From an uncultured Verrucomicrobiota bacterium (GTDB lineage: Bacteria > Verrucomicrobiota > Verrucomicrobiia > Verrucomicrobiales > DEV007), in assembly GCA_902510815.1 (NCBI GenBank), contig CABXDI010000001.1, positions 1 to 64,000 on the forward strand: DNA of 64,000 bases. Reading direction: 5' to 3'. Position 1 is the stretch's first letter; the number at the start of each line of letters is the position of its first letter. The position numbers were made by a program, and so were the translations under genes. Of the stretch, positions 1 through 64,000 are shown piece after piece. The notes under the pieces were generated by a model. It saw nothing but the letters and a program-made list of their open reading frames with translations, ran no database searches and had not been told where the DNA came from.

Positions 1-2230
1 GTAAATTACCTCCAGCACATTGCTGAAGAAATCTTTCAAGTCTTGCACTCGAGTGCTCCGGACCTTGTCCTTCATATCCATGCGGTAAAAGCATAACAAG
101 GTTAGAAGGTTTACCCCATTTAGATTCAGCAGAACTAATGAACTGATCTATAATGACCTGAGCTCCATTTACAAAATCACCAAACTGCGCCTCCCAACAT
201 ATTAACATTTTAGGGACCATTAAAGTATAACCATAGTCAAAACCCAACACCCCTGCCTCCGACAACAAGCTGTTATACGCACAAAAGCTTGCTTGATCAG
301 CCCCTAAGTTTTTAAGAGGAACGTATCGATCTCTAGTTGTAGAATCATATAAGACACAGTGCCTATGACTGAAAGTACCTCTACGCACATCCTGTCCAGA
401 TAATCGCACCGGAACCCCGGAATCTAATAAAGTCGCAAAGGCTAATGCCTCAGCATGAGCCCAATCAAATGGACCGCCTTCGATCGTTGCTTTAGACCTC
501 TTAGCTAAAAACATTCTTTTAATTTTTGGATTAGCCTCAAAATCTTTTGGAATATCAACAAGCTTTTCTCCTAATTGGCGCAATTTTTCAGAAGATACTC
601 CCGTTGGGATGATGTCATATGAATAGGCATCTTCTTGGATTTGAGCAGAGGCACCTTTGAAAGAAATCTGAGGATTTTCAGTATCTTCAGACAGTGAATT
701 ATATTCTGATTCCAACCTAGAAATATAACCTCCAGTGATCTCCTCTAGATCAGCCTGATTTATTTCATTACGCTCCAGCAGATAATCTTTATAAATATTT
801 AAGGTCGATTTTTTATTTCTGATTGTTCTGTATGTCTTTGGTTGAGTAAAAGCAGGTTCATCAGATTCATTATGCCCATGCTTTCTATAGCAAACTATAT
901 CAATGACAACATCTTTACCAAATTTGCGCCTATAATCCAAAGCTAGCTCAGTAACATAAGCAACTTCAAGAGGACTATCTCCATTAACATGAAAAATTGG
1001 CGCCTCTATCATTTTTGCTATGTCCGTACAATATGCCGAAGAACGAGCATCAGAGGGCATTGTGGTAAAACCAATCTGATTATTGATAACGATATGAATA
1101 GTACCCCCAGTCCTATATCCAGGAAGTTGTGAAAAATTAAGCACCTCTGCAACAGCTCCTTGACCAGCAAAAGCGGCATCCCCGTGTAACAATACAGGCA
1201 ATACACGACTCCTTTCCTCAGCATCACCAATTATTCGCTGGCGCGCGCGAGCCATACCTTCAACAACAGGATTAACTGCCTCAAGATGGCTAGGATTAGG
1301 CGCCAAGAAAATTTTAACTAGGCGATCATTTATTTCTCTTTCTGTTTCATATCCCAAATGATATTTCACATCACCGTCGCCACAAACAAGGTTAGGTATA
1401 TAATTTTCTGAGAACTCATTAAAGAGAACAGACAGTGGCTTTTTAAGAAAATTCGCCAAAACATTCAACCGACCTCTATGAGCCATACCCATAACAATCT
1501 CATCCACCCCATTTTCTTCACCTCTATGAAGCAATGTATTCAAAGCAACTATAGTCGACTCACCTCCCTCTAGACCAAAACGCTTTTGAGCAACAAACTT
1601 CTTATGTAAGAAATTCTCAAATTCTTCAGCTTCTGTAAGCCATTTTAAAACTTCTATTTTTCCTGATACTTTAATTTGATTAATATCTGGTCTTTTCTCA
1701 ATTCGGTCTCGCAACCAATGACGTATGGTTGAGTCGTGAATCCCCATATATTCAAAACCAACTCCACCACAATAAATTCGACGCAATCGCTCGATCATCT
1801 TTGCTAGAGCCATAGGCTGACCTTCAGCAAAAAATTGACTTGCAACCTGTTCGTTTAAGTCATCTGAAGTAAAACCAAACTGCTCATAATTTAATTTGGA
1901 ATCCGTCGGGGCAGAAATACTCAACGGATCAACCCAAGCTTCAGTATGACCAAGTGCTCTGTAATTATATAAAAGACTGACTACTCTGGCACGGAAAACT
2001 GGATCAGTAAGTGTAACCCTAAGACTATCGCTCGATTGATTAGTGGATAAATGCTGAGCTTTTGAAGCAGTCCTTTCAATAGATTCATTGCCTGATTGGG
2101 CCATACCTAAAGAAAACCCCTCAAAAAACGCCGCCCAAGTTGGATCCACAGACGTAGGGTCATCCAACCACAGGTGGAATTTTTCATCTAGTAATTGGGC
2201 ATTAAATCCTGAAGCAATACTGCTATTCAT
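1..2230 (-). CDS. sucA: 2-oxoglutarate dehydrogenase E1 component (partial, 3' end outside window)
   Basis: Thiamine-diphosphate E1 subunit of the 2-oxoglutarate dehydrogenase complex of the TCA cycle, cytoplasmic. The reverse strand is open from ATG at 2228-2230 to the window edge, giving about 743 codons of a family usually near 930 residues, so about 190 C-terminal residues are missing. The N-terminus has the family's E2-binding-type segment (LDDPTSVDPTWAAFFEGF). Further along are GMAHRGRLNVL, HGDAAFAGQGAVAEVL and a CYRKHGHNESDEPAF stretch, all typical of the E1o TPP and active-site regions. The last readable residues are EHSSARLERFLQ, also family-typical. It is divergent from the ABC operon starting at 2356 and shares a 125-bp intergenic region with it. 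The E2 and E3 genes would be expected beyond the left edge. Confidence 0.96.
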   Translation of the reverse strand, partial: MNSSIASGFNAQLLDEKFHLWLDDPTSVDPTWAAFFEGFSLGMAQSGNESIERTASKAQHLSTNQSSDSLRVTLTDPVFRARVVSLLYNYRALGHTEAWVDPLSISAPTDSKLNYEQFGFTSDDLNEQVASQFFAEGQPMALAKMIERLRRIYCGGVGFEYMGIHDSTIRHWLRDRIEKRPDINQIKVSGKIEVLKWLTEAEEFENFLHKKFVAQKRFGLEGGESTIVALNTLLHRGEENGVDEIVMGMAHRGRLNVLANFLKKPLSVLFNEFSENYIPNLVCGDGDVKYHLGYETEREINDRLVKIFLAPNPSHLEAVNPVVEGMARARQRIIGDAEERSRVLPVLLHGDAAFAGQGAVAEVLNFSQLPGYRTGGTIHIVINNQIGFTTMPSDARSSAYCTDIAKMIEAPIFHVNGDSPLEVAYVTELALDYRRKFGKDVVIDIVCYRKHGHNESDEPAFTQPKTYRTIRNKKSTLNIYKDYLLERNEINQADLEEITGGYISRLESEYNSLSEDTENPQISFKGASAQIQEDAYSYDIIPTGVSSEKLRQLGEKLVDIPKDFEANPKIKRMFLAKRSKATIEGGPFDWAHAEALAFATLLDSGVPVRLSGQDVRRGTFSHRHCVLYDSTTRDRYVPLKNLGADQASFCAYNSLLSEAGVLGFDYGYTLMVPKMLICWEAQFGDFVNGAQVIIDQFISSAESKWGKPSNLVMLLPHGYEGQGPEHSSARLERFLQQCAGGNL

Positions 2231-2355
2231 TTTCAAGCATCTACTAGAGAGAATCTGAGAGGTAACGAATGTAAACTCAAATAAAAAATTAGAGGCATTG
2301 GGACTAATTTCTGTTAAATTACATCCCCAGAATTAAGTCTGAGGATATTTCTTAA

Positions 2356-3294
2356 ATGATCAAGGTATCTAATCTATCCAAGCAATATGTAGGAAGAACT
2401 GCAGTTGACGATATTTCCTTCAATGTAGAATCAGGGGAAATAGTGGGTTTTTTAGGACCTAACGGCGCAGGAAAAACTACAACTATCAGAATGTTAACAG
2501 GTTACATGCCTCCCACGTCCGGAACAGCTCTGATCGGTGGGCATGATATTTTCCACCAATCGCTACTCGCCAAGAAGAATATAGGATACATGCCCGAAAA
2601 TGTTCCTCTCTATGAAGACATGAGAGTTAAAGAATATTTACAATTTAGGGCAGAATTAAAGGGGCTGAGAGGAAAAAACGTGAGGAAGAATATAAATGAA
2701 ACTTTGGAGTTATGTTCTATAAAAAATATAAAAGGACAAATGATAAGCTCTCTCTCGAAAGGTTACAGACAGAGAGTTGGTTTAGCAGACGCACTGATAA
2801 ACAAACCGTCACTACTAATTTTTGATGAGCCCACGAATGGCTTGGATCCCAGTCAAATAAGAAGCTTCCGTGAACTCCTAAAAGAATTAGGAAATAAGCA
2901 TACAATCCTTATATCAACACATATTTTAAGGGAAGTTGAACTAACTTGCGATCGAGTACTCATTCTAAATAAAGGCAAAATCATTGGCAATGACACCCCA
3001 TTGGAATTGTCGGAAAGAATGAAGCCATCGTCTATAATAAACTTGGAATTAAAAACTCAATCTGGAGACCCTAGAGATATAATATCAAATATTTCAGGAA
3101 TAAAAAAGATTACTCTAGAAAACGAGATTGATGGTTGGCAATTCATTAGAATTAGAGTCGATTACGGAAATGATGTTAGAGAGAGAATTATGAATCTGGC
3201 TGTAGATCATAAATGGATTATTAGAGAAATTCACCATCAAAGGATAAATCTTGAAGATACTTTCATCGAAATGATTCAAAATAAGAATAACTAA
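2356..3294 (+). CDS. ABC transporter ATP-binding protein, GldA-like
   Basis: Cytoplasmic ATPase of an ABC-2 type export system, 312 aa. Walker A GPNGAGKTTT lies near residues 35-44, the ABC signature is SSLSKGYRQRVGLADAL, and Walker B is LLIFDEPTNGLDP. About 90 residues after the nucleotide-binding domain form an accessory C-terminal domain common in this subfamily. It is the first gene of four co-directional genes; the permease starts 4 nt after its stop. With the GldF-like and GldG-like neighbours it matches the GldAFG arrangement of Bacteroidetes gliding loci, which also occurs in non-gliding phyla. The substrate is unknown, so no gliding function is claimed. Confidence 0.9.
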   Translation: MIKVSNLSKQYVGRTAVDDISFNVESGEIVGFLGPNGAGKTTTIRMLTGYMPPTSGTALIGGHDIFHQSLLAKKNIGYMPENVPLYEDMRVKEYLQFRAELKGLRGKNVRKNINETLELCSIKNIKGQMISSLSKGYRQRVGLADALINKPSLLIFDEPTNGLDPSQIRSFRELLKELGNKHTILISTHILREVELTCDRVLILNKGKIIGNDTPLELSERMKPSSIINLELKTQSGDPRDIISNISGIKKITLENEIDGWQFIRIRVDYGNDVRERIMNLAVDHKWIIREIHHQRINLEDTFIEMIQNKNN

Positions 3295-3298
3295 CTCT

Positions 3299-4123
3299 AT
3301 GGTGAAGTCTCAAATCATAATTACATTAACACTAGCCATCCTTATTCTGGCACCATTGATTTATTTTTTTTCTAATAGATCAGGTTTTGTTATTTTAAAG
3401 AAAGAGCTTAAATCAATTATTTACTCACCGATAGCTTGGATAATAATATCTTTGGTCATGCTATTAAATGGTTTCTCTTTCACGGCAGCCCTGGAAATAT
3501 TAAGAAAAAATGATGTAGATGAAACTCTAGTAGGTTACACCTTTAGCTCCACTTCTTTTTGGTTAACCTACTTTTTCATATTCCCCGTCATTACAATGAG
3601 ACTTTTTGCAGAGGAACATAAAGTTGGCACGATTGAAACTCTTCTAACCGCACCAGTTAAAACAATCCATGTACTTTTAGCCAAATATTTTTCAGCTTTA
3701 ATATTTTACATAATCCTTTGGATCCCCAGCGTTGTGAATTTTATATTGTTATGGCTTAGCTCTCCAGAAAACAGCTTTGCAATCGGGTCAGTCGGCGGAG
3801 CATACACTATTATTCTTCTACTAGGGGTCTTTAATTTATCAATCGGGTGTTTCACGTCAGCATTAACAAAGAATCAATTAGTTGCCGCTATGGCCTGCTT
3901 CACTTTCTGCATGTTGCACTTTTTAGTTGGATTCATTTTACAAGATTTACCCATTCCTGAACTATGGCGCAGCTCATTATTTTATGTGTCAACCGTCAAT
4001 CATGTCGAAGTATTCATTAATGGATTAATAGACACAAGACAGTTCGTGTACTACTTAAGCTTCACTGGTCTCATTCTCTTCGTGACGTATAACGTTTTAG
4101 AATTTCGTAAATGGAAAGCTTAG
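3299..4123 (+). CDS. ABC-2 family permease, GldF-like
   Basis: Membrane subunit of the ABC system, 274 aa, with about six to seven hydrophobic segments. The first is at the extreme N-terminus (IIITLTLAILILAPLIYFF). A conserved ABC-2 motif follows: MRLFAEEHKVGTIETLLTAP near residues 100-120, which is characteristic of GldF/NosY-type permeases. ATG at 3299 lies 4 nt after the ATPase stop, and the next gene starts 1 nt after this stop (TAG-T-ATG), indicating an operon and probably translational coupling. The substrate cannot be deduced. Confidence 0.88.
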   Translation: MVKSQIIITLTLAILILAPLIYFFSNRSGFVILKKELKSIIYSPIAWIIISLVMLLNGFSFTAALEILRKNDVDETLVGYTFSSTSFWLTYFFIFPVITMRLFAEEHKVGTIETLLTAPVKTIHVLLAKYFSALIFYIILWIPSVVNFILLWLSSPENSFAIGSVGGAYTIILLLGVFNLSIGCFTSALTKNQLVAAMACFTFCMLHFLVGFILQDLPIPELWRSSLFYVSTVNHVEVFINGLIDTRQFVYYLSFTGLILFVTYNVLEFRKWKA

Positions 4124-4124
4124 T

Positions 4125-5612
4125 ATGTCGGTAAAAGAAAAACAAAAAACTAAGGTAGAAAAAAACCATTTAAAAAATGGCATTAATCGAAAGAAACTTG
4201 TCCTAAACAGTCTAACCCAATTAGTTTCAGTAACTCTAATATTTATTCTAATTAATTATTTATCTTTCTCCGAATATAAAAGGTGGGATCTAAGCACAAC
4301 TAAAAAATTTAGTGTTTCCGAGGATACTCTCAACTACTTAAAAGAGCAACTCGATCAGAAAGTCACGATAACGATGGCTTTCTTAAAAAATTCAAAAATA
4401 AGAAATCAACTCAAGCTACTTTTAGAGGAATATGAGCGCGTATCTGAAAGTAAGATTGCATTCAGTCATTTCGATCCGGTAATTGATAAAGCTAAAGCTC
4501 TGGAAATATCCAATCGATATGAAAGAGAAATCGATCAAAACTGTCTATTCATTGAAATACAGGGTAAAGTGAAAAAATTAACAGAGACTGATCTACTCAA
4601 TGAAGATGGGAGATTCTTTTCAGGAGAAGATGCAATTACTTCCGCAATGCTGGCAGTTACCGAAATAAAACCAAAGACAGTATATTTAATTGCTGGAAAA
4701 GGGAAATTGAAATCAGTAAACAACAGATCGGCCGATAAAGAACTCATTAAATTGAGCAAAAAACAGTTTTTTAACTTCAAAGAATTAACTCTGGGAAACA
4801 TCACTAAAATACCTGATGATGCCGATTCCCTCATATTAATTAATCCCGAAACTGACTTCACCCTTTCAGAGGTCAGTATTTTAACAGAATATTGGGAAGA
4901 AAAAAGAGGATCAATGGTTCTTCTGTTAAATCCATCAACGGATATGCCAAACTTTTATCCTTTCCTCCGCTCTCTTGGAGTCAGAGTTGATAACGCATAC
5001 AGGATGTTATTTTCTGAAACTACAGGCATTGGTGGAGCCCAAAAAGTATACGCTCTTCAAAGTAGAATCCTTTCAGAGAATCCAATATCATCTAGTGATG
5101 GTGGAAAAGTCACTACTTTCGCAGGTCAAACATGCCCTTTATCAATTGCTGAAGATAATGAGCTACTCTCTTCAAAAGGCATAATAGCTACACCTCTTTT
5201 AGAGGCAGATCCAAAATTTTGGGGGGATTTGGAACACACTGAAAGTTATCCCAAACAAAGTGAAAAGGATATCTTACCTAATCCAAATCCAATATACGTA
5301 GCAGCAATGGTCGAAAAAGGAGGATCAGAAGATGCCTCTATAAAAGTAAATAGCTCCAGACTAGTCGTTGTCGCTAACTCTACATTACTCGATCCAATGC
5401 CAACCAAACTTAATACTGAATTTGTTATGAACTCAATTAATTGGACCATCGATCGCCAAGAAAGAATAGGCATAAACCCTAGTCATTTCACAAATTTCAA
5501 AGTCAATATGTCTGCAGAAAAATATCAAACTCTCTTCTACTTGATTGTTTGCATTCTTCCAATGAGCGCTCTTCTTTTTGGCATTGCAACTTGGAGCGCC
5601 CGAAGAAATTAA
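4125..5612 (+). CDS. GldG-family ABC auxiliary protein
   Basis: 495 aa. A basic cytoplasmic N-terminus is followed by one membrane segment (about residues 27-47, LVLNSLTQLVSVTLIFILI). A large extracytoplasmic region follows, then a C-terminal membrane segment (about 467-488) and a short Arg-rich tail. The soluble part has features of the ABC-transporter auxiliary/GldG fold: YLKEQLDQKVTITMAFLK, EDAITSAMLAVTEIKPKTVYLIAGKGK and a late SRLVVVANSTLLDP segment before the final helix. It probably partners with the two preceding genes. The DUF4340 gene begins 19 nt downstream. The specific function is unknown. Confidence 0.85.
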   Translation: MSVKEKQKTKVEKNHLKNGINRKKLVLNSLTQLVSVTLIFILINYLSFSEYKRWDLSTTKKFSVSEDTLNYLKEQLDQKVTITMAFLKNSKIRNQLKLLLEEYERVSESKIAFSHFDPVIDKAKALEISNRYEREIDQNCLFIEIQGKVKKLTETDLLNEDGRFFSGEDAITSAMLAVTEIKPKTVYLIAGKGKLKSVNNRSADKELIKLSKKQFFNFKELTLGNITKIPDDADSLILINPETDFTLSEVSILTEYWEEKRGSMVLLLNPSTDMPNFYPFLRSLGVRVDNAYRMLFSETTGIGGAQKVYALQSRILSENPISSSDGGKVTTFAGQTCPLSIAEDNELLSSKGIIATPLLEADPKFWGDLEHTESYPKQSEKDILPNPNPIYVAAMVEKGGSEDASIKVNSSRLVVVANSTLLDPMPTKLNTEFVMNSINWTIDRQERIGINPSHFTNFKVNMSAEKYQTLFYLIVCILPMSALLFGIATWSARRN

Positions 5613-5631
5613 TAGGAAAAAGCACTGTTAA

Positions 5632-7497
5632 ATGAATACTAAAATTACGTACTTCCTCGTCTTCATAACTGCAATGCTATTTTTTTATGTTGCATGGGAT
5701 AATAAAGCTGGCTCAGGAAGCAACAGTTCAATTAGTGATAGAAAAGCAATAAGAATAAACTCAATTAAATCCATTGAAAAATTAGTTATTTCCTCTGGTG
5801 GAAATGAAATCACCCTTAAACGCAACAAAATTAAAGGATGGGACATAATTGATCCGATTCTCGATAGAGCAAATTCCAGTAAGGTTGAGGAGCTGCTTGA
5901 AACTATGAACTCCTTAAAAAAATTCGACCTAAAAAATTCTGACACCGATGGAAAAAACCTTGGAATAAATGATGAATCTGCCTCTTTAGCTTTTTATGAT
6001 AACCAACAATTTGTAGGAAAAGTTACTTTTGGTGATGATACTGGCCTTAGCGGAACTGTTTATGCGAATTGGAGTACACAGAAAGAAAATTCATCTTTCT
6101 TTTGTTGGAATGACGCGCGAGAGGCAATCAACTTTTCTTTAGATCAAATTAGAGACAATAAATTACTGAAGCCCTCGATTGAAGATATAAAGGAAATTGA
6201 AATCATTGAGGATTCAGGATCTTCACTAACCGTGCTACGAGAAAGCGTTCAATCGAATTGGATGATAAACAAGCCCCTGCAAACTGGCACGAACTCCAAA
6301 AGCATTAATGAATGGCTTACCAAAATTATTAATTTATCCTCTCAAAAATTTATTGATAACTCAGAGAGCATTACCGCAAGTTACTTTAACTCAATATTTA
6401 AAAGCATTAAGGTTAAACAATTCCAAAACCAGAAAAATATAATCATTGATTTTGCAAATTCTAATATTGAAACTGAGGCCTATGCGCGAATTTCAGACAG
6501 ACCAGAAACCATTGTTCGAATTAATAAGGAAATCATCAAATCGATTGATCTTAATCCAAATTTAATTCGTGACAAAAAACTAATATCATTTAACCCTAAA
6601 TCAGTCGTAGCATTTAACATTGAAGCAAAACCCAACTATAAAGTTAATTTGCTACAAGACAATAACGGTTGGCAAATCATTGAGAATTCAGGAAAAATCA
6701 AAGCCGATCAACAAAGAGTATATAAAATTCTTGATGCCCTTTCTTCAGAAACAGTCGAAAATTTTGTAGCTGATGCGGCAGGCAATTTAGAACCATGGGG
6801 GCTCAATGAACCAACTCTAAAAATATCCTTAAGTCTAGTAGGCCTAAATCCAAATAAGCCTGAAAAAGAGGATGGATCTCCTAATTTAGTCGATATAAAA
6901 AAAGATCTTCTTGTTAAAGGTCAATTGGCAAAAAATCAGGATATTATTGAATACTTTGCCACTATTAAAGGCAGTGGAACAGTTGCAAAACTAAGCCCCG
7001 CATTTCCATCAATAATTCCAATTAGAGCCCTGAACTATAAAGAGCTTTACCTGTGGCCACCATTCAACATTTCTAGCATTGCAAAAATCAGTACAACTTC
7101 ACCACCTCAAATAGCTCTTGAGCTAAATTATAAATACGAAACCAATGAGTGGTTAGCCATTCTCGCAGATGAAAACGTATCTCAAAAAATCGATCAAGCT
7201 GAGGCATTAAAGTTAGCTCAGCATCTGAGCCTGCCAGTCAGAGCCACTCGATGGCTTGTTAAAAACACTGAAGAAGCAGAGATCGCATTACTTGAACCAA
7301 TAAGAAAAATAGAATTCACTTTAAACGGTTCAGATAATACACCATTAAATTTTAAATTAGAAATTTCCCCAGTAAACAGAACAGGGAATAATCTTCTCTA
7401 TTATTGTAGAGTTAATGACAGCAAAGACATCTGCTTGATTGATAAACAAAATTTCATTGCTTTGGATGCAAAAATAATTAAGCAAATTAACGAATAA
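5632..7497 (+). CDS. DUF4340 domain protein, membrane-anchored
   Basis: 621 aa with an N-terminal uncleaved signal anchor (residues 5-22, ITYFLVFITAMLFFYVAW); the rest is predicted outside the cytoplasmic membrane. It carries two or more DUF4340-type units of the form 'G W x I x x P ... V x x L L x x L x x L', for example KGWDIIDPILDRANSSKVEE and SNWMINKPLQTGTNSKSINE. DUF4340 proteins are commonly encoded right after GldG-like genes, as here, so this is probably the fourth component of the ABC system. It ends 13 nt before the convergent ubiE stop, leaving no room for a separate terminator. Confidence 0.83.
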   Translation: MNTKITYFLVFITAMLFFYVAWDNKAGSGSNSSISDRKAIRINSIKSIEKLVISSGGNEITLKRNKIKGWDIIDPILDRANSSKVEELLETMNSLKKFDLKNSDTDGKNLGINDESASLAFYDNQQFVGKVTFGDDTGLSGTVYANWSTQKENSSFFCWNDAREAINFSLDQIRDNKLLKPSIEDIKEIEIIEDSGSSLTVLRESVQSNWMINKPLQTGTNSKSINEWLTKIINLSSQKFIDNSESITASYFNSIFKSIKVKQFQNQKNIIIDFANSNIETEAYARISDRPETIVRINKEIIKSIDLNPNLIRDKKLISFNPKSVVAFNIEAKPNYKVNLLQDNNGWQIIENSGKIKADQQRVYKILDALSSETVENFVADAAGNLEPWGLNEPTLKISLSLVGLNPNKPEKEDGSPNLVDIKKDLLVKGQLAKNQDIIEYFATIKGSGTVAKLSPAFPSIIPIRALNYKELYLWPPFNISSIAKISTTSPPQIALELNYKYETNEWLAILADENVSQKIDQAEALKLAQHLSLPVRATRWLVKNTEEAEIALLEPIRKIEFTLNGSDNTPLNFKLEISPVNRTGNNLLYYCRVNDSKDICLIDKQNFIALDAKIIKQINE

Positions 7498-7510
7498 TAC
7501 GACCCTAGGC

Positions 7511-8188
7511 TTATTCAGCTCTTCTTGCTATATATATTGAAGCAACACCAAAACTGAGAGAGGTGTATTCAGCCCCTATAAAACCATTACTCTCAATAAA
7601 ATTACACATGGATTTTCCAGATGGAAACTCTCCAATAGTTTTTGCCAAATATTTGTATGCAGATCTTTTGCGAGTAATAACTCCTGCAATAAAAGGAAGA
7701 ATTTTATTTAGATATATACAATAAAGAGCTCTGCGAAACTTGTTATCAGGTAATGAAAAATCCAGTATAACAATGTGTCCATCCGGTTTTAATACTCTTC
7801 TCATTTCAACCAACGCTTCTGACCAGTCCTCCATATTTCTTAACCCAAAGCCAACTGAAATTAGATCAAAATCGCGATCTTCAAAAGGTAGTGACATAGC
7901 ATCTGCTAAGACCGTATTTAGACCTCTACTGTTAGCAATTTCTAACATTGGAGCACAAAAATCGCTACAAATAACCTCTGAATCCTTGCATTTTTTTTCT
8001 ATAGCCAATGCTAAATCTCCACTACCTGTGGCAAGGTCTAAGATTCTCTTAGGTTTTTTTTTATAAACGATATCAGCTGTTTTCTTTCTCCATAAAATAT
8101 CGATTCCTAAGCTGAGAATATGATTAGTAATAACATATTTTTTTGCAATCCCAGAAAAAGCATCTTTTACATATTTCGGGTCCTGCAT
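7511..8188 (-). CDS. ubiE/menG: Demethylmenaquinone/ubiquinone C-methyltransferase
   Basis: Class I SAM-dependent methyltransferase of 225 aa for the last C-methylation of respiratory quinones. SAM motif I is ILDLATGSGDLALAIE near residues 45-60, and the post-I region is VICSDFCAPMLEIA. VGFGLRNMEDWSEALVEMRRVLKPDG is the UbiE signature 1-like segment. RKRSAYKYLAKTIGEFPSGK matches the second family signature. The N-terminus (VKDAFSGIAKKYVITNHILSLG) is also typical. ATG is at 8186-8188. Whether the substrate is menaquinone or ubiquinone cannot be told from the sequence; menaquinone is likelier for Verrucomicrobiota. Confidence 0.93.
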   Translation of the reverse strand: MQDPKYVKDAFSGIAKKYVITNHILSLGIDILWRKKTADIVYKKKPKRILDLATGSGDLALAIEKKCKDSEVICSDFCAPMLEIANSRGLNTVLADAMSLPFEDRDFDLISVGFGLRNMEDWSEALVEMRRVLKPDGHIVILDFSLPDNKFRRALYCIYLNKILPFIAGVITRKRSAYKYLAKTIGEFPSGKSMCNFIESNGFIGAEYTSLSFGVASIYIARRAE

Positions 8189-8385
8189 AATTAATTAAAA
8201 AATTCTGATATTTATTTAGATGAGAATAAATTGTTTAAAGTTATATTTAATATTTAGCCTGTGCAAAACATAAAATAAGCTTAAGCCTTAATATATAAAC
8301 CTGAGCAATCGAATGTCGATTACTCATCTTGTTGTAAACTCTACTTAAATAAGTAAGCAGACCCAAAACTTCCACTCTAATATCA

Positions 8386-9399
8386 ATGAAATTTTCAAGA
8401 AGAAAGCTAATAACAAAAGGAGCTACTGCGATAGGCGCTGCTAGTTATATCCAACAAACATCAGCTAAAATTCAACCCTCTGCAAAAAATTCATTTCCAA
8501 CCATCATTTCAACGTGGTCATTCGGAGAACCAGCCAATAAAAAGGCACTCGAAGTTTATAGGAATGGAGGCTCAATTCTTGACTCAATTGAACATGGAAT
8601 AAAACTAACCGAAGATGACAAAAATAATACTTCTGTAGGCATAGGAGGATTACCTAATTCTGAAGGTGTTGTTCAATTAGATGCATGTATCATGAATGGA
8701 CCCAATCATGCTGCCGGCAGTGTAATGGCTCTGGAAGGAATAAAGAACCCGATTTCTATAGCACGTAAAATAATGGAAAAAACACCTCATGTCCAACTCG
8801 CTGGACTCGGGGCAAAAAAATTCGCTAAACAATTAGGCTTCTCTGAGGAAAATCTTCTGACAACTGAAAGCAAAAAAAAATGGGAGAACTGGAAGAAAAA
8901 GAATAGCAAACCTGATATTTCAAAAGATAATCATGATACTATTGCACTATTAATGATTGATGGTGACGGCAACCTTGCGGGAGGGTGCTCGACAAGCGGC
9001 TTGGCTTTTAAAATGCCTGGAAGGGTCGGGGACTCACCGATTATCGGCGGTGGACTTTACGTTGATAATGAAATTGGAGCGGCAGGAGCAACAGGATTAG
9101 GTGAAAATATTCTGCGCCATTGCTGTTCATTCATGATTGTTGAGTTGATGCGACAAGGGCTATCACCAACAAAAGCCTGTGAAGAAGTAATAAAAAAAGC
9201 ATCAAAAATTGATCCGAGAGGAATGGATCTTAATATGTTTTTTATAGCTCTCGATAAAAAAGGAAGATACGGAGCTGCCGGAACCAATAAGGGATTTCAA
9301 TTCTCTGTCACAAATAAGGATGAAAGCGGAGTCATAGATGTAACGCCTTTAGCAAAAGGCAATTCAGTTATAAAGGGAGGAAATGAAATTTCTCCTTAA
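8386..9399 (+). CDS. Glycosylasparaginase / asparaginase-2 family Ntn-hydrolase, Tat-exported
   Basis: 337 aa. The N-terminus has a twin-arginine signal (SRRKLITKGATAIGAASY), so export of a folded enzyme to the periplasm is predicted. The autoprocessing site is DNHDTIALL, with the nucleophile Thr at about residue 185. It is followed by GGCSTSGLAFKMPGRVGDSP and GGGLYVDNEIGAAGATGLGE, which are the substrate-binding segments of bacterial N4-(beta-N-acetylglucosaminyl)-L-asparaginases. Length matches the precursor size of that family. Cleavage before Thr would yield alpha and beta chains. It may act on glycoasparagines from degraded glycoproteins or on isoaspartyl/Asn substrates; the sequence does not separate these. 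Confidence 0.9.
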   Translation: MKFSRRKLITKGATAIGAASYIQQTSAKIQPSAKNSFPTIISTWSFGEPANKKALEVYRNGGSILDSIEHGIKLTEDDKNNTSVGIGGLPNSEGVVQLDACIMNGPNHAAGSVMALEGIKNPISIARKIMEKTPHVQLAGLGAKKFAKQLGFSEENLLTTESKKKWENWKKKNSKPDISKDNHDTIALLMIDGDGNLAGGCSTSGLAFKMPGRVGDSPIIGGGLYVDNEIGAAGATGLGENILRHCCSFMIVELMRQGLSPTKACEEVIKKASKIDPRGMDLNMFFIALDKKGRYGAAGTNKGFQFSVTNKDESGVIDVTPLAKGNSVIKGGNEISP

Positions 9400-9522
9400 A
9401 TAAAATATTCCGTAACCATTTAATTATAAATATAATTAATTAATAAAGAACAACTTGCATTTTCTATATAATAGAAAATATTTTATTTTATTAAATAAAT
9501 ATAGTTTATATTAATTAACAAA

Positions 9523-9936
9523 ATGGTCAGCAGAGTACAAAAAATTAAAACACTTGAGGAAAAAATAACTATCCTAAAAAGAGAAGCTGCCAAGGATCTT
9601 AAGAAGCAAATCAAGCAAAAGGAGAAAGAGCTCTTAAAATTAGGACAAGAGTATATTCAAACTTTTGACAAGGACTTTAATTTCGAGATTAATATTAAAA
9701 AAAATAGTAGTAAACAAACTTCGTATTCTGATTCAAATCGATCAAGACTAACTAAAGAAGAGAAAACAAAAGCAGAACAGCAAATTCAGAAGATTCTTTC
9801 GAAAGGGCCAATAAGTATAACCGAAATATGCGCTAAAACTAAAAGGCCTGTAAACCAGATTAGGAATATCCTTAAAGACATCAAAGGTCTTAAGAAAAAA
9901 GGTGCAAAAAGAAATACGACTTATTTTTTAAAATAA
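9523..9936 (+). CDS. Small Lys-rich coiled-coil protein with C-terminal winged-helix-like domain
   Basis: 137 aa, about a quarter Lys. Residues 1-55 form a charged heptad-like helix (KIKTLEEKITILKREAAKDL onward) consistent with coiled-coil oligomerisation. A polar linker follows. Residues 85-137 (ILSKGPISITEICAKTKRPV, QIRNILKDIKGL, KKKGAKRNTTYFLK) look like a helix-turn-helix with a terminal wing. It is not recognised as a named family. The N-terminal oligomer plus C-terminal DNA-binding layout recalls nucleoid or xenogeneic-silencing proteins, but that is inference. Its coding region is very AT-rich and it lies directly beside the tRNA-Leu remnant at the edge of the GC-richer segment. Confidence 0.7.
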   Translation: MVSRVQKIKTLEEKITILKREAAKDLKKQIKQKEKELLKLGQEYIQTFDKDFNFEINIKKNSSKQTSYSDSNRSRLTKEEKTKAEQQIQKILSKGPISITEICAKTKRPVNQIRNILKDIKGLKKKGAKRNTTYFLK

Positions 9937-9963
9937 AATTCCTTTTTCCAAAATCCATAAAAA

Positions 9964-10021
9964 TACTCACGAGAAGACTCGAACTTCCACGAGGTTGCTC
10001 CCACTAGAACCTAAATCTAAG
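9964..10021 (-). pseudogene. tRNA-Leu(UAG)-like 3' remnant
   Basis: Read on the minus strand, this holds an anticodon arm with loop TTTAGGT (anticodon UAG at 10011-10013) and a class-II-like variable arm. A T-arm with TTCGAGT and a 3' acceptor strand CGTGAGT plus A follow. The matching 5' acceptor strand (ACTCACG) and a normal D-arm are absent upstream; no such sequence was found in the next ~100 nt. Compared with the intact tRNA-Leu(CAG) at 19929-20012, the T-arm/acceptor part matches at about 20 of 25 positions and the anticodon arm at 16 of 17. It therefore looks like the 3' two thirds of a tRNA gene, as is common for tRNA-targeted integration remnants. Confidence 0.65.
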
Positions 10022-10095
10022 AGGCTTTTCTTAAGGTGCCCCTACTGTCATCACTTCTTTTTTTTCAGATCTTTGTCAGACAATGTCACTAAGCT

Positions 10096-10123
10096 GATGT
10101 GCACACTGAAGTGAACATTCTTA
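10096..10123. repeat. Left copy of imperfect direct repeat near island edge
   Basis: Starts GATGTGCACACTGAAG and ends ATTCTTA. The right copy at 19842-19864 reads GATGTGCGCATTGAAG directly followed by ATTCTTA, so 14 of 16 and then 7 of 7 bases match with a 5-base insertion in this copy. A GTCAC a few bases upstream is also shared. The relation to the tRNA sequences is not symmetric, so this may be an old intergenic repeat rather than an att core. Confidence 0.45.
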
Positions 10124-10354
10124 ACTAGCTATTCTAGTTTGAAAGTATTCAGCGGCACTCACTCGATCCGTGAAGGCACTAACACGACTCTTCGTCTTTA
10201 TACAATAATGACAAGTTTTCTGAAGAGGAGCTTCCAGATCCAGAAAATTAATGTGATTGCTTATTTGGCTAAAGTTTTTTTGGTTCTGATAGAAAATAGG
10301 GACCTCTTTTCTGTTCTTGCATAAAAATTTTAAAAACATTAGAATGAATGGATT

Positions 10355-12937
10355 ATGAGATCTTTTCACGCACTTTTCATTACTGTTCTCACAGGACTGT
10401 TGCTCCTTTCCCGGCTCGAGGCACAGGTAATTATTTATGATGCGGCCGAGGGGACCGTAGGTACTCAGGAGTTCGGAGGTTCACTCGGCATGGACTTTGA
10501 AGTTAATTCAGAGATTGTCGTGACGGACCTTGGTGCCTTTGACAGTGGTTCAGATGGCCTGTTTCTGCCGATCATTGTTGAACTCTGGACTCGAGATGGA
10601 ACCGTAGGAATTGAGGTGATTGCGACTGAGAATTTTGACTTGGATGAAGGGACCCTTGACGGAGGTCACCGGTTCAAATCCCTCAATAATCCAGTGGCCC
10701 TCGAGCCTGGAAGCTATTCGATTGTGGCTTACGGTTATGGGGGCGGGGAGCCGAACGTTAATGTGAGTGGTCAGCCCGCTGAAGACTTTGGTCTGTCCAG
10801 TAATGATGCTGGAGGCGCGATTACTTTCGTGGGTGGATCCCGTTGGGGTGACGCTGGATCGTTCCCTGCAAATGCGGACGGTGGTCCTGAGCAGCGGTAC
10901 GGTGCCGGTTCTTTTAAAGTTGCTAGCGAGGATCAGGATGAGGATGAGGATGAGATACCGGATACCTGGGAAATTGCTAATGGACTAGACCCGGAAGATC
11001 CTGAAGACGCTGGCCAAGATGCTGACAATGATGGTCTCAATAACCTTAAAGAATTTCAATTAGGACTGGACCCGAATTCGAAGGACACGGACGGTGACGG
11101 TGCCGAGGACGGTTTTGAATACGATAATGATTCGGACCCGAAGGATCCTGACACTGATGATGATGAGCTGACTGACGGTGAGGAGTTTGCCGAGGGAACG
11201 GATCCAATGGACCCTGATACGGACGGTGATGGGTTCCGTGACGGGTTTGAGGTGGCTAAAGGTTCTGACCCTAATGACTCGGACAGTGTTCCGGAAATTA
11301 AGAGTGGACCCGGTGCCATCATTTATGATGTGGCTGAGGGGACCGAAGGTAACCAGGACTTTGGAGGTCCACTAGGCATGGACTTTGAGGTCAATTCAGT
11401 CATCACTGTCTCTGAGCTTGGGGCCTTTGACAGTGGCTCGGACGGTCTATTTCTTCCCATCAAGGTTGAACTCTGGAGCCGTGAAGGTGACGCAGGTGTT
11501 GAGGCTCTAGTGGAGATGAATTTCGATGAGAATGATGAAGGGATTCTCGAAGGAGGGCACCGTTTCAAGACCCTTACTGAACCATTGGTTCTTGATCCGG
11601 GAAGTTACACGATCGTTGCGACTGGTTACGGTGCAGGAGAAAGGAACTATAATCGGGGCCTTGGTCCATCAGATGCGTTTTCCACGAATGATTTGGGCGG
11701 AGATATTACTTTTGTCGGAGGATCGCGTTGGGGTGATGCGGGAACCTTTCCAGTGAACGTGGACGGTGGTCCTGAGCAGCGGTACGGTGCCGGTTCGTTC
11801 AAGGTCATTGTTGATGATGAGGATGGGGACGGTATACCTGACGCATGGGAGGAGTCTAATGGGCTGGATCCTGAAATGGCGGAGGACGCTGAAGATGATC
11901 CGGACAATGACGGGCTCAGTAACCTGACTGAATTTGAGGCGGGTCTGAACCCCAAGGTCGCTGATACGGACGATGATGGCGTGCAGGACGGGACAGAGAT
12001 TGATAATGAAACGGATCCACTGAAACCTGACACTGATGATGATGGCCTGAGTGACGGTGAAGAAGTTACTTTGGGCACTGATCCGTTGAATCCCGACACG
12101 GACGAAGACGGACACAAGGACGGAAAAGAAGTGGCCAAGGGAACGGACCCAAAAGATGCGAACAGCAGTCCCTCTTCACAATTTTCCGGGGAACTTGCTT
12201 ACAAGATTGAGCAGGGCACGATCGGTAACCAGAACTATACCGGGGCCCTAGGACTGGATTTTGTTGTTGAGGAGACGATCAGAGTACTGGAACTTGGAGC
12301 CTTCGACAGTGGTGCAGATGGTCTCAAGAGGCCGATCACTGTCAGTATGTGGTCCCGCGATGACATGGAAACACCTGGCGAGGTCAATGATGACATTGGC
12401 CTTGAAATGCTGGCTCAAATTGAATTTGGTCCGGACAATGAGGGGGACCTGCGTGATGCGCACCGAACCATTGCTTTGGAGGATGAGTTGGTCCTTGAGC
12501 CGGGAGCTTACACAATCGTTGCGAGTGGGTACGGGGCAGGTGAGCCGAACGGAAATGTTGGGACGCCTGGAATGAGTTTAACTGAGAACCCTATTATTAC
12601 TTTTGTCGGCGGAGGCAGGTACGGGAACGATGCGGCCGCTTATCCTGGAGTCCCTGACGGGGGTCCAGAGAACCGTTATGCTGCCGGAACGTTTGCATTT
12701 GAAATTCTCTCCTCTCCACTACGATTTACTAATATCAGTTATGACCCAGTCCAACAGGAAACGACGATGACCTGGTCATCTGTCCCTAACCGTATCTATG
12801 CAATTGATGAATCCATTGATCTTATCACATGGGACGAACTTGATGACAGTCTTGAATCTGAGGGCATGTCGACATCCTTTACTATTGATACGCTTCCAGG
12901 AAAGAGTTTCTTCAGGGTAAGGCTTCAGGACTTTTAG
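10355..12937 (+). CDS. Secreted triple-repeat protein with TSP3-like calcium-binding linkers
   Basis: 860 aa. A Sec signal peptide covers residues 1-23 (LFITVLTGLLLLSRLEAQ). Three homologous beta-rich domains lie at about residues 25-189, 320-485 and 612-785; each has 'LGAFDSGxDGL', 'ITFVGGxRWGDAG' and 'DGGPExRYGAGxF'. Between them are thrombospondin type-3-like Asp-rich repeats (about 195-318 and 487-610) of the form DPDTDDDxLTDGEE, expected to bind Ca2+. Residues 788-860 form a C-terminal module ending in SFFRVRL that recurs in other secreted proteins here. It is probably a cell-surface or secreted structural/adhesive protein. The repeats are closer to each other than to anything I recognise. 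Base composition is clearly higher in GC than the flanks. Confidence 0.87.
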   Translation: MRSFHALFITVLTGLLLLSRLEAQVIIYDAAEGTVGTQEFGGSLGMDFEVNSEIVVTDLGAFDSGSDGLFLPIIVELWTRDGTVGIEVIATENFDLDEGTLDGGHRFKSLNNPVALEPGSYSIVAYGYGGGEPNVNVSGQPAEDFGLSSNDAGGAITFVGGSRWGDAGSFPANADGGPEQRYGAGSFKVASEDQDEDEDEIPDTWEIANGLDPEDPEDAGQDADNDGLNNLKEFQLGLDPNSKDTDGDGAEDGFEYDNDSDPKDPDTDDDELTDGEEFAEGTDPMDPDTDGDGFRDGFEVAKGSDPNDSDSVPEIKSGPGAIIYDVAEGTEGNQDFGGPLGMDFEVNSVITVSELGAFDSGSDGLFLPIKVELWSREGDAGVEALVEMNFDENDEGILEGGHRFKTLTEPLVLDPGSYTIVATGYGAGERNYNRGLGPSDAFSTNDLGGDITFVGGSRWGDAGTFPVNVDGGPEQRYGAGSFKVIVDDEDGDGIPDAWEESNGLDPEMAEDAEDDPDNDGLSNLTEFEAGLNPKVADTDDDGVQDGTEIDNETDPLKPDTDDDGLSDGEEVTLGTDPLNPDTDEDGHKDGKEVAKGTDPKDANSSPSSQFSGELAYKIEQGTIGNQNYTGALGLDFVVEETIRVLELGAFDSGADGLKRPITVSMWSRDDMETPGEVNDDIGLEMLAQIEFGPDNEGDLRDAHRTIALEDELVLEPGAYTIVASGYGAGEPNGNVGTPGMSLTENPIITFVGGGRYGNDAAAYPGVPDGGPENRYAAGTFAFEILSSPLRFTNISYDPVQQETTMTWSSVPNRIYAIDESIDLITWDELDDSLESEGMSTSFTIDTLPGKSFFRVRLQDF

Positions 12938-12989
12938 GATAAGATTTTTAATTAAAAATGATGGATTATTTATCTATTTAGGATTGCAC

Positions 12990-15482
12990 ATGGGTAAACA
13001 TTCATGCCTGCTAAGGTTTTGCATGATACCTGTCATGGTTTCATTTTGGAGTTGTGGTGATAACGTTCAGGATCAGAGCGATGGCCAAGGTGCCGCTGAC
13101 CAGAACACTGTCTCTACCTTAGTGGCCTCTGAGGAGTTGATCCTTGAACTGACTCCACGATTAAAAGGTTTTAAACCTAACATATTTACTGAGGATTGCC
13201 TTTTCGTTGGAGTCGATCCTGACCCTGTTCAGAAGAAGGAATATCCTGAACTTGGAGTCGCTGAGAATCATTGGAACGGCAAAAAAACTAATAATAAAAC
13301 TGAAGCAGTAAAACCAACTGTTGCGAAAATGACAGGGCCAGCGGGTCAATTTGACCTCAGGGACATTAATTTTTCTCTAGTCTCAGGGAAGTTCAGTGAT
13401 TCAGGTATGAATCTTTTTACAAGCATTGTTTCTTTTTCCGGCTCCAATAAAAATTCATCAATTAGTTCGGTTAATGAGGTCATTTGGAAGAAGTTTGGAA
13501 GTTCCTGGAAGATTAATTTGTGGAGAGTTCAAAAACTTACTGCTCAGCGTTCGAAGGGGCAACTTTTTAAAGAGGCCCTCGATGAGGCTCTTCCTGACAA
13601 AGAATCTCTTTCCCGTGCACGGACATCAATGCATTGGAGAATTCTCAATGATAATTATTTTGGTGGCAAAAAACCAACAAACATACCCAGATACACTGAT
13701 ACAAGATTTTATCCGGACTCAATTAACACGCATCCTTCGGTCTCTATCGTGGACATTGACGGGGACAGCTTTGATGATATTTACGTATGCGTGCGGTGGG
13801 GTAAGAACCTTCTACTGCGAAATAAGGGAGACGGAACCTTTGAGGAATGTTCGGCACGTTATGGACTTGATGTAAGCGGAAGAAATACGGTCGCTCTATT
13901 TGCTGATTTTGATAATGACGGAGACCCTGATTTATTCCTTGGACGGTCCCTAGAGAAGTCTCTTTATCTTGTCAATGAGAAGGGAATGTTTCGTCCTCAT
14001 AGTGGTCCTGTTTCTAACGGGAAACTTCCATGGTTAGTCACTTCGGCCTCAGCTTCTGATTATAATAATGACGGACTACTTGATATTTATATATGTACTT
14101 ACAGTCCACTTGATCTGAATACGAGACTACAGGACAAGGGTAATACTCCTAAATGGGCCAGACAATTTCTATCACCGGAGCAGGCTCAGGAAGTGGTGAA
14201 AAGAAAAGTAAATGACCATACTTACCTCAATCAGATTGGTCCCCCGAACGTTCTCCTTGTCAATCGAGGAGGGTATTTTGAAATTTCTCCCCAATCAGTC
14301 AATGTGGCTGGCTATTATAACAGTTTTCAGGCGTCATGGGCCGACTATGATAATGATGGGGACCAGGACCTTTACGTGGCCAACGATTATGCACCTGATC
14401 AGCTTTTTCGGAATGATAGTGGATCTTTTTTAGATATCACTTCGGGTTTCGGCTTTAATACTCTTGGCTTCGCGATGGGAGCTTCGTGGGGAGACTATGA
14501 TGGGGACGGGGATCAGGACCTTTACGTTTCTAATATGTATTCAAAGGCGGGACGAAGAATTACAGAACAAATTCCGGGCCTTGATGATCGTATGTCTGCA
14601 GTGGCTTATGGTAATTTTCTTTATAGAAATGACGGTGATGGAGGCATGAAGAGAATGTCTGGTGCTGATGGAAAGTCAATCCCAGTTCATCTCGCGGGCT
14701 GGTCATGGGGTGGAATGTTTACTGACTTTGACAATGACGGGTTCCTCGACCTTTATGTCTCAAGTGGATATTATACCCCTCCCCCAGGTCAGGACAATGG
14801 AGTCGATTTGTGAAGTTGTCTATGGCGTACGGTCGTGCGTTCCGATGAGTCTTTACCTGATCAGTTCAGAAATAACAAATCGTGGGGAACGGATCCTAAG
14901 ACAGGAAAGGTAAAACCTTCACAGGAGAGGCTCACTTACTACTATGGACCGAACTATCACCGGCACTCTTACAGTGGTTACGAGAGGAATAAATTTTACC
15001 TGAATGTTTCTGGAGAAACGTTCGCAGATTTGTCAGGTGTTTCCGGTGCTGATGATGTTGCTGACAGTCGTACGTGGGCAGCCCTCGACTATGACCAGGA
15101 CGGCTGGACAGACATTGCTCTGGTTAACGCGAACGCTCCGCTACTGAGCCTGTACAGAAACACGATAGGAGAAATAAATAAATCCAATCATATTAAGGTC
15201 CTTCTTGTCGGTGGGGCCGCAGGAAAGGATCCCGGTAAAGGGTTGAGTAATAGGGACGGGGTAGGGGCAGTCGTTGAAGTTATGTCCGGTCAACGATTGA
15301 TAAAAAGAGTCCGTAACCTTGGAGAAGGTTACGCTGCTCAGAACAGTGCCACGATGACTATAGGCATTGGTTCAGAAGACACGGTTCAATCGGTGAAGGT
15401 CCGCTGGCCGTCAGGAAAAATTACTACGAGTCGATTATCAGTTAGTGCAGGATCTTCTATTGTGATGAAGGAGATCCAATAG
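12990..15482 (+). CDS. VCBS/FG-GAP and ASPIC/UnbV secreted protein with in-frame TGA (candidate selenoprotein or disrupted gene)
   Basis: Lipoprotein-like N-terminus (IPVMVSFWSC) from ATG 12990; a TTG two codons upstream is possible. Residues ~245-605 contain at least five FG-GAP/VCBS calcium-binding repeats such as DIDGDSFDDIYV, DFDNDGDPDLFL, DYDNDGDQDLYV and DFDNDGFLDLYV. The C-terminus has DYDQDGWTDIAL and an ASPIC/UnbV domain (GVGAVVEVMSGQRL, VKVRWPSGKITT). An in-frame TGA at 14811-14813 (codon 608) splits it. The frame is unchanged after it, reading SCLWRTVVRSDESLPDQF before the ASPIC part. Translation as one chain gives 830 positions with Sec/stop-Ser-Cys at the TGA. Alternatives are a nonsense mutation, or re-initiation at GTG 14835. 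It is probably exported; its role may be surface binding. Confidence 0.82.
14824..14843 (+). other. SECIS-like hairpin downstream of in-frame TGA
   Basis: Ten nt after the TGA (14811-14813), GG (14824-14825) pairs with CC (14842-14843). CGTAC (14826-14830) pairs with GTGCG (14835-14839), including one G-U pair. The apical loop is GGTC (14831-14834), and TT (14840-14841) is bulged on the 3' side. The E. coli fdhF SECIS, as I recall it, has a 17-nt minimal hairpin starting 11 nt after UGA with a GGUC loop, so spacing and loop agree. The bulged U is on the 5' side in fdhF but on the 3' side here. Confidence 0.45.
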
Positions 15483-15546
15483 AGGAACGTTCCTTGCCTT
15501 TTTCTGAAATTTGTAGAATAATACAAAGTAATTATTTCTCTTCCCC

Positions 15547-18500
15547 ATGAAATTCCTCAATGCATTTGTCTGGGCTGTTCTTTTTATGGTCTGCTCTTTT
15601 GAGTTGATGGCGGTAGATCCTGTCATATCCGAATTCTTGGCATCAAATTCATCAGGCCTTGAGGACGAGGATGGTGATTCATCGGATTGGATAGAAATAT
15701 GGAACGTTTCAGGTGGAGCGGGTGACTTGCAAGGTTATCACCTCACTGATAATCCTGAGGATCTGACCAAGTGGACCTTTGCTAAAGCACCATTTAATAA
15801 TGATGGTTACGTCGTGGTCTTTGCTTCAGGAAAGGATAGGAATGGTCCTCAAGATGAGTTACATACCAATTTTAAGCTTAATTCATCTGAGGGTGGATAC
15901 CTTGCCTTAGTTGAGCCGGACGGGATTACTGTTGCCAGCGAGTATAAAAATTATTCTAAACAGTTCGAGGATATTTCATATGGTAGCGGGTACGGAGACC
16001 CTGAGGATGTGAAATTTTTAAGATCAGGTGATATTGCAAAATGGATCATTCCGGAAAGGCCTATCGAAGGATGGGTTGAAACTATATTTGATGATTCTTC
16101 TTGGGCACAGGGTCAGACGGGAATAGGTTATGATAGGTCCGATAAATATATACCCCACATTGGTGAAGGAGGTGACTTGCTCGATTCTATGCGTGGAGTG
16201 AATGCATCAGCTTATATTAGGGTGCCATTCACTGTTAATAATCTTAGCGGAATAAGTAATTTAATTTTAAGAATGAAGTGGGAAGACGGTTTTATTGCGT
16301 ATCTAAACGGGACGGAAATTAAATCAATGAGTGCTCCGGAAAATCCACAATGGAATTCAGAGGCAACACTAAACCGGTCTAATGAGGATGATGCGATTAC
16401 CTTTTTTGATTATCCTGTCTCTGGTCCATTGATCGAGGGTCAGAATGTCCTGGCCATTCATGGGCTCAATGCCTCGAGGACCAGTTCGGATTTTCTTATT
16501 TCCCCTGAACTAACAGCGAAACAAACTGATCTTAACTCGCCTAGGACTGGTTTTTTTATGGCTCCTAGTCCAGGGAGCCTTAACGGAAAACTCATTGATG
16601 GTCTGGTACGTGACACTAAATTCAGTTTTAAAAGAGGCTTTTATGATAGCCCCTTTGATTTGGAGATTAGTACCGAGACAGTGGGGGCCAAGATCAGGTA
16701 CACTTTGGACGGTTCTGAGCCGAGTGAATCGAGTGGGATGATTTATGATGGTCCCATTAATATTAATGATACGACGGTTCTTCGGGCCATAGCATATAAG
16801 GATAATTTCACATCGACCAATGTGGACACTCAGACCTATTTGTTCCCGGAAAAGGTCGCGGTTCAGACGAACAGCCCGGCAGGATACCCTTCTAGCTGGG
16901 GTGGAGTCAGTGCGGACTATGGGATGGATAATGATCCTGTTGATTTTCGCCGAGCTGCTGGTGACGCTAATCATTCATTATCATCCGCCAAGTCAGCTAT
17001 AGCAGATTCACTTAAATCGATAACGACCATTTCTATTGTTACTGACAAGGATAATATATTTGACCGCAGCAGGGGAATCTACCAGAACCCGAGCGGCCGT
17101 GGGAGTCAGTGGGAGCGGCCAGTGTCTGTGGAGATTATTAATGGTAAAGGGGTAGATGATTACCAAACCGATGCCGGGATCCGAGTTATGGGTTTCACGT
17201 CACGTAATCTCAACACGACGACAAAACTGAACATGCGTTTATTGTTCAAAAAAGAGTATGGGGACAGTAAGATGAAATATCCTTTACTCGGTTCAGAGGG
17301 TCCGGACGAGTTCAATACTATTGCCTTGCGGGGAAATATTCGTGATGCTTGGGTCACTGAGTATCAGGGTTTCGGAAGTGCTTTATATATAGGTGATGAG
17401 TGGTCCAAGAGGTCGCAAAAAGCGATGGGTCAGCCCGCGGTCCGTGGCACTTATGCCCATGTCTATCTGAACGGTATGTATTGGGGGCTTTATAATCCGA
17501 CTGAGCGTCCCGATGATGATTTTGCTGAGACTCATCTTGGCGGAGACCGGACCGAATATGATGTGGTGAAGTTTTGTTGCCCGGACCGATCGATTGCGGG
17601 GTCGATTCGGGTCTGGGACCAGTTACTCTCTGCCGCAAGGTCAGGACTGACGAGCCATCAGAGCTATCAACGGGTTCAGGGAAAGAATCCTGACGGTTCA
17701 CTTAATCCTCAATTCCCAGTGCTCCTTGATGTGGATAACCTGATCGATTACTCGATTAATGGTTATTATCATGCTCAGGTTGACTGGCCCGGCAATTATT
17801 ACGTGATCAGGGACCGGGTCGAAGGCCGCACGACTGGTTTTCAGTTCTTTACCTGGGACAATGACATTGCCTTGGGTGCAGCGAACCCGAATAACGGGAA
17901 TAAGGTTCAAAGTAGTCCAGGAAATAACTGGTGGACCGAGTCTCCCGGTGAAATAGAAATCCCAATACGTCGGAACGCTGAGTACCGGATCCGTTTTGCT
18001 GACCGTGTCTATAAGCACTTCAATCATGATGGGGCAATGACTATCGAGAACAATATCAATCGCTGGAATGAGTTAGCTGAGATGGTCCGTCCTGCACTAT
18101 TCGCTGAGTCAGCGCGTTGGGGCGATTCGAGAGGACAGAGGCTCCGGACAGTGCAGGATAACTGGGACGTAATGAATAAGAGAATGGTTAATAATTATTT
18201 TCCAAAGAGGCAATCAGTTCTCTTTTCCCAGTTGCGGAGTCAGGGTCTTTATCCTGATACGATTCCGCCTGAATTTAATAAGCGTGGTGGTGTAGTGAGT
18301 CCTGATTTTCGGCTCAAATTTGATTCTGAAAGTGTAGTTTATTATACTACGGACGGGTCTGACCCTAGGCTCGTTGGAGGGTCAGTGAATCCAGATGCAG
18401 TGATGGTTTCGGGGGGCCGTACGATCCTCTCACTCATAGAGACGGGCTCAGAGTTGCGTGTCAAAGTGCCTCAAGACGAATCCGAGGGCGAGGACTGGTT

Positions 18501-19803
18501 CTTACCGGAGCATGATGATTCAAAATGGATTTCAGGAAATTCCGGTGTCGGTTATGATAGAGGAAGTAAATATAGGGACCTAATTTCTCTGGACCTCTAT
18601 GATGAGATGCGTGGCATCAATCCCTCTGCCTATGTGAGGATCCCTTTTGAGGTCGTAGAACCTGCAAATTTCATTAGCCTTTATCTTCGTATGAAGTCTG
18701 ATGACGGCTTTGTGGTTTACCTTAATGGGACCAGGGTCGCTGAGCGGAATGCTCCGGAACAGTTGTTATGGAATTCATCGGCGACGCAATCACCGACTGA
18801 TGAGGAGGCAATGACTTTTAAGATTATTGATATTACAGCTCATAAGGATTTGCTCGTAAAGGGCTCTAATGTCCTAGCAATTCATGCCCTCAATGATAGT
18901 TCTGGAAGTTCTGATTTCCTTATCATTCCAGAACTTGCAGGAGACTCACTAGAGGCTGCTGATACTATTTCGATGGACCGGACGACGGTAATCCGTGCCC
19001 GTGCGCTTGACGGTAATGAGTGGTCACCAATTAATGAGGCGACTTTCATTGTCGGGTCCAAACCGACGGCTCAGAACCTCGTTGTTTCTGAAATCATGTA
19101 TCATCCCTCACTGAAGAATGAGAGTGATGAGTTCATTGAAGTAATGAATATTTCCCAGACCGAAGAGATTAATCTGACCTCAGTAAAATTCGATAACGGG
19201 ATAAGTTATGAGTTTCCAGTAGACTTTATTCTTGGCCCTGGGAAGAGGGCTGTCATCGCTTCGGATCCTGATACTCTTCGTGTTGATTGGCCTGATCTTA
19301 AAGTAGTCGGCCAGTTCACAGGTAATTTAAATAATGGTGGTGAAAGAGTGACTCTCATTGATTCGGAGGGAGTTGAGATTCAGAGTTTCAAGTATGATGA
19401 CAAGTCACCTTGGCCTGAGAGCCCTGACGGGCAAGGGCCTAGCTTAGTTCTTACAGATCCCTTTAGCGGGCCTGATCATTCTAAGCCAGAGAGCTGGAGA
19501 GCGTCCAGGTCCGACGGTGGTAGTCCAGGATTTGAGGGAGGACAGAATCATAATAGTGAGGACCTCATCCGATACGCGATTGAAAAGGGTCCTGATTTTA
19601 ATATTATTAATGGAACCCTCTCCATGAAGAGACGGGAAGGAGCAGATGATGTTCTAATTGTTCCGCAATGGAGTGAGGACTTGAGGGTTTGGCGAGGTGA
19701 CGGTTTTGAAGCTAATGGCGAGGATCCTACCTCATGGAAAATCTCTGATCAAGTCCTTGAGAAAGAGAGAATCTTTTACAGGTTTGAGGTTAGACATCCC
19801 TAA
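15547..19803 (+). CDS. Giant secreted CotH-kinase/lamin-tail-domain protein
   Basis: 1418 aa with a signal peptide (residues 1-22). Domain order: lamin-tail domain (~22-140, DSSDWIEIWNVSG...GYHLTD); a DDSSW...GIGYD / DGFIAYLNGTEI / NVLAIHGLN module (~158-324); a chitobiase C-terminal-like domain (~370-435, IRYTLDGSEPS). Then a CotH-kinase-type domain (~490-860, LNMRLLFKKEYG, YLNGMYWGLYNPTERPDD, FFTWDNDIALG); a second YTTDGSDP segment; a second copy of the DDSSW-type module (~968-1138); a second lamin-tail domain (~1171-1300, ISEIMYHP); and a C-terminal module ending IFYRFEVRHP. CotH proteins phosphorylate proteins in Bacillus; activity here is unproven. It starts 64 nt after the VCBS gene and shares its GC-rich composition. 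Confidence 0.9.
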   Translation: MKFLNAFVWAVLFMVCSFELMAVDPVISEFLASNSSGLEDEDGDSSDWIEIWNVSGGAGDLQGYHLTDNPEDLTKWTFAKAPFNNDGYVVVFASGKDRNGPQDELHTNFKLNSSEGGYLALVEPDGITVASEYKNYSKQFEDISYGSGYGDPEDVKFLRSGDIAKWIIPERPIEGWVETIFDDSSWAQGQTGIGYDRSDKYIPHIGEGGDLLDSMRGVNASAYIRVPFTVNNLSGISNLILRMKWEDGFIAYLNGTEIKSMSAPENPQWNSEATLNRSNEDDAITFFDYPVSGPLIEGQNVLAIHGLNASRTSSDFLISPELTAKQTDLNSPRTGFFMAPSPGSLNGKLIDGLVRDTKFSFKRGFYDSPFDLEISTETVGAKIRYTLDGSEPSESSGMIYDGPININDTTVLRAIAYKDNFTSTNVDTQTYLFPEKVAVQTNSPAGYPSSWGGVSADYGMDNDPVDFRRAAGDANHSLSSAKSAIADSLKSITTISIVTDKDNIFDRSRGIYQNPSGRGSQWERPVSVEIINGKGVDDYQTDAGIRVMGFTSRNLNTTTKLNMRLLFKKEYGDSKMKYPLLGSEGPDEFNTIALRGNIRDAWVTEYQGFGSALYIGDEWSKRSQKAMGQPAVRGTYAHVYLNGMYWGLYNPTERPDDDFAETHLGGDRTEYDVVKFCCPDRSIAGSIRVWDQLLSAARSGLTSHQSYQRVQGKNPDGSLNPQFPVLLDVDNLIDYSINGYYHAQVDWPGNYYVIRDRVEGRTTGFQFFTWDNDIALGAANPNNGNKVQSSPGNNWWTESPGEIEIPIRRNAEYRIRFADRVYKHFNHDGAMTIENNINRWNELAEMVRPALFAESARWGDSRGQRLRTVQDNWDVMNKRMVNNYFPKRQSVLFSQLRSQGLYPDTIPPEFNKRGGVVSPDFRLKFDSESVVYYTTDGSDPRLVGGSVNPDAVMVSGGRTILSLIETGSELRVKVPQDESEGEDWFLPEHDDSKWISGNSGVGYDRGSKYRDLISLDLYDEMRGINPSAYVRIPFEVVEPANFISLYLRMKSDDGFVVYLNGTRVAERNAPEQLLWNSSATQSPTDEEAMTFKIIDITAHKDLLVKGSNVLAIHALNDSSGSSDFLIIPELAGDSLEAADTISMDRTTVIRARALDGNEWSPINEATFIVGSKPTAQNLVVSEIMYHPSLKNESDEFIEVMNISQTEEINLTSVKFDNGISYEFPVDFILGPGKRAVIASDPDTLRVDWPDLKVVGQFTGNLNNGGERVTLIDSEGVEIQSFKYDDKSPWPESPDGQGPSLVLTDPFSGPDHSKPESWRASRSDGGSPGFEGGQNHNSEDLIRYAIEKGPDFNIINGTLSMKRREGADDVLIVPQWSEDLRVWRGDGFEANGEDPTSWKISDQVLEKERIFYRFEVRHP

Positions 19804-19841
19804 TTTTAGTTTGGTTGATTTATGAAACGGTCACGGGCGTC

Positions 19842-19864
19842 GATGTGCGCATTGAAGATTCTTA
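19842..19864. repeat. Right copy of imperfect direct repeat near island edge
   Basis: GATGTGCGCATTGAAG followed directly by ATTCTTA. It matches the left copy at 10096-10123 in the same orientation apart from two substitutions and a 5-base gap. It lies between the last island gene and the intact tRNA-Leu. Confidence 0.45.
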
Positions 19865-19928
19865 GAGGGTGATTTTTTAAGTCTTATTACCTGCTTAGAT
19901 ACTCACTTAAGACTGTATACATAAGATA

Positions 19929-20012
19929 TGCTCACGAAAGGAGTCGAACCTTCACCCAATTGATTGGACTAGAACCTGAATCTAGCGCGTCTACCAATTC
20001 CGCCACGTGAGC
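19929..20012 (-). tRNA. tRNA-Leu(CAG)
   Basis: 84-nt class II tRNA on the minus strand. Acceptor strands GCTCACG and CGTGAGC pair fully, with discriminator A. The D-arm contains GGAATTGGTAGACGC. The anticodon stem CTAGA/TCTAG closes loop TTCAGGT, with anticodon CAG at 19976-19978. A long variable arm follows (TCCAATCAATTGGGT), and the T-loop is TTCGACT. CCA is not encoded (the bases after A are TAT). Its 3' end faces the island, where tRNA-targeting elements would insert. Confidence 0.95.
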
Positions 20013-20095
20013 ATTTTAAAGAGTTCAGGATTTTAACTTTGCGTAAGAAGATCTTAACAACCTTCTTACTATTTCCCAGAACAAAAAAATGCCGG

Positions 20096-21853
20096 TTAAA
20101 GGATCTCTGGATATGTACTTTTTGCAAGTTCACTAGAAATATTTAAAACTGATTTTCCATCTTTGGCCAATAGAGAAGCTTTAGCTACTTCTTTACAATC
20201 TTCATAATTTAATTTTCTCAAAGCGTATTTAACAGCAGGCACTCGCGGAGCCCCTACACTAAGCTCATCAAAACCAAGGCCCAGTAACAATGGAGTTAAT
20301 AGAAGGTCAGATGCCATCTCACCACATACACCTACCCATATTCCTTCATCATGTCCTGAAGATACCGTTTCCCTTAAAAGCCTAACGACCGCGGGATTAG
20401 CCGGTTCATATAAGTCTGCAACCCTTTCATTAATACGGTCAACTGCTAATGTATACTGAACAAGGTCATTAGTCCCAACGCTAAAAAAATCAACTTCCTT
20501 TGCAAGCTGAGCGGAAACAAGTGCTGCACTAGGAACCTCAATCATAGCTCCAACCTCGGCGGGTTTTCCATATAAAACCCCCTCGCTCTTCAATTCATTT
20601 TCTGCCTCTTCTAGAAAAAATTTAGCACGCTGCAACTCATCGACTGTTGAAATCATTGGAAACATTACTCCAACATTTGATGAATGAGCTGCTCTGAGAA
20701 TAGCCCTCAATTGGGCTTTAAACATTTCTGGCCTATCAAGACTTACTCTGATACCTCTCCATCCTAGAAAAGGATTTAATTCAGTATCATTTTCACTAGC
20801 TGAAAATTTATCACCTCCAATATCTACTGTCCTTATAATTACGCTATCTGGAGACACATTACTCGCAACCTGCGAATATATCTGCATTTGAGATTCTTCA
20901 TCTTGTAATTCTTTACTATTTAAATAAAAGAATTCAGTTCTAAATAAACCGATACCCTGTGCCCCGTTTTGCTTAGCTAAAGATGCCTCATAAGAAAATT
21001 CTATATTAGCAGAGAGCGTCAATGAACGGCCATCGTTAGTTACAGCTTCTTTGTCACGCGTTTTATCTAGCTTTTGTAGTACTTTATTTTTTTCTTCCTT
21101 AATAAGCTGATAACCTGAAAGGGTTTCATCATTCGGATTGACAATAATCAAACCGTTATATCCATCTACTAAAACCATATCCCCTGTATGCACTTGTGCA
21201 CAAAAACCGCGAATACCAACAACTGCAGGCAATCCTAGAGACCTTGCAATAATTGATGCGTGAGATGTATAACTACCGATTTCAGTAACAAAAGCTTTTA
21301 CAAGAGAATGATCAATTTGAGCAGTATCAGAGGGTGTAAGTTCTTTAATTGCTAATACATGATCATGAGTAGCACTTTGTTCAGCTTTCTCAGCTGAACA
21401 AAGATTGGAAAGCACTCTCTTCATTACATCCTCAATATCAATTGCCCTTTCTCTCAAATATTGGTCATTAATCTTTTTGATAGCTACAATATATTGTCCC
21501 ATAGCCTCATAAAAGGCGTACTCAACGTTAAACCTTTTCTGAACAATCAAATCGATTACTTCATCAATAACCACACGATCTTCTAGAACCAATAAATGAG
21601 CATCAAAAATACCCTCTTCTTTTTTTGAACCTGAGGCTATTCGAACTTGCTCCTTTAAATGATTAATTTGGCCTTTTGTTTCATTAATCGCTAACTCAAG
21701 CCTCTTAACTTCATTATCCTTTTCTGATAAATCTATTAAATATTTATCAGGCTCAACAAAAACATCTCCCCGAACATACGCTGAAGCAATTGCAATTCCT
21801 TGTGAAACCCCAACACCTTCAAACCTCTTCTCATCATTTGAGTTATCGTCCAT
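20096..21853 (-). CDS. ptsI: PTS enzyme I (phosphoenolpyruvate-protein phosphotransferase)
   Basis: Transfers phosphate from PEP to HPr. 585 aa from ATG at 21851-21853; a TTG at 21868 would add five residues but is less likely. The N-terminal phosphohistidine domain carries the active-site segment GSYTSHASIIARSLGLPAVV. The C-terminal PEP-binding TIM barrel carries GIGLFRTEFFYL, NPFLGWRGIRVSLDRPEMF, MIEVPSAAL, SVGTNDLVQYTLAVDR and the catalytic-Cys region GVCGEMASD. Length is usual for EI. It follows ptsH (stop at 21916) and hprK in one minus-strand run. No sugar-specific EII gene is present in the window, so the relay may be mainly regulatory. Confidence 0.95.
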   Translation of the reverse strand: MDDNSNDEKRFEGVGVSQGIAIASAYVRGDVFVEPDKYLIDLSEKDNEVKRLELAINETKGQINHLKEQVRIASGSKKEEGIFDAHLLVLEDRVVIDEVIDLIVQKRFNVEYAFYEAMGQYIVAIKKINDQYLRERAIDIEDVMKRVLSNLCSAEKAEQSATHDHVLAIKELTPSDTAQIDHSLVKAFVTEIGSYTSHASIIARSLGLPAVVGIRGFCAQVHTGDMVLVDGYNGLIIVNPNDETLSGYQLIKEEKNKVLQKLDKTRDKEAVTNDGRSLTLSANIEFSYEASLAKQNGAQGIGLFRTEFFYLNSKELQDEESQMQIYSQVASNVSPDSVIIRTVDIGGDKFSASENDTELNPFLGWRGIRVSLDRPEMFKAQLRAILRAAHSSNVGVMFPMISTVDELQRAKFFLEEAENELKSEGVLYGKPAEVGAMIEVPSAALVSAQLAKEVDFFSVGTNDLVQYTLAVDRINERVADLYEPANPAVVRLLRETVSSGHDEGIWVGVCGEMASDLLLTPLLLGLGFDELSVGAPRVPAVKYALRKLNYEDCKEVAKASLLAKDGKSVLNISSELAKSTYPEIL

Positions 21854-21915
21854 TTGTCTTGTATGCAATTGAAATAATAGATCTAAAGATTTCGAAGGAA
21901 ATCTAAAACTATTAT

Positions 21916-22200
21916 CTAATCCTCTTCGAATCCTCCTTCAATCAACTCTCCAAGTGAAGCAACAGCTTGTAAACTATCCTCTCCTTCTGCAGAAACCTCT
22001 AATTCGCTCGCCGCAGGGGCAGCTAACATCATTAAGCCCATAATGCTTTTTCCATTAACTTCATCATCATCAAACTTAACCCAAATATCTGAAGTAAATG
22101 TATTAGCCATTTTAACAAACATTGCTGCAGGTCTAGCATGTAAACCAAGCTTGTTTCCTATAACAAACTTTTTTTTGCATATGTTTTCCTCCCCTTTCAT
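21916..22200 (-). CDS. ptsH: HPr phosphocarrier protein
   Basis: 94 aa as annotated from ATG 22198-22200. The active His motif GLHARPAAMFVKMA and the regulatory Ser motif GKSIMGLMMLAA (target of HprK) are both present, so phosphorylation by EI and by HprK is expected. With this start the active His is residue 21 instead of the usual 15. A strong ribosome-binding sequence GGGGAGG (minus strand, 22188-22194) lies inside the first codons, 7 nt before an ATG at 22178-22180. That ATG is +1 out of frame because of an A8 run (22169-22176). One A fewer would give a canonical HPr beginning MQKKFVIGNKLGLHARP. Confidence 0.93.
   Translation of the reverse strand: MKGEENICKKKFVIGNKLGLHARPAAMFVKMANTFTSDIWVKFDDDEVNGKSIMGLMMLAAPAASELEVSAEGEDSLQAVASLGELIEGGFEED
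22188..22194 (-). promoter_or_regulatory. Strong Shine-Dalgarno inside the ptsH 5' codons
   Basis: GGGGAGG on the minus strand, 7 nt upstream of an out-of-frame ATG (22178-22180). No comparable sequence precedes the in-frame ATG at 22200. Its placement suggests that the true start is downstream of the annotated one and that the A8 run is either a sequence error or a slippage site. Confidence 0.5.
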
Positions 22201-22236
22201 AGATTAATTAAATTATATAGATATAAATAATTTATT

Positions 22237-23208
22237 CTAGTTTATTCCTTTTTCTGAAATGGCTTTCAACAGTTTTTTATTAAATTCAATAGCAGTATCA
22301 TGACCGAAACTCTTTAGTTTTTGATCAAGTGCAGCGACCTCAACAAGACTCGCCATATCCCTACCAGCAGCAACTGGAAGCTCTATATGAGGCACTTTAA
22401 TTCCTAGTATATCATATTTTTTCTTACGAGTACCCAACCTATCAATATCAGCAATTTGATTTGTCTCCTTTAGACTAATGACCAAATCCAAGCGTTTCTC
22501 AACCCTCATTGAACCAACTCCAAAAATTGCTGGAACATTTATTATCCCTATGCCGCGTACTTCCATATGAAATCTTCCTGTTACTGGAGAAGTTCCTATC
22601 AATTCTCGCCCCTCAATAGCTCTATATTTGACAACATCGTCAGCAACTAAACTTGCACCTCTCTCAATTAAACCCAGAACACATTCACTCTTACCTGATC
22701 CACTATCACCTCTGACCATTACTCCAATACCCTGAACGTCAACCATACAACCATGCTCGCTTGATATAGGTGCAAAATCCCATTCTAAACGAATAGTCGC
22801 AGCATTTATAAACTTCATAGAAATCATGTTTGTTTTTAAAACTGATATTCCATGAGTTTCTGCAATCTCAAGAAGATCATCTGAAAGTTCATAACCTCTA
22901 GAAATAACAATACATGGAATCTTTCGGCTACATAAGTTTGTAAAATGTTTTATCCTCTGATCTTTTGTAAGGCTCTTCAGGTATGAGTTCTCCGAATTTC
23001 CAATTACCTGAATACGCCTGAATGCAAAATAAGTAAAAAAACCAGCAAGAACTAATCCTGGTCTGTTAATAGTGGGCTCTTTGATAAGTCGATCAAACCC
23101 AACATCTGAACCCTGAAGTGATAAACCAAACTCGTCACTATTCTTATTAAAGAATTCGCCAACAGATAGGTTATGTTTTTGTTTATTTGATCTCTGCTTA
23201 TCAGCCAT
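22237..23208 (-). CDS. hprK: HPr kinase/phosphorylase
   Basis: Bifunctional enzyme that phosphorylates the regulatory Ser of HPr and removes it. 323 aa from ATG at 23206-23208. A GTG at 23265 would overlap lptB by 20 nt and gives an unusually long N-terminus, so the ATG was chosen. The P-loop GDSGSGKSECVLGLIERG is near residues 166-183. The HprK family segment RFHMEVRGIGIINVPAIFG follows, then RLDLVISL. The N-terminal DRTGG-like substrate domain ends with NRPGLVLAGFFTYFAFRRIQ, typical of the family. It lies between lptB and ptsH. Confidence 0.94.
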   Translation of the reverse strand: MADKQRSNKQKHNLSVGEFFNKNSDEFGLSLQGSDVGFDRLIKEPTINRPGLVLAGFFTYFAFRRIQVIGNSENSYLKSLTKDQRIKHFTNLCSRKIPCIVISRGYELSDDLLEIAETHGISVLKTNMISMKFINAATIRLEWDFAPISSEHGCMVDVQGIGVMVRGDSGSGKSECVLGLIERGASLVADDVVKYRAIEGRELIGTSPVTGRFHMEVRGIGIINVPAIFGVGSMRVEKRLDLVISLKETNQIADIDRLGTRKKKYDILGIKVPHIELPVAAGRDMASLVEVAALDQKLKSFGHDTAIEFNKKLLKAISEKGIN

Positions 23209-23245
23209 CTCGACAATCTTATATAATTTTTTTGAACCAAGATCT

Positions 23246-24160
23246 CTACATACGAAATCGCTCACCTAAGTAAAGCTTACGTGCTTCAGGATCATTAACT
23301 AGTTTATCACGGGATCCTTCAATGAGAATTTCTCCCTCATAAACCATATAAGCTCTATCAACAATACCAAGAGTTTCTCGAACATTATGATCTGTAATAA
23401 GAATCGAAAGCCCTTCTTCTCTTAATTGACCAACAATTTCTTGTATTTCTCCTACAGCAATAGGGTCAACTCCAGAAAAAGGCTCATCAAGCATTAAAAG
23501 TTTTGGGTTAGTTACTAATGACCGAGCTATTGTAAGTCGGCGCTTTTCACCTCCAGAAAGTGTTATTGCTTTGTTTTCTTTTAATTTATCAATACCAAAA
23601 CGTTTCATTAATGATCGGCACCTATCTTCCCTTTCAGACTTAGAATAATTCATCGTTTCAAGAACTGCCATTATATTATCCTCAACTGTAAGCTTACGAA
23701 AAATGGACTCCTCCTGTGGTAGATATCCCATTCCCAGCCTAGCCCTCAGATGCATCGGTGTTTTAGTTACATCCTTAGACTCAAATATAACTTTACCATC
23801 ATCTGGCTTAACTAAACCAACCATCATATAGAAAGAGGTTGTCTTCCCTGCCCCATTTGGCCCAAGGAGACCAACTATCTCCTTTTCTTTGACGTGCATA
23901 TCAATACCATCAACAACCCTTCGTTCATCATAGATCTTAACAAGCCCTCTAGTTTCGAGCAAGGCATCTGATTCTACTATTGTTCTTTTAGAGCTCACAG
24001 ATGAAGCGACCTCAGGACCATTACCCTCGTTATGTTCCTCTTCTAAAAGATCATGTATTGTCTTGTAGCCACTACGGCCTGACAATTCACTAGCTGACAT
24101 AGGCTTGTGCTTAGCACGTCCAATATCTTCATTAAGTGAGTCTTTTCTTTTTTTAACCAA
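23246..24160 (-). CDS. lptB: LPS export ABC transporter ATP-binding protein
   Basis: ATPase of the LptB2FG complex that drives LPS transport to the outer membrane. Walker A is GPNGAGKTTSFYMMVGLV, the Q-loop region YLPQEESIFRKLTVEDN is typical of LptB, the signature is TLSGGEKRRLTIARSL and Walker B is LLMLDEPFSGVDPIAVGEIQ. 304 aa from TTG at 24158-24160; ATG at 24098-24100 (284 aa) is an equally plausible start, since neither has a clear ribosome-binding site. Either way it has an extra N-terminal tail before the ABC domain, compared with the ~240 aa usual length. It follows lptA by 44 nt. Confidence 0.94.
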   Translation of the reverse strand: MVKKRKDSLNEDIGRAKHKPMSASELSGRSGYKTIHDLLEEEHNEGNGPEVASSVSSKRTIVESDALLETRGLVKIYDERRVVDGIDMHVKEKEIVGLLGPNGAGKTTSFYMMVGLVKPDDGKVIFESKDVTKTPMHLRARLGMGYLPQEESIFRKLTVEDNIMAVLETMNYSKSEREDRCRSLMKRFGIDKLKENKAITLSGGEKRRLTIARSLVTNPKLLMLDEPFSGVDPIAVGEIQEIVGQLREEGLSILITDHNVRETLGIVDRAYMVYEGEILIEGSRDKLVNDPEARKLYLGERFRM

Positions 24161-24204
24161 ACCGAATAATTAACAATAAACAAAAAATGATTGTTTTAAA
24201 AGTT

Positions 24205-25731
24205 CTAAGGTTTTTCCAATTCCCTCACAATTCTTGTATCAACACCTCGAGAACTCACACTTCCATCCCTTTTTAAAATAATTTGAGCATCACGATGCTT
24301 AGCAATACTAGAATGCGCTTCCCTTTGTACTTCTGGCCAATTATCCATAATTATATCTCCTGTAGACCCTAAAAAAGTAATCACGCCGGCTTTTCCTTCA
24401 TTCATTTTACCATCTTTAGAAACATGTTCTATCTTAGCTGGATTCTGAACCCCACCAATTGCTACTGCTTTCTCAATCAATCCTGTTTTAGAAAAAGGAT
24501 GGACAAAAGCCGTTAGTTTATCTGAAAACAGATTAAAATCAGAATCAACAACAGAGACATTACCTTCAAAAATAAGTTCTCTTTTACTGCCATCAGAACT
24601 TAATCTATTGAAAACAGCACCATCCTCTGCATCAATAACAGTTTCTCTATTTGCATCCTTGGGAATAAAAAATCCAGTCTCATTATTCAATTCCTCACTT
24701 TCGGATAGCCCAGCTCCAACAATTTGAGTTCTGACTGGACCCTCTACAATCATCTCCTCACCAATCAAAATTATTCGAGTACCAATAGATTTGGCAATAA
24801 CTCTACTTTGACCTTTTTGTACACTAGGAAAAATCTCAAGTATAATTTTATCACTACTCTCAGGATCATTAAAATCTTGCGCATGAAATGTAACTTTACC
24901 CGCCTTGGCAACTTGATTTTGGTTATCAGCAGTTCTTCTGGTTACAATAACCTCTCTCCCAGTAGCCTCTGCAATTTCTAAACGCCCAGCCCCCAATTGA
25001 TTTTGTTTTCTTCCAAGAGGTTCATCTTGTAATTCACTATCCATAATAGTTCTTTTAAATCGCGCCTCTAGCCTATCACTTTTCATAACGAAACCAGGAT
25101 GAGTAACAGTCACATTATCTTCGAAGATGACAACTTGATAATCATTTCCCAAACTACTACTTCCATCAAATATCAATCTACCGTCAGCATCAATTACGGT
25201 GTTATTTTCTCCATCATCGGCAAGCTTTGCTCTATCCGGAAATTGATTAGCAGAAAGGTTTTGAGATTGATTTTTGTATTTATTATTGGGCTCCTTCAAT
25301 ACAGGAGGGGAAGGCAATTTATCAGAACCACTTAGATTAGCCGACTCAGAGGATTTAGATTCATTTATATTTTCTATAGGACTAATTACTTCTTCTTTTA
25401 ATAATTCCTTCGCGAACGTTTCGGCTGAACGAATTTTCGATTTAATTTTTTCTACTGCATCATCATCAAGTCGATCCGCAGCATTACTCACTGATTCCCT
25501 AAGGTTTTTATGTAGTCTACTTGTGGAAATCTTTTTATCAATTCGAAGTATCTCATTTTTAAGATCAGCTTTCCTAACCTTCTCAATAGCTTTCATTGCT
25601 TCAGCAAAATCATCACTTTTTGAAGAATTGTTTTTTTTGTCAATTTTTTCTTTAGGAGGTGCTGGCAATTGCTCAAATGAGAAAGCACCAAGAATCAAAA
25701 AAGATAAAATTATGTATCTACTGCAGTTCAA
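24205..25731 (-). CDS. lptA: LptA/OstA-like periplasmic LPS-transport protein, enlarged
   Basis: 508 aa; a standard LptA is under 200 aa. Residues 1-19 form a signal peptide (YIILSFLILGAFSFEQ), followed by a charged coiled-coil-like segment (~35-115). Two OstA/LptA beta-strand domains are then visible: around VVIFEDNVTVTHPGFVMKSD, and around LIFEGNVSVVDSDFNLFSD and GVITFLGSTGDI. The start is TTG at 25729-25731, supported by a perfect AGGAGG 4 nt upstream that is formed by the last Arg codons of the preceding lptC. It lies between lptC and lptB, so a role as the periplasmic LPS bridge is likely. The doubled domain may replace oligomerisation. Confidence 0.85.
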   Translation of the reverse strand: MNCSRYIILSFLILGAFSFEQLPAPPKEKIDKKNNSSKSDDFAEAMKAIEKVRKADLKNEILRIDKKISTSRLHKNLRESVSNAADRLDDDAVEKIKSKIRSAETFAKELLKEEVISPIENINESKSSESANLSGSDKLPSPPVLKEPNNKYKNQSQNLSANQFPDRAKLADDGENNTVIDADGRLIFDGSSSLGNDYQVVIFEDNVTVTHPGFVMKSDRLEARFKRTIMDSELQDEPLGRKQNQLGAGRLEIAEATGREVIVTRRTADNQNQVAKAGKVTFHAQDFNDPESSDKIILEIFPSVQKGQSRVIAKSIGTRIILIGEEMIVEGPVRTQIVGAGLSESEELNNETGFFIPKDANRETVIDAEDGAVFNRLSSDGSKRELIFEGNVSVVDSDFNLFSDKLTAFVHPFSKTGLIEKAVAIGGVQNPAKIEHVSKDGKMNEGKAGVITFLGSTGDIIMDNWPEVQREAHSSIAKHRDAQIILKRDGSVSSRGVDTRIVRELEKP

Positions 25732-25741
25732 ATTACCTCCT
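25732..25741 (-). promoter_or_regulatory. Shine-Dalgarno deciding the TTG start of lptA
   Basis: On the minus strand the end of the upstream gene reads AGG AGG TAA, then T and TTG. AGGAGG (25736-25741) lies 4 nt before the TTG at 25729-25731. The ribosome-binding site is built from the two terminal Arg codons of lptC, which suggests translational coupling and supports the non-ATG start. Confidence 0.75.
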
Positions 25742-26326
25742 AGTGTTTTTTAAAGCATCCAAAATTGAATTAATACCTCGCGAAAAGAAGAACGCGTCAA
25801 ATTCATTTAATCCAACATAATTACTCTTCTTTTCTTTTCCCGTTATTTCCACTGAATTCTTTATGACCATTCTCACTTTCCCTGTCATGCGCCCCTGTTT
25901 TTTATCAACATCAAACTCCATAGAGTCACCCATAAGAGTAAAATAGTTTGGTCTTATCACTTGGGTTTTATCATTACTATCAAGTGTATTGTTTAGAAAA
26001 TTATATTTTGCATTTAGAAAAACAACACTCATTTGTTTGGTGCTATCTTCAAAAAAATCAATTTCCATATTTTTAATTTTGACACTTTCCTCATCAACTC
26101 TTGTCATCTCCTCGGCTCTTATTACGCAATCAAGTTGGCCATTTTTAAACTGGGGGATTTTCACACGAATGTTGGGTTTATTTAAAGGCATGAACTTAGA
26201 AACTTTAAGCCCCTCATCTTCTTGGATATTATTGCTAACATTATCTGAAAATACGCATGTTTTTAGCAAAACAAATAAAGTAAAACTAAAAAATAATTTC
26301 TGAATTAATGTCTTTTTAGTTTTCAA
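25733..26326 (-). CDS. lptC: LptC-like LPS export protein
   Basis: 197 aa with an N-terminal hydrophobic segment (LFFSFTLFVLLKTCVFS), which may be a signal peptide or anchor. The body has beta-rich LptC-related sequence: VKIKNMEIDFFEDSTKQMSV, LNAKYNFLNNTL and FTLMGDSMEFDVDKKQGRMTG, ending RMVIKNSVEITG. The start is TTG (26324-26326); no in-frame ATG exists before the mature part. It lies between kdsA and lptA, the expected position. Assignment rests on context plus weak motif resemblance, so the exact Lpt role is less certain than for lptB. Confidence 0.75.
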   Translation of the reverse strand: MKTKKTLIQKLFFSFTLFVLLKTCVFSDNVSNNIQEDEGLKVSKFMPLNKPNIRVKIPQFKNGQLDCVIRAEEMTRVDEESVKIKNMEIDFFEDSTKQMSVVFLNAKYNFLNNTLDSNDKTQVIRPNYFTLMGDSMEFDVDKKQGRMTGKVRMVIKNSVEITGKEKKSNYVGLNEFDAFFFSRGINSILDALKNTRR

Positions 26327-26355
26327 AATTTTTAGTTAGGAACAAGCATTCTAAT

Positions 26356-27207
26356 TCAAGAATTCGATATTGTGTGTATTGTCATTAATTTGTCTATCAA
26401 CGACCTCAATTTATCTAAAGGAATCTGATTCGGACCATCAGATTTTGCTTCGATTGGATTGGGGTGTGTCTCTATAAAAACCCCATCACATCCAGTTGCT
26501 ACAGCAGCCTTAGCTAATACGGGCGCTAAATAACCATCACCCGTGGAGCTATCTCCTAGGCCTCCCGGACGTTGTACTGAATGAGTAGCATCAAAAATAA
26601 CACGATACCCTTGTTCACGAATCCAAAACAATGATCGCATATCTGCTACTAAATTATTGTACCCAAATGTCGATCCCCTTTCTGTAAATAAAAAATTTTC
26701 ACATCCGACAGCCTCAAGTTTTCTAGCGATGGGCTTAATATCCATCGGAGACAGAAATTGACCTTTCTTTACATTCACCGGTCTACCACTTCTACCTGCT
26801 GCAGTAATTAAATCCGTCTGGCGACATAAAAATGCTGGGAGTTGTAGAAAATCTATTGCTTCAGAAGCGATTTCCACTTCCTCAATCGTATGAACATCTG
26901 TAGTAACTGGAATCCCAAATTCTTTACCTATTTGCCGAAGAATATTACACCCATCTTTCACACCAGGACCTCTAAATGAATCAATAGAAGTTCTGTTAGC
27001 TTTATCATATGAAGCCTTAAAGATAAGAGAGAATTTAAGATCTCTAGACATTTCGACTAATTTCTTAGCAATTTTCCACACTGAGTCCTCCCCCTCAATA
27101 ACACAGGGTCCCAAAATGAAAACTGGCGATCGGCCATCTACTGAAATAGAGCAATTTTCATCTCCAATTTTAAAAGATGGCGGTTCTTTAGATTCATTAC
27201 TTCGCAC
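26356..27207 (-). CDS. kdsA: 3-deoxy-8-phosphooctulonate synthase (Kdo-8-P synthase)
   Basis: Condenses PEP and arabinose-5-phosphate to Kdo-8-phosphate for the LPS core. 283 aa from GTG at 27205-27207. Motifs: GPCVIEGED, FKASYDKANRTSIDSFRGPG, TDVHT, TERGSTFGYNNLVADMRSL, DATHSVQRPGG and IETHPNPIEAKSDGPNQ. The Cys in GPCVIEG, with the His, Glu and Asp in the later motifs, matches the metal-dependent class of KdsA; the E. coli enzyme has Asn in place of the Cys. It is the first gene of the minus-strand LPS-export/PTS run; lptC starts 29 nt further. Confidence 0.96.
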   Translation of the reverse strand: MRSNESKEPPSFKIGDENCSISVDGRSPVFILGPCVIEGEDSVWKIAKKLVEMSRDLKFSLIFKASYDKANRTSIDSFRGPGVKDGCNILRQIGKEFGIPVTTDVHTIEEVEIASEAIDFLQLPAFLCRQTDLITAAGRSGRPVNVKKGQFLSPMDIKPIARKLEAVGCENFLFTERGSTFGYNNLVADMRSLFWIREQGYRVIFDATHSVQRPGGLGDSSTGDGYLAPVLAKAAVATGCDGVFIETHPNPIEAKSDGPNQIPLDKLRSLIDKLMTIHTISNS

Positions 27208-27370
27208 AGCTTAAACTTAAAACACCAATCGTTTACGGCAATAACTAAAAATTTAATATCTAATAATTATCAAAGCTCAATTAGTTGATTTTAAAGTGTT
27301 TTTTTATAAAAACATAATTATTCATATTAATTCATTGTCATTATCACCAATATAGAATCAATTCTTACAA

Positions 27371-28693
27371 ATGGCTAAATTATCAAAACGCAGAAATTTC
27401 ATTAAATCAGCAGCATTAGCGAGCGCTCCTTTTATCCTTCCATCTTCAATCTGGGCAGCTAAAACAAAACCCAACGATCGAGTAGTAATGGGTTTTATTG
27501 GTATGGGGAAACAGAATAATGGTCTATTAAACAATTTCATAGCTCAAGGCATTCAAGCTATTGCCGTATGCGATGTTGACACAAAGCGAAGATTAAACGC
27601 TCAACAAACCATCAATAAAAAATACAAAAATTCTGACTGCCAAGCATTTGTTGACTTCAGAGAAATCACTGAAAATAAAAACATTGATGCTGTTTGCATA
27701 GCTACTCCAGATCACTGGCATAGCGTCATAACGATATCTGCATTAAAAAATGGTAAGGATGTTTATTGTGAAAAGCCATTAACCCACAACATTCATGAAT
27801 CTGTTGAAGTAATTAAGGCAGTTGAAAAAAATAAACGCATTCTTCAAACAGGTTCAATGCAACGATCGTCAAGTGAGTTTAGAATAGCCTGTGAATTAGT
27901 TAGGAATGGCGTGATTGGAAAAATAAAGAATGTCGATATATCAGTGGGCGATCCTGGTCGACCATGTGATCTCAAAAAAGAAGATATTGAACCTGGATTA
28001 AATTGGAATCTATGGTGTGGTCCGGCTCCATTACGTGGATACAGCTCAATTCTTAGTCCTCGAGGAATTCATAATCATTTTCCAGCATGGAGAAATTATA
28101 TGGAATATGGTGGCGGCATGATCACTGATTGGGGTGCTCACCACATTGATATTGCTCAATGGGGATTAGGCACTGACGATTCAGGTCCGGTTGAAGCCAA
28201 ACCACCAGAGAAATGGGAAAAATGGAAAAGCAAACGAGGCGCCCAACTAGTGTACTCAGATGGCACAACAGTTACTCATAAAAACGGCTTCGGCGTCCAT
28301 TTCCAAGGTGAGGACGGCGATGTTAAAGTTAACCGAGGACGATTTGCATTTATTCATAAAGGCAAAGAGATCGCAAAATTTGAAAAACGGGAAGATGGGT
28401 CTCTGGGAAGTGCATTACAAACCGCAGAAAAAACATTCCTTAAAGATGGAAAAATTAAATTGTATAAAAGCAATCACCATATTCGCGATTTCCTTTCATC
28501 AATTGAAACACGAAAAAAACCTATAACCAATGAAATCGTAGGTGGTCGATCAGCAATATGCTGCCATTTGATGAATCAGTCATATTACAATGGTGAGGTT
28601 ATAAAATGGAACCCAAAATTAAACAACTTTTCCGAGAAATCCGGAAACCCAATGTGGTTAACTAGAAACTATAGAGGAATTTGGAAGGTTTAA
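27371..28693 (+). CDS. Gfo/Idh/MocA family oxidoreductase with Tat signal
   Basis: 440 aa. Twin-arginine signal SKRRNFIKSAALASAPFILP, so export in folded, cofactor-loaded form is predicted. A Rossmann nucleotide-binding N-domain follows (VVMGFIGMGKQNNGLLN, AVCDVDTKRR, VCIATPDHWHSVITISAL, DVYCEKPLTHNI). The C-terminal Gfo/Idh domain has GGGMITDWGAHHIDIAQWGL. The closest type is the Tat-exported 'sugar dehydrogenase-like' group expanded in Planctomycetes and Verrucomicrobia. The substrate is probably a sugar or polyol but is not determinable. It is monocistronic, with a terminator-like hairpin after it. Confidence 0.9.
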   Translation: MAKLSKRRNFIKSAALASAPFILPSSIWAAKTKPNDRVVMGFIGMGKQNNGLLNNFIAQGIQAIAVCDVDTKRRLNAQQTINKKYKNSDCQAFVDFREITENKNIDAVCIATPDHWHSVITISALKNGKDVYCEKPLTHNIHESVEVIKAVEKNKRILQTGSMQRSSSEFRIACELVRNGVIGKIKNVDISVGDPGRPCDLKKEDIEPGLNWNLWCGPAPLRGYSSILSPRGIHNHFPAWRNYMEYGGGMITDWGAHHIDIAQWGLGTDDSGPVEAKPPEKWEKWKSKRGAQLVYSDGTTVTHKNGFGVHFQGEDGDVKVNRGRFAFIHKGKEIAKFEKREDGSLGSALQTAEKTFLKDGKIKLYKSNHHIRDFLSSIETRKKPITNEIVGGRSAICCHLMNQSYYNGEVIKWNPKLNNFSEKSGNPMWLTRNYRGIWKV

Positions 28694-28711
28694 TTTTCCT
28701 AGTAAATAGAT

Positions 28712-28746
28712 AAAAAAAGGCGCTCCAAATTTGAAGCGCCTTTTTA
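28712..28746. terminator. Bidirectional rho-independent terminator
   Basis: An A-run, then stem GGCGCT with a spacer, then AGCGCC and a T-run (TTTTTATT). The A-run and T-run on opposite sides make it usable from both strands. It serves the convergent Gfo/Idh gene (ends 28693) and rpsA (ends 28764). Confidence 0.85.
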
Positions 28747-28763
28747 TTGTTGAGTATAAATTA

Positions 28764-30452
28764 TTATTTTTCCTCTTCTTCGTCCTCTTGACCGGGTCGC
28801 CATTCCTCAGCTACTTGGAAAGCTTGCTCTAAACCAACCAAATCTGTGCTAGGTCTAAGAGCATCAAAGGCTGCAGTCTCTTTCTTTAACTCTTCCTCAC
28901 TATAAGAAGCTGCTTTTATAGACAACCCAATACGACGTTCAGCTTTGTCCACTTTAATTACTCTTGCTTTCACCTCATCACCAATACCAACTACTTCTTT
29001 AACCTTAGTAACATGTTCTTCTCTAAGCTGAGATATATGAACTAACCCGTCAACATCATCTTCCAGTTGAACAAACGCACCAAAAGCAGCAATCTTTGCA
29101 ACGGTTCCAGTAACCATGTCTCCAACATTGAAGCGCTTACCAATTTCATCCCAAGGGTCTGTCTCAAGCTGCTTTACTCCAAGACTGATTCGTTGACTTT
29201 CTTTATCTATTTCCAAAACAACGGCTTGCAATTCATCACCTTTTTTAAGCATTTCACTTGGGTGATTTATCTTACGAGTCCAACTCAAATCTGATACGTG
29301 AACCATACCATCAATTCCATCCTCCAATTCTATAAAAGCACCATAAGGAGTAAGGTTTCTTACCTCACCCTTTATTTGATGACCAATTGGGAATCGAGAC
29401 TCAACATTCTCCCAAGGGTTCGGCTCAAGTTGACGAACACCTAGAGATATTTTTTGCTCCTCGATATTTATACCAAGAACAACAGCTTCAACTTCTTGTC
29501 CTAATTCAAGAACGTCAGAAGGTCTTGTAATACGTTTTGTCCATGATAATTCAGAAACATGGATTAGACCCTCAACTCCTTCTGCCACCTCAACAAAAGC
29601 ACCATAAGGGACAAGCTTAGTAATCTTACCTTTAACATGATCTCCTACAGGGAACCTCTGCTCAATATCTTCCCAAGGATTAGGAGTCAACTGCTTGAGC
29701 CCAAGAGAAACTCTCTCTTTCTCTTTGTCCACTTCAAGAATCTGGACTGTTATGTTTTGAGCAACTGCAAGCATTTCACTTGGGTGATTGACTCGACCCC
29801 AACTCATATCTGTAATGTGAAGCAACCCATCCATTCCTTGAAGATCAACGAACGCACCAAAATCAGTAATATTCTTAACTATACCTTCTACAGCATCACC
29901 TACATTTACATCTTTCAAGAAAGCTTGACGTTGTTCAGTTCGCTCGGCCTCAATCACTTCACGTCTACTTAGAACAACATTCTTACGCTCATCATTTATT
30001 TTTACTATTTTAAATTCGTATACGTTGCCAACATACTCAGTTAGATCCTTAGGTGGTATAATATCTATTTGAGATCCAGGCAAAAATGCCTCAACACCTA
30101 CATTCACCATCAGTCCACCTTTGACTACAGACTTAACCTTACCTTTAACCAATCCTCCATCATGAAAGACTTTAGCGATCTTATCCCAATTCTGTTTATG
30201 AGCTGCCTTTTCTTTGGAAAGGACAACCATTCCTTCATCATTTTCTAGACGCTCAAGCAACACCTCAATGTCGTTGCCCACTTCTATGTCCTCATCTTCG
30301 AACTCAGAGATTGGAATAGCACCTTCTGATTTGTAGCCTATGTCTACCAAGACTACTTGAGGTTGAATTTCGATAATTCGTCCTATTACTATAGAACCTT
30401 CGCGAATTTCTTTAAATGATTTGTCGATGAGTGCAATTAGCTCGGTACTCAT
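28764..30452 (-). CDS. rpsA: 30S ribosomal protein S1
   Basis: 562 aa, containing six S1 (OB-fold) RNA-binding domains. Repeats 3-6 show the usual pattern: ITDFGAFVDLQGMDGLLHIT, LVPYGAFVEVAEGVEGLIHV, LTPYGAFIELEDGIDGMVHV and IAAFGAFVQLEDDVDGLVHI. Each is followed by a GxEVxAxVLxID-type strand and a 'KISLGVRQLxxNPW' motif. The protein ends with an acidic tail (QEDEEEEK). It binds mRNA leaders at the ribosome. That fits a genome in which many starts here lack a visible Shine-Dalgarno, although the link is inference. ATG is at 30450-30452. Confidence 0.97.
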   Translation of the reverse strand: MSTELIALIDKSFKEIREGSIVIGRIIEIQPQVVLVDIGYKSEGAIPISEFEDEDIEVGNDIEVLLERLENDEGMVVLSKEKAAHKQNWDKIAKVFHDGGLVKGKVKSVVKGGLMVNVGVEAFLPGSQIDIIPPKDLTEYVGNVYEFKIVKINDERKNVVLSRREVIEAERTEQRQAFLKDVNVGDAVEGIVKNITDFGAFVDLQGMDGLLHITDMSWGRVNHPSEMLAVAQNITVQILEVDKEKERVSLGLKQLTPNPWEDIEQRFPVGDHVKGKITKLVPYGAFVEVAEGVEGLIHVSELSWTKRITRPSDVLELGQEVEAVVLGINIEEQKISLGVRQLEPNPWENVESRFPIGHQIKGEVRNLTPYGAFIELEDGIDGMVHVSDLSWTRKINHPSEMLKKGDELQAVVLEIDKESQRISLGVKQLETDPWDEIGKRFNVGDMVTGTVAKIAAFGAFVQLEDDVDGLVHISQLREEHVTKVKEVVGIGDEVKARVIKVDKAERRIGLSIKAASYSEEELKKETAAFDALRPSTDLVGLEQAFQVAEEWRPGQEDEEEEK

Positions 30453-30795
30453 GGGATTGGGTTTGTAAGGTTATGTTGATATTTAATTAATGACAGCTTT
30501 GCCCCGCTAACCTCCCAATCTTTGGGGCACCAACAAAATTGAGAGGGCCATGAGTTTAAGTGATTAATCACATTTCGCAAGCCATTTAGCAAAAAGAGGC
30601 TTTTGAACAAAAAAGCCTAGATTTTTAATTTATTGGCAACCCCGCAAGGACTCGAACCTTGAATGACTGAACCAAAATCAGTTGTGTTACCAATTACACC
30701 ACGGGGTTTTGTCAGGGACTATTATATTAGCTAATTACTCAACAAGATCAAGGATGAGAAAAGAAATACTCACCATATTATCGACATTAGAATTA
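30453..30795. other. Intergenic region with tRNA-Gln
   Basis: 343 bp between rpsA and gpmI. It contains tRNA-Gln (30637-30708). In the rpsA leader, GCCCC (30501-30505) could pair with GGGGC (30524-30528) across an 18-nt loop; this is too weak to call a regulatory element. Nothing else is recognised. Confidence 0.6.
30634..30708 (-). tRNA. tRNA-Gln(TTG)
   Basis: Minus strand. Acceptor AACCCCG pairs with CGGGGTT, discriminator G. The D-arm contains GTAATTGGTAACAC. The anticodon stem ACTGA/TCAGT closes loop TTTTGGT (anticodon TTG), and the T-loop is TTCGAGT. The mature body is 30637-30708 (72 nt) and a CCA tail is encoded at 30634-30636. Confidence 0.95.
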
Positions 30796-32331
30796 TCATT
30801 TTCTTGATATTAAGCTCGAACCACTCATGACTCCAGGCACTTGAATACCAAGTAAATCAATAATGGTTGGAGCAATATCTGCTAATATACCATCCCTCAA
30901 AACGACCTCATCAGAATCTTCACCTACATAAACCATGTGAACAAGATTGGTTGTATGGGCAGTATGAGGAGAACCATCAGCCTTAATCATTTGCTCACAA
31001 TTCCCATGATCAGATGTAACCAGAGCCTTTCCTCCAAGTTTAATCACCTCATCTATCACTTTTTCAAGACAACCATCTATTGTATTTACCGCCGATTTTC
31101 CAGCCTCTACTACACCCGTATGTCCAACCATGTCAGGATTTGCAAAATTAAGTATTACCAGATCGTAATCGGACAATCTATTAACAACTTCCTCAGTTAC
31201 TTTTGGCGCACTCATCTCTGGTTGAAGGTCATAAGTCGCCACTTTTGGGGAAGGCACGATAACTCTATCCTCTCCTTCAAAAGGCGTCTCTTCTCCTCCA
31301 TTAAAAAAGTAAGTCACATGAGGATATTTTTCAGTCTCAGCAATCCTGAGTTGACTTTTACCAGCCAAGCTCACGACCTCCCCTAAAACCTTCTCAAGTT
31401 TTTGAGGGGGGAAAATGACTTCACACTCATATTTCTCATCATATTCCGTAAGCGTGTAATAATCCACTTTTGGTGAAGCCCCTCGATCAAAATTTTTAAA
31501 ATTTTCAAAAAGAAAAGCCTCTGATAATTGTCTAGCTCTATCTGCCCGAAAATTAAACCATATTATTACATCTCCTTCATTAATTCTAGTTTGGTCATGA
31601 TCTCCAAATATCAAAGGTGGCAAAAACTCATCAGTTTTATTATTTAAATATTGATTCTTCACTGCCTCTGAAGGCAACACCTCATTAAACTCGCCTTTAC
31701 CATGAACTATAGCATCCCAAGACAGCTTAGTTCTCTCCCACCTTCGATCACGGTCCATCGCATAGTACCTACCTATGACTGTATTAATTCGTATACCAAT
31801 TTTACCTAATTCATCTTCACAATATGAAAGATAATCATAACCACCAGTAGGAGATGCATCTCTTCCGTCTGTTATTGCATGAACTTGCACATTTTCGACT
31901 CCTGATGCTTTGGCAGCCTTTCCAAGAGCGATGAGATGATTTTGATGACTATGAACGCCCCCATCAGAAACCAAACCAATGAAATGCAATTTTGCATTCT
32001 TTGCAGAAGAAAAAGCTTTTTTTAAAATAGCATTCTTCTCTAATTCTCCCTGATCAATTGACTTATTAATTCTACTTAAATCCTGATAAACAATACGCCC
32101 TGCCCCCAAATTCAAATGTCCAACCTCCGAATTTCCCATCTGTCCATCTGGAAGGCCCACATCTTCTCCGCTAGCGCTTACTCTAGAAACGGGGTACTTA
32201 TCGAAAATATAATCATGAAAGGGAGTATCTGCTAATAATGTGACATCTCCATTTCTCAGTGCATCTTCAGATCCACCTGGATTAATGCCCCAACCATCAC
32301 GAATAACTAGAACACAGGGTTTTTTTGACAT
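30796..32331 (-). CDS. gpmI: 2,3-bisphosphoglycerate-independent phosphoglycerate mutase
   Basis: Mn-dependent interconversion of 3- and 2-phosphoglycerate in glycolysis and gluconeogenesis. 511 aa, the usual length. The N-terminal metal site is VLVIRDGWGINP. The catalytic Ser lies in DGQMGNSEVGHLNLGAGRIV. Substrate-binding segments are HAITDGRDASP and FNFRADRARQL, and the C-terminal metal sites are NFANPDMVGHTG and TSDHGNCEQM followed by HTAHTTN. ATG is at 32329-32331. It is alone between tRNA-Gln and the molybdoenzyme gene. Confidence 0.97.
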   Translation of the reverse strand: MSKKPCVLVIRDGWGINPGGSEDALRNGDVTLLADTPFHDYIFDKYPVSRVSASGEDVGLPDGQMGNSEVGHLNLGAGRIVYQDLSRINKSIDQGELEKNAILKKAFSSAKNAKLHFIGLVSDGGVHSHQNHLIALGKAAKASGVENVQVHAITDGRDASPTGGYDYLSYCEDELGKIGIRINTVIGRYYAMDRDRRWERTKLSWDAIVHGKGEFNEVLPSEAVKNQYLNNKTDEFLPPLIFGDHDQTRINEGDVIIWFNFRADRARQLSEAFLFENFKNFDRGASPKVDYYTLTEYDEKYECEVIFPPQKLEKVLGEVVSLAGKSQLRIAETEKYPHVTYFFNGGEETPFEGEDRVIVPSPKVATYDLQPEMSAPKVTEEVVNRLSDYDLVILNFANPDMVGHTGVVEAGKSAVNTIDGCLEKVIDEVIKLGGKALVTSDHGNCEQMIKADGSPHTAHTTNLVHMVYVGEDSDEVVLRDGILADIAPTIIDLLGIQVPGVMSGSSLISRK

Positions 32332-32499
32332 ATACGGAAATTTAGTGGTAAAACGAATTTGCCCAAATACACACTCATAAGAGCCGAATTCAATTATTAT
32401 TATTTTTGGAAAAATATTCTTATCTCATGCAATCCAAGGGACGCAATCTCTTTTTGGCCGAGACGCTTGTTCTAAAGTATAAATTAATACTAATTAACT

Positions 32500-33165
32500 C
32501 TATTCTCTCCATCCAGGAACCTCTTTATCTATAAATCTTTCCTCCTTCCAAGGATCAGCACTATAGGAATATCCTCTCTTTTCCCAGTAACCCGATTGCA
32601 ATTCATCAGTAAACTGAATCTCTTTAACAAATTTAGCGCTTTTCCATGCATAAAGATGGGGAATAATAACTCGAACTGGTCCCCCATTCTCTTTTGATAA
32701 GGGTTCGCCATCTAGTTTAGTAGCTAGAAGAGCATGCTTACTATAAACAGCCTCTATAGAAACATTGGTAGTGTATCCGTCATAAGAAATAAAAAGGACA
32801 TGCCCAGCATTGGAATGAGGTCGCGCTTTTTCTAATACGTCCAGCATTCTAAAACCTCCCCACTTGCAATCATATTTCGACCAAGTCGTTACACAATGAA
32901 AGTCACTAGTTTCTTCCAAATAATCAAACTCCATCAAAGACTCCCAATTTAGATTAAACTCATTCTCAACTTCTCCACCTATTTGAAGAATCCAATCACT
33001 CTCTTCAATTTTAGGTTGAATACCAAGATCAAGAACTGGCAATTTTTTTACTGTGTGCTGACCAGGAGGCAACCTACCTTCTGCCCTCTCTTTACTATTT
33101 ATTATTCCCTTCTCAGCCATCCTCTTAGCCCAGGCCTCTTTTCTGTCTAAATAGGATTTTGGCAT
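32500..33165 (-). CDS. YedY/sulfite-oxidase-like molybdopterin oxidoreductase (cytoplasmic form)
   Basis: 221 aa of the oxidoreductase molybdopterin-binding domain. DFHCVTTWSKYDCKWGG contains the Cys (about residue 91) that coordinates molybdenum. HVLFISYDGYTTNVSIE and GGPVRVIIPHLYAWKSAKFV are conserved family segments. No Tat signal and no dimerisation domain are present, matching the short 'sulfite oxidase-like' group rather than MsrP proper. The substrate is unknown. No Moco biosynthesis or haem partner gene lies nearby. Confidence 0.88.
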   Translation of the reverse strand: MPKSYLDRKEAWAKRMAEKGIINSKERAEGRLPPGQHTVKKLPVLDLGIQPKIEESDWILQIGGEVENEFNLNWESLMEFDYLEETSDFHCVTTWSKYDCKWGGFRMLDVLEKARPHSNAGHVLFISYDGYTTNVSIEAVYSKHALLATKLDGEPLSKENGGPVRVIIPHLYAWKSAKFVKEIQFTDELQSGYWEKRGYSYSADPWKEERFIDKEVPGWRE

Positions 33166-33293
33166 CGATTAGTAAGTACTTCGTAAGAATAGACACAAGA
33201 TTTTAAATCAATAAATGATAAAAATTGATTATTCTAAAAACCCTAACCAGATAACAATTGCATAAACACTTGATTATAAGTTATTAATAAATA

Positions 33294-34394
33294 ATGAAAT
33301 CATCGATCAATAATTCAAAATCGTACAAAATATTAGCTATCATTGGTTGCATATTTTTTATTTCTAACTTCGTTCGTGGAAGCGTTAGTGACTTTCAAAC
33401 AATCGTACAAACAGATCCCGACTTGACTCACCAATTTACTTTCGATGGAGAAACCAATGAAGAGAAATTAGAAGAGAAAGTGAGCGGGGTCGTTCTATCC
33501 CCCAAACCATATGGTAGCGGAACCGCCCAAGATCTTGAATACGAAAATCCCGGTTATGATAACACATCCAATTCAATTGCAACCCAAAGAGGTCAGGGCA
33601 ATGACTTTGCAAATGGAGCAGGTCTGCATACTGCGTCAATAACTCTTAATGAAAGAATGTCATATGAAGTTTTATTTCAGGCAGATTCTGATGAAATAAG
33701 CGGAGGAAATTTCAACTTGGGATACATCCTAACAACGAGAATAGGGAATGATCGTGGTTATTTTCTAGTTCAAGGAAACGCACCACTACCAAGTACTGGC
33801 CAACAACTCTCAAGTACCATCGGAGATGGCTTTGCAGAGAGAAACCAAAATCTAATTCTTGAAACAATTGAGGCAAGCCACTGGTACTTCGTATCAGGAT
33901 CATATGTCATTAACGATGATAACACTACAACCTTTACAAATTATATAGCTGACCTTAGCGCAGGAGAAACTATATTAAAAAAAATAGGTCCTTTTACTAA
34001 TAGCGGGGGCCCTTATCCAACCGGTGGTTCACCAGTTGGCATAGGCGGCCGTTGGGATGCTGGAGAATCTTTTCCAGGGCAGATTGACGAGATAAATATT
34101 TACAACAGCGATAAAGATCAATCTTTTTTTCAGCAACACCTTGATTCTATCACTGGAGGCATAGCTTCCTTCCAGATAAATACAATTTCTTATGATTCAG
34201 ATTCCAAAACTACAACAATTAATTGGAATTCAATTTCAGGTAAGGCCTATGCAGTGGACTCCTCAATTGATATGATAGAATGGAACGAACTTGATGATGG
34301 CGTGATAGGCAAGAAAGACACTACCTCTTTCGTGGACAATGAGCCAATAGAGAATCGAAAAGTATTTTACAGGATAAGAGTATTAGAAGAATAA
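33294..34394 (+). CDS. Secreted LamG/concanavalin-like protein
   Basis: 366 aa. Signal peptide at about residues 12-29 (ILAIIGCIFFISNFVRGS). Residues ~45-285 form a LamG-like jelly roll: LTHQFTFDGETNEEKL, MSYEVLFQAD, HWYFVSGSYVI, VGIGGRWDAGESFPGQIDEINIYN. The last ~75 residues (ISYDSDSKTTTINWNSISGK, YAVDSSIDMIEWNEL, VFYRIRVLEE) match the C-terminal module of the protein at 10355-12937. It is probably secreted or surface-attached; the ligand is unknown. Its composition is AT-rich like the rest of the genome, so the C-terminal module is not confined to the GC-rich island. It ends 8 nt before the convergent yejF stop. Confidence 0.82.
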   Translation: MKSSINNSKSYKILAIIGCIFFISNFVRGSVSDFQTIVQTDPDLTHQFTFDGETNEEKLEEKVSGVVLSPKPYGSGTAQDLEYENPGYDNTSNSIATQRGQGNDFANGAGLHTASITLNERMSYEVLFQADSDEISGGNFNLGYILTTRIGNDRGYFLVQGNAPLPSTGQQLSSTIGDGFAERNQNLILETIEASHWYFVSGSYVINDDNTTTFTNYIADLSAGETILKKIGPFTNSGGPYPTGGSPVGIGGRWDAGESFPGQIDEINIYNSDKDQSFFQQHLDSITGGIASFQINTISYDSDSKTTTINWNSISGKAYAVDSSIDMIEWNELDDGVIGKKDTTSFVDNEPIENRKVFYRIRVLEE

Positions 34395-34402
34395 TATTAA
34401 AA

Positions 34403-36472
34403 TTATTCTTCCACACAGCACGGACAATCAGAGACCCAATGATTGGGCTCTATTTCAAATAGATTAATATCTTTCTCCTTGCTCTTCTCATATAAAGGAG
34501 CCCCAACCCTATGACCAAAGGCGCATCCTTCTGGAGGATTTATAGGAGAAGGAACCTCACCCTCTAAGGGTTGGCGTTCGGTTCTTTTGCTAGGATCATT
34601 AACAGGAATAGCTTCAATTAAAGCTTTCGTGTAAGAATGCTTTGGATTGTTATAGATCGTATCAGCGTCAGCCATTTCAACAATCTTACCTAGATACATA
34701 ACCGCAATTTTATCACTCACATGTTTTACAACAGCCAAATCATGAGCAATGAAGAGATAAGAAAGGCCGAGATCTTTTTGTAGATCCATTAATAAATTAA
34801 GAACCTGACTCTGAACCGAAACATCAAGAGCTGAAACGGGCTCATCAAGAACAAGAAGTTTAGGATTAACGGCCAAAGCACGAGCTATACCAATCCTCTG
34901 TCTTTGGCCTCCAGAAAACTCAAAGGAAAATTTTTCAGCAGAACTTTTTGGCAAACCCACTCTATCTAGAAGCTCATGAACTCTTTTTATCCTATCAGCT
35001 TTATTACCTATTTTTTGGATAACCATCGGCTCAGATATAAGCTGAGCAACTGACATCCTTGCATCAAGAGATTCGGCGGGGTCTTGAAAAACCATCTGAA
35101 AATCTTTTCGGTAAGGCCTTAACCGACTCTGACTGATATTGGTAATATAATGATCATTAAAAATAACTTTTCCAGCAGTTGGTCGATATAACCTTACGAT
35201 GGATTTACCAAGGGTTGACTTACCGCAACCAGACTCTCCAACTAACCCGAGAGTTTTACCCTCAGGAATTTCAAAACTGACACCATCAACGGCATGAACT
35301 TGACCTATTTGACGACCAAAAATACCACCTCTTACAGGAAAATGCATCTTCAGCTCCTCGACTTTCAATATAGGCAGTCGAGCTACCTTAATTTGCTTGG
35401 TCCAAACAGTAAAAGGTTCCGAACGGGTAAGTTTAATAAATGGTTCTAATGTTGAGGGATTTTCGTTTTCGTTATTTAAATTGTTTAATTCAATTTTTGT
35501 TTCTTTCGTACATTCTGGACAATTCTCGATAAAATGCCCGGAACTAATCTCAACATAATCAGGTCTTAATTCGCTTCTCCCTTCACCACGCTCCATACGC
35601 TGACAAAAACGGCACCCTTTCACAAATTCGTGAATAGAAGCAACCTGACCTGGAATCGTTGGTAGTTCAGATTTTCGAATACTATCTATTCGAGGCATAG
35701 ATGCTAGAAGCCCCTTCGTATACGCATGAATGGGATTAGAAAAAAGTTCCTCAACAGTAGCTCTCTCAACGATTCTACCGGCATACATCACAATGACCTC
35801 ATCACACTGTTCCGCAATCACTCCAAGATCATGAGTTATGAGCATCACAGCCATGCCCAAACTATCCTGCATTTTAGAAACCAAATTGAGTATCTGAGCC
35901 TGAACAGTGACATCAAGAGCCGTTGTCGGTTCATCTGCAATTAGAAGATCAGGCTCGCAAGAAAGAGCAATTGCAATCATCACTCTCTGCCTCATTCCTC
36001 CTGAAAGTTGGTGAGGATATTCAATAACTCTTCTTTCAGGAGATGGAATACCAACAGCTTCTAATAATTCTACAGATTTTTTAAGGGCTGTGGACTTATC
36101 CATACCCTTATGGAGAACTAAAGCCTCAACAATCTGCTTACCAATCCGTTGAACAGGGTTCAAAGCAGCCATAGGCTCTTGAAATATTACTCCTATTTCA
36201 TTACCTCTGACCTTGTGCATTTGATCAGAGTCAATGCCGACAAGTTCTTTCCCATTAAGTCTAATGCTTCCGCTCAGAACCTCACCCGAGGGTTTTGGCA
36301 AAAGATCGACGATAGACATCGCTGTGACAGTCTTACCACAACCCGATTCACCAACAACACCTAACGTCTTTCCTTTCTCTAATTCTAAAGAAATACCATC
36401 AACAGCACGAATTAAACCTCTTTCAGTTTGAAAGCCAGTTTCAAGATTTTCTATTTCCAGTAATTTACTCAT
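34403..36472 (-). CDS. yejF: Peptide ABC transporter, fused double ATP-binding protein (YejF-like)
   Basis: 689 aa from ATG at 36470-36472, which overlaps the upstream gene's stop (ATGAGTAA). A longer start at 36562 would overlap that gene by 98 nt. Two full ABC domains: Walker [13 protein letters not shown] with [15 protein letters not shown], and [13 protein letters not shown] with [15 protein letters not shown]. Each half ends in the Cys-rich oligopeptide-transporter tail (GCRFCQR...ENCPEC and GCAFGHR...DCPCC), where Cys-rich sites occur. The fused architecture equals DppD+DppF and is the hallmark of YejF. Last gene of the YejBEAF-like operon. Confidence 0.93.
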
Positions 36473-38564
36473 TACTATCTGAAACCTCCCCCAATTTAGT
36501 CTGGTAACGGTCTTTGACTTCCTGGACTTCAGGGAACTTCTTACCAGTTTTTTTGGCATCAAGCGTTTCTTCCTTCATTTCTTCATCAACCCAATACACA
36601 TAACTCTCCATAGGAACATAAACCTTTGGAGGAGAGAACTCCGTAAATTCACAATTTGGCCAACGCAACCATCGCCAACAACCAACTCTCGAAAATTCTG
36701 TCATATATCCAGGAACATAAACCCCAGAGTCATGGATAATTTGCTGCATTTCATGAGCAGTGCTTTCTAATTCATCTTCACTTGTTGCATTCCTGTATGC
36801 AACAGCCAATTGATCCATTCTATCGTCTTTAAATGAAAAAACATTATTAGTATTTGGCTTCAAGTTTCCTTTACTATCATAGGCATTATTAGAATGAAAA
36901 TACTCATAGAAACGAGGATATGGAGGACGAAATCCCCAAGCAGAAAAAACAACTTGATGCTCCTTGGCCATTTCCTTTTTATAGACAACAGTGTGATCAA
37001 GCCCATCTAAGATAAAATCTAATCCAGCTTTTTTCGCCTCTTCTTTTAATATACCCATCATCTTTTCTCTAACTGGAATCCTGGAATAAGTAAGTACAAT
37101 TTCTAATCTCTTACCATCAGAGTTTCTTAGAATACCATCATCTCCCTCTTCAGAATAACCGGCTTTTTTAAAGTATTCTTTAGCTTTAGAAACTGAAAAA
37201 GGCTTAGCAGAAATATCAGGGTTATCAAATCTTCCATAGCCTTTCGTCCAACCAGGCAAACGGGCAGCATCACCACGAAAAATTACATCAATTACTTTTT
37301 GCCAATTAGTGGCATGGTTAATACCAAGCCTAACGTCAAGGTTATCTAGAGGAGATATCGCTGAATTAATATAAAGAGACCAAGGAATTCTAGGATACTG
37401 GTTATACCATGTATAGCGCTCGACATATCCATCGAATACCGGCTCCATTTCAGATTTCTCGTACCAGTACTCAGGTAAAGAAATTGGAAAATAATCTAGC
37501 TCCCCTGCTCTAAAAAGTTCCCAAGCCTTAGAAAGGTCTCTGACCACAGTGTAACGAATCTTGTCAGTGTTAAAGCGATATTGGTAAAACTTTTTATCCT
37601 TCGCCCACCAATTCTTATCTCTACTTAAAGTTATCGATACACCTTTCACTATATCCTCATCTTTCACCGTATAGGCTGCAGTAGTGGGTGGAACAAGCCA
37701 CTGATATCTATCCTTATAATCAGGGCCATAATCTTTATAGAAATGAGATGCCGAAGGAGGAATGCTGGCAAAATAAGGAATCTTAGGTTTGGGCTCGGGC
37801 AAGCTAATTGCCACGACATCTTCTCCAAAAACAGCTACTCTGGAAAATTGCTCTCTAAGGTATTGTTTAAACCAAGGTGTAACAACATTATCTGAGGCTC
37901 TGATATAAACGAACCATAAAAAGTCAACGGCCTTAACCGCTTCTCCATCATTATACTTAGCATCTGGATCTATTTTAAAATAGACTGTCTTTTTGTCATC
38001 ACCAATAGCCCATTCCTTGGCAACCCCAGGAATAACTGCCCCTGTCTCTGGATGAAGATCAATCAGACCAATTTCAATATTATCATAAAGCTCACCCCTA
38101 AAGGAATTATTCGAATTCGGCCCGAACGGTCTAATTGTTGGAGGAAAAGAAGTTATAAAATATCTAAATGCCCCACCTTTCTTTGATGAGGGATCCCCAA
38201 TCTCGGGTTGTTCTTGCCCATTTTCCCAATTGAGATTTTCCGGCAATTCCGACGAGGATAAAAGAGCAATATAATCACCAAGATTTTGCCTAGAAGTAAA
38301 CCGGTTGAGTTCTTTTTTCTTTTCAATAATTTGATCTTCTATTTTTTTCTTAGCCTCTTCATCTGTCGATTCTTTTAGACTGGATTCTAGTTCTTCAAGA
38401 GCAGAGCTGACTGAAGTAACTTGCTCATTAAGCCAGTCACTAATGTATTCGTTATAGCGTGGATACCACGCATCAAAATCCGCGGAGCCACTAACCACAC
38501 TCTCCTCCTGCGCACATGAGCAGAAAAAGAATAAAGTGAAGGGCAGTAATACTAGTAAGCGCAT
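36465..38564 (-). CDS. yejA: Peptide ABC transporter substrate-binding lipoprotein (YejA-like)
   Basis: Solute-binding protein family 5, 699 aa. ATG at 38562-38564 is chosen because it opens directly into a lipoprotein signal (RLLVLLPFTLFFFCSC) and leaves 10 nt after yejE; the alternative GTG at 38615 overlaps yejE. Residues ~40-85 form a charged helical segment absent from typical members. The SBP_bac_5 core includes SSKKGGAFRYF, LYDNIEIGLIDLHPETGAVI, PGVAKEWAIGDDKKTVYFKI and AKYNDGEAVKAVDFLW. It follows two permeases, whereas the E. coli order is yejABEF. Peptides are the likely substrate. Confidence 0.9.
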   Translation of the reverse strand: MRLLVLLPFTLFFFCSCAQEESVVSGSADFDAWYPRYNEYISDWLNEQVTSVSSALEELESSLKESTDEEAKKKIEDQIIEKKKELNRFTSRQNLGDYIALLSSSELPENLNWENGQEQPEIGDPSSKKGGAFRYFITSFPPTIRPFGPNSNNSFRGELYDNIEIGLIDLHPETGAVIPGVAKEWAIGDDKKTVYFKIDPDAKYNDGEAVKAVDFLWFVYIRASDNVVTPWFKQYLREQFSRVAVFGEDVVAISLPEPKPKIPYFASIPPSASHFYKDYGPDYKDRYQWLVPPTTAAYTVKDEDIVKGVSITLSRDKNWWAKDKKFYQYRFNTDKIRYTVVRDLSKAWELFRAGELDYFPISLPEYWYEKSEMEPVFDGYVERYTWYNQYPRIPWSLYINSAISPLDNLDVRLGINHATNWQKVIDVIFRGDAARLPGWTKGYGRFDNPDISAKPFSVSKAKEYFKKAGYSEEGDDGILRNSDGKRLEIVLTYSRIPVREKMMGILKEEAKKAGLDFILDGLDHTVVYKKEMAKEHQVVFSAWGFRPPYPRFYEYFHSNNAYDSKGNLKPNTNNVFSFKDDRMDQLAVAYRNATSEDELESTAHEMQQIIHDSGVYVPGYMTEFSRVGCWRWLRWPNCEFTEFSPPKVYVPMESYVYWVDEEMKEETLDAKKTGKKFPEVQEVKDRYQTKLGEVSDSNE

Positions 38565-38574
38565 ATTAAAATTT

Positions 38575-40146
38575 TTAACGATAATAGCTAAATTTCTTTG
38601 GATCGAATGCCTCACGAACAGCCTCCCCTATGAAGGTGATTAAAATTAGCAACCCAACGAGCACCATGAAAGCTGAAGTCACTAACCAAGGAGCCGCCAA
38701 GTTTTCCAAACCATCTCGAAGTAATTGCCCCCAAGTCGCATACTTTGCAGGCAATCCAAACCCCAAATAATCAAGAGAAGTTAGCGAAAGAATAAGGCTC
38801 GATACAGAGAAAGGAACAAGTGTAATCACAATAGCAATAGAGTTTGGGAGCAAATGCCTAAATAAAATGCGTGGAGTCGAGGCCCCTATAACTCTACTGG
38901 CAGCAATATAATCACGTTGCTTTTCCTTAAGCGCAGAGGTTCGCATAAGATAAGTCATCCCCATCCATCCAAAGAGTAAAAGAATAAAAAGAATCATCCA
39001 AAGTCCTGCGGATTCTTTTAATTTTTCAGGGACTGCAGTACTAGCAATCATAACTACAAAAAGAAAGGGTATGTTAGAAAGAATCTCAATAATCCGTTGA
39101 AGAATAATATCAAACCACCCAGCAAAAAAACCCATTAAAAGCCCAATACTAACACCAAGAATATAAACCAAAGGAATATAAACAATGGCAGCCTTAAAAT
39201 TGACCTGAAGCCCCCCAAAAAGATAAGCTACCACATCATAATCTCTAGAATTTGTGCCTAAAAAATGCCGTTGATCCTTTTCATAACTGGGCGGTGATGG
39301 CGCATAGTGCACCTCCCTAACAGTGCTGGATTTTTTCGCCAGAAAGTCTTTTTGATTACCTGCACCATTCCAAGATTCAGATCCACTAACAAGCTTACCT
39401 TCGACATACTTTGCTCCGTAAACCCTAGCTCCTTCCTCATCCCAGCCATCTGCAGGCCCGTCCTTGATTCCATTACGATAGCGAAAACGTAAATGTTTCC
39501 GCTCAGGTTTATTAATGTCATATAATTTCGAAGCTAGGCCTGAGAAAGGTTTGCCACTTTTCATTAAAATACCACTCTCACTATTCAAGGGTTTTGAAAT
39601 TGCCGGCACTGTATCTCCTGTTGGTGCATAACCAATCAGAGGCATTATCACAGATAGGTCGTTATCAATTTCTGCCTGCTCCTTCAATTTTCTATAGTCA
39701 GCTGGAGCCTGTCCCTCATCACCTTCCAAACCAAAAATCTCACCCTTTTCGGAATCACGTGTTAAAGCTGGAAAATAGTTTTTCCCATTGTACTTAACTA
39801 GCAGAGCTTCATTACCTACAATCAAATGATCAAGAGAAGCGAAAGCTCCTAGCACGATTACAATCCAGAGAGAAAGGTAACCACGCCGAATCGATTTAAA
39901 TCTCTCAATTCTACGAATAGTCATCGGTGTAAACCTCAATCCAGAATTAAATTTAGCAGTCATTAAACCGCCAAAAACAAAAAGTAAAAACATACAAAAC
40001 CACCCGAACCATGGATTAAGAAAATTAACTTCCCGAGCAAGATTAAATGGGAATCGAACAGTAGGTAACTCCAACTGGAAATATTCCCCAATACATCCAA
40101 TAATAGCAATCAAGCATATAAATGGTCCTATTAGTTTTGCTTTCAT
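38575..40146 (-). CDS. yejE: Peptide ABC transporter permease (YejE-like) with large insertion
   Basis: 523 aa; E. coli YejE is near 340 aa. Hydrophobic segments lie at about 5-22, 47-62 and 90-105. A soluble, presumably periplasmic region of about 190 residues (~108-298) follows. It contains a MORN/YwqK-like stretch (~195-262: FRYRNGIKDGPADGW, EEGARVYGAKYVEGKL). The permease core begins at HFLGTNSRDYDVVAYLFGG. The EAA loop has REYIAA-type sequence (QRDYIAASRVIGASTPRILFRHLLPN). Ends LDYLGFGLPAKYATWGQLLRDG and KKFSYYR. It starts 3 nt after the yejB stop. Confidence 0.9.
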   Translation of the reverse strand: MKAKLIGPFICLIAIIGCIGEYFQLELPTVRFPFNLAREVNFLNPWFGWFCMFLLFVFGGLMTAKFNSGLRFTPMTIRRIERFKSIRRGYLSLWIVIVLGAFASLDHLIVGNEALLVKYNGKNYFPALTRDSEKGEIFGLEGDEGQAPADYRKLKEQAEIDNDLSVIMPLIGYAPTGDTVPAISKPLNSESGILMKSGKPFSGLASKLYDINKPERKHLRFRYRNGIKDGPADGWDEEGARVYGAKYVEGKLVSGSESWNGAGNQKDFLAKKSSTVREVHYAPSPPSYEKDQRHFLGTNSRDYDVVAYLFGGLQVNFKAAIVYIPLVYILGVSIGLLMGFFAGWFDIILQRIIEILSNIPFLFVVMIASTAVPEKLKESAGLWMILFILLLFGWMGMTYLMRTSALKEKQRDYIAASRVIGASTPRILFRHLLPNSIAIVITLVPFSVSSLILSLTSLDYLGFGLPAKYATWGQLLRDGLENLAAPWLVTSAFMVLVGLLILITFIGEAVREAFDPKKFSYYR

Positions 40147-40149
40147 TAT

Positions 40150-41514
40150 CTACTTAAATTTTACCCGAGGATCAATAAGGGCAACGATGATATCTGATAA
40201 TATATTACCAATAAGGAGTAAAGTTGCAGCGATTGTAAGAGTGCCCATAATAACCGGTGTATCCCGACCCAAAAGCGCTTGATATTGAAGGAGACCAAAG
40301 CCTTGAATGTCAAATACAGACTCAACAAGAATACTACCACCAACAATAATAGTGATGAGTTGACCCATCGTAGAAGCAATTGGAATAATAGAATTTCTGA
40401 AGGCGTGTCTAAAAACTGCTTTTCTGAAACTTACTCCCTTAGCAACAGCGGTCCGGACATAATCAGTAGCTAAATTTTCCATTAAATTGTTTTTCATCAT
40501 CATGGTAAGCCAAGCGAAACCACCAACAATATAGCAAGTCAAAGGGAGTATAGTATGGTGAGCTAGATCAATAATTTTTTCTAAGATTCCCATCTCAGAA
40601 AAGTTTGTGCTAGTGAGACCAAAGAGTGGAAAATAACCTCCTCTAGCTCCTAGATAAATAAGCATCACCGCACCCAGAGCAAATCCGGGTATAGCATATC
40701 CAACAAAAATTAATACGGAACTCAAATTATCAATGACAGTTCTATGTTTAATCGCTTTCAAGATACCTAACGGAAGAGAGATTCCATAAGTAATGAAAGC
40801 AGTAAGAAGACCAAAATAAAGAGCAATGGGGATCCTTTCTTTTATAAGAGACCAAACAGAATCACCAAAGTTAGCAGAGGCTCCAAGTTGCCCTTGCAGA
40901 AGACCTGAAAATTTTTTCTTATAGGCAACAACACGATCATCATAGTTTTGCGGAGCATTCTTTTTTTCTTTCCCATATCGCCTTGCCCACCTCTCCTTAC
41001 GATCTTCTACGGTTTCTATTCTGAACTGCCAACCATCCTTCTTTACCCAATCTTCAGGCTCCATTCTAGAATTAACAAGCTCAGTCTCTTTAACTATCCT
41101 TTTTTCTCTAGTCACTTTAATTTGCCGACCATCTTGAGACAAAACTATCAGCACTTCATTTTCGGGGTCTTTGATAAGATCACCGCCACCTATCTTATCA
41201 CCTCCTAAAGAGCTAAATTCTGCCTTACTAATTGATCTCTCCCTCGGCATAAGTCCTAGCCACTGAAAATATGAAATAATCATTTTTTTATCGTACCCAT
41301 ATTCTTCCTCAAGCTTTTCAATCTGTTCCTCATTCATTCCTCCAGACATTTGGCCTCCAGAAGAATTTGCTCCCTCTGATGCTTTCTGAGCCTCTTCAAG
41401 AAAATGCTCAATAGGTCCACCAGGAACGATCCTAGTAATAATAAATACAATTAAAGTCACTCCCAACAAAGTTGGGGGGATGAGCAAGAAACGCCTAATA
41501 AAGTAATCTCTCAT
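40150..41514 (-). CDS. yejB: Peptide ABC transporter permease (YejB-like)
   Basis: 454 aa from ATG 41512-41514, which gives the normal family start MRDYFIRRFLLIPPTLLGVT. An in-frame ATG at 41562 would add 16 polar residues before TM1. After TM1 come the PGGPIEHFLEEA segment and a Gly/Ser linker with EEYGYDKKM, as in YejB. A ~100-residue charged insertion follows, of unknown fold (~90-195, SISKAEFSSLGGDKIGGGDL onward). The core has FGLLTAFITYGISLPLGILKA, VGYAIPGFALGAV and an EAA loop TDYVRTAVAKGVSFRKAVFRHAFRN. First gene of the operon, divergent from the oppA-like gene. Confidence 0.9.
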   Translation of the reverse strand: MRDYFIRRFLLIPPTLLGVTLIVFIITRIVPGGPIEHFLEEAQKASEGANSSGGQMSGGMNEEQIEKLEEEYGYDKKMIISYFQWLGLMPRERSISKAEFSSLGGDKIGGGDLIKDPENEVLIVLSQDGRQIKVTREKRIVKETELVNSRMEPEDWVKKDGWQFRIETVEDRKERWARRYGKEKKNAPQNYDDRVVAYKKKFSGLLQGQLGASANFGDSVWSLIKERIPIALYFGLLTAFITYGISLPLGILKAIKHRTVIDNLSSVLIFVGYAIPGFALGAVMLIYLGARGGYFPLFGLTSTNFSEMGILEKIIDLAHHTILPLTCYIVGGFAWLTMMMKNNLMENLATDYVRTAVAKGVSFRKAVFRHAFRNSIIPIASTMGQLITIIVGGSILVESVFDIQGFGLLQYQALLGRDTPVIMGTLTIAATLLLIGNILSDIIVALIDPRVKFK

Positions 41515-41629
41515 CAATTTTGAAAATATGATCCTATCGGGCGAGCCTGAAGGATCAACCATTTTTATTTAGCATCTAAATGAATAAAAGGGCGTGACCT
41601 TAGGCCAAAGTGGGTTCAAAATCTACCTG

Positions 41630-43528
41630 ATGCGCCTTCTGTTAATATTTTTAGCCACATTAGCTGCCCTTGTTATGAGCAGCTGTGACAATAATCAGAC
41701 GGCAGTTGATAAGGCGACTGATGAGGGAATCCTTATCATGGGAAACACTTCTGAGCCGAAAGGTCTAGACCCTCACATCGTAAGTGGAGTCCTTGAAAAT
41801 AATGTTATCAGAGCTTTGTTCGAAGGTTTAGTCGTAGAACATCCATCAAAGGATGGGGTCGCCTTACCTGGAATGGCAGAAAAATGGTACCCTAAAAATC
41901 CCGACAAACCTGACGAATGGATATTCGAACTTCGAAAGGATGCCCAATGGTCCGATGGAACTCCGATAACTGCTGAAGATTTTATCTTCTCTTTCAGGCG
42001 AATACTCACTCCTGCACTGGCATCAGATTATTCATTCATGCTTTACTATATTAGAGATGCAGAACCATATCATAAATCCCAACGGACCTATTTACTGTGT
42101 CGTAACATAGCCCCTTTCAAAGATAACTGGAAAATACTCAAGGAAGTAGATCTTGGGCCTAACGGAGAATCTGAATTGGACTTCAATAAAAAAGGAATAG
42201 ATCACTTAAACACTAAAGAACTTATAGAACTTAAAAATAACCCATCCCTTTTTGATTGGCCTAATAATATATCAGATGAAATACGTACGGTTATAATAAA
42301 TAAGAATCTTGAGTTTGCTAAAAGCGGGAAATCACTTTGGGAATTAATTAACTTTGGGGCCTCTGCTGAAGATCCTCATACGCTCAAAGTTAAACTCAAT
42401 TCGCCAATCCCTTTCCTTCCAGAAATCACCAAACATTACACTTGGTTCCCGGTACCAAGACACGCCCTAGAAAAATATGGGAAAGAAAAAGTTTGGGAAC
42501 GAATACCTGAATGGACATATCCAGAAAACATTATCACCAATGGAGCATTTATTCTCAGCTCTTGGAAATTTAATGAACACATTGAAGTAAAGAGAAACCC
42601 AAAGTACTGGGATGCTGGAAATGTAGGTATAAATGGCATTAGATACTTACCAATTTCTAACCTCTATACTGAAGACCGCATGTACTTTGATGGTCAAATG
42701 CATCTCACTTACTCACTTGCCCCAGAACTCATCAAGTACTCGAGAGAAAGATATCCAAACGAAGTACGCAATGAACTCTATTTAGGAACTTATTTCATTC
42801 GCACAAATGTTACCCGAAAACCATTTACTGATCCGAGAGTGCGGATTGCATTTTCCAAAGCTATGAACCAAGAAGCTCTCATTGAAAATGTACTCAAAGG
42901 CGGTCAAAAACCTGCAGGCGGACTAGTTCCTCCATTTGGAGAATACAAAGCAAATGACTCAGTCGGATTCGATCCTGAAGGCGCAAGAAAACTACTAGCT
43001 GAAGCAGGTTTTCCAGGAGGAGAAGGCCTGCCGGACATTGAGTTTCTTACCACTGATAAGGAAACAGCCAAAGCGATGGCAGAAGCACTCCAAGCAATGT
43101 GGAAACAAAATCTGGGAGCAAATGTTAAAATCAAACAAATGGAATGGACCTCGTATATCACCACTATGTTTGAAAAAAATTATGATCTTGCAGCAGGAGG
43201 ATGGATCGGAGACTACTTAGATCCTCTAACTTTCTTAGACATGTGGATGAAAGATGGAGGTAACAATAGAACAGGTTGGCATAGCCCCGAATTTGAAGCC
43301 CTCCTTAAAAAAGCTGCTGACACCGGAAACCCTGAAGCTCGTTATCGTATCCTCGAAGAAGCGGAAAGTCTTTTCTTATCGGAAAGACCAATTCTTCCCC
43401 TTTACTGGTACACGAGAAATTATCTTATCCACCAAGATCTCAAGGGGTGGAACCCTCTCATACTTGACAACCATCCTTACAAGTTCCTGAAACTTGAGCG
43501 GAATCAGAACAATAGATCTGAAAAATAA
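41630..43528 (+). CDS. oppA: Oligopeptide ABC transporter substrate-binding lipoprotein (OppA-like)
   Basis: 632 aa from ATG 41630, which opens into a lipoprotein signal (LLLIFLATLAALVMSSC, lipobox MSSC). The GTG at 41594 is less likely. Family 5 motifs: PKGLDPHIVSGVLENNVIRA, FELRKDAQWSDGTPITAEDF, VRIAFSKAMNQEALIENVLKG and NYDLAAGGWIGDYLDPLTFL. An extra segment (~155-235) makes it longer than E. coli OppA (543 aa precursor). First gene of a five-gene plus-strand operon with two permeases and two ATPases. It shares a short divergent promoter region with yejB. Confidence 0.92.
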   Translation: MRLLLIFLATLAALVMSSCDNNQTAVDKATDEGILIMGNTSEPKGLDPHIVSGVLENNVIRALFEGLVVEHPSKDGVALPGMAEKWYPKNPDKPDEWIFELRKDAQWSDGTPITAEDFIFSFRRILTPALASDYSFMLYYIRDAEPYHKSQRTYLLCRNIAPFKDNWKILKEVDLGPNGESELDFNKKGIDHLNTKELIELKNNPSLFDWPNNISDEIRTVIINKNLEFAKSGKSLWELINFGASAEDPHTLKVKLNSPIPFLPEITKHYTWFPVPRHALEKYGKEKVWERIPEWTYPENIITNGAFILSSWKFNEHIEVKRNPKYWDAGNVGINGIRYLPISNLYTEDRMYFDGQMHLTYSLAPELIKYSRERYPNEVRNELYLGTYFIRTNVTRKPFTDPRVRIAFSKAMNQEALIENVLKGGQKPAGGLVPPFGEYKANDSVGFDPEGARKLLAEAGFPGGEGLPDIEFLTTDKETAKAMAEALQAMWKQNLGANVKIKQMEWTSYITTMFEKNYDLAAGGWIGDYLDPLTFLDMWMKDGGNNRTGWHSPEFEALLKKAADTGNPEARYRILEEAESLFLSERPILPLYWYTRNYLIHQDLKGWNPLILDNHPYKFLKLERNQNNRSEK

Positions 43529-43537
43529 ATAACGATC

Positions 43538-44467
43538 ATGCTTCGCTTCATTATTAATCGTTTATTACAAGGACTTCTAGTCCTCTTCGCCTTATATACG
43601 ATCACATTCTTTCTTGCCAAGGCGATGCCAGGCGAACCGTTCACGACTGAAAAGAACATTTCAGAAGAAGCCAAAGCTTACCAGCGCGCAATTTACGGAC
43701 TAGACAAAAGCTTATTTGAACAATATCTCCGCTACCCAATTAACATTTTAACGAAGGGTTCTTTCGCCCTTTCAACTAGTAAAGGAAGACCTGTAGAAGA
43801 CATTATCGCACAATCCTTTCCCAACTCACTCATCTTAGGGCTAAGCGCTCTCGGCATCGCTATCTGTATTGGCGTTCCTCTGGGAGTAATTTCAGCAATC
43901 CGAAAGAACAGTTGGGTTGACTGGGGGGCAATGTCCATTGCCATGATCGGGATTTGCGTTCCTGCGTTTACAGTGGGGCCATTACTTCAAATATATATTG
44001 CTTCACACCTACCAGGCCTGAAAGTTGCAGGATGGGGCAGCCCTGCAGACATTATACTTCCAGCACTAACACTCGGTCTGACCACTGCAGCCTACCTCGC
44101 ACGACTAACCCGTGGTGGCATGCTTGAGATCCTCTCGCAAGACTTTATAAGAACGGCAAAAGCGAAAGGTGTTCCATCCAATAAATTAATTACAAAGCAC
44201 GCACTCCGTGGAGGACTATTACCAGCGATTGCTTTCATAGGGCCTTCGTTTGCTGCTCTCATTAGTGGATCATTCATTGTTGAAACAATTTTTCAGGTCC
44301 CAGGAATGGGACAACACTTCGTTAATGCAGTCATTGCACGAGACGAATTTTTACTTCTCGGGGTAGCTTTATTTTTTGGCTTCCTAATTGTCATTATGAA
44401 TCTGGCCGCTGATATTCTGACCGGGATTATGGATCCAAGGGTACGACTCGGCTCAAATCAAAAATAA
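43538..44467 (+). CDS. oppB: Oligopeptide ABC transporter permease OppB-like
   Basis: 309 aa, six membrane segments. N-terminus LRFIINRLLQGLLVLFALYT is the family start, and GEPFTTEKNISEEA is the conserved periplasmic loop after TM1. The EAA motif QDFIRTAKAKGVPSNKLITKHALRG contacts the ATPases. The end GIMDPRVRLG is typical of OppB/DppB. 9 nt after oppA; the next permease starts 17 nt downstream. Confidence 0.94.
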   Translation: MLRFIINRLLQGLLVLFALYTITFFLAKAMPGEPFTTEKNISEEAKAYQRAIYGLDKSLFEQYLRYPINILTKGSFALSTSKGRPVEDIIAQSFPNSLILGLSALGIAICIGVPLGVISAIRKNSWVDWGAMSIAMIGICVPAFTVGPLLQIYIASHLPGLKVAGWGSPADIILPALTLGLTTAAYLARLTRGGMLEILSQDFIRTAKAKGVPSNKLITKHALRGGLLPAIAFIGPSFAALISGSFIVETIFQVPGMGQHFVNAVIARDEFLLLGVALFFGFLIVIMNLAADILTGIMDPRVRLGSNQK

Positions 44468-44484
44468 CCTAACACACAAAACTA

Positions 44485-45429
44485 ATGACTAATCAGATTA
44501 CGGATACGGAGGCGGGAACATCGCTCTGGAAAGATTCCTGGTTACGGATGCGTAAGAATAGGATCGCCGTTGCGAGCATCATTGTATTTTCGATTACCTG
44601 CTTTTTCTGTTTCATAGTCGCCTGGTTCTGCAAAGACCCTAACCAAGTCAACCTAGCCAATAAATTTAGTGGTCCCAGTTCAGAGCACTGGATCGGGACA
44701 GACGCTTTAGGACGAGACCTTTTCTCACGAATTCTCTACGGAGGACAGGTTTCAATATTGGTCGGACTTATTGCAACAACCGTGTCAGTCACTATCGGAA
44801 TTATTTACGGTGCCTTAGCAGGATTCTTTGGAGGAAAGATAGACTCAATCATGATGCGAGTCGTTGACACTTTGTTTTCCATTCCCTTTCTAATGATTGT
44901 TATTGTTTTACAGGCTGTTCTTTCTGAATGGTCACGTGAAACGTCTGTATGGATTGTGAGCAACCTAAATTGGGACAAGGGATTCACTGACAGAATCACT
45001 AACGTACTACCTTTATTCTTCGCTCTAGGGCTCTTAGGATGGTTAACCTTAGCACGAATTGTTAGAGCACAAGTAATGAGTCTTAAGGAACGTGAGTTCG
45101 TAGAGGCAGCTACTTCGCTTGGACTCACCAAGTTGACTGTTCTTTTTCGTCACATCATTCCGAATACTCTTGGACCAACTGTTGTCTACGCAACGCTATC
45201 TGTTCCAGGATTCATCATGTACGAAGCAACTCTCTCTTATCTAGGTCTTGGAGTAGAATCACCTAACAGTTCTTGGGGAATATTAATTAAGGAAGGAGCC
45301 AATTATCTCGAGACAAACTCTCAGCTTTTAATCTTTCCTGGTATTATTTTCTCAATAACTTTATTTGCATTAAACTTTCTTGGAGACGGGCTCAGAGACG
45401 CTCTAGACGTAAGAGCCTCAAAAGATTAA
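44485..45429 (+). CDS. oppC: Oligopeptide ABC transporter permease OppC-like
   Basis: 314 aa. N-terminal cytoplasmic segment LWKDSWLRMRKNRIAVASII, then TM1. HWIGTDALGRDLFSRILYGG is the signature loop. The EAA motif REFVEAATSLGLTKLTVLFRHIIPN is present, and the C-terminus is LSYLGLGVESPNSSWGILIKEG ending GDGLRDALDVR. All are standard OppC/DppC features. It lies between oppB and oppD with short spacers (17 and 12 nt). Confidence 0.94.
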   Translation: MTNQITDTEAGTSLWKDSWLRMRKNRIAVASIIVFSITCFFCFIVAWFCKDPNQVNLANKFSGPSSEHWIGTDALGRDLFSRILYGGQVSILVGLIATTVSVTIGIIYGALAGFFGGKIDSIMMRVVDTLFSIPFLMIVIVLQAVLSEWSRETSVWIVSNLNWDKGFTDRITNVLPLFFALGLLGWLTLARIVRAQVMSLKEREFVEAATSLGLTKLTVLFRHIIPNTLGPTVVYATLSVPGFIMYEATLSYLGLGVESPNSSWGILIKEGANYLETNSQLLIFPGIIFSITLFALNFLGDGLRDALDVRASKD

Positions 45430-45441
45430 AAACAAAGAAAA

Positions 45442-46419
45442 ATGTCTCTCTTAGAAGTCAACAACCTAAAAACATACTTCCATACTCGTAACGGAATCGT
45501 GAGAGCCGTGGACGGCGTTTCATTCTCAGTCGACAAAGGAAAGACCATCGGCATTGTAGGCGAGTCAGGATCAGGAAAATCTGTCAGCTGTTACTCTCTT
45601 CTCGGATTACTTCCCATGCCCCCTGCAAAAATCGAAGAAGGTGAGGCGATTTTCGATAGATCCACAGATTTACTCAGCTGCGGTGAAAAGGTTCTGCGTA
45701 CGATTAGAGGAAAAAGAATCGGCATGATTTTTCAAGACCCGATGACCTCTCTTAATCCATATATGAGAATAGCAGATCAAATTATTGAGCCACTTTGCCT
45801 GCACATGAAAATGGATAAAGAAAAGGCATTAAAAAAAGCTATTCATTCCCTAGATGAAGTTGGCATACCTGAGCCGGATAACAGGATAAACATGTATCCC
45901 CATGAATTCTCAGGAGGAATGAGACAACGAGTAATGATAGCCATGGCGCTGATCACTAATCCAGAAATACTGATCGCTGACGAACCGACTACGGCGTTGG
46001 ATGTGACCATCCAAAAACAAATCTTAGATCTTATTCAGACGCGTCAAAAGGAATTAGGAACTGCAGTGATATTCATAACTCATGATCTTGCTGTCATTTC
46101 AGAAATCTGTGAAGAGGTCAACATTATGTACGCAGGTAGGATAGTTGAGAAAACAGATACGAAATCTCTCTTTAGAACTCCAAAGCACGCGTATACTCGG
46201 TCACTGTTGAAATCAATTCCAGCCAATCAAGTGAAGGGAGAAAAACTTTACACGATTCCGGGACTACCGCCTGACACCTCTCAAATAATTAGGGGTTGTG
46301 CTTTTAGAGAAAGAAATCAAATAGGTGACCAAAACCAATGCTTAACTAATTCAAGACCCGAATTTAAAGAAGTTGAACCTGGTCACTGGGTACAGAATTG
46401 TCCAGGTTGCCTATCATAA
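45442..46419 (+). CDS. oppD: Oligopeptide ABC transporter ATPase OppD-like
   Basis: 325 aa. Walker A GESGSGKSVSCYSLLGLLP, Q-loop MIFQDPMTSLNPYMRI, signature [20 protein letters not shown], Walker [20 protein letters not shown], switch VIFITHDLAVIS. The C-terminal oligopeptide-transporter extension carries the conserved Cys pattern GCAFRERNQIGDQNQC then HWVQNCPGC, which in relatives carries an Fe-S or metal site. It partners with the OppF-like gene immediately downstream (start 46430). Confidence 0.94.
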   Translation: MSLLEVNNLKTYFHTRNGIVRAVDGVSFSVDKGKTIGIVGESGSGKSVSCYSLLGLLPMPPAKIEEGEAIFDRSTDLLSCGEKVLRTIRGKRIGMIFQDPMTSLNPYMRIADQIIEPLCLHMKMDKEKALKKAIHSLDEVGIPEPDNRINMYPHEFSGGMRQRVMIAMALITNPEILIADEPTTALDVTIQKQILDLIQTRQKELGTAVIFITHDLAVISEICEEVNIMYAGRIVEKTDTKSLFRTPKHAYTRSLLKSIPANQVKGEKLYTIPGLPPDTSQIIRGCAFRERNQIGDQNQCLTNSRPEFKEVEPGHWVQNCPGCLS

Positions 46420-46429
46420 AATTCATATA

Positions 46430-47227
46430 ATGCCTTTTCTAGAGATAAAAAATATAAAAAAACACTTCCAAAAGAAAAAGGGAGGCCTTTTCTCCAATTC
46501 TTTTGATACGGTAAAAGCTGTAGACGGTGTCAGTATTCAAATCGAAAAAGGTGAGATTCTTGGACTCGTTGGCGAATCGGGCTGCGGCAAATCGACCCTC
46601 TCAAAAACAATCATGCAGTTAATCCCACCAACTGAGGGAGAGGTGATTCTAGAGAACGATAGCCTGACCACACTCAATGCTGAAAAAGTACGCAAGCGTC
46701 GCCTAGACTTTCAAATGATTTTTCAGGATCCTTACGCATCTCTAAATCCGAGAATGACAGTTTGGTCGACACTGAAAGAAGCGATCATCACTAGACATGG
46801 AAAACTCAACCACAAAGAACTTGAAAACAAAGTTACCATTTTAATGGAAAGGGTTGGGTTGGATCAAAAATTTATGCGGAAATACCCTCATGAATTTTCA
46901 GGCGGGCAAAGACAAAGAATTGCCATTGCTCGAGCCCTAGCCCCCGAACCAAAGCTTATTATTGCTGATGAACCTGTTTCTGCACTCGACGTATCTATTC
47001 AATCACAGATCCTAAATCTCTTAAAGGATTTGGTCGATGAACTTGAGCTCACCATGCTTTTCATCTCTCATGACCTCAGTGTAGTTCGATATATAGCTGA
47101 CAGGATAGCCGTTATGTATTTTGGAAAAATTGTTGAAACAGGCGAAGCTGAATCGTTAATGGATAATCCAAAACACGAATACACAAAGCAATTATTAGAC
47201 TCGATTCCAAGAATATCCATTCACTGA
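46430..47227 (+). CDS. oppF: Oligopeptide ABC transporter ATPase OppF-like, short
   Basis: 265 aa from ATG 46430 (FLEIKNIKKHFQKKKGG is the normal start); a TTG at 46373 inside oppD is rejected. Walker [36 protein letters not shown], signature [20 protein letters not shown], Walker [21 protein letters not shown]. It stops right after KHEYTKQLLDSIPR, so the ~60-residue Cys-containing tail present in most OppF proteins and in OppD here is missing. The stop is followed 2 nt later by the next gene. Confidence 0.93.
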   Translation: MPFLEIKNIKKHFQKKKGGLFSNSFDTVKAVDGVSIQIEKGEILGLVGESGCGKSTLSKTIMQLIPPTEGEVILENDSLTTLNAEKVRKRRLDFQMIFQDPYASLNPRMTVWSTLKEAIITRHGKLNHKELENKVTILMERVGLDQKFMRKYPHEFSGGQRQRIAIARALAPEPKLIIADEPVSALDVSIQSQILNLLKDLVDELELTMLFISHDLSVVRYIADRIAVMYFGKIVETGEAESLMDNPKHEYTKQLLDSIPRISIH

Positions 47228-47229
47228 AG

Positions 47230-48123
47230 ATGACAAATAAAAAGCCTCTACATGTTCAAACTTGGACAATACTAATGGTTTTTTTAATAACCATTAAGGT
47301 TGGCACGGCAGAGACGTCGAAAGATGTATTATCAGAGGAGTTAAAAAAAGTTTTTCTGAACTGGAGCAGTTCAATGAATGATCAAAACTTGGAAAAATGG
47401 AGACAAACGACAGCCAATTTTAGAAAAGTTGGAATTCGCAATATGATTGTCTCACAAAAGAAGAAATGGCCTGAATCATTATTTGAGAGCCCTGTTTCAC
47501 CACCAAAAATCGACTCCATGAAAATGGTTAAATTTATGCTAAACGGACCAACCGCTCAGTTAGTCTACTTTGGACAGCCTGATTTTGGGATCAGCGAAGA
47601 AGTAGAAACTCCTGAAGGACTTCTCTTTCTCATGTTCGTAAAAGAAACAGAAGGTTGGAAATTTGGAACTTCTAGATTCATGAGCCTCAATAATACTGAG
47701 GCAATTACCGCCTCAGCAAAATCTGGAGACTTTTCGTTTCTAGATAGCCCTCAATTCAAACCTCCTGGAAAATTACCAAAAGTAGCCAAACTATGTCCAG
47801 TCCCAGAAATGGTTGGGTACCTTGAAGTCGTCTCGATAGGTTACGAAACCACTGTAAACATTGAAGAAAGGTCACAGCATAGAGTTATAAATAATGTCCA
47901 TAAGGGTTTAATTCTTGGGGGATTAAAAAAAGGCATCAACCAATTATTTATTGAAGCTCGTTCTATCAAAGGGGATCCCAGAAAAAAACCAGCTAAACCT
48001 CACCTTGAAATAAACGTTTATAGAGAATCTAAGCAGGATAAAAAACCACTTAAAAAAATCTACGGAACCGGATTGAAGCAAGGGCCCGGAAAATTTAAGA
48101 TCATCGTCAGAGGTGACGTTTAG
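47230..48123 (+). CDS. Exported protein of unknown function
   Basis: 297 aa. Signal-like N-terminus (VQTWTILMVFLITIKVGTAE, residues ~9-28). A helical segment with WSSSMNDQNLEKWRQTTANF follows, then a mixed domain (MVKFMLNGPTAQLVYFG, LLFLMFVKETEGWKFG). A C-terminal part (YLEVVSIGYETTVNIEE to KFKIIVRGDV) looks beta-rich and may bind a ligand or partner. I do not recognise the family. It starts 2 nt after oppF and so is probably co-transcribed with the peptide importer. It overlaps the convergent M28-like gene by 4 nt at their stops. Confidence 0.75.
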   Translation: MTNKKPLHVQTWTILMVFLITIKVGTAETSKDVLSEELKKVFLNWSSSMNDQNLEKWRQTTANFRKVGIRNMIVSQKKKWPESLFESPVSPPKIDSMKMVKFMLNGPTAQLVYFGQPDFGISEEVETPEGLLFLMFVKETEGWKFGTSRFMSLNNTEAITASAKSGDFSFLDSPQFKPPGKLPKVAKLCPVPEMVGYLEVVSIGYETTVNIEERSQHRVINNVHKGLILGGLKKGINQLFIEARSIKGDPRKKPAKPHLEINVYRESKQDKKPLKKIYGTGLKQGPGKFKIIVRGDV

Positions 48124-49133
48124 GAATTAAGCTCAGTGCTAATGGTTAGGCTTAAGGCTTTTAAAATTTCTGCCATTTTGTAAAAATTAATCTTATCAGG
48201 AGTATCAGTTTTTTTAGCATGATGAGGGTATCTCAAAGCACCCGTATCAGAGACTCTTATGATAGCATAACCTTTTTCAGTGAAAGCAGATAAACCGTCA
48301 AATGCTGAAGCTTCTTCATCATTCAATGAAACCTTATGAACAGGCGAATTAAGTCTTTTAGTAAACCCAGAAACAAATGAACTCATTGACTTGTGAGAAG
48401 ATTGCTTTCCAATCAAAGCAATAAAGTTTCCGATAGCAGGGAAACCAATATTAAAATCATGAGGAGAGGACTGACTATTAGGCTCTTCAGAATAAAAGCC
48501 CAAGGACCCGATATCGACCACACCAATCAACTTTTCTTTTCCTCTCTTACACTTCTCAGCAATATAATTAGCACTTAAAATATCCCCGCTATTCGAATCT
48601 GGAAACTTAGATGGGCATGCAACAAATCTAATCGTTCTCATGTTCTTAGTATTTACAAAATATCGAGCTAAACCCAAAAGTATAGAAACTGACGAAGCAT
48701 TAGAATTAGCACCGGGACATGAATCCGGTGAACTAAAATTAGAGACAACTAGAAGAACCTCTTCAGCTAGACTTTCGCCAGGCAACTCCGCCTCAACAAT
48801 TCTATAATCTTTTCCCTTATCGCCGATAAATGTCACTTGAGACCTAAAGCCTATATTTTCTTCACTAAGCTCTGATTCTATCCACTTCGCAGTAATTCTG
48901 GTCTTATCCTTATCTTTCCATGGCCTCGACCCAATGTCATAAGCTTGCCTTTGGACTAAGGCATTAAGCTCATCCGGTGTGGACAAAACTTTCATATTCA
49001 AAACCGAACGGCCGCCCTCTCTAGACTTCGAGGCTGGAGCATTTAATGAGTAAATGAGAGACAAAGCGCCAAGAAACATCATCCCAAAAGGTAAAATAAC
49101 TAAACCAATTTTAATGACGTTCGATTGCTTCAT
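48120..49133 (-). CDS. M28-family peptidase-like protein lacking metal ligands
   Basis: 337 aa with an N-terminal membrane anchor (residues 7-29, IKIGLVILPFGMMFLGALSL). The fold resembles M28 aminopeptidases: a strand VLLVVSNFSSPDS where members have a His-x-Asp ligand, GANSNASSVSILLGLARYF where members have GANDNASG, RTIRFVACPSK where members carry catalytic Glu-Glu, and a terminal YPHHAKKTDTPDKINF that keeps the last His. Three of the usual metal/catalytic positions are therefore substituted, which suggests a non-catalytic relative. It lies downstream of lpxB (gap 28 nt) in the same orientation. Confidence 0.72.
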   Translation of the reverse strand: MKQSNVIKIGLVILPFGMMFLGALSLIYSLNAPASKSREGGRSVLNMKVLSTPDELNALVQRQAYDIGSRPWKDKDKTRITAKWIESELSEENIGFRSQVTFIGDKGKDYRIVEAELPGESLAEEVLLVVSNFSSPDSCPGANSNASSVSILLGLARYFVNTKNMRTIRFVACPSKFPDSNSGDILSANYIAEKCKRGKEKLIGVVDIGSLGFYSEEPNSQSSPHDFNIGFPAIGNFIALIGKQSSHKSMSSFVSGFTKRLNSPVHKVSLNDEEASAFDGLSAFTEKGYAIIRVSDTGALRYPHHAKKTDTPDKINFYKMAEILKALSLTISTELNS

Positions 49134-49161
49134 TAACTAACTAATATAAGTTTGCCTGATC

Positions 49162-50283
49162 TTAATTTTTTTTAATAACTTCTAAAGTTTCCTCAGCCGC
49201 AAGGGCATAGGATCCACTCTCGGCTAAGGGATTAGTAACTTCTTTTAATTCTTCTGATAGAGACTTCCTCTCTTCTGATGATACGATCAAACGCAATAGT
49301 TCAGATGAAACTTTTTCTGGAGTCGCATCAGTTTGGAGAAATTCACGCACGACTTCCCTACCTGCTAGAATATTAGCCATTCCAAGAAATTTAACTGATA
49401 TTAATGCTCTTGCTAGCAGATAGGTCAGTGCAGAAACTTTGTAAACCAAACAGTAAGGAAGTCCAAGAAAAGCAGCTTCAATAGTTGCGGTCCCTGACGC
49501 GACAGCTCCACATGATGCTTTAACCATCAATTCATGGGCATTACCAACGTTTACATCACAAGGTACTTCTTTCGCTAAAACCATTTCCCTCATCTTCTCA
49601 GCTCCCTTCTCAGAAGCCGCTGAAGCTGAAAAACAAATACTAGGATCAATTTTTAAAATATCCCTAGCCGAATCAAGCATGACGGGAAAAATTTTCTCTA
49701 TTTCCCTATCTCTACTCCCAGGAAGTAATGCGACTAATTTTTCTGACCTTTTCCCGTCGCTTCTTAAGTGACCCAAACTATCAGCCAACGGATGACCAAC
49801 AAATTTAGCCTCTAGGCCAGATCCATTATAAAATGGCACCTCAAAAGGGAACAAACAAAGCATGCAATCAATGGTCTCTGCCATTCGCTTAACTCTGCCT
49901 CGCTTCCAAGCCCAAACTTGTGGACTTATGTAATAAACAATTTTTGTTTCAATACCTCTTCGTGTTATTGCCTCAGCAAGCCTGAGGTTAAATCCTGGAT
50001 AATCCACAAGGATAACTAGGTCAGGATTAACCTCCTCAATTTCTTGCACAACTTCATCAAAAACCTTTTTAAAGAAACCGTATTTTTTAATCACCTCCCA
50101 AAATCCAACTACAGCCGAATCACTTATCCAATTCTTTATGGACTTAGAGTGATTCGCCATATCCGGACCTCCCATACCATGAAATTGAATCTCTGAGTCA
50201 ATCGCATCCATTTCCGCCATCAAACCAGCCCCATGATTGTCACCGCTCACCTCCCCTGCGACGATGTAAATTTTGCTACGCAT
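49162..50283 (-). CDS. lpxB: Lipid-A-disaccharide synthase
   Basis: Glycosyltransferase (GT19) joining UDP-2,3-diacylglucosamine and lipid X at the inner membrane. 373 aa, usual length. Motifs: VAGEVSGDNHGAGLM, FHGMGGPDM, VDYPGFNLRLA, YYISPQVWAWKRGRVKRM, FVGHPLADSL, VALLPGSRDREIEKIFPVML and ASGTATIEAAFLGLPYCLVYKV. ATG is at 50281-50283, 8 nt after the upstream Gfo/Idh stop. Together with lpxI it forms a lipid A gene group. Confidence 0.96.
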   Translation of the reverse strand: MRSKIYIVAGEVSGDNHGAGLMAEMDAIDSEIQFHGMGGPDMANHSKSIKNWISDSAVVGFWEVIKKYGFFKKVFDEVVQEIEEVNPDLVILVDYPGFNLRLAEAITRRGIETKIVYYISPQVWAWKRGRVKRMAETIDCMLCLFPFEVPFYNGSGLEAKFVGHPLADSLGHLRSDGKRSEKLVALLPGSRDREIEKIFPVMLDSARDILKIDPSICFSASAASEKGAEKMREMVLAKEVPCDVNVGNAHELMVKASCGAVASGTATIEAAFLGLPYCLVYKVSALTYLLARALISVKFLGMANILAGREVVREFLQTDATPEKVSSELLRLIVSSEERKSLSEELKEVTNPLAESGSYALAAEETLEVIKKN

Positions 50284-50291
50284 AATAAGGT

Positions 50292-51224
50292 CTAATCCTT
50301 AGCGTTTCCTGACTCAATGAGTTTAGTGATTTCGATGGCAATATCAAGCGCTGCTGTCGCTTCCTGTCCTGATACTGCTGGACGCCGGCCTGCTGCCGAA
50401 CACTCAACGAAAGATTCAAGCTCAAGTTTTAAAGGTTCATCTTTTTCGACTTGAACGGGCTCAACCTTTATTTCCATTCCATCCTTCCAATAAAATTGTC
50501 CTTCCTGCTCTTGATAATCGAGAGAGAGATAGCTCTCACCTTCAAAAACTCTCAACTTACGCATCTTTTCTGGAGAGATGCGACTCGCTGTAATATTGGC
50601 GACACACCCAGATTCAAAGCGAATCCTAGCATTCGCAATGTCTTCTCGCTTAGTGAGTACAGGCACGCCTACAGCATCAATACTTACGACCTTGGACTTG
50701 ACCAGATGTAGCACGATTTCAAGATCATGAATCATTAAATCCAAAACAACCCCTATATCCATGGACCGGTTAGGAAAGGGAGATAAACGATGAACTTCTA
50801 TAAACCTTGGATCTTTTAATCGCTCTTCAATTTCACCAAGAACAGGATTAAACCGTTCTATGTGACCAACCTGTAAAACACAGCCCATTTCCGCAGCCAA
50901 GTTAACTAAGGCCTGAGCATCATCAGTAGTATCGGCTATTGGTTTCTCTATAAGTATATGCTTTCTTTTATTTAATAACATCTCTCCGATAGAACGGTGC
51001 GTGCTTGTCGGAGTCGACACCGAAACCACATCAACTAGATCAACGAACTCCTCAATACTTTTTGCTACTTTCCCTCCGTAAGAACTAGCAATTTCCTGAG
51101 CAGCATCATTATCAGAATCATAAATGGCAACGAGATCAGCAGAATCAATCTCTGAGTAAATCCTTGCATGATTCTTACCTATAGCTCCTACACCAACAAC
51201 TCCAGCTCTTATTTTTTGACTCAT
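50292..51224 (-). CDS. Gfo/Idh/MocA oxidoreductase in lipid A cluster, GnnA-like
   Basis: 310 aa, cytoplasmic (no signal). Rossmann start AGVVGVGAIGKNHARIYSEI, then VSVSTPTSTHRSIGEMLL, HILIEKPIADTTDDA and QVGHIERFNPVLGEIEERL. LDLMIHDLEIVLHLVKSKVV and NARIRFESGCVANITASRIS are typical of the group found within lpx clusters, including GnnA, which oxidises UDP-GlcNAc at C3 for 3-amino lipid A. No GnnB-type aminotransferase gene is visible here. It sits between lpxI (gap 17 nt) and lpxB (gap 8 nt), arguing for an envelope role; the exact reaction is not proven. Confidence 0.85.
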   Translation of the reverse strand: MSQKIRAGVVGVGAIGKNHARIYSEIDSADLVAIYDSDNDAAQEIASSYGGKVAKSIEEFVDLVDVVSVSTPTSTHRSIGEMLLNKRKHILIEKPIADTTDDAQALVNLAAEMGCVLQVGHIERFNPVLGEIEERLKDPRFIEVHRLSPFPNRSMDIGVVLDLMIHDLEIVLHLVKSKVVSIDAVGVPVLTKREDIANARIRFESGCVANITASRISPEKMRKLRVFEGESYLSLDYQEQEGQFYWKDGMEIKVEPVQVEKDEPLKLELESFVECSAAGRRPAVSGQEATAALDIAIEITKLIESGNAKD

Positions 51225-51241
51225 CCTATAAATCTATTTTT

Positions 51242-52057
51242 CTATTCTTCGTACGCAAACACAGTGACTTTATTCTTATCAGCACTCTCTTCAATTTGAT
51301 CTTTTCCAAGGAGTAAAGTTTTCTTAGCTTCCACGACAATGGCTGACACAGACGATGCTGCAGCAATCTCAATGGTATCGGGACCAATGCATGGAACATC
51401 AAATCGCAAGTCCTGACCGGGCTTGGAAACCTTAACAACGACTACCTCCCCTCGACCTAAATTCCCACCTCTTTTTATCGCCTCATTAGTACCTTCAAAG
51501 GCTTCGACAGCCAAGACCGTTCCTTTTTTTACAATCACAGTCTGACCGATATCAAGACGGCTCATTTCTTTAGCAATTTTAAAACCAAAGGCGGCATCAT
51601 CCGATAATCTCTTTGCCGGTTTCGGACCACAAACGTGGCCAGCTAAAGGCAGTAAATCATCCAGAAAAGTAGTCGCTGGTATTAGCTCTATTCCATCCTT
51701 AGAAAGCTCTTCGCCAATAGCATTGAAAATCGACTCAGCATTACGCTCCTTAAGTCTACCTAAAAGCATCAAAGTTCTCATATCTGGCCTGAGATCGAAT
51801 AAATTTTTTGGCGATATCTGGCCAACCATTACCGCCTGAGTAATTTTATTGTCCTTGAAAAATTTAATCATTTTACTCAATTGACCAACTCTCATCCATG
51901 AAACCTCGTCTGTAATTTCCTCAATTAATGGATCAGTTTCTTCATTAAAAGCTGCGGCAACTAAGCGATTCACCCCTCCAGAGCGAGCCCCATGTGCAAA
52001 AACTTGGGGATAAATACCCTTTCCCGCAATCATACCAATGGCTTCTAATTCACTCAT
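51242..52057 (-). CDS. lpxI: UDP-2,3-diacylglucosamine pyrophosphatase, LpxI type
   Basis: Hydrolyses UDP-2,3-diacylglucosamine to lipid X; non-orthologous replacement for LpxH. 271 aa, usual length. Family features: N-terminal GMIAGKGIYPQVFAHGARSG, middle VMVGQISPKNLFDLRPDMRT, DGIELIPATTFLDDLLP, and the C-terminal domain VIVKKGTVLAVEAFEGTNEA, GGNLGRGEVVVVKVSKPGQD, RFDVPCIGPDTIEIAAAS. First gene of the minus-strand lipid A group (lpxI, gnnA-like, lpxB, M28-like), divergent from dnaX. Confidence 0.95.
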   Translation of the reverse strand: MSELEAIGMIAGKGIYPQVFAHGARSGGVNRLVAAAFNEETDPLIEEITDEVSWMRVGQLSKMIKFFKDNKITQAVMVGQISPKNLFDLRPDMRTLMLLGRLKERNAESIFNAIGEELSKDGIELIPATTFLDDLLPLAGHVCGPKPAKRLSDDAAFGFKIAKEMSRLDIGQTVIVKKGTVLAVEAFEGTNEAIKRGGNLGRGEVVVVKVSKPGQDLRFDVPCIGPDTIEIAAASSVSAIVVEAKKTLLLGKDQIEESADKNKVTVFAYEE

Positions 52058-52140
52058 TACCGATCAAAAAGCGTTATTATTTATGAAATGTCCAACTGAA
52101 AAAGATTCACAAAACCAGATCTCTCAATAAAGTAGGGTTT

Positions 52141-53970
52141 GTGAGTACTAGTTATCAGGTCTTTGCACGTAAATATCGGCCCCTTTCATTCAAGGATATC
52201 CTTGGACAAGATCATGTTGTCCAAACACTCGCAAACGCGATAGAACAAAATCGACTCGCACATGCTTACCTGTTTGTCGGCCCTCGGGGAACTGGAAAAA
52301 CATCAACTGCCAGAATCCTAGCCAAAGCATTAAATTGTGAGGGAGGACCAAAAGTTGATTTTGATCCGAACGAACCAATCTGCAATGAAATTGCCGAAGG
52401 CCGGTGCCTTGATGTCCTTGAAATTGACGGAGCAAGTAACAACGGCGTGGAACAAGTTCGTGAACTTCGCGATAACGTCAAATTTGCACCAACGAGTGGT
52501 CGATATAAAATATACTATATTGATGAGGTTCACATGCTATCGAATGCCGCATTCAACGCTCTCCTAAAAACACTCGAAGAACCACCGGAACATGTAAAAT
52601 TCATTTTTGCAACGACTGAGGCTACTAAAATATTACCAACAATTATCTCTAGATGCCAACGTTTCGACCTTAGAAGAATCCCTACTAAGATCATCTCAGA
52701 ACAGCTCAGCAAAATCGCAAACGAAGAAGGAATAAATCTTAATCCAGTGGCCGCTACAGCAATAGCAAAGGGAGCAGACGGCGGTATGCGTGACGCGCAA
52801 TCAATGCTCGATCAACTCGTTGCCTTCTGCGGTGATAGCATTGAGGAATCTGATGTCCTTGAAGTTTTCGGTTTCACTGGCATTGAAACAATCACAGGCC
52901 TCGGATCTTCAATTATTAATAAGGACACAGCCAAAGCACTGTCCACTGTTTACGAACAATCCGAAGCAGGAAAAGAACTAACCCAACTTCTTACTGATCT
53001 TATCTCTCACTTTAGATCAGTCCTAGTATTTCAAGTGGATCCGTCTGGAGCCTCAAAAGAACTGACAAATGAAATAATTTCCAGAGTAGAATCTCAATCT
53101 CAGAACATTCAAACCGGAAAGCTTCTAGAGCTAATTGATCATTTTGCCACAGTAGAAGGGCGAATGAAATGGTCGCCGAATAAGAGACTTCATCTAGAAG
53201 TGGCAGTCATTAAAGCCGTTCAGATACTTGAACAGACTAGTATTGATGATGTTATAGACGCAATTGATGGTGTGTTAAGTGGAGCACCTGCCCCTAAGAA
53301 ACCATCTAACATAAAAAAGCCTCAATCCCCAACTCCAGCCCCACAACTCGCTCCAGAGAAAGTCACTGCCAAAGTTGAGCATTCCAAGGAATCAAGTCCT
53401 GAGCAACCTGTGAGAGAAGAACCCGAAAGAAATTCAATACCTGAAAACATTGAAGAGACAAGGAGTTCTCCAGAGCCTGAAAACATTAAAACGCCTGAAG
53501 AGACTCCTACAGATTCCACTCCTTCAGGCGAAGACACCTGGTCAGCTGTCATTGAGCACATCAGCAAAGTAAAACCTCTGGCTGCAGACTCTGCGGCAAG
53601 AGCCATATTTTATCAGGATGATGGAAAACAATTCATCGTAGCAATGTCTCCAGATGAAAGTATCGCAGAGGGAATGATAACCAGTGAGAGAATTAAACCT
53701 GTTATCGAAAAATGCTTAACCTCAATGCTGGGAGTTAGAAAGTTCAAAGTTATTTTGAAAGAAGGGATTTCAGTTCCTGAACCACCTCCTCATATTGCAG
53801 AATTTGAGGAAGCCGTGGGAGAAACTCCAGAAGAAAATAAAGCCACACCCGAAGTTGCAAAAAAATCAGAAAAAAAAGAAAAGGAAAAAGAGCCAATTAA
53901 TGATATCTATAATGACCCTTTAATTAAGGAAGCTCTCGAAGTTTTTGAAGCTGTCATTCGAGAAGACTAA
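52141..53970 (+). CDS. dnaX: DNA polymerase III gamma/tau subunit
   Basis: Clamp-loader ATPase, 609 aa from GTG 52141. Start YQVFARKYRPLSFKDILGQD is family-perfect. Walker A GPRGTGKTSTARILAKALNC, Walker B IYYIDEVHMLSNAAFNALLK, sensor TTEATKILPTIISRCQRFDL. The zinc module normally has four Cys. Here only C66 and C81 align, and the CxxC pair between them is replaced by DFDPNEP (C89 is extra), so zinc binding is doubtful. A Pro/Glu-rich linker (~380-450) and a tau-like C-terminal domain follow. Next to ybaB, the usual dnaX-ybaB pair, with a 28-nt gap. Confidence 0.96.
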   Translation: MSTSYQVFARKYRPLSFKDILGQDHVVQTLANAIEQNRLAHAYLFVGPRGTGKTSTARILAKALNCEGGPKVDFDPNEPICNEIAEGRCLDVLEIDGASNNGVEQVRELRDNVKFAPTSGRYKIYYIDEVHMLSNAAFNALLKTLEEPPEHVKFIFATTEATKILPTIISRCQRFDLRRIPTKIISEQLSKIANEEGINLNPVAATAIAKGADGGMRDAQSMLDQLVAFCGDSIEESDVLEVFGFTGIETITGLGSSIINKDTAKALSTVYEQSEAGKELTQLLTDLISHFRSVLVFQVDPSGASKELTNEIISRVESQSQNIQTGKLLELIDHFATVEGRMKWSPNKRLHLEVAVIKAVQILEQTSIDDVIDAIDGVLSGAPAPKKPSNIKKPQSPTPAPQLAPEKVTAKVEHSKESSPEQPVREEPERNSIPENIEETRSSPEPENIKTPEETPTDSTPSGEDTWSAVIEHISKVKPLAADSAARAIFYQDDGKQFIVAMSPDESIAEGMITSERIKPVIEKCLTSMLGVRKFKVILKEGISVPEPPPHIAEFEEAVGETPEENKATPEVAKKSEKKEKEKEPINDIYNDPLIKEALEVFEAVIRED

Positions 53971-53998
53971 TAATTAAAACTTTAAATCTATACATAAA

Positions 53999-54310
53999 AT
54001 GAATATTGCCAAAATGATGAAACAGGCCCAGCAGATGCAGGGCAAGATGCAAAAAGTTCAGGCCGAGTTAGCAGAACAAGAAGTTGAGACCTCAGCCGCA
54101 GGAGGCAAAATCGTAGTAAAGGCGACTTGCTCAGGTGATATCACTTCTATTAAAATTGACCCTCAAGTCATTGATCCAGAAGATTCTGAAATTCTTGAGG
54201 ACATGATACTTGCCGGTGTCAACCAAGCCATAGGAGAAGGGCGTAAAGTAATGGAAGCTGAAATGGGTAAAATCACAGGAGGCCTTGGAGGCATGCCAGG
54301 ATTAATGTAA
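53999..54310 (+). CDS. ybaB: YbaB/EbfC family nucleoid-associated protein
   Basis: 103 aa. Dimeric DNA-binding protein with N-terminal helix (MMKQAQQMQGKMQKVQAELA), beta part (VETSAAGGKIVVKATCSGDI, SIKIDPQVIDPED) and C-terminal helix (EDMILAGVNQAIGEGRKVME) followed by a Gly-rich tail GGLGGMPGLM. Length and order match the family. It follows dnaX and ends directly against the convergent transporter stop with no intervening base. Confidence 0.95.
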   Translation: MNIAKMMKQAQQMQGKMQKVQAELAEQEVETSAAGGKIVVKATCSGDITSIKIDPQVIDPEDSEILEDMILAGVNQAIGEGRKVMEAEMGKITGGLGGMPGLM

Positions 54311-55270
54311 TTAATCCGTGCTAGGGCTTTCCTCTGCACTTAAGGAATCAAGTTTTTCTGATTTTCTTCTCCAGTAAGCAGCTAGAAAACTTCCGATTAT
54401 ACAGTGGTAAACTGCAGAGATTGCACAGGGTGCAGCAGCCACTAAAGAGACGTGCTTTTCTGCCAATTTACTACCAAGCCCAGAATTTTGCATTCCAACC
54501 TCGATCGAAACTGTTCTCCTATAATCCTCAGAATAGCCCAAGATACTAATTAGAAAATACCCTAGCGCAAAGCCTCCAAGGTGCAGTAAGAGGACAGAAA
54601 GAAATAGGTCAGAACCGGCACTAAGGATCTTTTCCTTATTAAGGCCAATAATGCAGCTGACAATAAGAACAATCACTAAAACAGAGATGAGCGGAGCCAA
54701 ATCTCTAGCCCCTTTAACTAGAGAAGGGAAATACTGATTAAGAAGAATGCCCAAAACGATTGGCACTAACACAATCTGTACAGTCGTGAGCAACATCTTC
54801 ATCGCATCAACGTTCATATACTGACTGGCAAGAGCATCCGTCAACAAGGGTGTAAGAAGAATGGCTGCAAAAGTCGAACACATTGTCATTAATACAGAAA
54901 GAGCCAAATTGGCTCGGCTTAAAAAGGCAATAACATTAGAAGCGGTGCCACCCGGGCAACAACTGACTAAAATTAAGCCGACTGCGAGATCTTTTTCCAA
55001 ATTGAATCCTTTAGCTAATGACCATCCAAGTAGAGGCATTATAATAAATTGAGCCCCGACACCAATACCAATTGCAGCAGGCGTTTTAAAAACATTCTTA
55101 AAATCTTTAAAGCTTAGAGTAATACCCATTCCAAGCATGATGACTCCTAATCCGGGACCAATGTATGACTTAAACCAAGCAAACGAAGAAGGGTAAACCC
55201 AAGCTATCGCTGCTCCAATGAGTACCCATAACGCAAAAAGGTTTGTGATTTTTTGAAGTATCTTTGACAA
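54311..55270 (-). CDS. Bile acid:sodium symporter (BASS) family transporter
   Basis: 319 aa, about ten membrane segments. GLGVIMLGMGITLSFKDF, the GVGAQFIIMPLLGWSLAKGF stretch, the crossover motif VSCCPGGTASNVIAFLSRANL and EVGMQNSGLGSKLAEKH are BASS hallmarks. The start is TTG (55268-55270); no in-frame ATG precedes the first membrane segment. Sodium-coupled uptake of an organic anion is expected. Relatives transport pantoate, ketopantoate or keto acids rather than bile acids, and the substrate is not determined here. Confidence 0.9.
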   Translation of the reverse strand: MSKILQKITNLFALWVLIGAAIAWVYPSSFAWFKSYIGPGLGVIMLGMGITLSFKDFKNVFKTPAAIGIGVGAQFIIMPLLGWSLAKGFNLEKDLAVGLILVSCCPGGTASNVIAFLSRANLALSVLMTMCSTFAAILLTPLLTDALASQYMNVDAMKMLLTTVQIVLVPIVLGILLNQYFPSLVKGARDLAPLISVLVIVLIVSCIIGLNKEKILSAGSDLFLSVLLLHLGGFALGYFLISILGYSEDYRRTVSIEVGMQNSGLGSKLAEKHVSLVAAAPCAISAVYHCIIGSFLAAYWRRKSEKLDSLSAEESPSTD

Positions 55271-55309
55271 GCAATTAACCTAACTCGATAGATCCGCTAT
55301 TGGCAACTC

Positions 55310-55882
55310 TTACAATGACTCAAGTTTTGTAATAACAATCAAAAAAGGAGCAGAGACTTTGGCTTCTTCATTAACATATTTTTCAAACGAGTATCTCTCA
55401 GAGTCCAATCTCCCAAGATATTCACTAACACTTTTGGATTCATAATTTCCTTCATCGTGGCCAGGGTAGCATACAACAGTCACGATCCCACCAGGGGCAA
55501 GAAATTGTAAACCTTGGGTAATAGCGGCCACAGTAGTGCCCCTCAGTGTTGTTATAGAGTGATCAGAGCCAGGTAAATAACCCAGATTAAACATTATCAC
55601 AGAAACAGCCCCATGGTGCTCCCTAGAAATAATTCGGTCCATTTCTTGGTGCCCCGTTTTATTGACAATTACTCGATCTGCCAAACCAGCCCTTTCTAAC
55701 CTTTGCCGCGTATTGCCTATGGCCTGATCCTGAACATCAAAGGCATAAACGAGCCCGGAAATACCGATCAATTCGGCAAGGAACAGTGTGTCGTGACCAT
55801 TACCTGCGGTAGCATCAATAACAACTTCACCTCCAGAAAGAACCTCTCTAATTAATTGATGCGCTCTATGAGTTGATCTCAT
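55310..55882 (-). CDS. mnmM: tRNA (mnm5s2U34)-type methyltransferase MnmM/YtqB-like
   Basis: Class I SAM methyltransferase, 190 aa. VIDATAGNGHDTLFLAEL is the SAM site, VYAFDVQDQAI follows, and VIMFNLGYLPGSDHSITT is the diagnostic YtqB motif. GGIVTVVCYPGHDEG comes near the end and PFLIVITKLES closes the protein. By homology to Bacillus YtqB (MnmM), it should methylate the aminomethyl group at wobble U34 in tRNAs. ATG is at 55880-55882, 9 nt after the upstream flavoenzyme stop. Confidence 0.9.
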   Translation of the reverse strand: MRSTHRAHQLIREVLSGGEVVIDATAGNGHDTLFLAELIGISGLVYAFDVQDQAIGNTRQRLERAGLADRVIVNKTGHQEMDRIISREHHGAVSVIMFNLGYLPGSDHSITTLRGTTVAAITQGLQFLAPGGIVTVVCYPGHDEGNYESKSVSEYLGRLDSERYSFEKYVNEEAKVSAPFLIVITKLESL

Positions 55883-55891
55883 CTTCCAAAA

Positions 55892-56887
55892 CTAAATATT
55901 TCCCCGTACATCAAATTCAGGATCAATTGGAGAAGAATCTAAAATATGATCAACTAATTGCTCTGCCAAATAAGGCGCAGAAAGTACGCCCTTCGAGCCG
56001 AGCCCATTAAAAAAACCAATTCTATCATTTCCTGGATGCAAACCAATTAATGCTTTTCTCGTATCAATAACAGGCCTAACCGCAGCTTGGTGATCAATAA
56101 CTTCAAAAGAAGCGTTTAATAATTTTTGGAGGCGACTCTCAAGGGCCTCCCTAGCCAAAAAAGTAGTTTCACAATCATTAGCATTCCAGTCATAAGTAGC
56201 ACCCACCCTGAATATTGATTCGCCTAATGGAAGTAACCATATATTTCCACGAACGACAATTCGATCCTCAGCAATATCAGGAATTTTTACAGTTAATATT
56301 TCACCCTTTGCAGGTTTAAATTTCACCCAATCAAACAATGGGTTTCTGATAGCTCTTACGCCTTCACAATAAATCGTGACACCATGATTTGATGGCTCTT
56401 CAATAACACCTTCAATCCAATGTTTACTCAATAGTTTTTTAGTCACTTCAAGAAAGGCAATCGTATTTAAGTGAGCTCCAAAATTAGTCACAAAACCACC
56501 ATGATCAGAATTAAAATTCTCTGTTAACCCTAAAGGCTTTTCAGATACAAGTGCCCTATATTCCGGATCAAGCATTCGCCGTTTCCAACGCTCAGCCTGC
56601 TTATCAGAATCCATCAGACGGACAATCTTAGTTTCACGAAACATTTCTATACCACTAACCTTTTCTAATGAACGGTAAAAATCTTTAGCCTTATCCCAGA
56701 GCTCTTCAAGTCTAGGACCCTTTGTAAGGCTCGGCCCCGTGATAGGATTAATAATGCCGGCAGCAACTTGGGTTGAAGTTATCTTTTCAAATCTATCAAT
56801 AATCTTAAAATCACAACCTCTTTTACTGAGAGACCATCCCAAAACACATCCAGCAAGACCACCACCGACTATTGTGAATTCAGACAT
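55892..56887 (-). CDS. FAD-dependent oxidoreductase, DAO family
   Basis: 331 aa. N-terminal FAD-binding GxGxxG motif FTIVGGGLAGCVLGWSLSKR and the second segment AAGIINPITGPSL (FAD contact typical of D-amino-acid/glycine oxidases and MnmC C-domains). Late segments are IWLLPLGESIFRVGATYDWN and DRIGFFNGLGSKGVLSAPYLA. Its position next to mnmM makes a role like the MnmC oxidase domain conceivable: removal of the carboxymethyl group from cmnm5U34 upstream of MnmM methylation. That pairing is inference. ATG shares its first base with the stop of the preceding small gene (TAATG). Confidence 0.85.
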   Translation of the reverse strand: MSEFTIVGGGLAGCVLGWSLSKRGCDFKIIDRFEKITSTQVAAGIINPITGPSLTKGPRLEELWDKAKDFYRSLEKVSGIEMFRETKIVRLMDSDKQAERWKRRMLDPEYRALVSEKPLGLTENFNSDHGGFVTNFGAHLNTIAFLEVTKKLLSKHWIEGVIEEPSNHGVTIYCEGVRAIRNPLFDWVKFKPAKGEILTVKIPDIAEDRIVVRGNIWLLPLGESIFRVGATYDWNANDCETTFLAREALESRLQKLLNASFEVIDHQAAVRPVIDTRKALIGLHPGNDRIGFFNGLGSKGVLSAPYLAEQLVDHILDSSPIDPEFDVRGNI

Positions 56888-57132
56888 TATCTTCCCCGAT
56901 AATTAAAAAGATCATCTATAAGTAAATTCGTATTCATCAATTGGTTCCAAGCACTAAGTATCTTTAATTGTAGTTTTTTTGTGATTCTTCGCCCCTTTCT
57001 TCCCTTAGATACCTGCTTGTGAGTGAGACCCTCCTGAGAAATAGAAACAAGATCATTGTTCCTCAATTCTGCATCGGCCATAAGCAGATCCAAGGGTTGA
57101 GTGCCAACTTCCATTTTAATTTTTTCAGCCAT
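56887..57132 (-). CDS. Small conserved-looking protein, possibly HTH
   Basis: 81 aa from ATG 57130-57132 (TTG at 57156 is a poorer start). Sequence: MEVGTQPLDLLMADAELRNN, then LVSISQEGLTHKQVSKGRKG, ending LNTNLLIDDLFNYRGR-like. The pattern 'ND-LV-x-S-x-x-x-LTHKQV-x-K-x-RKGRR' resembles a helix-turn-helix with a basic tail. I do not know a named family. Its stop overlaps the flavoenzyme ATG by one base, so the two are translationally coupled. Confidence 0.7.
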   Translation of the reverse strand: MAEKIKMEVGTQPLDLLMADAELRNNDLVSISQEGLTHKQVSKGRKGRRITKKLQLKILSAWNQLMNTNLLIDDLFNYRGR

Positions 57133-57241
57133 ATTAATTGGTATATAAAATATCAATTAACAAGCCGTAAATTTCTTTGTTTGGCAAATACTCGAATCAA
57201 TAAAACATATTCAATGAAAGCATGTTTACATGCTAAAAGGT

Positions 57242-60200
57242 TTATTCTTGATACTCGAGCCGGAAAAAGACTTTCTCTTCCTCGATAAAGTCATCTGGCA
57301 AAAGAATCTCGCGCCTATCTGACCATCCTTCATCGGGCCTTTCTAACCATTCCGAATTTTCATCAGTTATCAAATTCGAGGGCTCCCAAATAATTGTATC
57401 GTAAGACTTTGTTATTTTTACCCTTTGAGCAATTTCGGGAGTCCTAAGAACCAAACTCATAATACTACCTTGCTTCTTACGAACCTGCAAAGGGGTTATT
57501 TCTTCTTGATTCCTCAAAAGCATGCTTTGCAGCCTATACTCTTTACCAGTTGATAACTGTCTAATCATGAAAAAATCAAAACCTCCATAATCGGCATCCC
57601 CGTCGTTTAGAAAATTAAAATCAGTGAACCCTATTTGGCCTACAAGGTCTTCATTAAAATCAAGAATTCTTGAGGAAATAAAAACTAGTGTTGGTTCAGA
57701 ATATCTCGCTGTTTCATTAATGCCATCTTCAAAAATTGTAATAACACATCCAGCAACAGAATCAAAACTTACGTTTGGCGGGTTACTAATGGAACCTTCC
57801 AAAAAGCTTACTTCCATAATTAACACATCATTTTGATCACTAACATTTACCCACTCAGCATCAAAAACTAAATCACTACTTGGATCAGTATTTGGTGTAG
57901 AGTTTCCCAAAGGTGTAATCAAAACTTGATCAAGCCAACCAGCATCCTGCCCTGAGTCACCAGCCCCGTCTTTAGAGTAGGTCCATGAAATGGTGTGCTC
58001 TCCTTCGCCAATTTCATGAGTAAATTCATTCCAATTAATCTCTCCACTTATTTCTTCAATAGGGACCCCATCAACAATAAAACTGAGATAATCATAACTT
58101 TGTTCTGAACTGACCTTCCACCAAAATGAAACAGATGCAGGACCATTAATTGTCGTGGATATCGTCGATTCCTCATTAGAACCGATGTTACCACTTTCAG
58201 CTGCGTCCAAACCATCATGGGAAATTAGACCTTGGGATAACCACTCAGAATCACCGCCCATTTGCCAATTACTCTCTCCCTGACCTTCACCACTATCTTC
58301 AATTGTTACCTTCATCTGAAGGCCAAGGATAAAATCAGAGCTACTCTTTGTACGATTCATTGCTTGTAATGCCAAGACATTTTCACCACTCCTAAAAAGC
58401 TCTGGTGAAATCTGGTCTACAAAAAATTTCGAAACAACTACATCATCATTCCTAGATGCAGTAGCTTTGGAATCATATTTAATTTCATTTGGTACGTTTT
58501 GCCGACCAATTTCAATTCCATTAAAATAGGCCACGTAACCATCATCAATCATTAACTCCAGTGTAGAACCACTTATTTTTTCTTTCTCTACATCCAACTC
58601 AAAACTTGTTCTAAAGTATCCACTAGAGTTCACACCTTTCATTGCTGCTCCAATGTCAGTATTGATGTACCTCTCCATAGTGCCGCCAAGAGTCTCAAAT
58701 CCGATTGGCTGAACACCTAATCCCCAGCTTGTTTCATCAAATTCTTCACTCGATTTAATCCATTCCATTCCCAAAGAATCATCAACAGGAATAGAATACC
58801 TGAATTCTGTTCCTGTACCTACAGGCGTAATCAAGTCACCAACTTTCCCCATAGAGTCTAGAGCTTCTGAAATGGACCCTACTACTGAAAGAGTAACTGT
58901 TTTTTCAAATCTCCCAGATAAATTTTCTGCCCAGATTATAAATTCAAAAGTTCCTTTATTTGGAGGAACTCCTACCAAAACGCTTTCAGCCTGATCATAG
59001 ACAAGCCAATCAGGCAACCCTTCAAAACCAGAAGAATCAGGTTCATTAATAAAATTGATAGGAATGCTAAAACTTGAACCAAAATAAATTGAATAATTAC
59101 TATTAATTTCCGCCCTCGGTGCTAGCCCTGGAGTAACTCTAAACTGATCAATCCATCCAGCATCTTGACCTGAATCCCCAGACCCATCTTTTGAATAAGT
59201 CCATGAAATGGTGTGTTCACCTTCATCAAGTTCATGAGTAAATTCAGTCCAATTAACTTCTCCACTAATTCTTTCAATAGGAACCCCATCAACTAAAAAG
59301 CTAAGATAGTCATAACTTTGTTCTGAACTGACTTTCCACCAAAATGAAATCATAGATGGCCCAGCAATTTTGGTGGATAATGTTGTAATTCGAGAGGAAC
59401 CAATTTTACCTGATCGTACAGCGTCTTGACCATCATGAGTTGTATTACCCTGAGAAAACCAAAGTTCATCTCCTGCACCCTCCCAAGTTATGGCATTTTC
59501 TAGGTCTTGTGAATTAATAATCAAAGCCCTCAAATTAACATCAAGAATAAAGTCACTACTCAAAGCAGTACGATTCATTGCCTGCACGGCAAGAATATTT
59601 TCTCCTTCAACAAAAATTTCAGGACTAACATTATAAACGTATTTAGTTCGAATGACATCATTATCATTTCGTGAAACAGTTGCTTTAGAATCAAAGTTAA
59701 CATCATCTGGAACATTAGCTCGAGCAATTTCTACCCCATTCAAATAAGATATAAAACCATCATCGACCATCACTTCTAATTGCGACATTAACATGTCTTT
59801 TTCCGTTAAATTAAGGTCAAAAATATAACGAAAAAAGCCGCTCGAATTAATGCCTTTCATAAACGAAGAAATATTAGTTTCAATTAGTGCCTCCAAGATT
59901 CCATTGGGAGATTCAAAGCCAACGGGCTGCCTTGCAATGTTCCATGAACTATCGTCAAATTGATTCGATACTCCCGTCCAATTATTACCAAATTCATCGC
60001 TTGTAGGTATTAAGAATTTTAGCTCAGAATCACTATTGATTAACTGGGTTGGAACCGTGTTTAAACCATAAAAATCAATAGCTTCACTGATAGATGGTGA
60101 AACTCTGAGTCTTACATTAGCAGAAAATATTCCTGTAGAATTTTCAGCCCAAATTTCAAACTCCAAATCCTCAACCTTTAAAGGGGCACCAACCAATGAT

Positions 60201-63200
60201 GATATTGACTCGTCATAAGTTAACCAATCAGGTAAACCCTCAAAACCTAGAGAATCATAGGGTCTTGTTGACTCAATTGGAATGACAACTTTATCACCAA
60301 GATAAAAATTGAATTCCTCGGCTATTTCTATTTTTGGCCTTAATCCAAACTCAAAAGAAATCATATCAACCCAGCCAGCATCCTGACCTGAGTCACCAAA
60401 ACCATCCTTTGCGTAAACCCAAGTCATCAAATGCTCCCCTTCAGGAACTTCAATTATTTTCTGAGTCCAATCAACTTCGCCAGAAATCTGATCATAATCA
60501 ACCCCCCGTTCATTTCCAATAGATGTTAAACTCACCGAGAGATAATCTGAGAAATTCTCAGAACTTACTTTCCACCAAAATGATACGGTTGCCGGACCTG
60601 TGAAAGTTGTTGAAAAACTCGAGGTTTCTCCAGCTTCTATATCTCCACTTCTCACAGCATCTACTTGATCATAAGTTTCAGTATTTTGCGGAAACCAAAG
60701 ATTATCTCCAGAACCTTGCCAAGCAATTGCTTCTCCCTCTGAATCTAATTTTGAAACCAAATCTAATTCTGTATCCAAGAAAAAATCAGAGCTTCCTAAA
60801 CTTGAATTCATTGCTTGAATAGCGAGCACATTCAAACCATCAATTAGCAAATTCTTATTAATTGGTGTAATTAACTGGTCAGAAATAACCACCGAATCTA
60901 GCCTGCTTCCTGTAGCCTTAGAATTAAACTCTAATTTTTCAGGTGCATTAAAGGATATCAGTTCAACACCATTCAAATAGGCAACGAACCCGTCATCTAT
61001 TCTCGATTTGAGAGTTGCACTAATTAGATTTTCAATAGGCTTTTCAGATTCAAAAACATATCTAAAATAACCTGACGCATTAACGCCTTTCATATACTCT
61101 GAAATATCTGTTCGGATATAGGGGGAGAGAAACCCTTTGGATGATTCAAACCCCAAAGGTTGAAAAGCTGTTTTCCATGATGAATCATCTAAATTTTCTA
61201 CTTTCCATTGATCACCAAGACTTTCATCAATAGGTATGAAATATTTTAGCAAAGATTCATCGTTTATTACTGAGTCAGATGACACAGAGAAACCATAATA
61301 GTCCAGTGCATCGGTGAGTGGGGCAGCAACAAATATCTGAATATCTATAGAATTGCGACCCGTAGGATTTTCAGCCCAAATTTGAAAGTTGAATTGCCCT
61401 TGGAGATTTGCTATTCCCTTTAAGGAGTTAGACTCTTCATCAAAAGTTAACCAGTCCGGTAGATTTTCAAATCCAAAAGATTCCAGTCCATTGATTATTT
61501 CAATAGGAAAATTAATTTCATCGCCTATCTCCCAAACACTTCTTGTAGGATTCGTAAATTGTGGAATCAATCCTGGGACTATAGTTAACCCATCTATCCA
61601 TCCTGCATCAAAACCCTCTGAACCAAATCTATCTTTAGAGTAACTCCACGAAAGAATGTGTTCACCTTCATTTACCTCTATACTGTAGGGTTCCCAATCT
61701 CTTTGCCCAGCTATTGAATCAACAATTCGTCCATTCGAACTAAAAGTTAAGTAATCACTATAATTCTCAGAGCTAACCTTCCACCAGAAAGAAACAGTTG
61801 CCGGACCATTCACCGTTAATGATGCAACAGATTCTTCATTATCACTAATTTCGCCGCTCTGCGCTGCACTAATTAGATCTTTAGAGTGTTCAAATTGAGG
61901 GAACCAATAGTTATCTCCAGATACCTGCCAGCCCCCCTGGTCTTCAGGATTTAACTCTTCAGCAACTATTGAATTTAATTTAGCATCAACTAGAAAATCC
62001 GAGCTAAGACTAACAATATTCAATCCATGTATCGCTAAAATATTTTTTCCATTATTGAAAACCTCTGGAACAATTTGATTAACTGAAACATCGGAAACAA
62101 CCTGGTTATCAGTTCTTATTTTAGTCGCCCTAGAGGAAAAATTTAGATCCTCCGGCGCATTAACTCTGGAAACTTCATTCCCGTTAATATAAGCAACATA
62201 ACCATCATCATACTTGAGCTCTAACTTTGCAAGGATAAGTGCTTTTCCCTCAAGATCCAAATCGAATGGAATTCTTAGGTATGATGATGAATTGACCCCT
62301 TTCATATCTTCCTCAATATTTGTCTCGATAAAAGAGTTAAGAAGACCTCCTTTAGATTCAAAACCTATAGGCTGAATGGCCGACTTCCATGAAGAGTCGT
62401 CAAAATTCAGAGAGCTTGATAGCCATGAGCTTCCCATTGAATCATCCTCTGGCACAAGAAACTTAATTTCTGATCCTCTCTTAACAAGTTCTATCTCCTC
62501 AGTTGCAGAGGGTGATTGAACCGCTAAATCAATTGAACTAATAACTTTCAATTTCAAATCACTAGATGACACCTCACCATTATCTGCAGTAATTGTAATA
62601 ACATAATCTCCTGCAGAAGTTGGAATTCCAGAAATCGTATCAATCCCATCAAAATTAATCCCAGAAGGAAGTGCAGATACTTCCAATTTCGCATTAACAT
62701 CAGTTGTTAAAATGCGATAAGAAAACTGAGAACCAATAACTACTGCTTTTGTAAGGTCACTGACAATTTGAGGAGGACCCTCTTGACTCGCAAAAGCAAT
62801 AGTATCAAGCCACGCTTTATCGAGCCCACCCGTCGAGGCACCATCCTTGGAATAGACCCATTTAAGCTCATGTTCACCTTCAGGTATATTAAATTGCTTA
62901 ACCTCCCAATCGACTTCACCACTAATTGAATATATTGGTTCTCCATCTACCAAAAATCTAAAAAAATCATACCCAGACTCTGAACTTACCTTCCACCAGA
63001 AATAAACGATGTCTGGCCCAGTAACCTTAATAGATATTGATGCACTCTCATAATTACCTAAATTATCTGTCTGTATTGCATCGTCACCATCATTATGGAT
63101 ACTCTGCTGCCATGACCAGCCATCATGTACAATTTCCAGAGGACGAATCCGATAATCTGCGCTAATTTCTGATGAAAGAAAAAATCCAGAACCTACTTTT

Positions 63201-64000
63201 CTGTTTTTTGTTATTTTGTTGGCAACATTCCTAGAGAAATCGGAAGTTTGATTTTCATCAATTGTTATTTTGTTAGCAACATTCCTAGAAAAATCGGAGG
63301 ATTGATTTTCATCAATTGTTATTTTGTTGGCAACGTTCCTAGAAAAATCGGAAGATTGATTTTTATCAATTGTTTCGTGCCTATAAAGCATACCGTGCAC
63401 TGCTAAAATATTTTCTCCCGGCAAAATCAAAGAACTGGGTATTTCTATATCCAAATTATCACCAACATTATTTTCATCAATTCTTATAGTTGATGATGAA
63501 TCAAAATCTAAATCGTCGGGCGCATTTTGAGATCCAATCTTTGTACCATTAAGGTAAGCCACAAAACCATCTTTTGCTTTAATGTTAAGATTAGCAGACT
63601 CAATAAGTTCACGATTTAAATCAACTTCAAAGGGAAATCGAAAATATATACTCGTATCGGAATTGTTGAAATTCTCACTCAGATCACTTTGTACCAATTC
63701 GCTAAGAAATGAATTTTCCAAACCTGCACCAAAGGGTTGAGAGGAAGTGATCCAGGCCGAATCATCATAGGAAGAGGAAAAATTATTCCAATTTTGGTAA
63801 AGCTCATCTCTTTTTGGTATGATACATTTCGCCTCCGTTGAGAAATCCACATATTTTTTTGCCTTTAAATTTGAAGTCAAAAGGTCAACGCCATTGGCAA
63901 TACTATCTAAAGTTACTTCAAATGAAATTAACTGACTTTGATTCCCTGCAGGATTTGATGCAATAATTGTTGCGTCAAAATTTCCAGCCTCTATCGGTAT
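57242..64000 (-). CDS. Giant multi-repeat secreted/surface protein (partial, 5' end outside window)
   Basis: Open from the window edge to the stop at 57242, at least 2,252 residues. A TTG at 63880 is not the start, because the frame continues upstream with IPIEAGNFDATIIASNPAGN. It contains five units of about 350 residues. Each has (a) a DDSSW...QPxGFES module with DGFxAYLNGxEI and an NILAVxAMN...SSDF end, (b) a MAM/concanavalin-like GPATVSFWWKVSSE...EGEHxxSWxYSKDG...GxDAGWxD domain, and (c) an Ig-like GLPDWLTYDExxxSLxG...FxIWAENxxG domain. The C-terminal module ends KVFFRLEYQE. Probably an adhesin or matrix protein. AT-rich, like the host genome. Confidence 0.9.
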   Translation of the reverse strand: MPIEAGNFDATIIASNPAGNQSQLISFEVTLDSIANGVDLLTSNLKAKKYVDFSTEAKCIIPKRDELYQNWNNFSSSYDDSAWITSSQPFGAGLENSFLSELVQSDLSENFNNSDTSIYFRFPFEVDLNRELIESANLNIKAKDGFVAYLNGTKIGSQNAPDDLDFDSSSTIRIDENNVGDNLDIEIPSSLILPGENILAVHGMLYRHETIDKNQSSDFSRNVANKITIDENQSSDFSRNVANKITIDENQTSDFSRNVANKITKNRKVGSGFFLSSEISADYRIRPLEIVHDGWSWQQSIHNDGDDAIQTDNLGNYESASISIKVTGPDIVYFWWKVSSESGYDFFRFLVDGEPIYSISGEVDWEVKQFNIPEGEHELKWVYSKDGASTGGLDKAWLDTIAFASQEGPPQIVSDLTKAVVIGSQFSYRILTTDVNAKLEVSALPSGINFDGIDTISGIPTSAGDYVITITADNGEVSSSDLKLKVISSIDLAVQSPSATEEIELVKRGSEIKFLVPEDDSMGSSWLSSSLNFDDSSWKSAIQPIGFESKGGLLNSFIETNIEEDMKGVNSSSYLRIPFDLDLEGKALILAKLELKYDDGYVAYINGNEVSRVNAPEDLNFSSRATKIRTDNQVVSDVSVNQIVPEVFNNGKNILAIHGLNIVSLSSDFLVDAKLNSIVAEELNPEDQGGWQVSGDNYWFPQFEHSKDLISAAQSGEISDNEESVASLTVNGPATVSFWWKVSSENYSDYLTFSSNGRIVDSIAGQRDWEPYSIEVNEGEHILSWSYSKDRFGSEGFDAGWIDGLTIVPGLIPQFTNPTRSVWEIGDEINFPIEIINGLESFGFENLPDWLTFDEESNSLKGIANLQGQFNFQIWAENPTGRNSIDIQIFVAAPLTDALDYYGFSVSSDSVINDESLLKYFIPIDESLGDQWKVENLDDSSWKTAFQPLGFESSKGFLSPYIRTDISEYMKGVNASGYFRYVFESEKPIENLISATLKSRIDDGFVAYLNGVELISFNAPEKLEFNSKATGSRLDSVVISDQLITPINKNLLIDGLNVLAIQAMNSSLGSSDFFLDTELDLVSKLDSEGEAIAWQGSGDNLWFPQNTETYDQVDAVRSGDIEAGETSSFSTTFTGPATVSFWWKVSSENFSDYLSVSLTSIGNERGVDYDQISGEVDWTQKIIEVPEGEHLMTWVYAKDGFGDSGQDAGWVDMISFEFGLRPKIEIAEEFNFYLGDKVVIPIESTRPYDSLGFEGLPDWLTYDESISSLVGAPLKVEDLEFEIWAENSTGIFSANVRLRVSPSISEAIDFYGLNTVPTQLINSDSELKFLIPTSDEFGNNWTGVSNQFDDSSWNIARQPVGFESPNGILEALIETNISSFMKGINSSGFFRYIFDLNLTEKDMLMSQLEVMVDDGFISYLNGVEIARANVPDDVNFDSKATVSRNDNDVIRTKYVYNVSPEIFVEGENILAVQAMNRTALSSDFILDVNLRALIINSQDLENAITWEGAGDELWFSQGNTTHDGQDAVRSGKIGSSRITTLSTKIAGPSMISFWWKVSSEQSYDYLSFLVDGVPIERISGEVNWTEFTHELDEGEHTISWTYSKDGSGDSGQDAGWIDQFRVTPGLAPRAEINSNYSIYFGSSFSIPINFINEPDSSGFEGLPDWLVYDQAESVLVGVPPNKGTFEFIIWAENLSGRFEKTVTLSVVGSISEALDSMGKVGDLITPVGTGTEFRYSIPVDDSLGMEWIKSSEEFDETSWGLGVQPIGFETLGGTMERYINTDIGAAMKGVNSSGYFRTSFELDVEKEKISGSTLELMIDDGYVAYFNGIEIGRQNVPNEIKYDSKATASRNDDVVVSKFFVDQISPELFRSGENVLALQAMNRTKSSSDFILGLQMKVTIEDSGEGQGESNWQMGGDSEWLSQGLISHDGLDAAESGNIGSNEESTISTTINGPASVSFWWKVSSEQSYDYLSFIVDGVPIEEISGEINWNEFTHEIGEGEHTISWTYSKDGAGDSGQDAGWLDQVLITPLGNSTPNTDPSSDLVFDAEWVNVSDQNDVLIMEVSFLEGSISNPPNVSFDSVAGCVITIFEDGINETARYSEPTLVFISSRILDFNEDLVGQIGFTDFNFLNDGDADYGGFDFFMIRQLSTGKEYRLQSMLLRNQEEITPLQVRKKQGSIMSLVLRTPEIAQRVKITKSYDTIIWEPSNLITDENSEWLERPDEGWSDRREILLPDDFIEEEKVFFRLEYQE
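63208..63369 (-). repeat. Three tandem 54-bp repeats inside the giant gene
   Basis: Units at 63208-63261, 63262-63315 and 63316-63369 differ at a few bases only. Each encodes 18 residues, IDENQSSDFSRNVANKIT (with one Q-S/T variation). They sit at the end of the first DDSSW-type module, where other copies have a single SSDF segment. This indicates recent in-frame duplication of that junction. Confidence 0.9.

Follow-up and report, generated by a model that had tools for sequence, protein, structure and literature searches.

A UGA codon very likely decoded as selenocysteine in an FG-GAP/ASPIC propeller gene of an uncultured Verrucomicrobiota bacterium

The stretch of DNA analysed here (the window) comprises 64,000 nucleotides from an uncultured Verrucomicrobiota bacterium, and it contains a gene that is very likely a selenoprotein gene, with its in-frame UGA at 14811-14813 decoded as selenocysteine (Sec). 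We give this reading a probability of about 0.95, with no protein-level evidence for selenium; its strong support is due to the evidence from the protein family more than to the hairpin alone. In the proposed mechanism, the UGA would be decoded through the bacterial SelB/Sec-tRNA pathway, and a hairpin with a GGUC loop 17 nt downstream would direct Sec insertion. The product would be a protein of 830 residues, probably exported and lipid-anchored, in which an FG-GAP propeller is followed by an ASPIC/UnbV domain at the C-terminus; a helix inserted in the propeller would carry Sec608 at its N-terminal end.

The interrupted gene, its hairpin and its neighbours

The TGA is the sole interruption of the frame 12990-15482, and a search of both strands of the window for a TGA that splits a run of 90 or more open codons from one of 60 or more returned this single place. 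The 38 listed genes of the window end with TAA (24), TAG (11) or TGA (3). Because three of these genes stop at TGA and the window has no further read-through frame of such a size, TGA is not reassigned in this genome, and genome-wide reassignment was ruled out. Pfam analysis of the read-through protein revealed FG-GAP repeats followed, after the TGA, by UnbV_ASPIC, all over the gathering score. The signal-like N-terminus ends with ..SFWSC in the window and with ..SLWGC and ..SLCSC in orthologues; export of the protein is inferred.

Table 1. Coordinates of the features discussed; positions are those of the window unless a contig is given.
Feature	Position	Strand	Basis or remark
Coding sequence	12990..15482	+	830 residues with TGA as Sec (residue 608); stop TAG 15480-15482
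UGA, inferred selenocysteine codon (Sec608)	14811..14813	+	TGA at the same column in orthologues G001, G005, G008 and in homologues
Probable signal sequence with lipobox-like Cys	12990..13055	+	Hydrophobic start ending ..SFWSC; inferred from sequence alone, no predictor
FG-GAP beta-propeller (residues about 190-732)	13557..15185	+	Pfam FG-GAP_3, FG-GAP; VIA-align to murine CRTAC1
Helix 607-617, Sec608 at N-terminal end, motif D-L-U-S-x-x-W-R	14808..14840	+	AlphaFold2 model; W at +4 in 181/181
SECIS-like hairpin	14824..14841	+	Stem 14824-14830/14835-14841, loop GGTC 14831-14834
UnbV/ASPIC domain (residues 757-813), downstream of UGA	15258..15428	+	Pfam PF07593, 49.2 bits vs cut-off 23.4
TSP3-repeat protein, syntenic neighbour upstream	10355..12937	+	Pfam
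CotH/lamin-tail-domain protein, syntenic neighbour downstream	15547..19803	+	Pfam
SelD of source genome (L370)	G000:C15:5189-6112	minus	In-frame TGA

The hairpin downstream of the TGA has an uninterrupted 7-bp stem that starts 10 nt, and a loop that starts 17 nt, after the codon. Its minimum free energy (MFE) is -7.0, -9.0 and -9.8 kcal/mol on 30, 40 and 50 nt, respectively, with no excess stability over shuffled sequences (z of -0.23, -0.39 and 0.18) and a rank of 0.355 against synonymous recoding. The bSECIS model asks for a G in the first two loop positions, a loop of 3-9 nt, a stem of 4-16 bp, a distance of 16-37 nt from the UGA and an MFE of at most -7.5 kcal/mol. The window meets these criteria with its GGUC loop, 7 bp, 17 nt and -9.0 on 40 nt, though the energy is -7.0 on 30 nt. 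By itself the hairpin is not beyond chance; it is the way in which codon and hairpin are kept throughout the family that exceeds chance. An earlier note, made from this one sequence, had described a frame open except for one TGA and a GGTC-loop hairpin 10 nt after it. Both claims held, and the hairpin is real. The bulged base that the note placed on the 3' side is not needed, because the hairpin folds as an uninterrupted stem, and the use of the hairpin as evidence was incomplete, since it is not significant alone.

The part of the gene that follows the TGA is under strong purifying selection. In the six pairwise comparisons between the window, G001, G005 and G008, dN/dS is 0.065-0.112 after the TGA, compared with 0.091-0.166 for all codons before it and 0.053-0.090 for the stretch of up to 215 codons that directly precedes it. 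This stretch is somewhat more constrained than the downstream part in all six pairs. The neighbouring genes are shared as well. The TSP3-repeat protein is 90% and 81% identical, over the available part, to the proteins encoded upstream of the G001 and G008 orthologues, and the CotH/lamin-tail protein is 93% and 88% identical (residues 1-477) to those encoded downstream of them. The trio that spans 10355-19803 (TSP3-repeat protein, Sec propeller, CotH/lamin-tail protein) is kept in congeners, and a TSP3-like sequence is also found beside the homologue L084.

Conservation of the codon and covariation of the hairpin

Over residues 1-830, the window protein is 90% and 83% identical to its orthologues in G001 and G008. 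A comparison of the read-through protein with 95 related genomes gave matches in 68 of them. Of the matches examined that span the site, nearly all carry exactly one TGA and no other stop, and they range from the 90% identical orthologue in G001 down to paralogues at 36%. One exception (G005:C184) has a TAA besides the TGA. The TGA is thus common to orthologues at 75-90% identity and to far paralogues.

Since the site set had partly been drawn from matches already rich in TGA, we searched the 95 relatives with the pattern of the commonest subfamily, D-L-x-S-x-[FY]-W-R-Q-V, in which the codon of the site was left free (NNN). This search returned 108 matches in 27 of the 95 genomes. The codon is TGA in all 108, and TGG, TGT and TGC are found in none; the reversed-pattern control gave no match. 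The W-R-T-V form of the window itself lies outside this pattern, and its orthologues in G001, G005 and G008 carry TGA. A stricter pattern with a TRR codon was applied to 387 genomes of the phylum. Its TGA matches were confined to the paralogues of the source genome (3) and to G426 (3), which is SelA-positive; TGG and TAA were each matched once.

In the named genomes, the 80 best tblastn loci of the window protein comprise, by hand count, 33 with TGA exactly at the column, 6 more whose in-frame TGA, verified at codon level, is displaced by a few residues, 10 with Glu, Asn or Ala, and 31 without the motif or not covering the site. The TGA forms occur in records named Verrucomicrobia, Planctomycetes, Acidobacteria, Gemmatimonadetes, Latescibacterota and Deltaproteobacteria, representing at least six phyla; the Deltaproteobacteria records were placed in Myxococcota by the tree tool. 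The family is also present in many copies per genome, with 4 Sec copies in the source genome, 10 in G008, 9 in G012 and about 13 in the fragmented assembly of G030 (hand count). Far matches were found in 13 records of a plasmid collection, none of which covers 80% of the query. Among other FG-GAP loci, two from Planctomycetes (L047, L049) have TGA in the motif P-D-G-U-[SR]-C-V-W and group apart in the tree, and L038 has it in D-L-U-A-E-F. Three loci from Acidobacteria (L043, L046, L048) encode related FG-GAP proteins with a confirmed TGA in D-[LF]-U-L-P-[YF]..AVAH, at two places per locus. These likely represent further Sec subfamilies.

For the analysis of the hairpin, 206 sites were reduced to 197 by removal of duplicates, of which 183 TGA sites without N (181 distinct ones) and 10 non-TGA sites were used. 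L055, L060 and L267 were left out of the non-TGA set, and 125 tblastn matches without the motif were dropped. As the 181 sites were taken in part from matches that almost all carried TGA already, they gauge SECIS covariation and not codon frequency. The apical loop lies inside columns 21-25 (TGA being columns 1-3) in 163 of the 181 TGA sites, mostly as GGTCG or GGTC, 17 nt after the TGA, and the MFE is at most -7.5 kcal/mol in 167. The TGA sites have a mean MFE of -10.4 kcal/mol, which becomes -6.6 when their peptides are recoded synonymously (mean z -1.5), and only 58 of the 181 hairpins singly reach a rank of 0.05 or less against such recoding. For the ten non-TGA relatives, the mean is -8.0 versus -6.9 when recoded (z -0.46). 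Six of the ten attain -7.5 kcal/mol, and one of these ranks at 0.015; in most of them the loop lies at another place.

The arms of the hairpin covary. Of the 181 sites, 136 have A or G at column 20, and among these 125 form pair 18-28 (mean of 2000 shuffles 81.5, maximum 100), 125 form pair 16-30 (mean 105.3, maximum 114) and 135 form pair 20-26 (mean 121.0, maximum 126). Control columns slid by one showed no clear excess over shuffles (best 84 of 2000). The shuffle test does not remove relatedness. Compensation is visible in the codon pairs CGG/TCG, CGA/TCG, CGC/GCG, CGG/CCG, AGG/CCT and CGT/ACG; between AGG/CCT and CGG/CCG both codons are changed synonymously, replacing a C-G by an A-U pair. 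The other 45 sites, that of the window included, have C at column 20 and a stem shifted by one base. Here the excess over shuffles is marked for pairs 16-29 (none of 2000 shuffles as high) and 17-28 (9 of 2000) but not for 18-27, 19-26 and 20-25. At the Val codon from which the loop is made, 169 of the 181 TGA sites have GTC or GTT, whereas all ten non-TGA relatives have GTG, ATG, GTA or GCG. In the distant FG-GAP subfamilies (L043, L046, L048, L038) the peptide after the TGA is different, yet a GGTC is found between complementary arms about 20 nt on, as judged from the sequence only, without folding.

Close relatives without Sec have Glu, Asn or Ala at the column, never Cys. Cys at the column is confined to one distant subfamily, D-[YH]-C-[TS]-x-[FY]-W-C-H-D (L110, L216, L257, L262, L265), in which another Cys takes the place of the Arg of the Sec forms. 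These Cys forms occur in G000 (the source genome), G008 and G012, where Sec forms are present too, and also in G084, a genome without a match to SelA. In a tree of 66 chosen sequences (quick search, rooted by choice on the Cys/Asp group), the three Glu forms are nested inside the Sec forms, as sister to a Sec protein, and the seven Asn/Ala forms, all from Acidobacteria, group beside a Sec clade. The distant root group comprises five Cys forms and one Asp form. Loss of the machinery was rejected as a simple cause of the changes to Glu, Asn or Ala, SelA being still present in 9 of the 10 such genomes. Separately, the Sec forms L016 (Mariniblastus) and L002 (Akkermansiaceae) group closely in spite of belonging to different phyla, possibly through horizontal transfer of the family or a binning error.

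Selenocysteine machinery and alternative readings

The assembly of the source genome, which is 54% complete, contains SelD with an in-frame TGA at ..NTCGUAAK... This sequence agrees with the UxxK site described for selenophosphate synthetase (PMC13188914), and the SelD is likely a selenoprotein itself. SelA, SelB and tRNA-Sec were not found over the cut-off in this 54% complete assembly (one search used stricter filters), and actual insertion of Sec in the source cell is inferred. Nine congeners have, over the cut-off, SelA in seven, SelB in five and tRNA-Sec in four; ARAGORN gave the anticodon tca for the tRNA-Sec of these four. Among the 95 relatives, 24 of the 27 motif-positive genomes have SelA, as do 20 of the 68 motif-negative ones (Fisher p 1e-7, relatedness uncorrected), and the three motif-positive genomes without it (G000, G001, G004) are all assemblies 54-59% complete. 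In the named genomes, SelA was found with all 31 tested of the 39 TGA loci (L005, L007, L032, L038, L041, L043, L046 and L048 were left out). This count does not discriminate, because 9 of the 10 genomes of non-TGA relatives have SelA too, one only as a fragment. The named set apparently overlaps the 95 relatives by at least two genomes (L009 = G066, L011 = G030).

The alternative that survives best, although very unlikely, is that a suppressor or Cys-type tRNA, or programmed low-level read-through, yields Cys, Trp or short and long forms of the protein rather than Sec. In its favour are the failure to detect SelA, SelB and tRNA-Sec in the source genome and the distant subfamily with Cys at the column. 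Against it, no open-codon match carries a Trp (TGG) or Cys (TGT, TGC) codon, and the covarying GGTC hairpin lies at the SECIS distance that SelB needs and a suppressor does not. The Sec-type TGA in SelD of the source genome and the enrichment of SelA among motif-positive genomes also argue against it.

A recent nonsense mutation of a Trp, Cys or Arg codon, or a sequencing error, that split the gene is all but excluded. A single TGA in one frame is the picture it would give, but the identical TGA is present in the G001, G005 and G008 orthologues and in far paralogues across phyla, and selection is purifying downstream of it. The TGA could also be a genuine stop, with the downstream part as a separate cistron and the hairpin serving coupling or termination; an ORF with a GTG start does exist at 14835-15482, but this reading is all but excluded by the conservation of the frame and of the W-R-x-V peptide between the TGA and the GTG, by a model with one propeller and one helix across the TGA, and by the single continuous frame of the Glu, Asn and Ala relatives.

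Decoding as Sec remains the preferred reading, and the proposal of the earlier note that Sec is inserted, rather than the gene being broken by a nonsense mutation, is supported. The note had named three outcomes that would count against it. Homologues have TGA at the column and not Trp or Arg, with Cys only in the distant subfamily, and constraint persists after the TGA. As to the sel genes, SelD with its TGA is found in the source genome and SelA, SelB and tRNA-Sec only in congeners, which is no refutation. The note's UxC redox motif failed as a family trait, since Cys is at +2 in only 18 of 181 sites. That the family is multi-copy and spread over several phyla is beyond what its single sequence could show.

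Structure, known systems and implications

An AlphaFold2 model, computed with Cys written for Sec, is a propeller with a mean pLDDT of 85.9 and a pTM of 0.90, in which Sec608 lies near the start of helix 607-617. The best VIA-align match is murine CRTAC1 (cartilage acidic protein 1, 9etn_A; Z 38.2, 458 aligned, 2.3 Å), followed by the EPTP of LGI1 (Z 31.5), and CRTAC1 is the best PDB match by sequence too. Beta-propellers of the FG-GAP/UnbV-ASPIC class have seven blades. CRTAC1 shares the FG-GAP propeller and an ASPIC-type C-terminus, but only profile positions up to 229 and from 529 align, and the middle part with the Sec motif is unaligned; the matches name no Sec in CRTAC1.

An alignment for the structural analysis (the window protein and 38 of the 80 loci, with Cys for Sec) shows Met496, Met516, Arg523, Asn542, Trp571 and Trp573 to be invariant or nearly so. 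Around Sec, Trp is at +4 in 181 of 181 sites, Ser at +1 in 168 of 181, and Asp at -2 in 182 of 182, the last being partly an effect of the motif search, which prefers D there. No Cys was found at +1 or +3, or at -1, -2 or -3 in 182 sites. The thioredoxin-like UxxC/CxxU criterion, a conserved Cys 1-3 residues from Sec, is therefore not met.

The role of Sec is inferred. The reading that we favour most is a reactive or ligand-binding residue of an inferred propeller pocket rather than a thiol-disulfide U-x-x-C site, because Sec lies at a helix N-terminus and invariant Met, Arg, Asn and Trp are present elsewhere in the propeller; no distances were measured. A bolder reading, which we consider possible but rather unlikely, is that Sec serves non-thiol-redox ligand or covalent chemistry in the pocket of an extracellular propeller, in a strongly expanded family where it can be replaced by Glu, Asn or Ala.

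The arrangement found in the window resembles that of E. coli fdhF/fdhN-type genes, with a UGA followed by a hairpin bearing GGU in its apical loop, the 17 nt being within the bSECIS range of 16-37 nt. The hairpin would also be like that of fdhF itself, whose product is a molybdenum enzyme. In contrast, the window product is a propeller, probably exported, and not a molybdenum enzyme, and its Sec is located in the C-terminal third, in the motif D-L-U-S-x-x-W-R, without a partner Cys. The same query also matches, in the same genomes, bacterial FG-GAP and UnbV/ASPIC (CRTAC1 family) proteins that have no TGA, but those examined are devoid of the D-L-U-S-x-x-W-R motif.

A 2026 review catalogues 119 prokaryotic selenoprotein families (PMC13188914, Table 1), with which the decoding machinery is shared; FG-GAP, VCBS, ASPIC/UnbV and the CRTAC1 family are absent from its selenoprotein table and from a term search of its main text. 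FG-GAP, VCBS, ASPIC and UnbV are likewise absent from the main texts of PMC12013277, PMC9312934, PMC2398784 and PMC4807772, although the supplementary selenoprotein table of the last could still list the family. The full-text literature searched, outside of which lie preprints and most subscription papers, contained nothing on selenocysteine with FG-GAP or with bacterial CRTAC1, and its sole match for a selenoprotein with a VCBS repeat was on Mycobacterium abscessus. In NCBIfam (June 2026), no model names the window protein (best E 0.31); of the 39 aligned members, 10 match XAC2610_fam and 1 a cohesion-protein model. The decoding mechanism is known; as a selenoprotein, the family and the motif appear to be new.

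The finding adds an apparently unlisted, large and widespread selenoprotein family, built on a propeller scaffold and not on a thioredoxin fold. As gene callers without a selenoprotein model end genes at TGA, many FG-GAP/ASPIC genes are probably stored truncated; such entries are likely in Verrucomicrobiota, Planctomycetota, Acidobacteriota and others, an inference made without a database count. The family offers a direct handle on why some such bacteria retain selenocysteine, and it opens to test the function of ASPIC/UnbV proteins, with their animal relative CRTAC1. If the bolder reading of the pocket were true, selenocysteine would be put to a new use at the cell surface.
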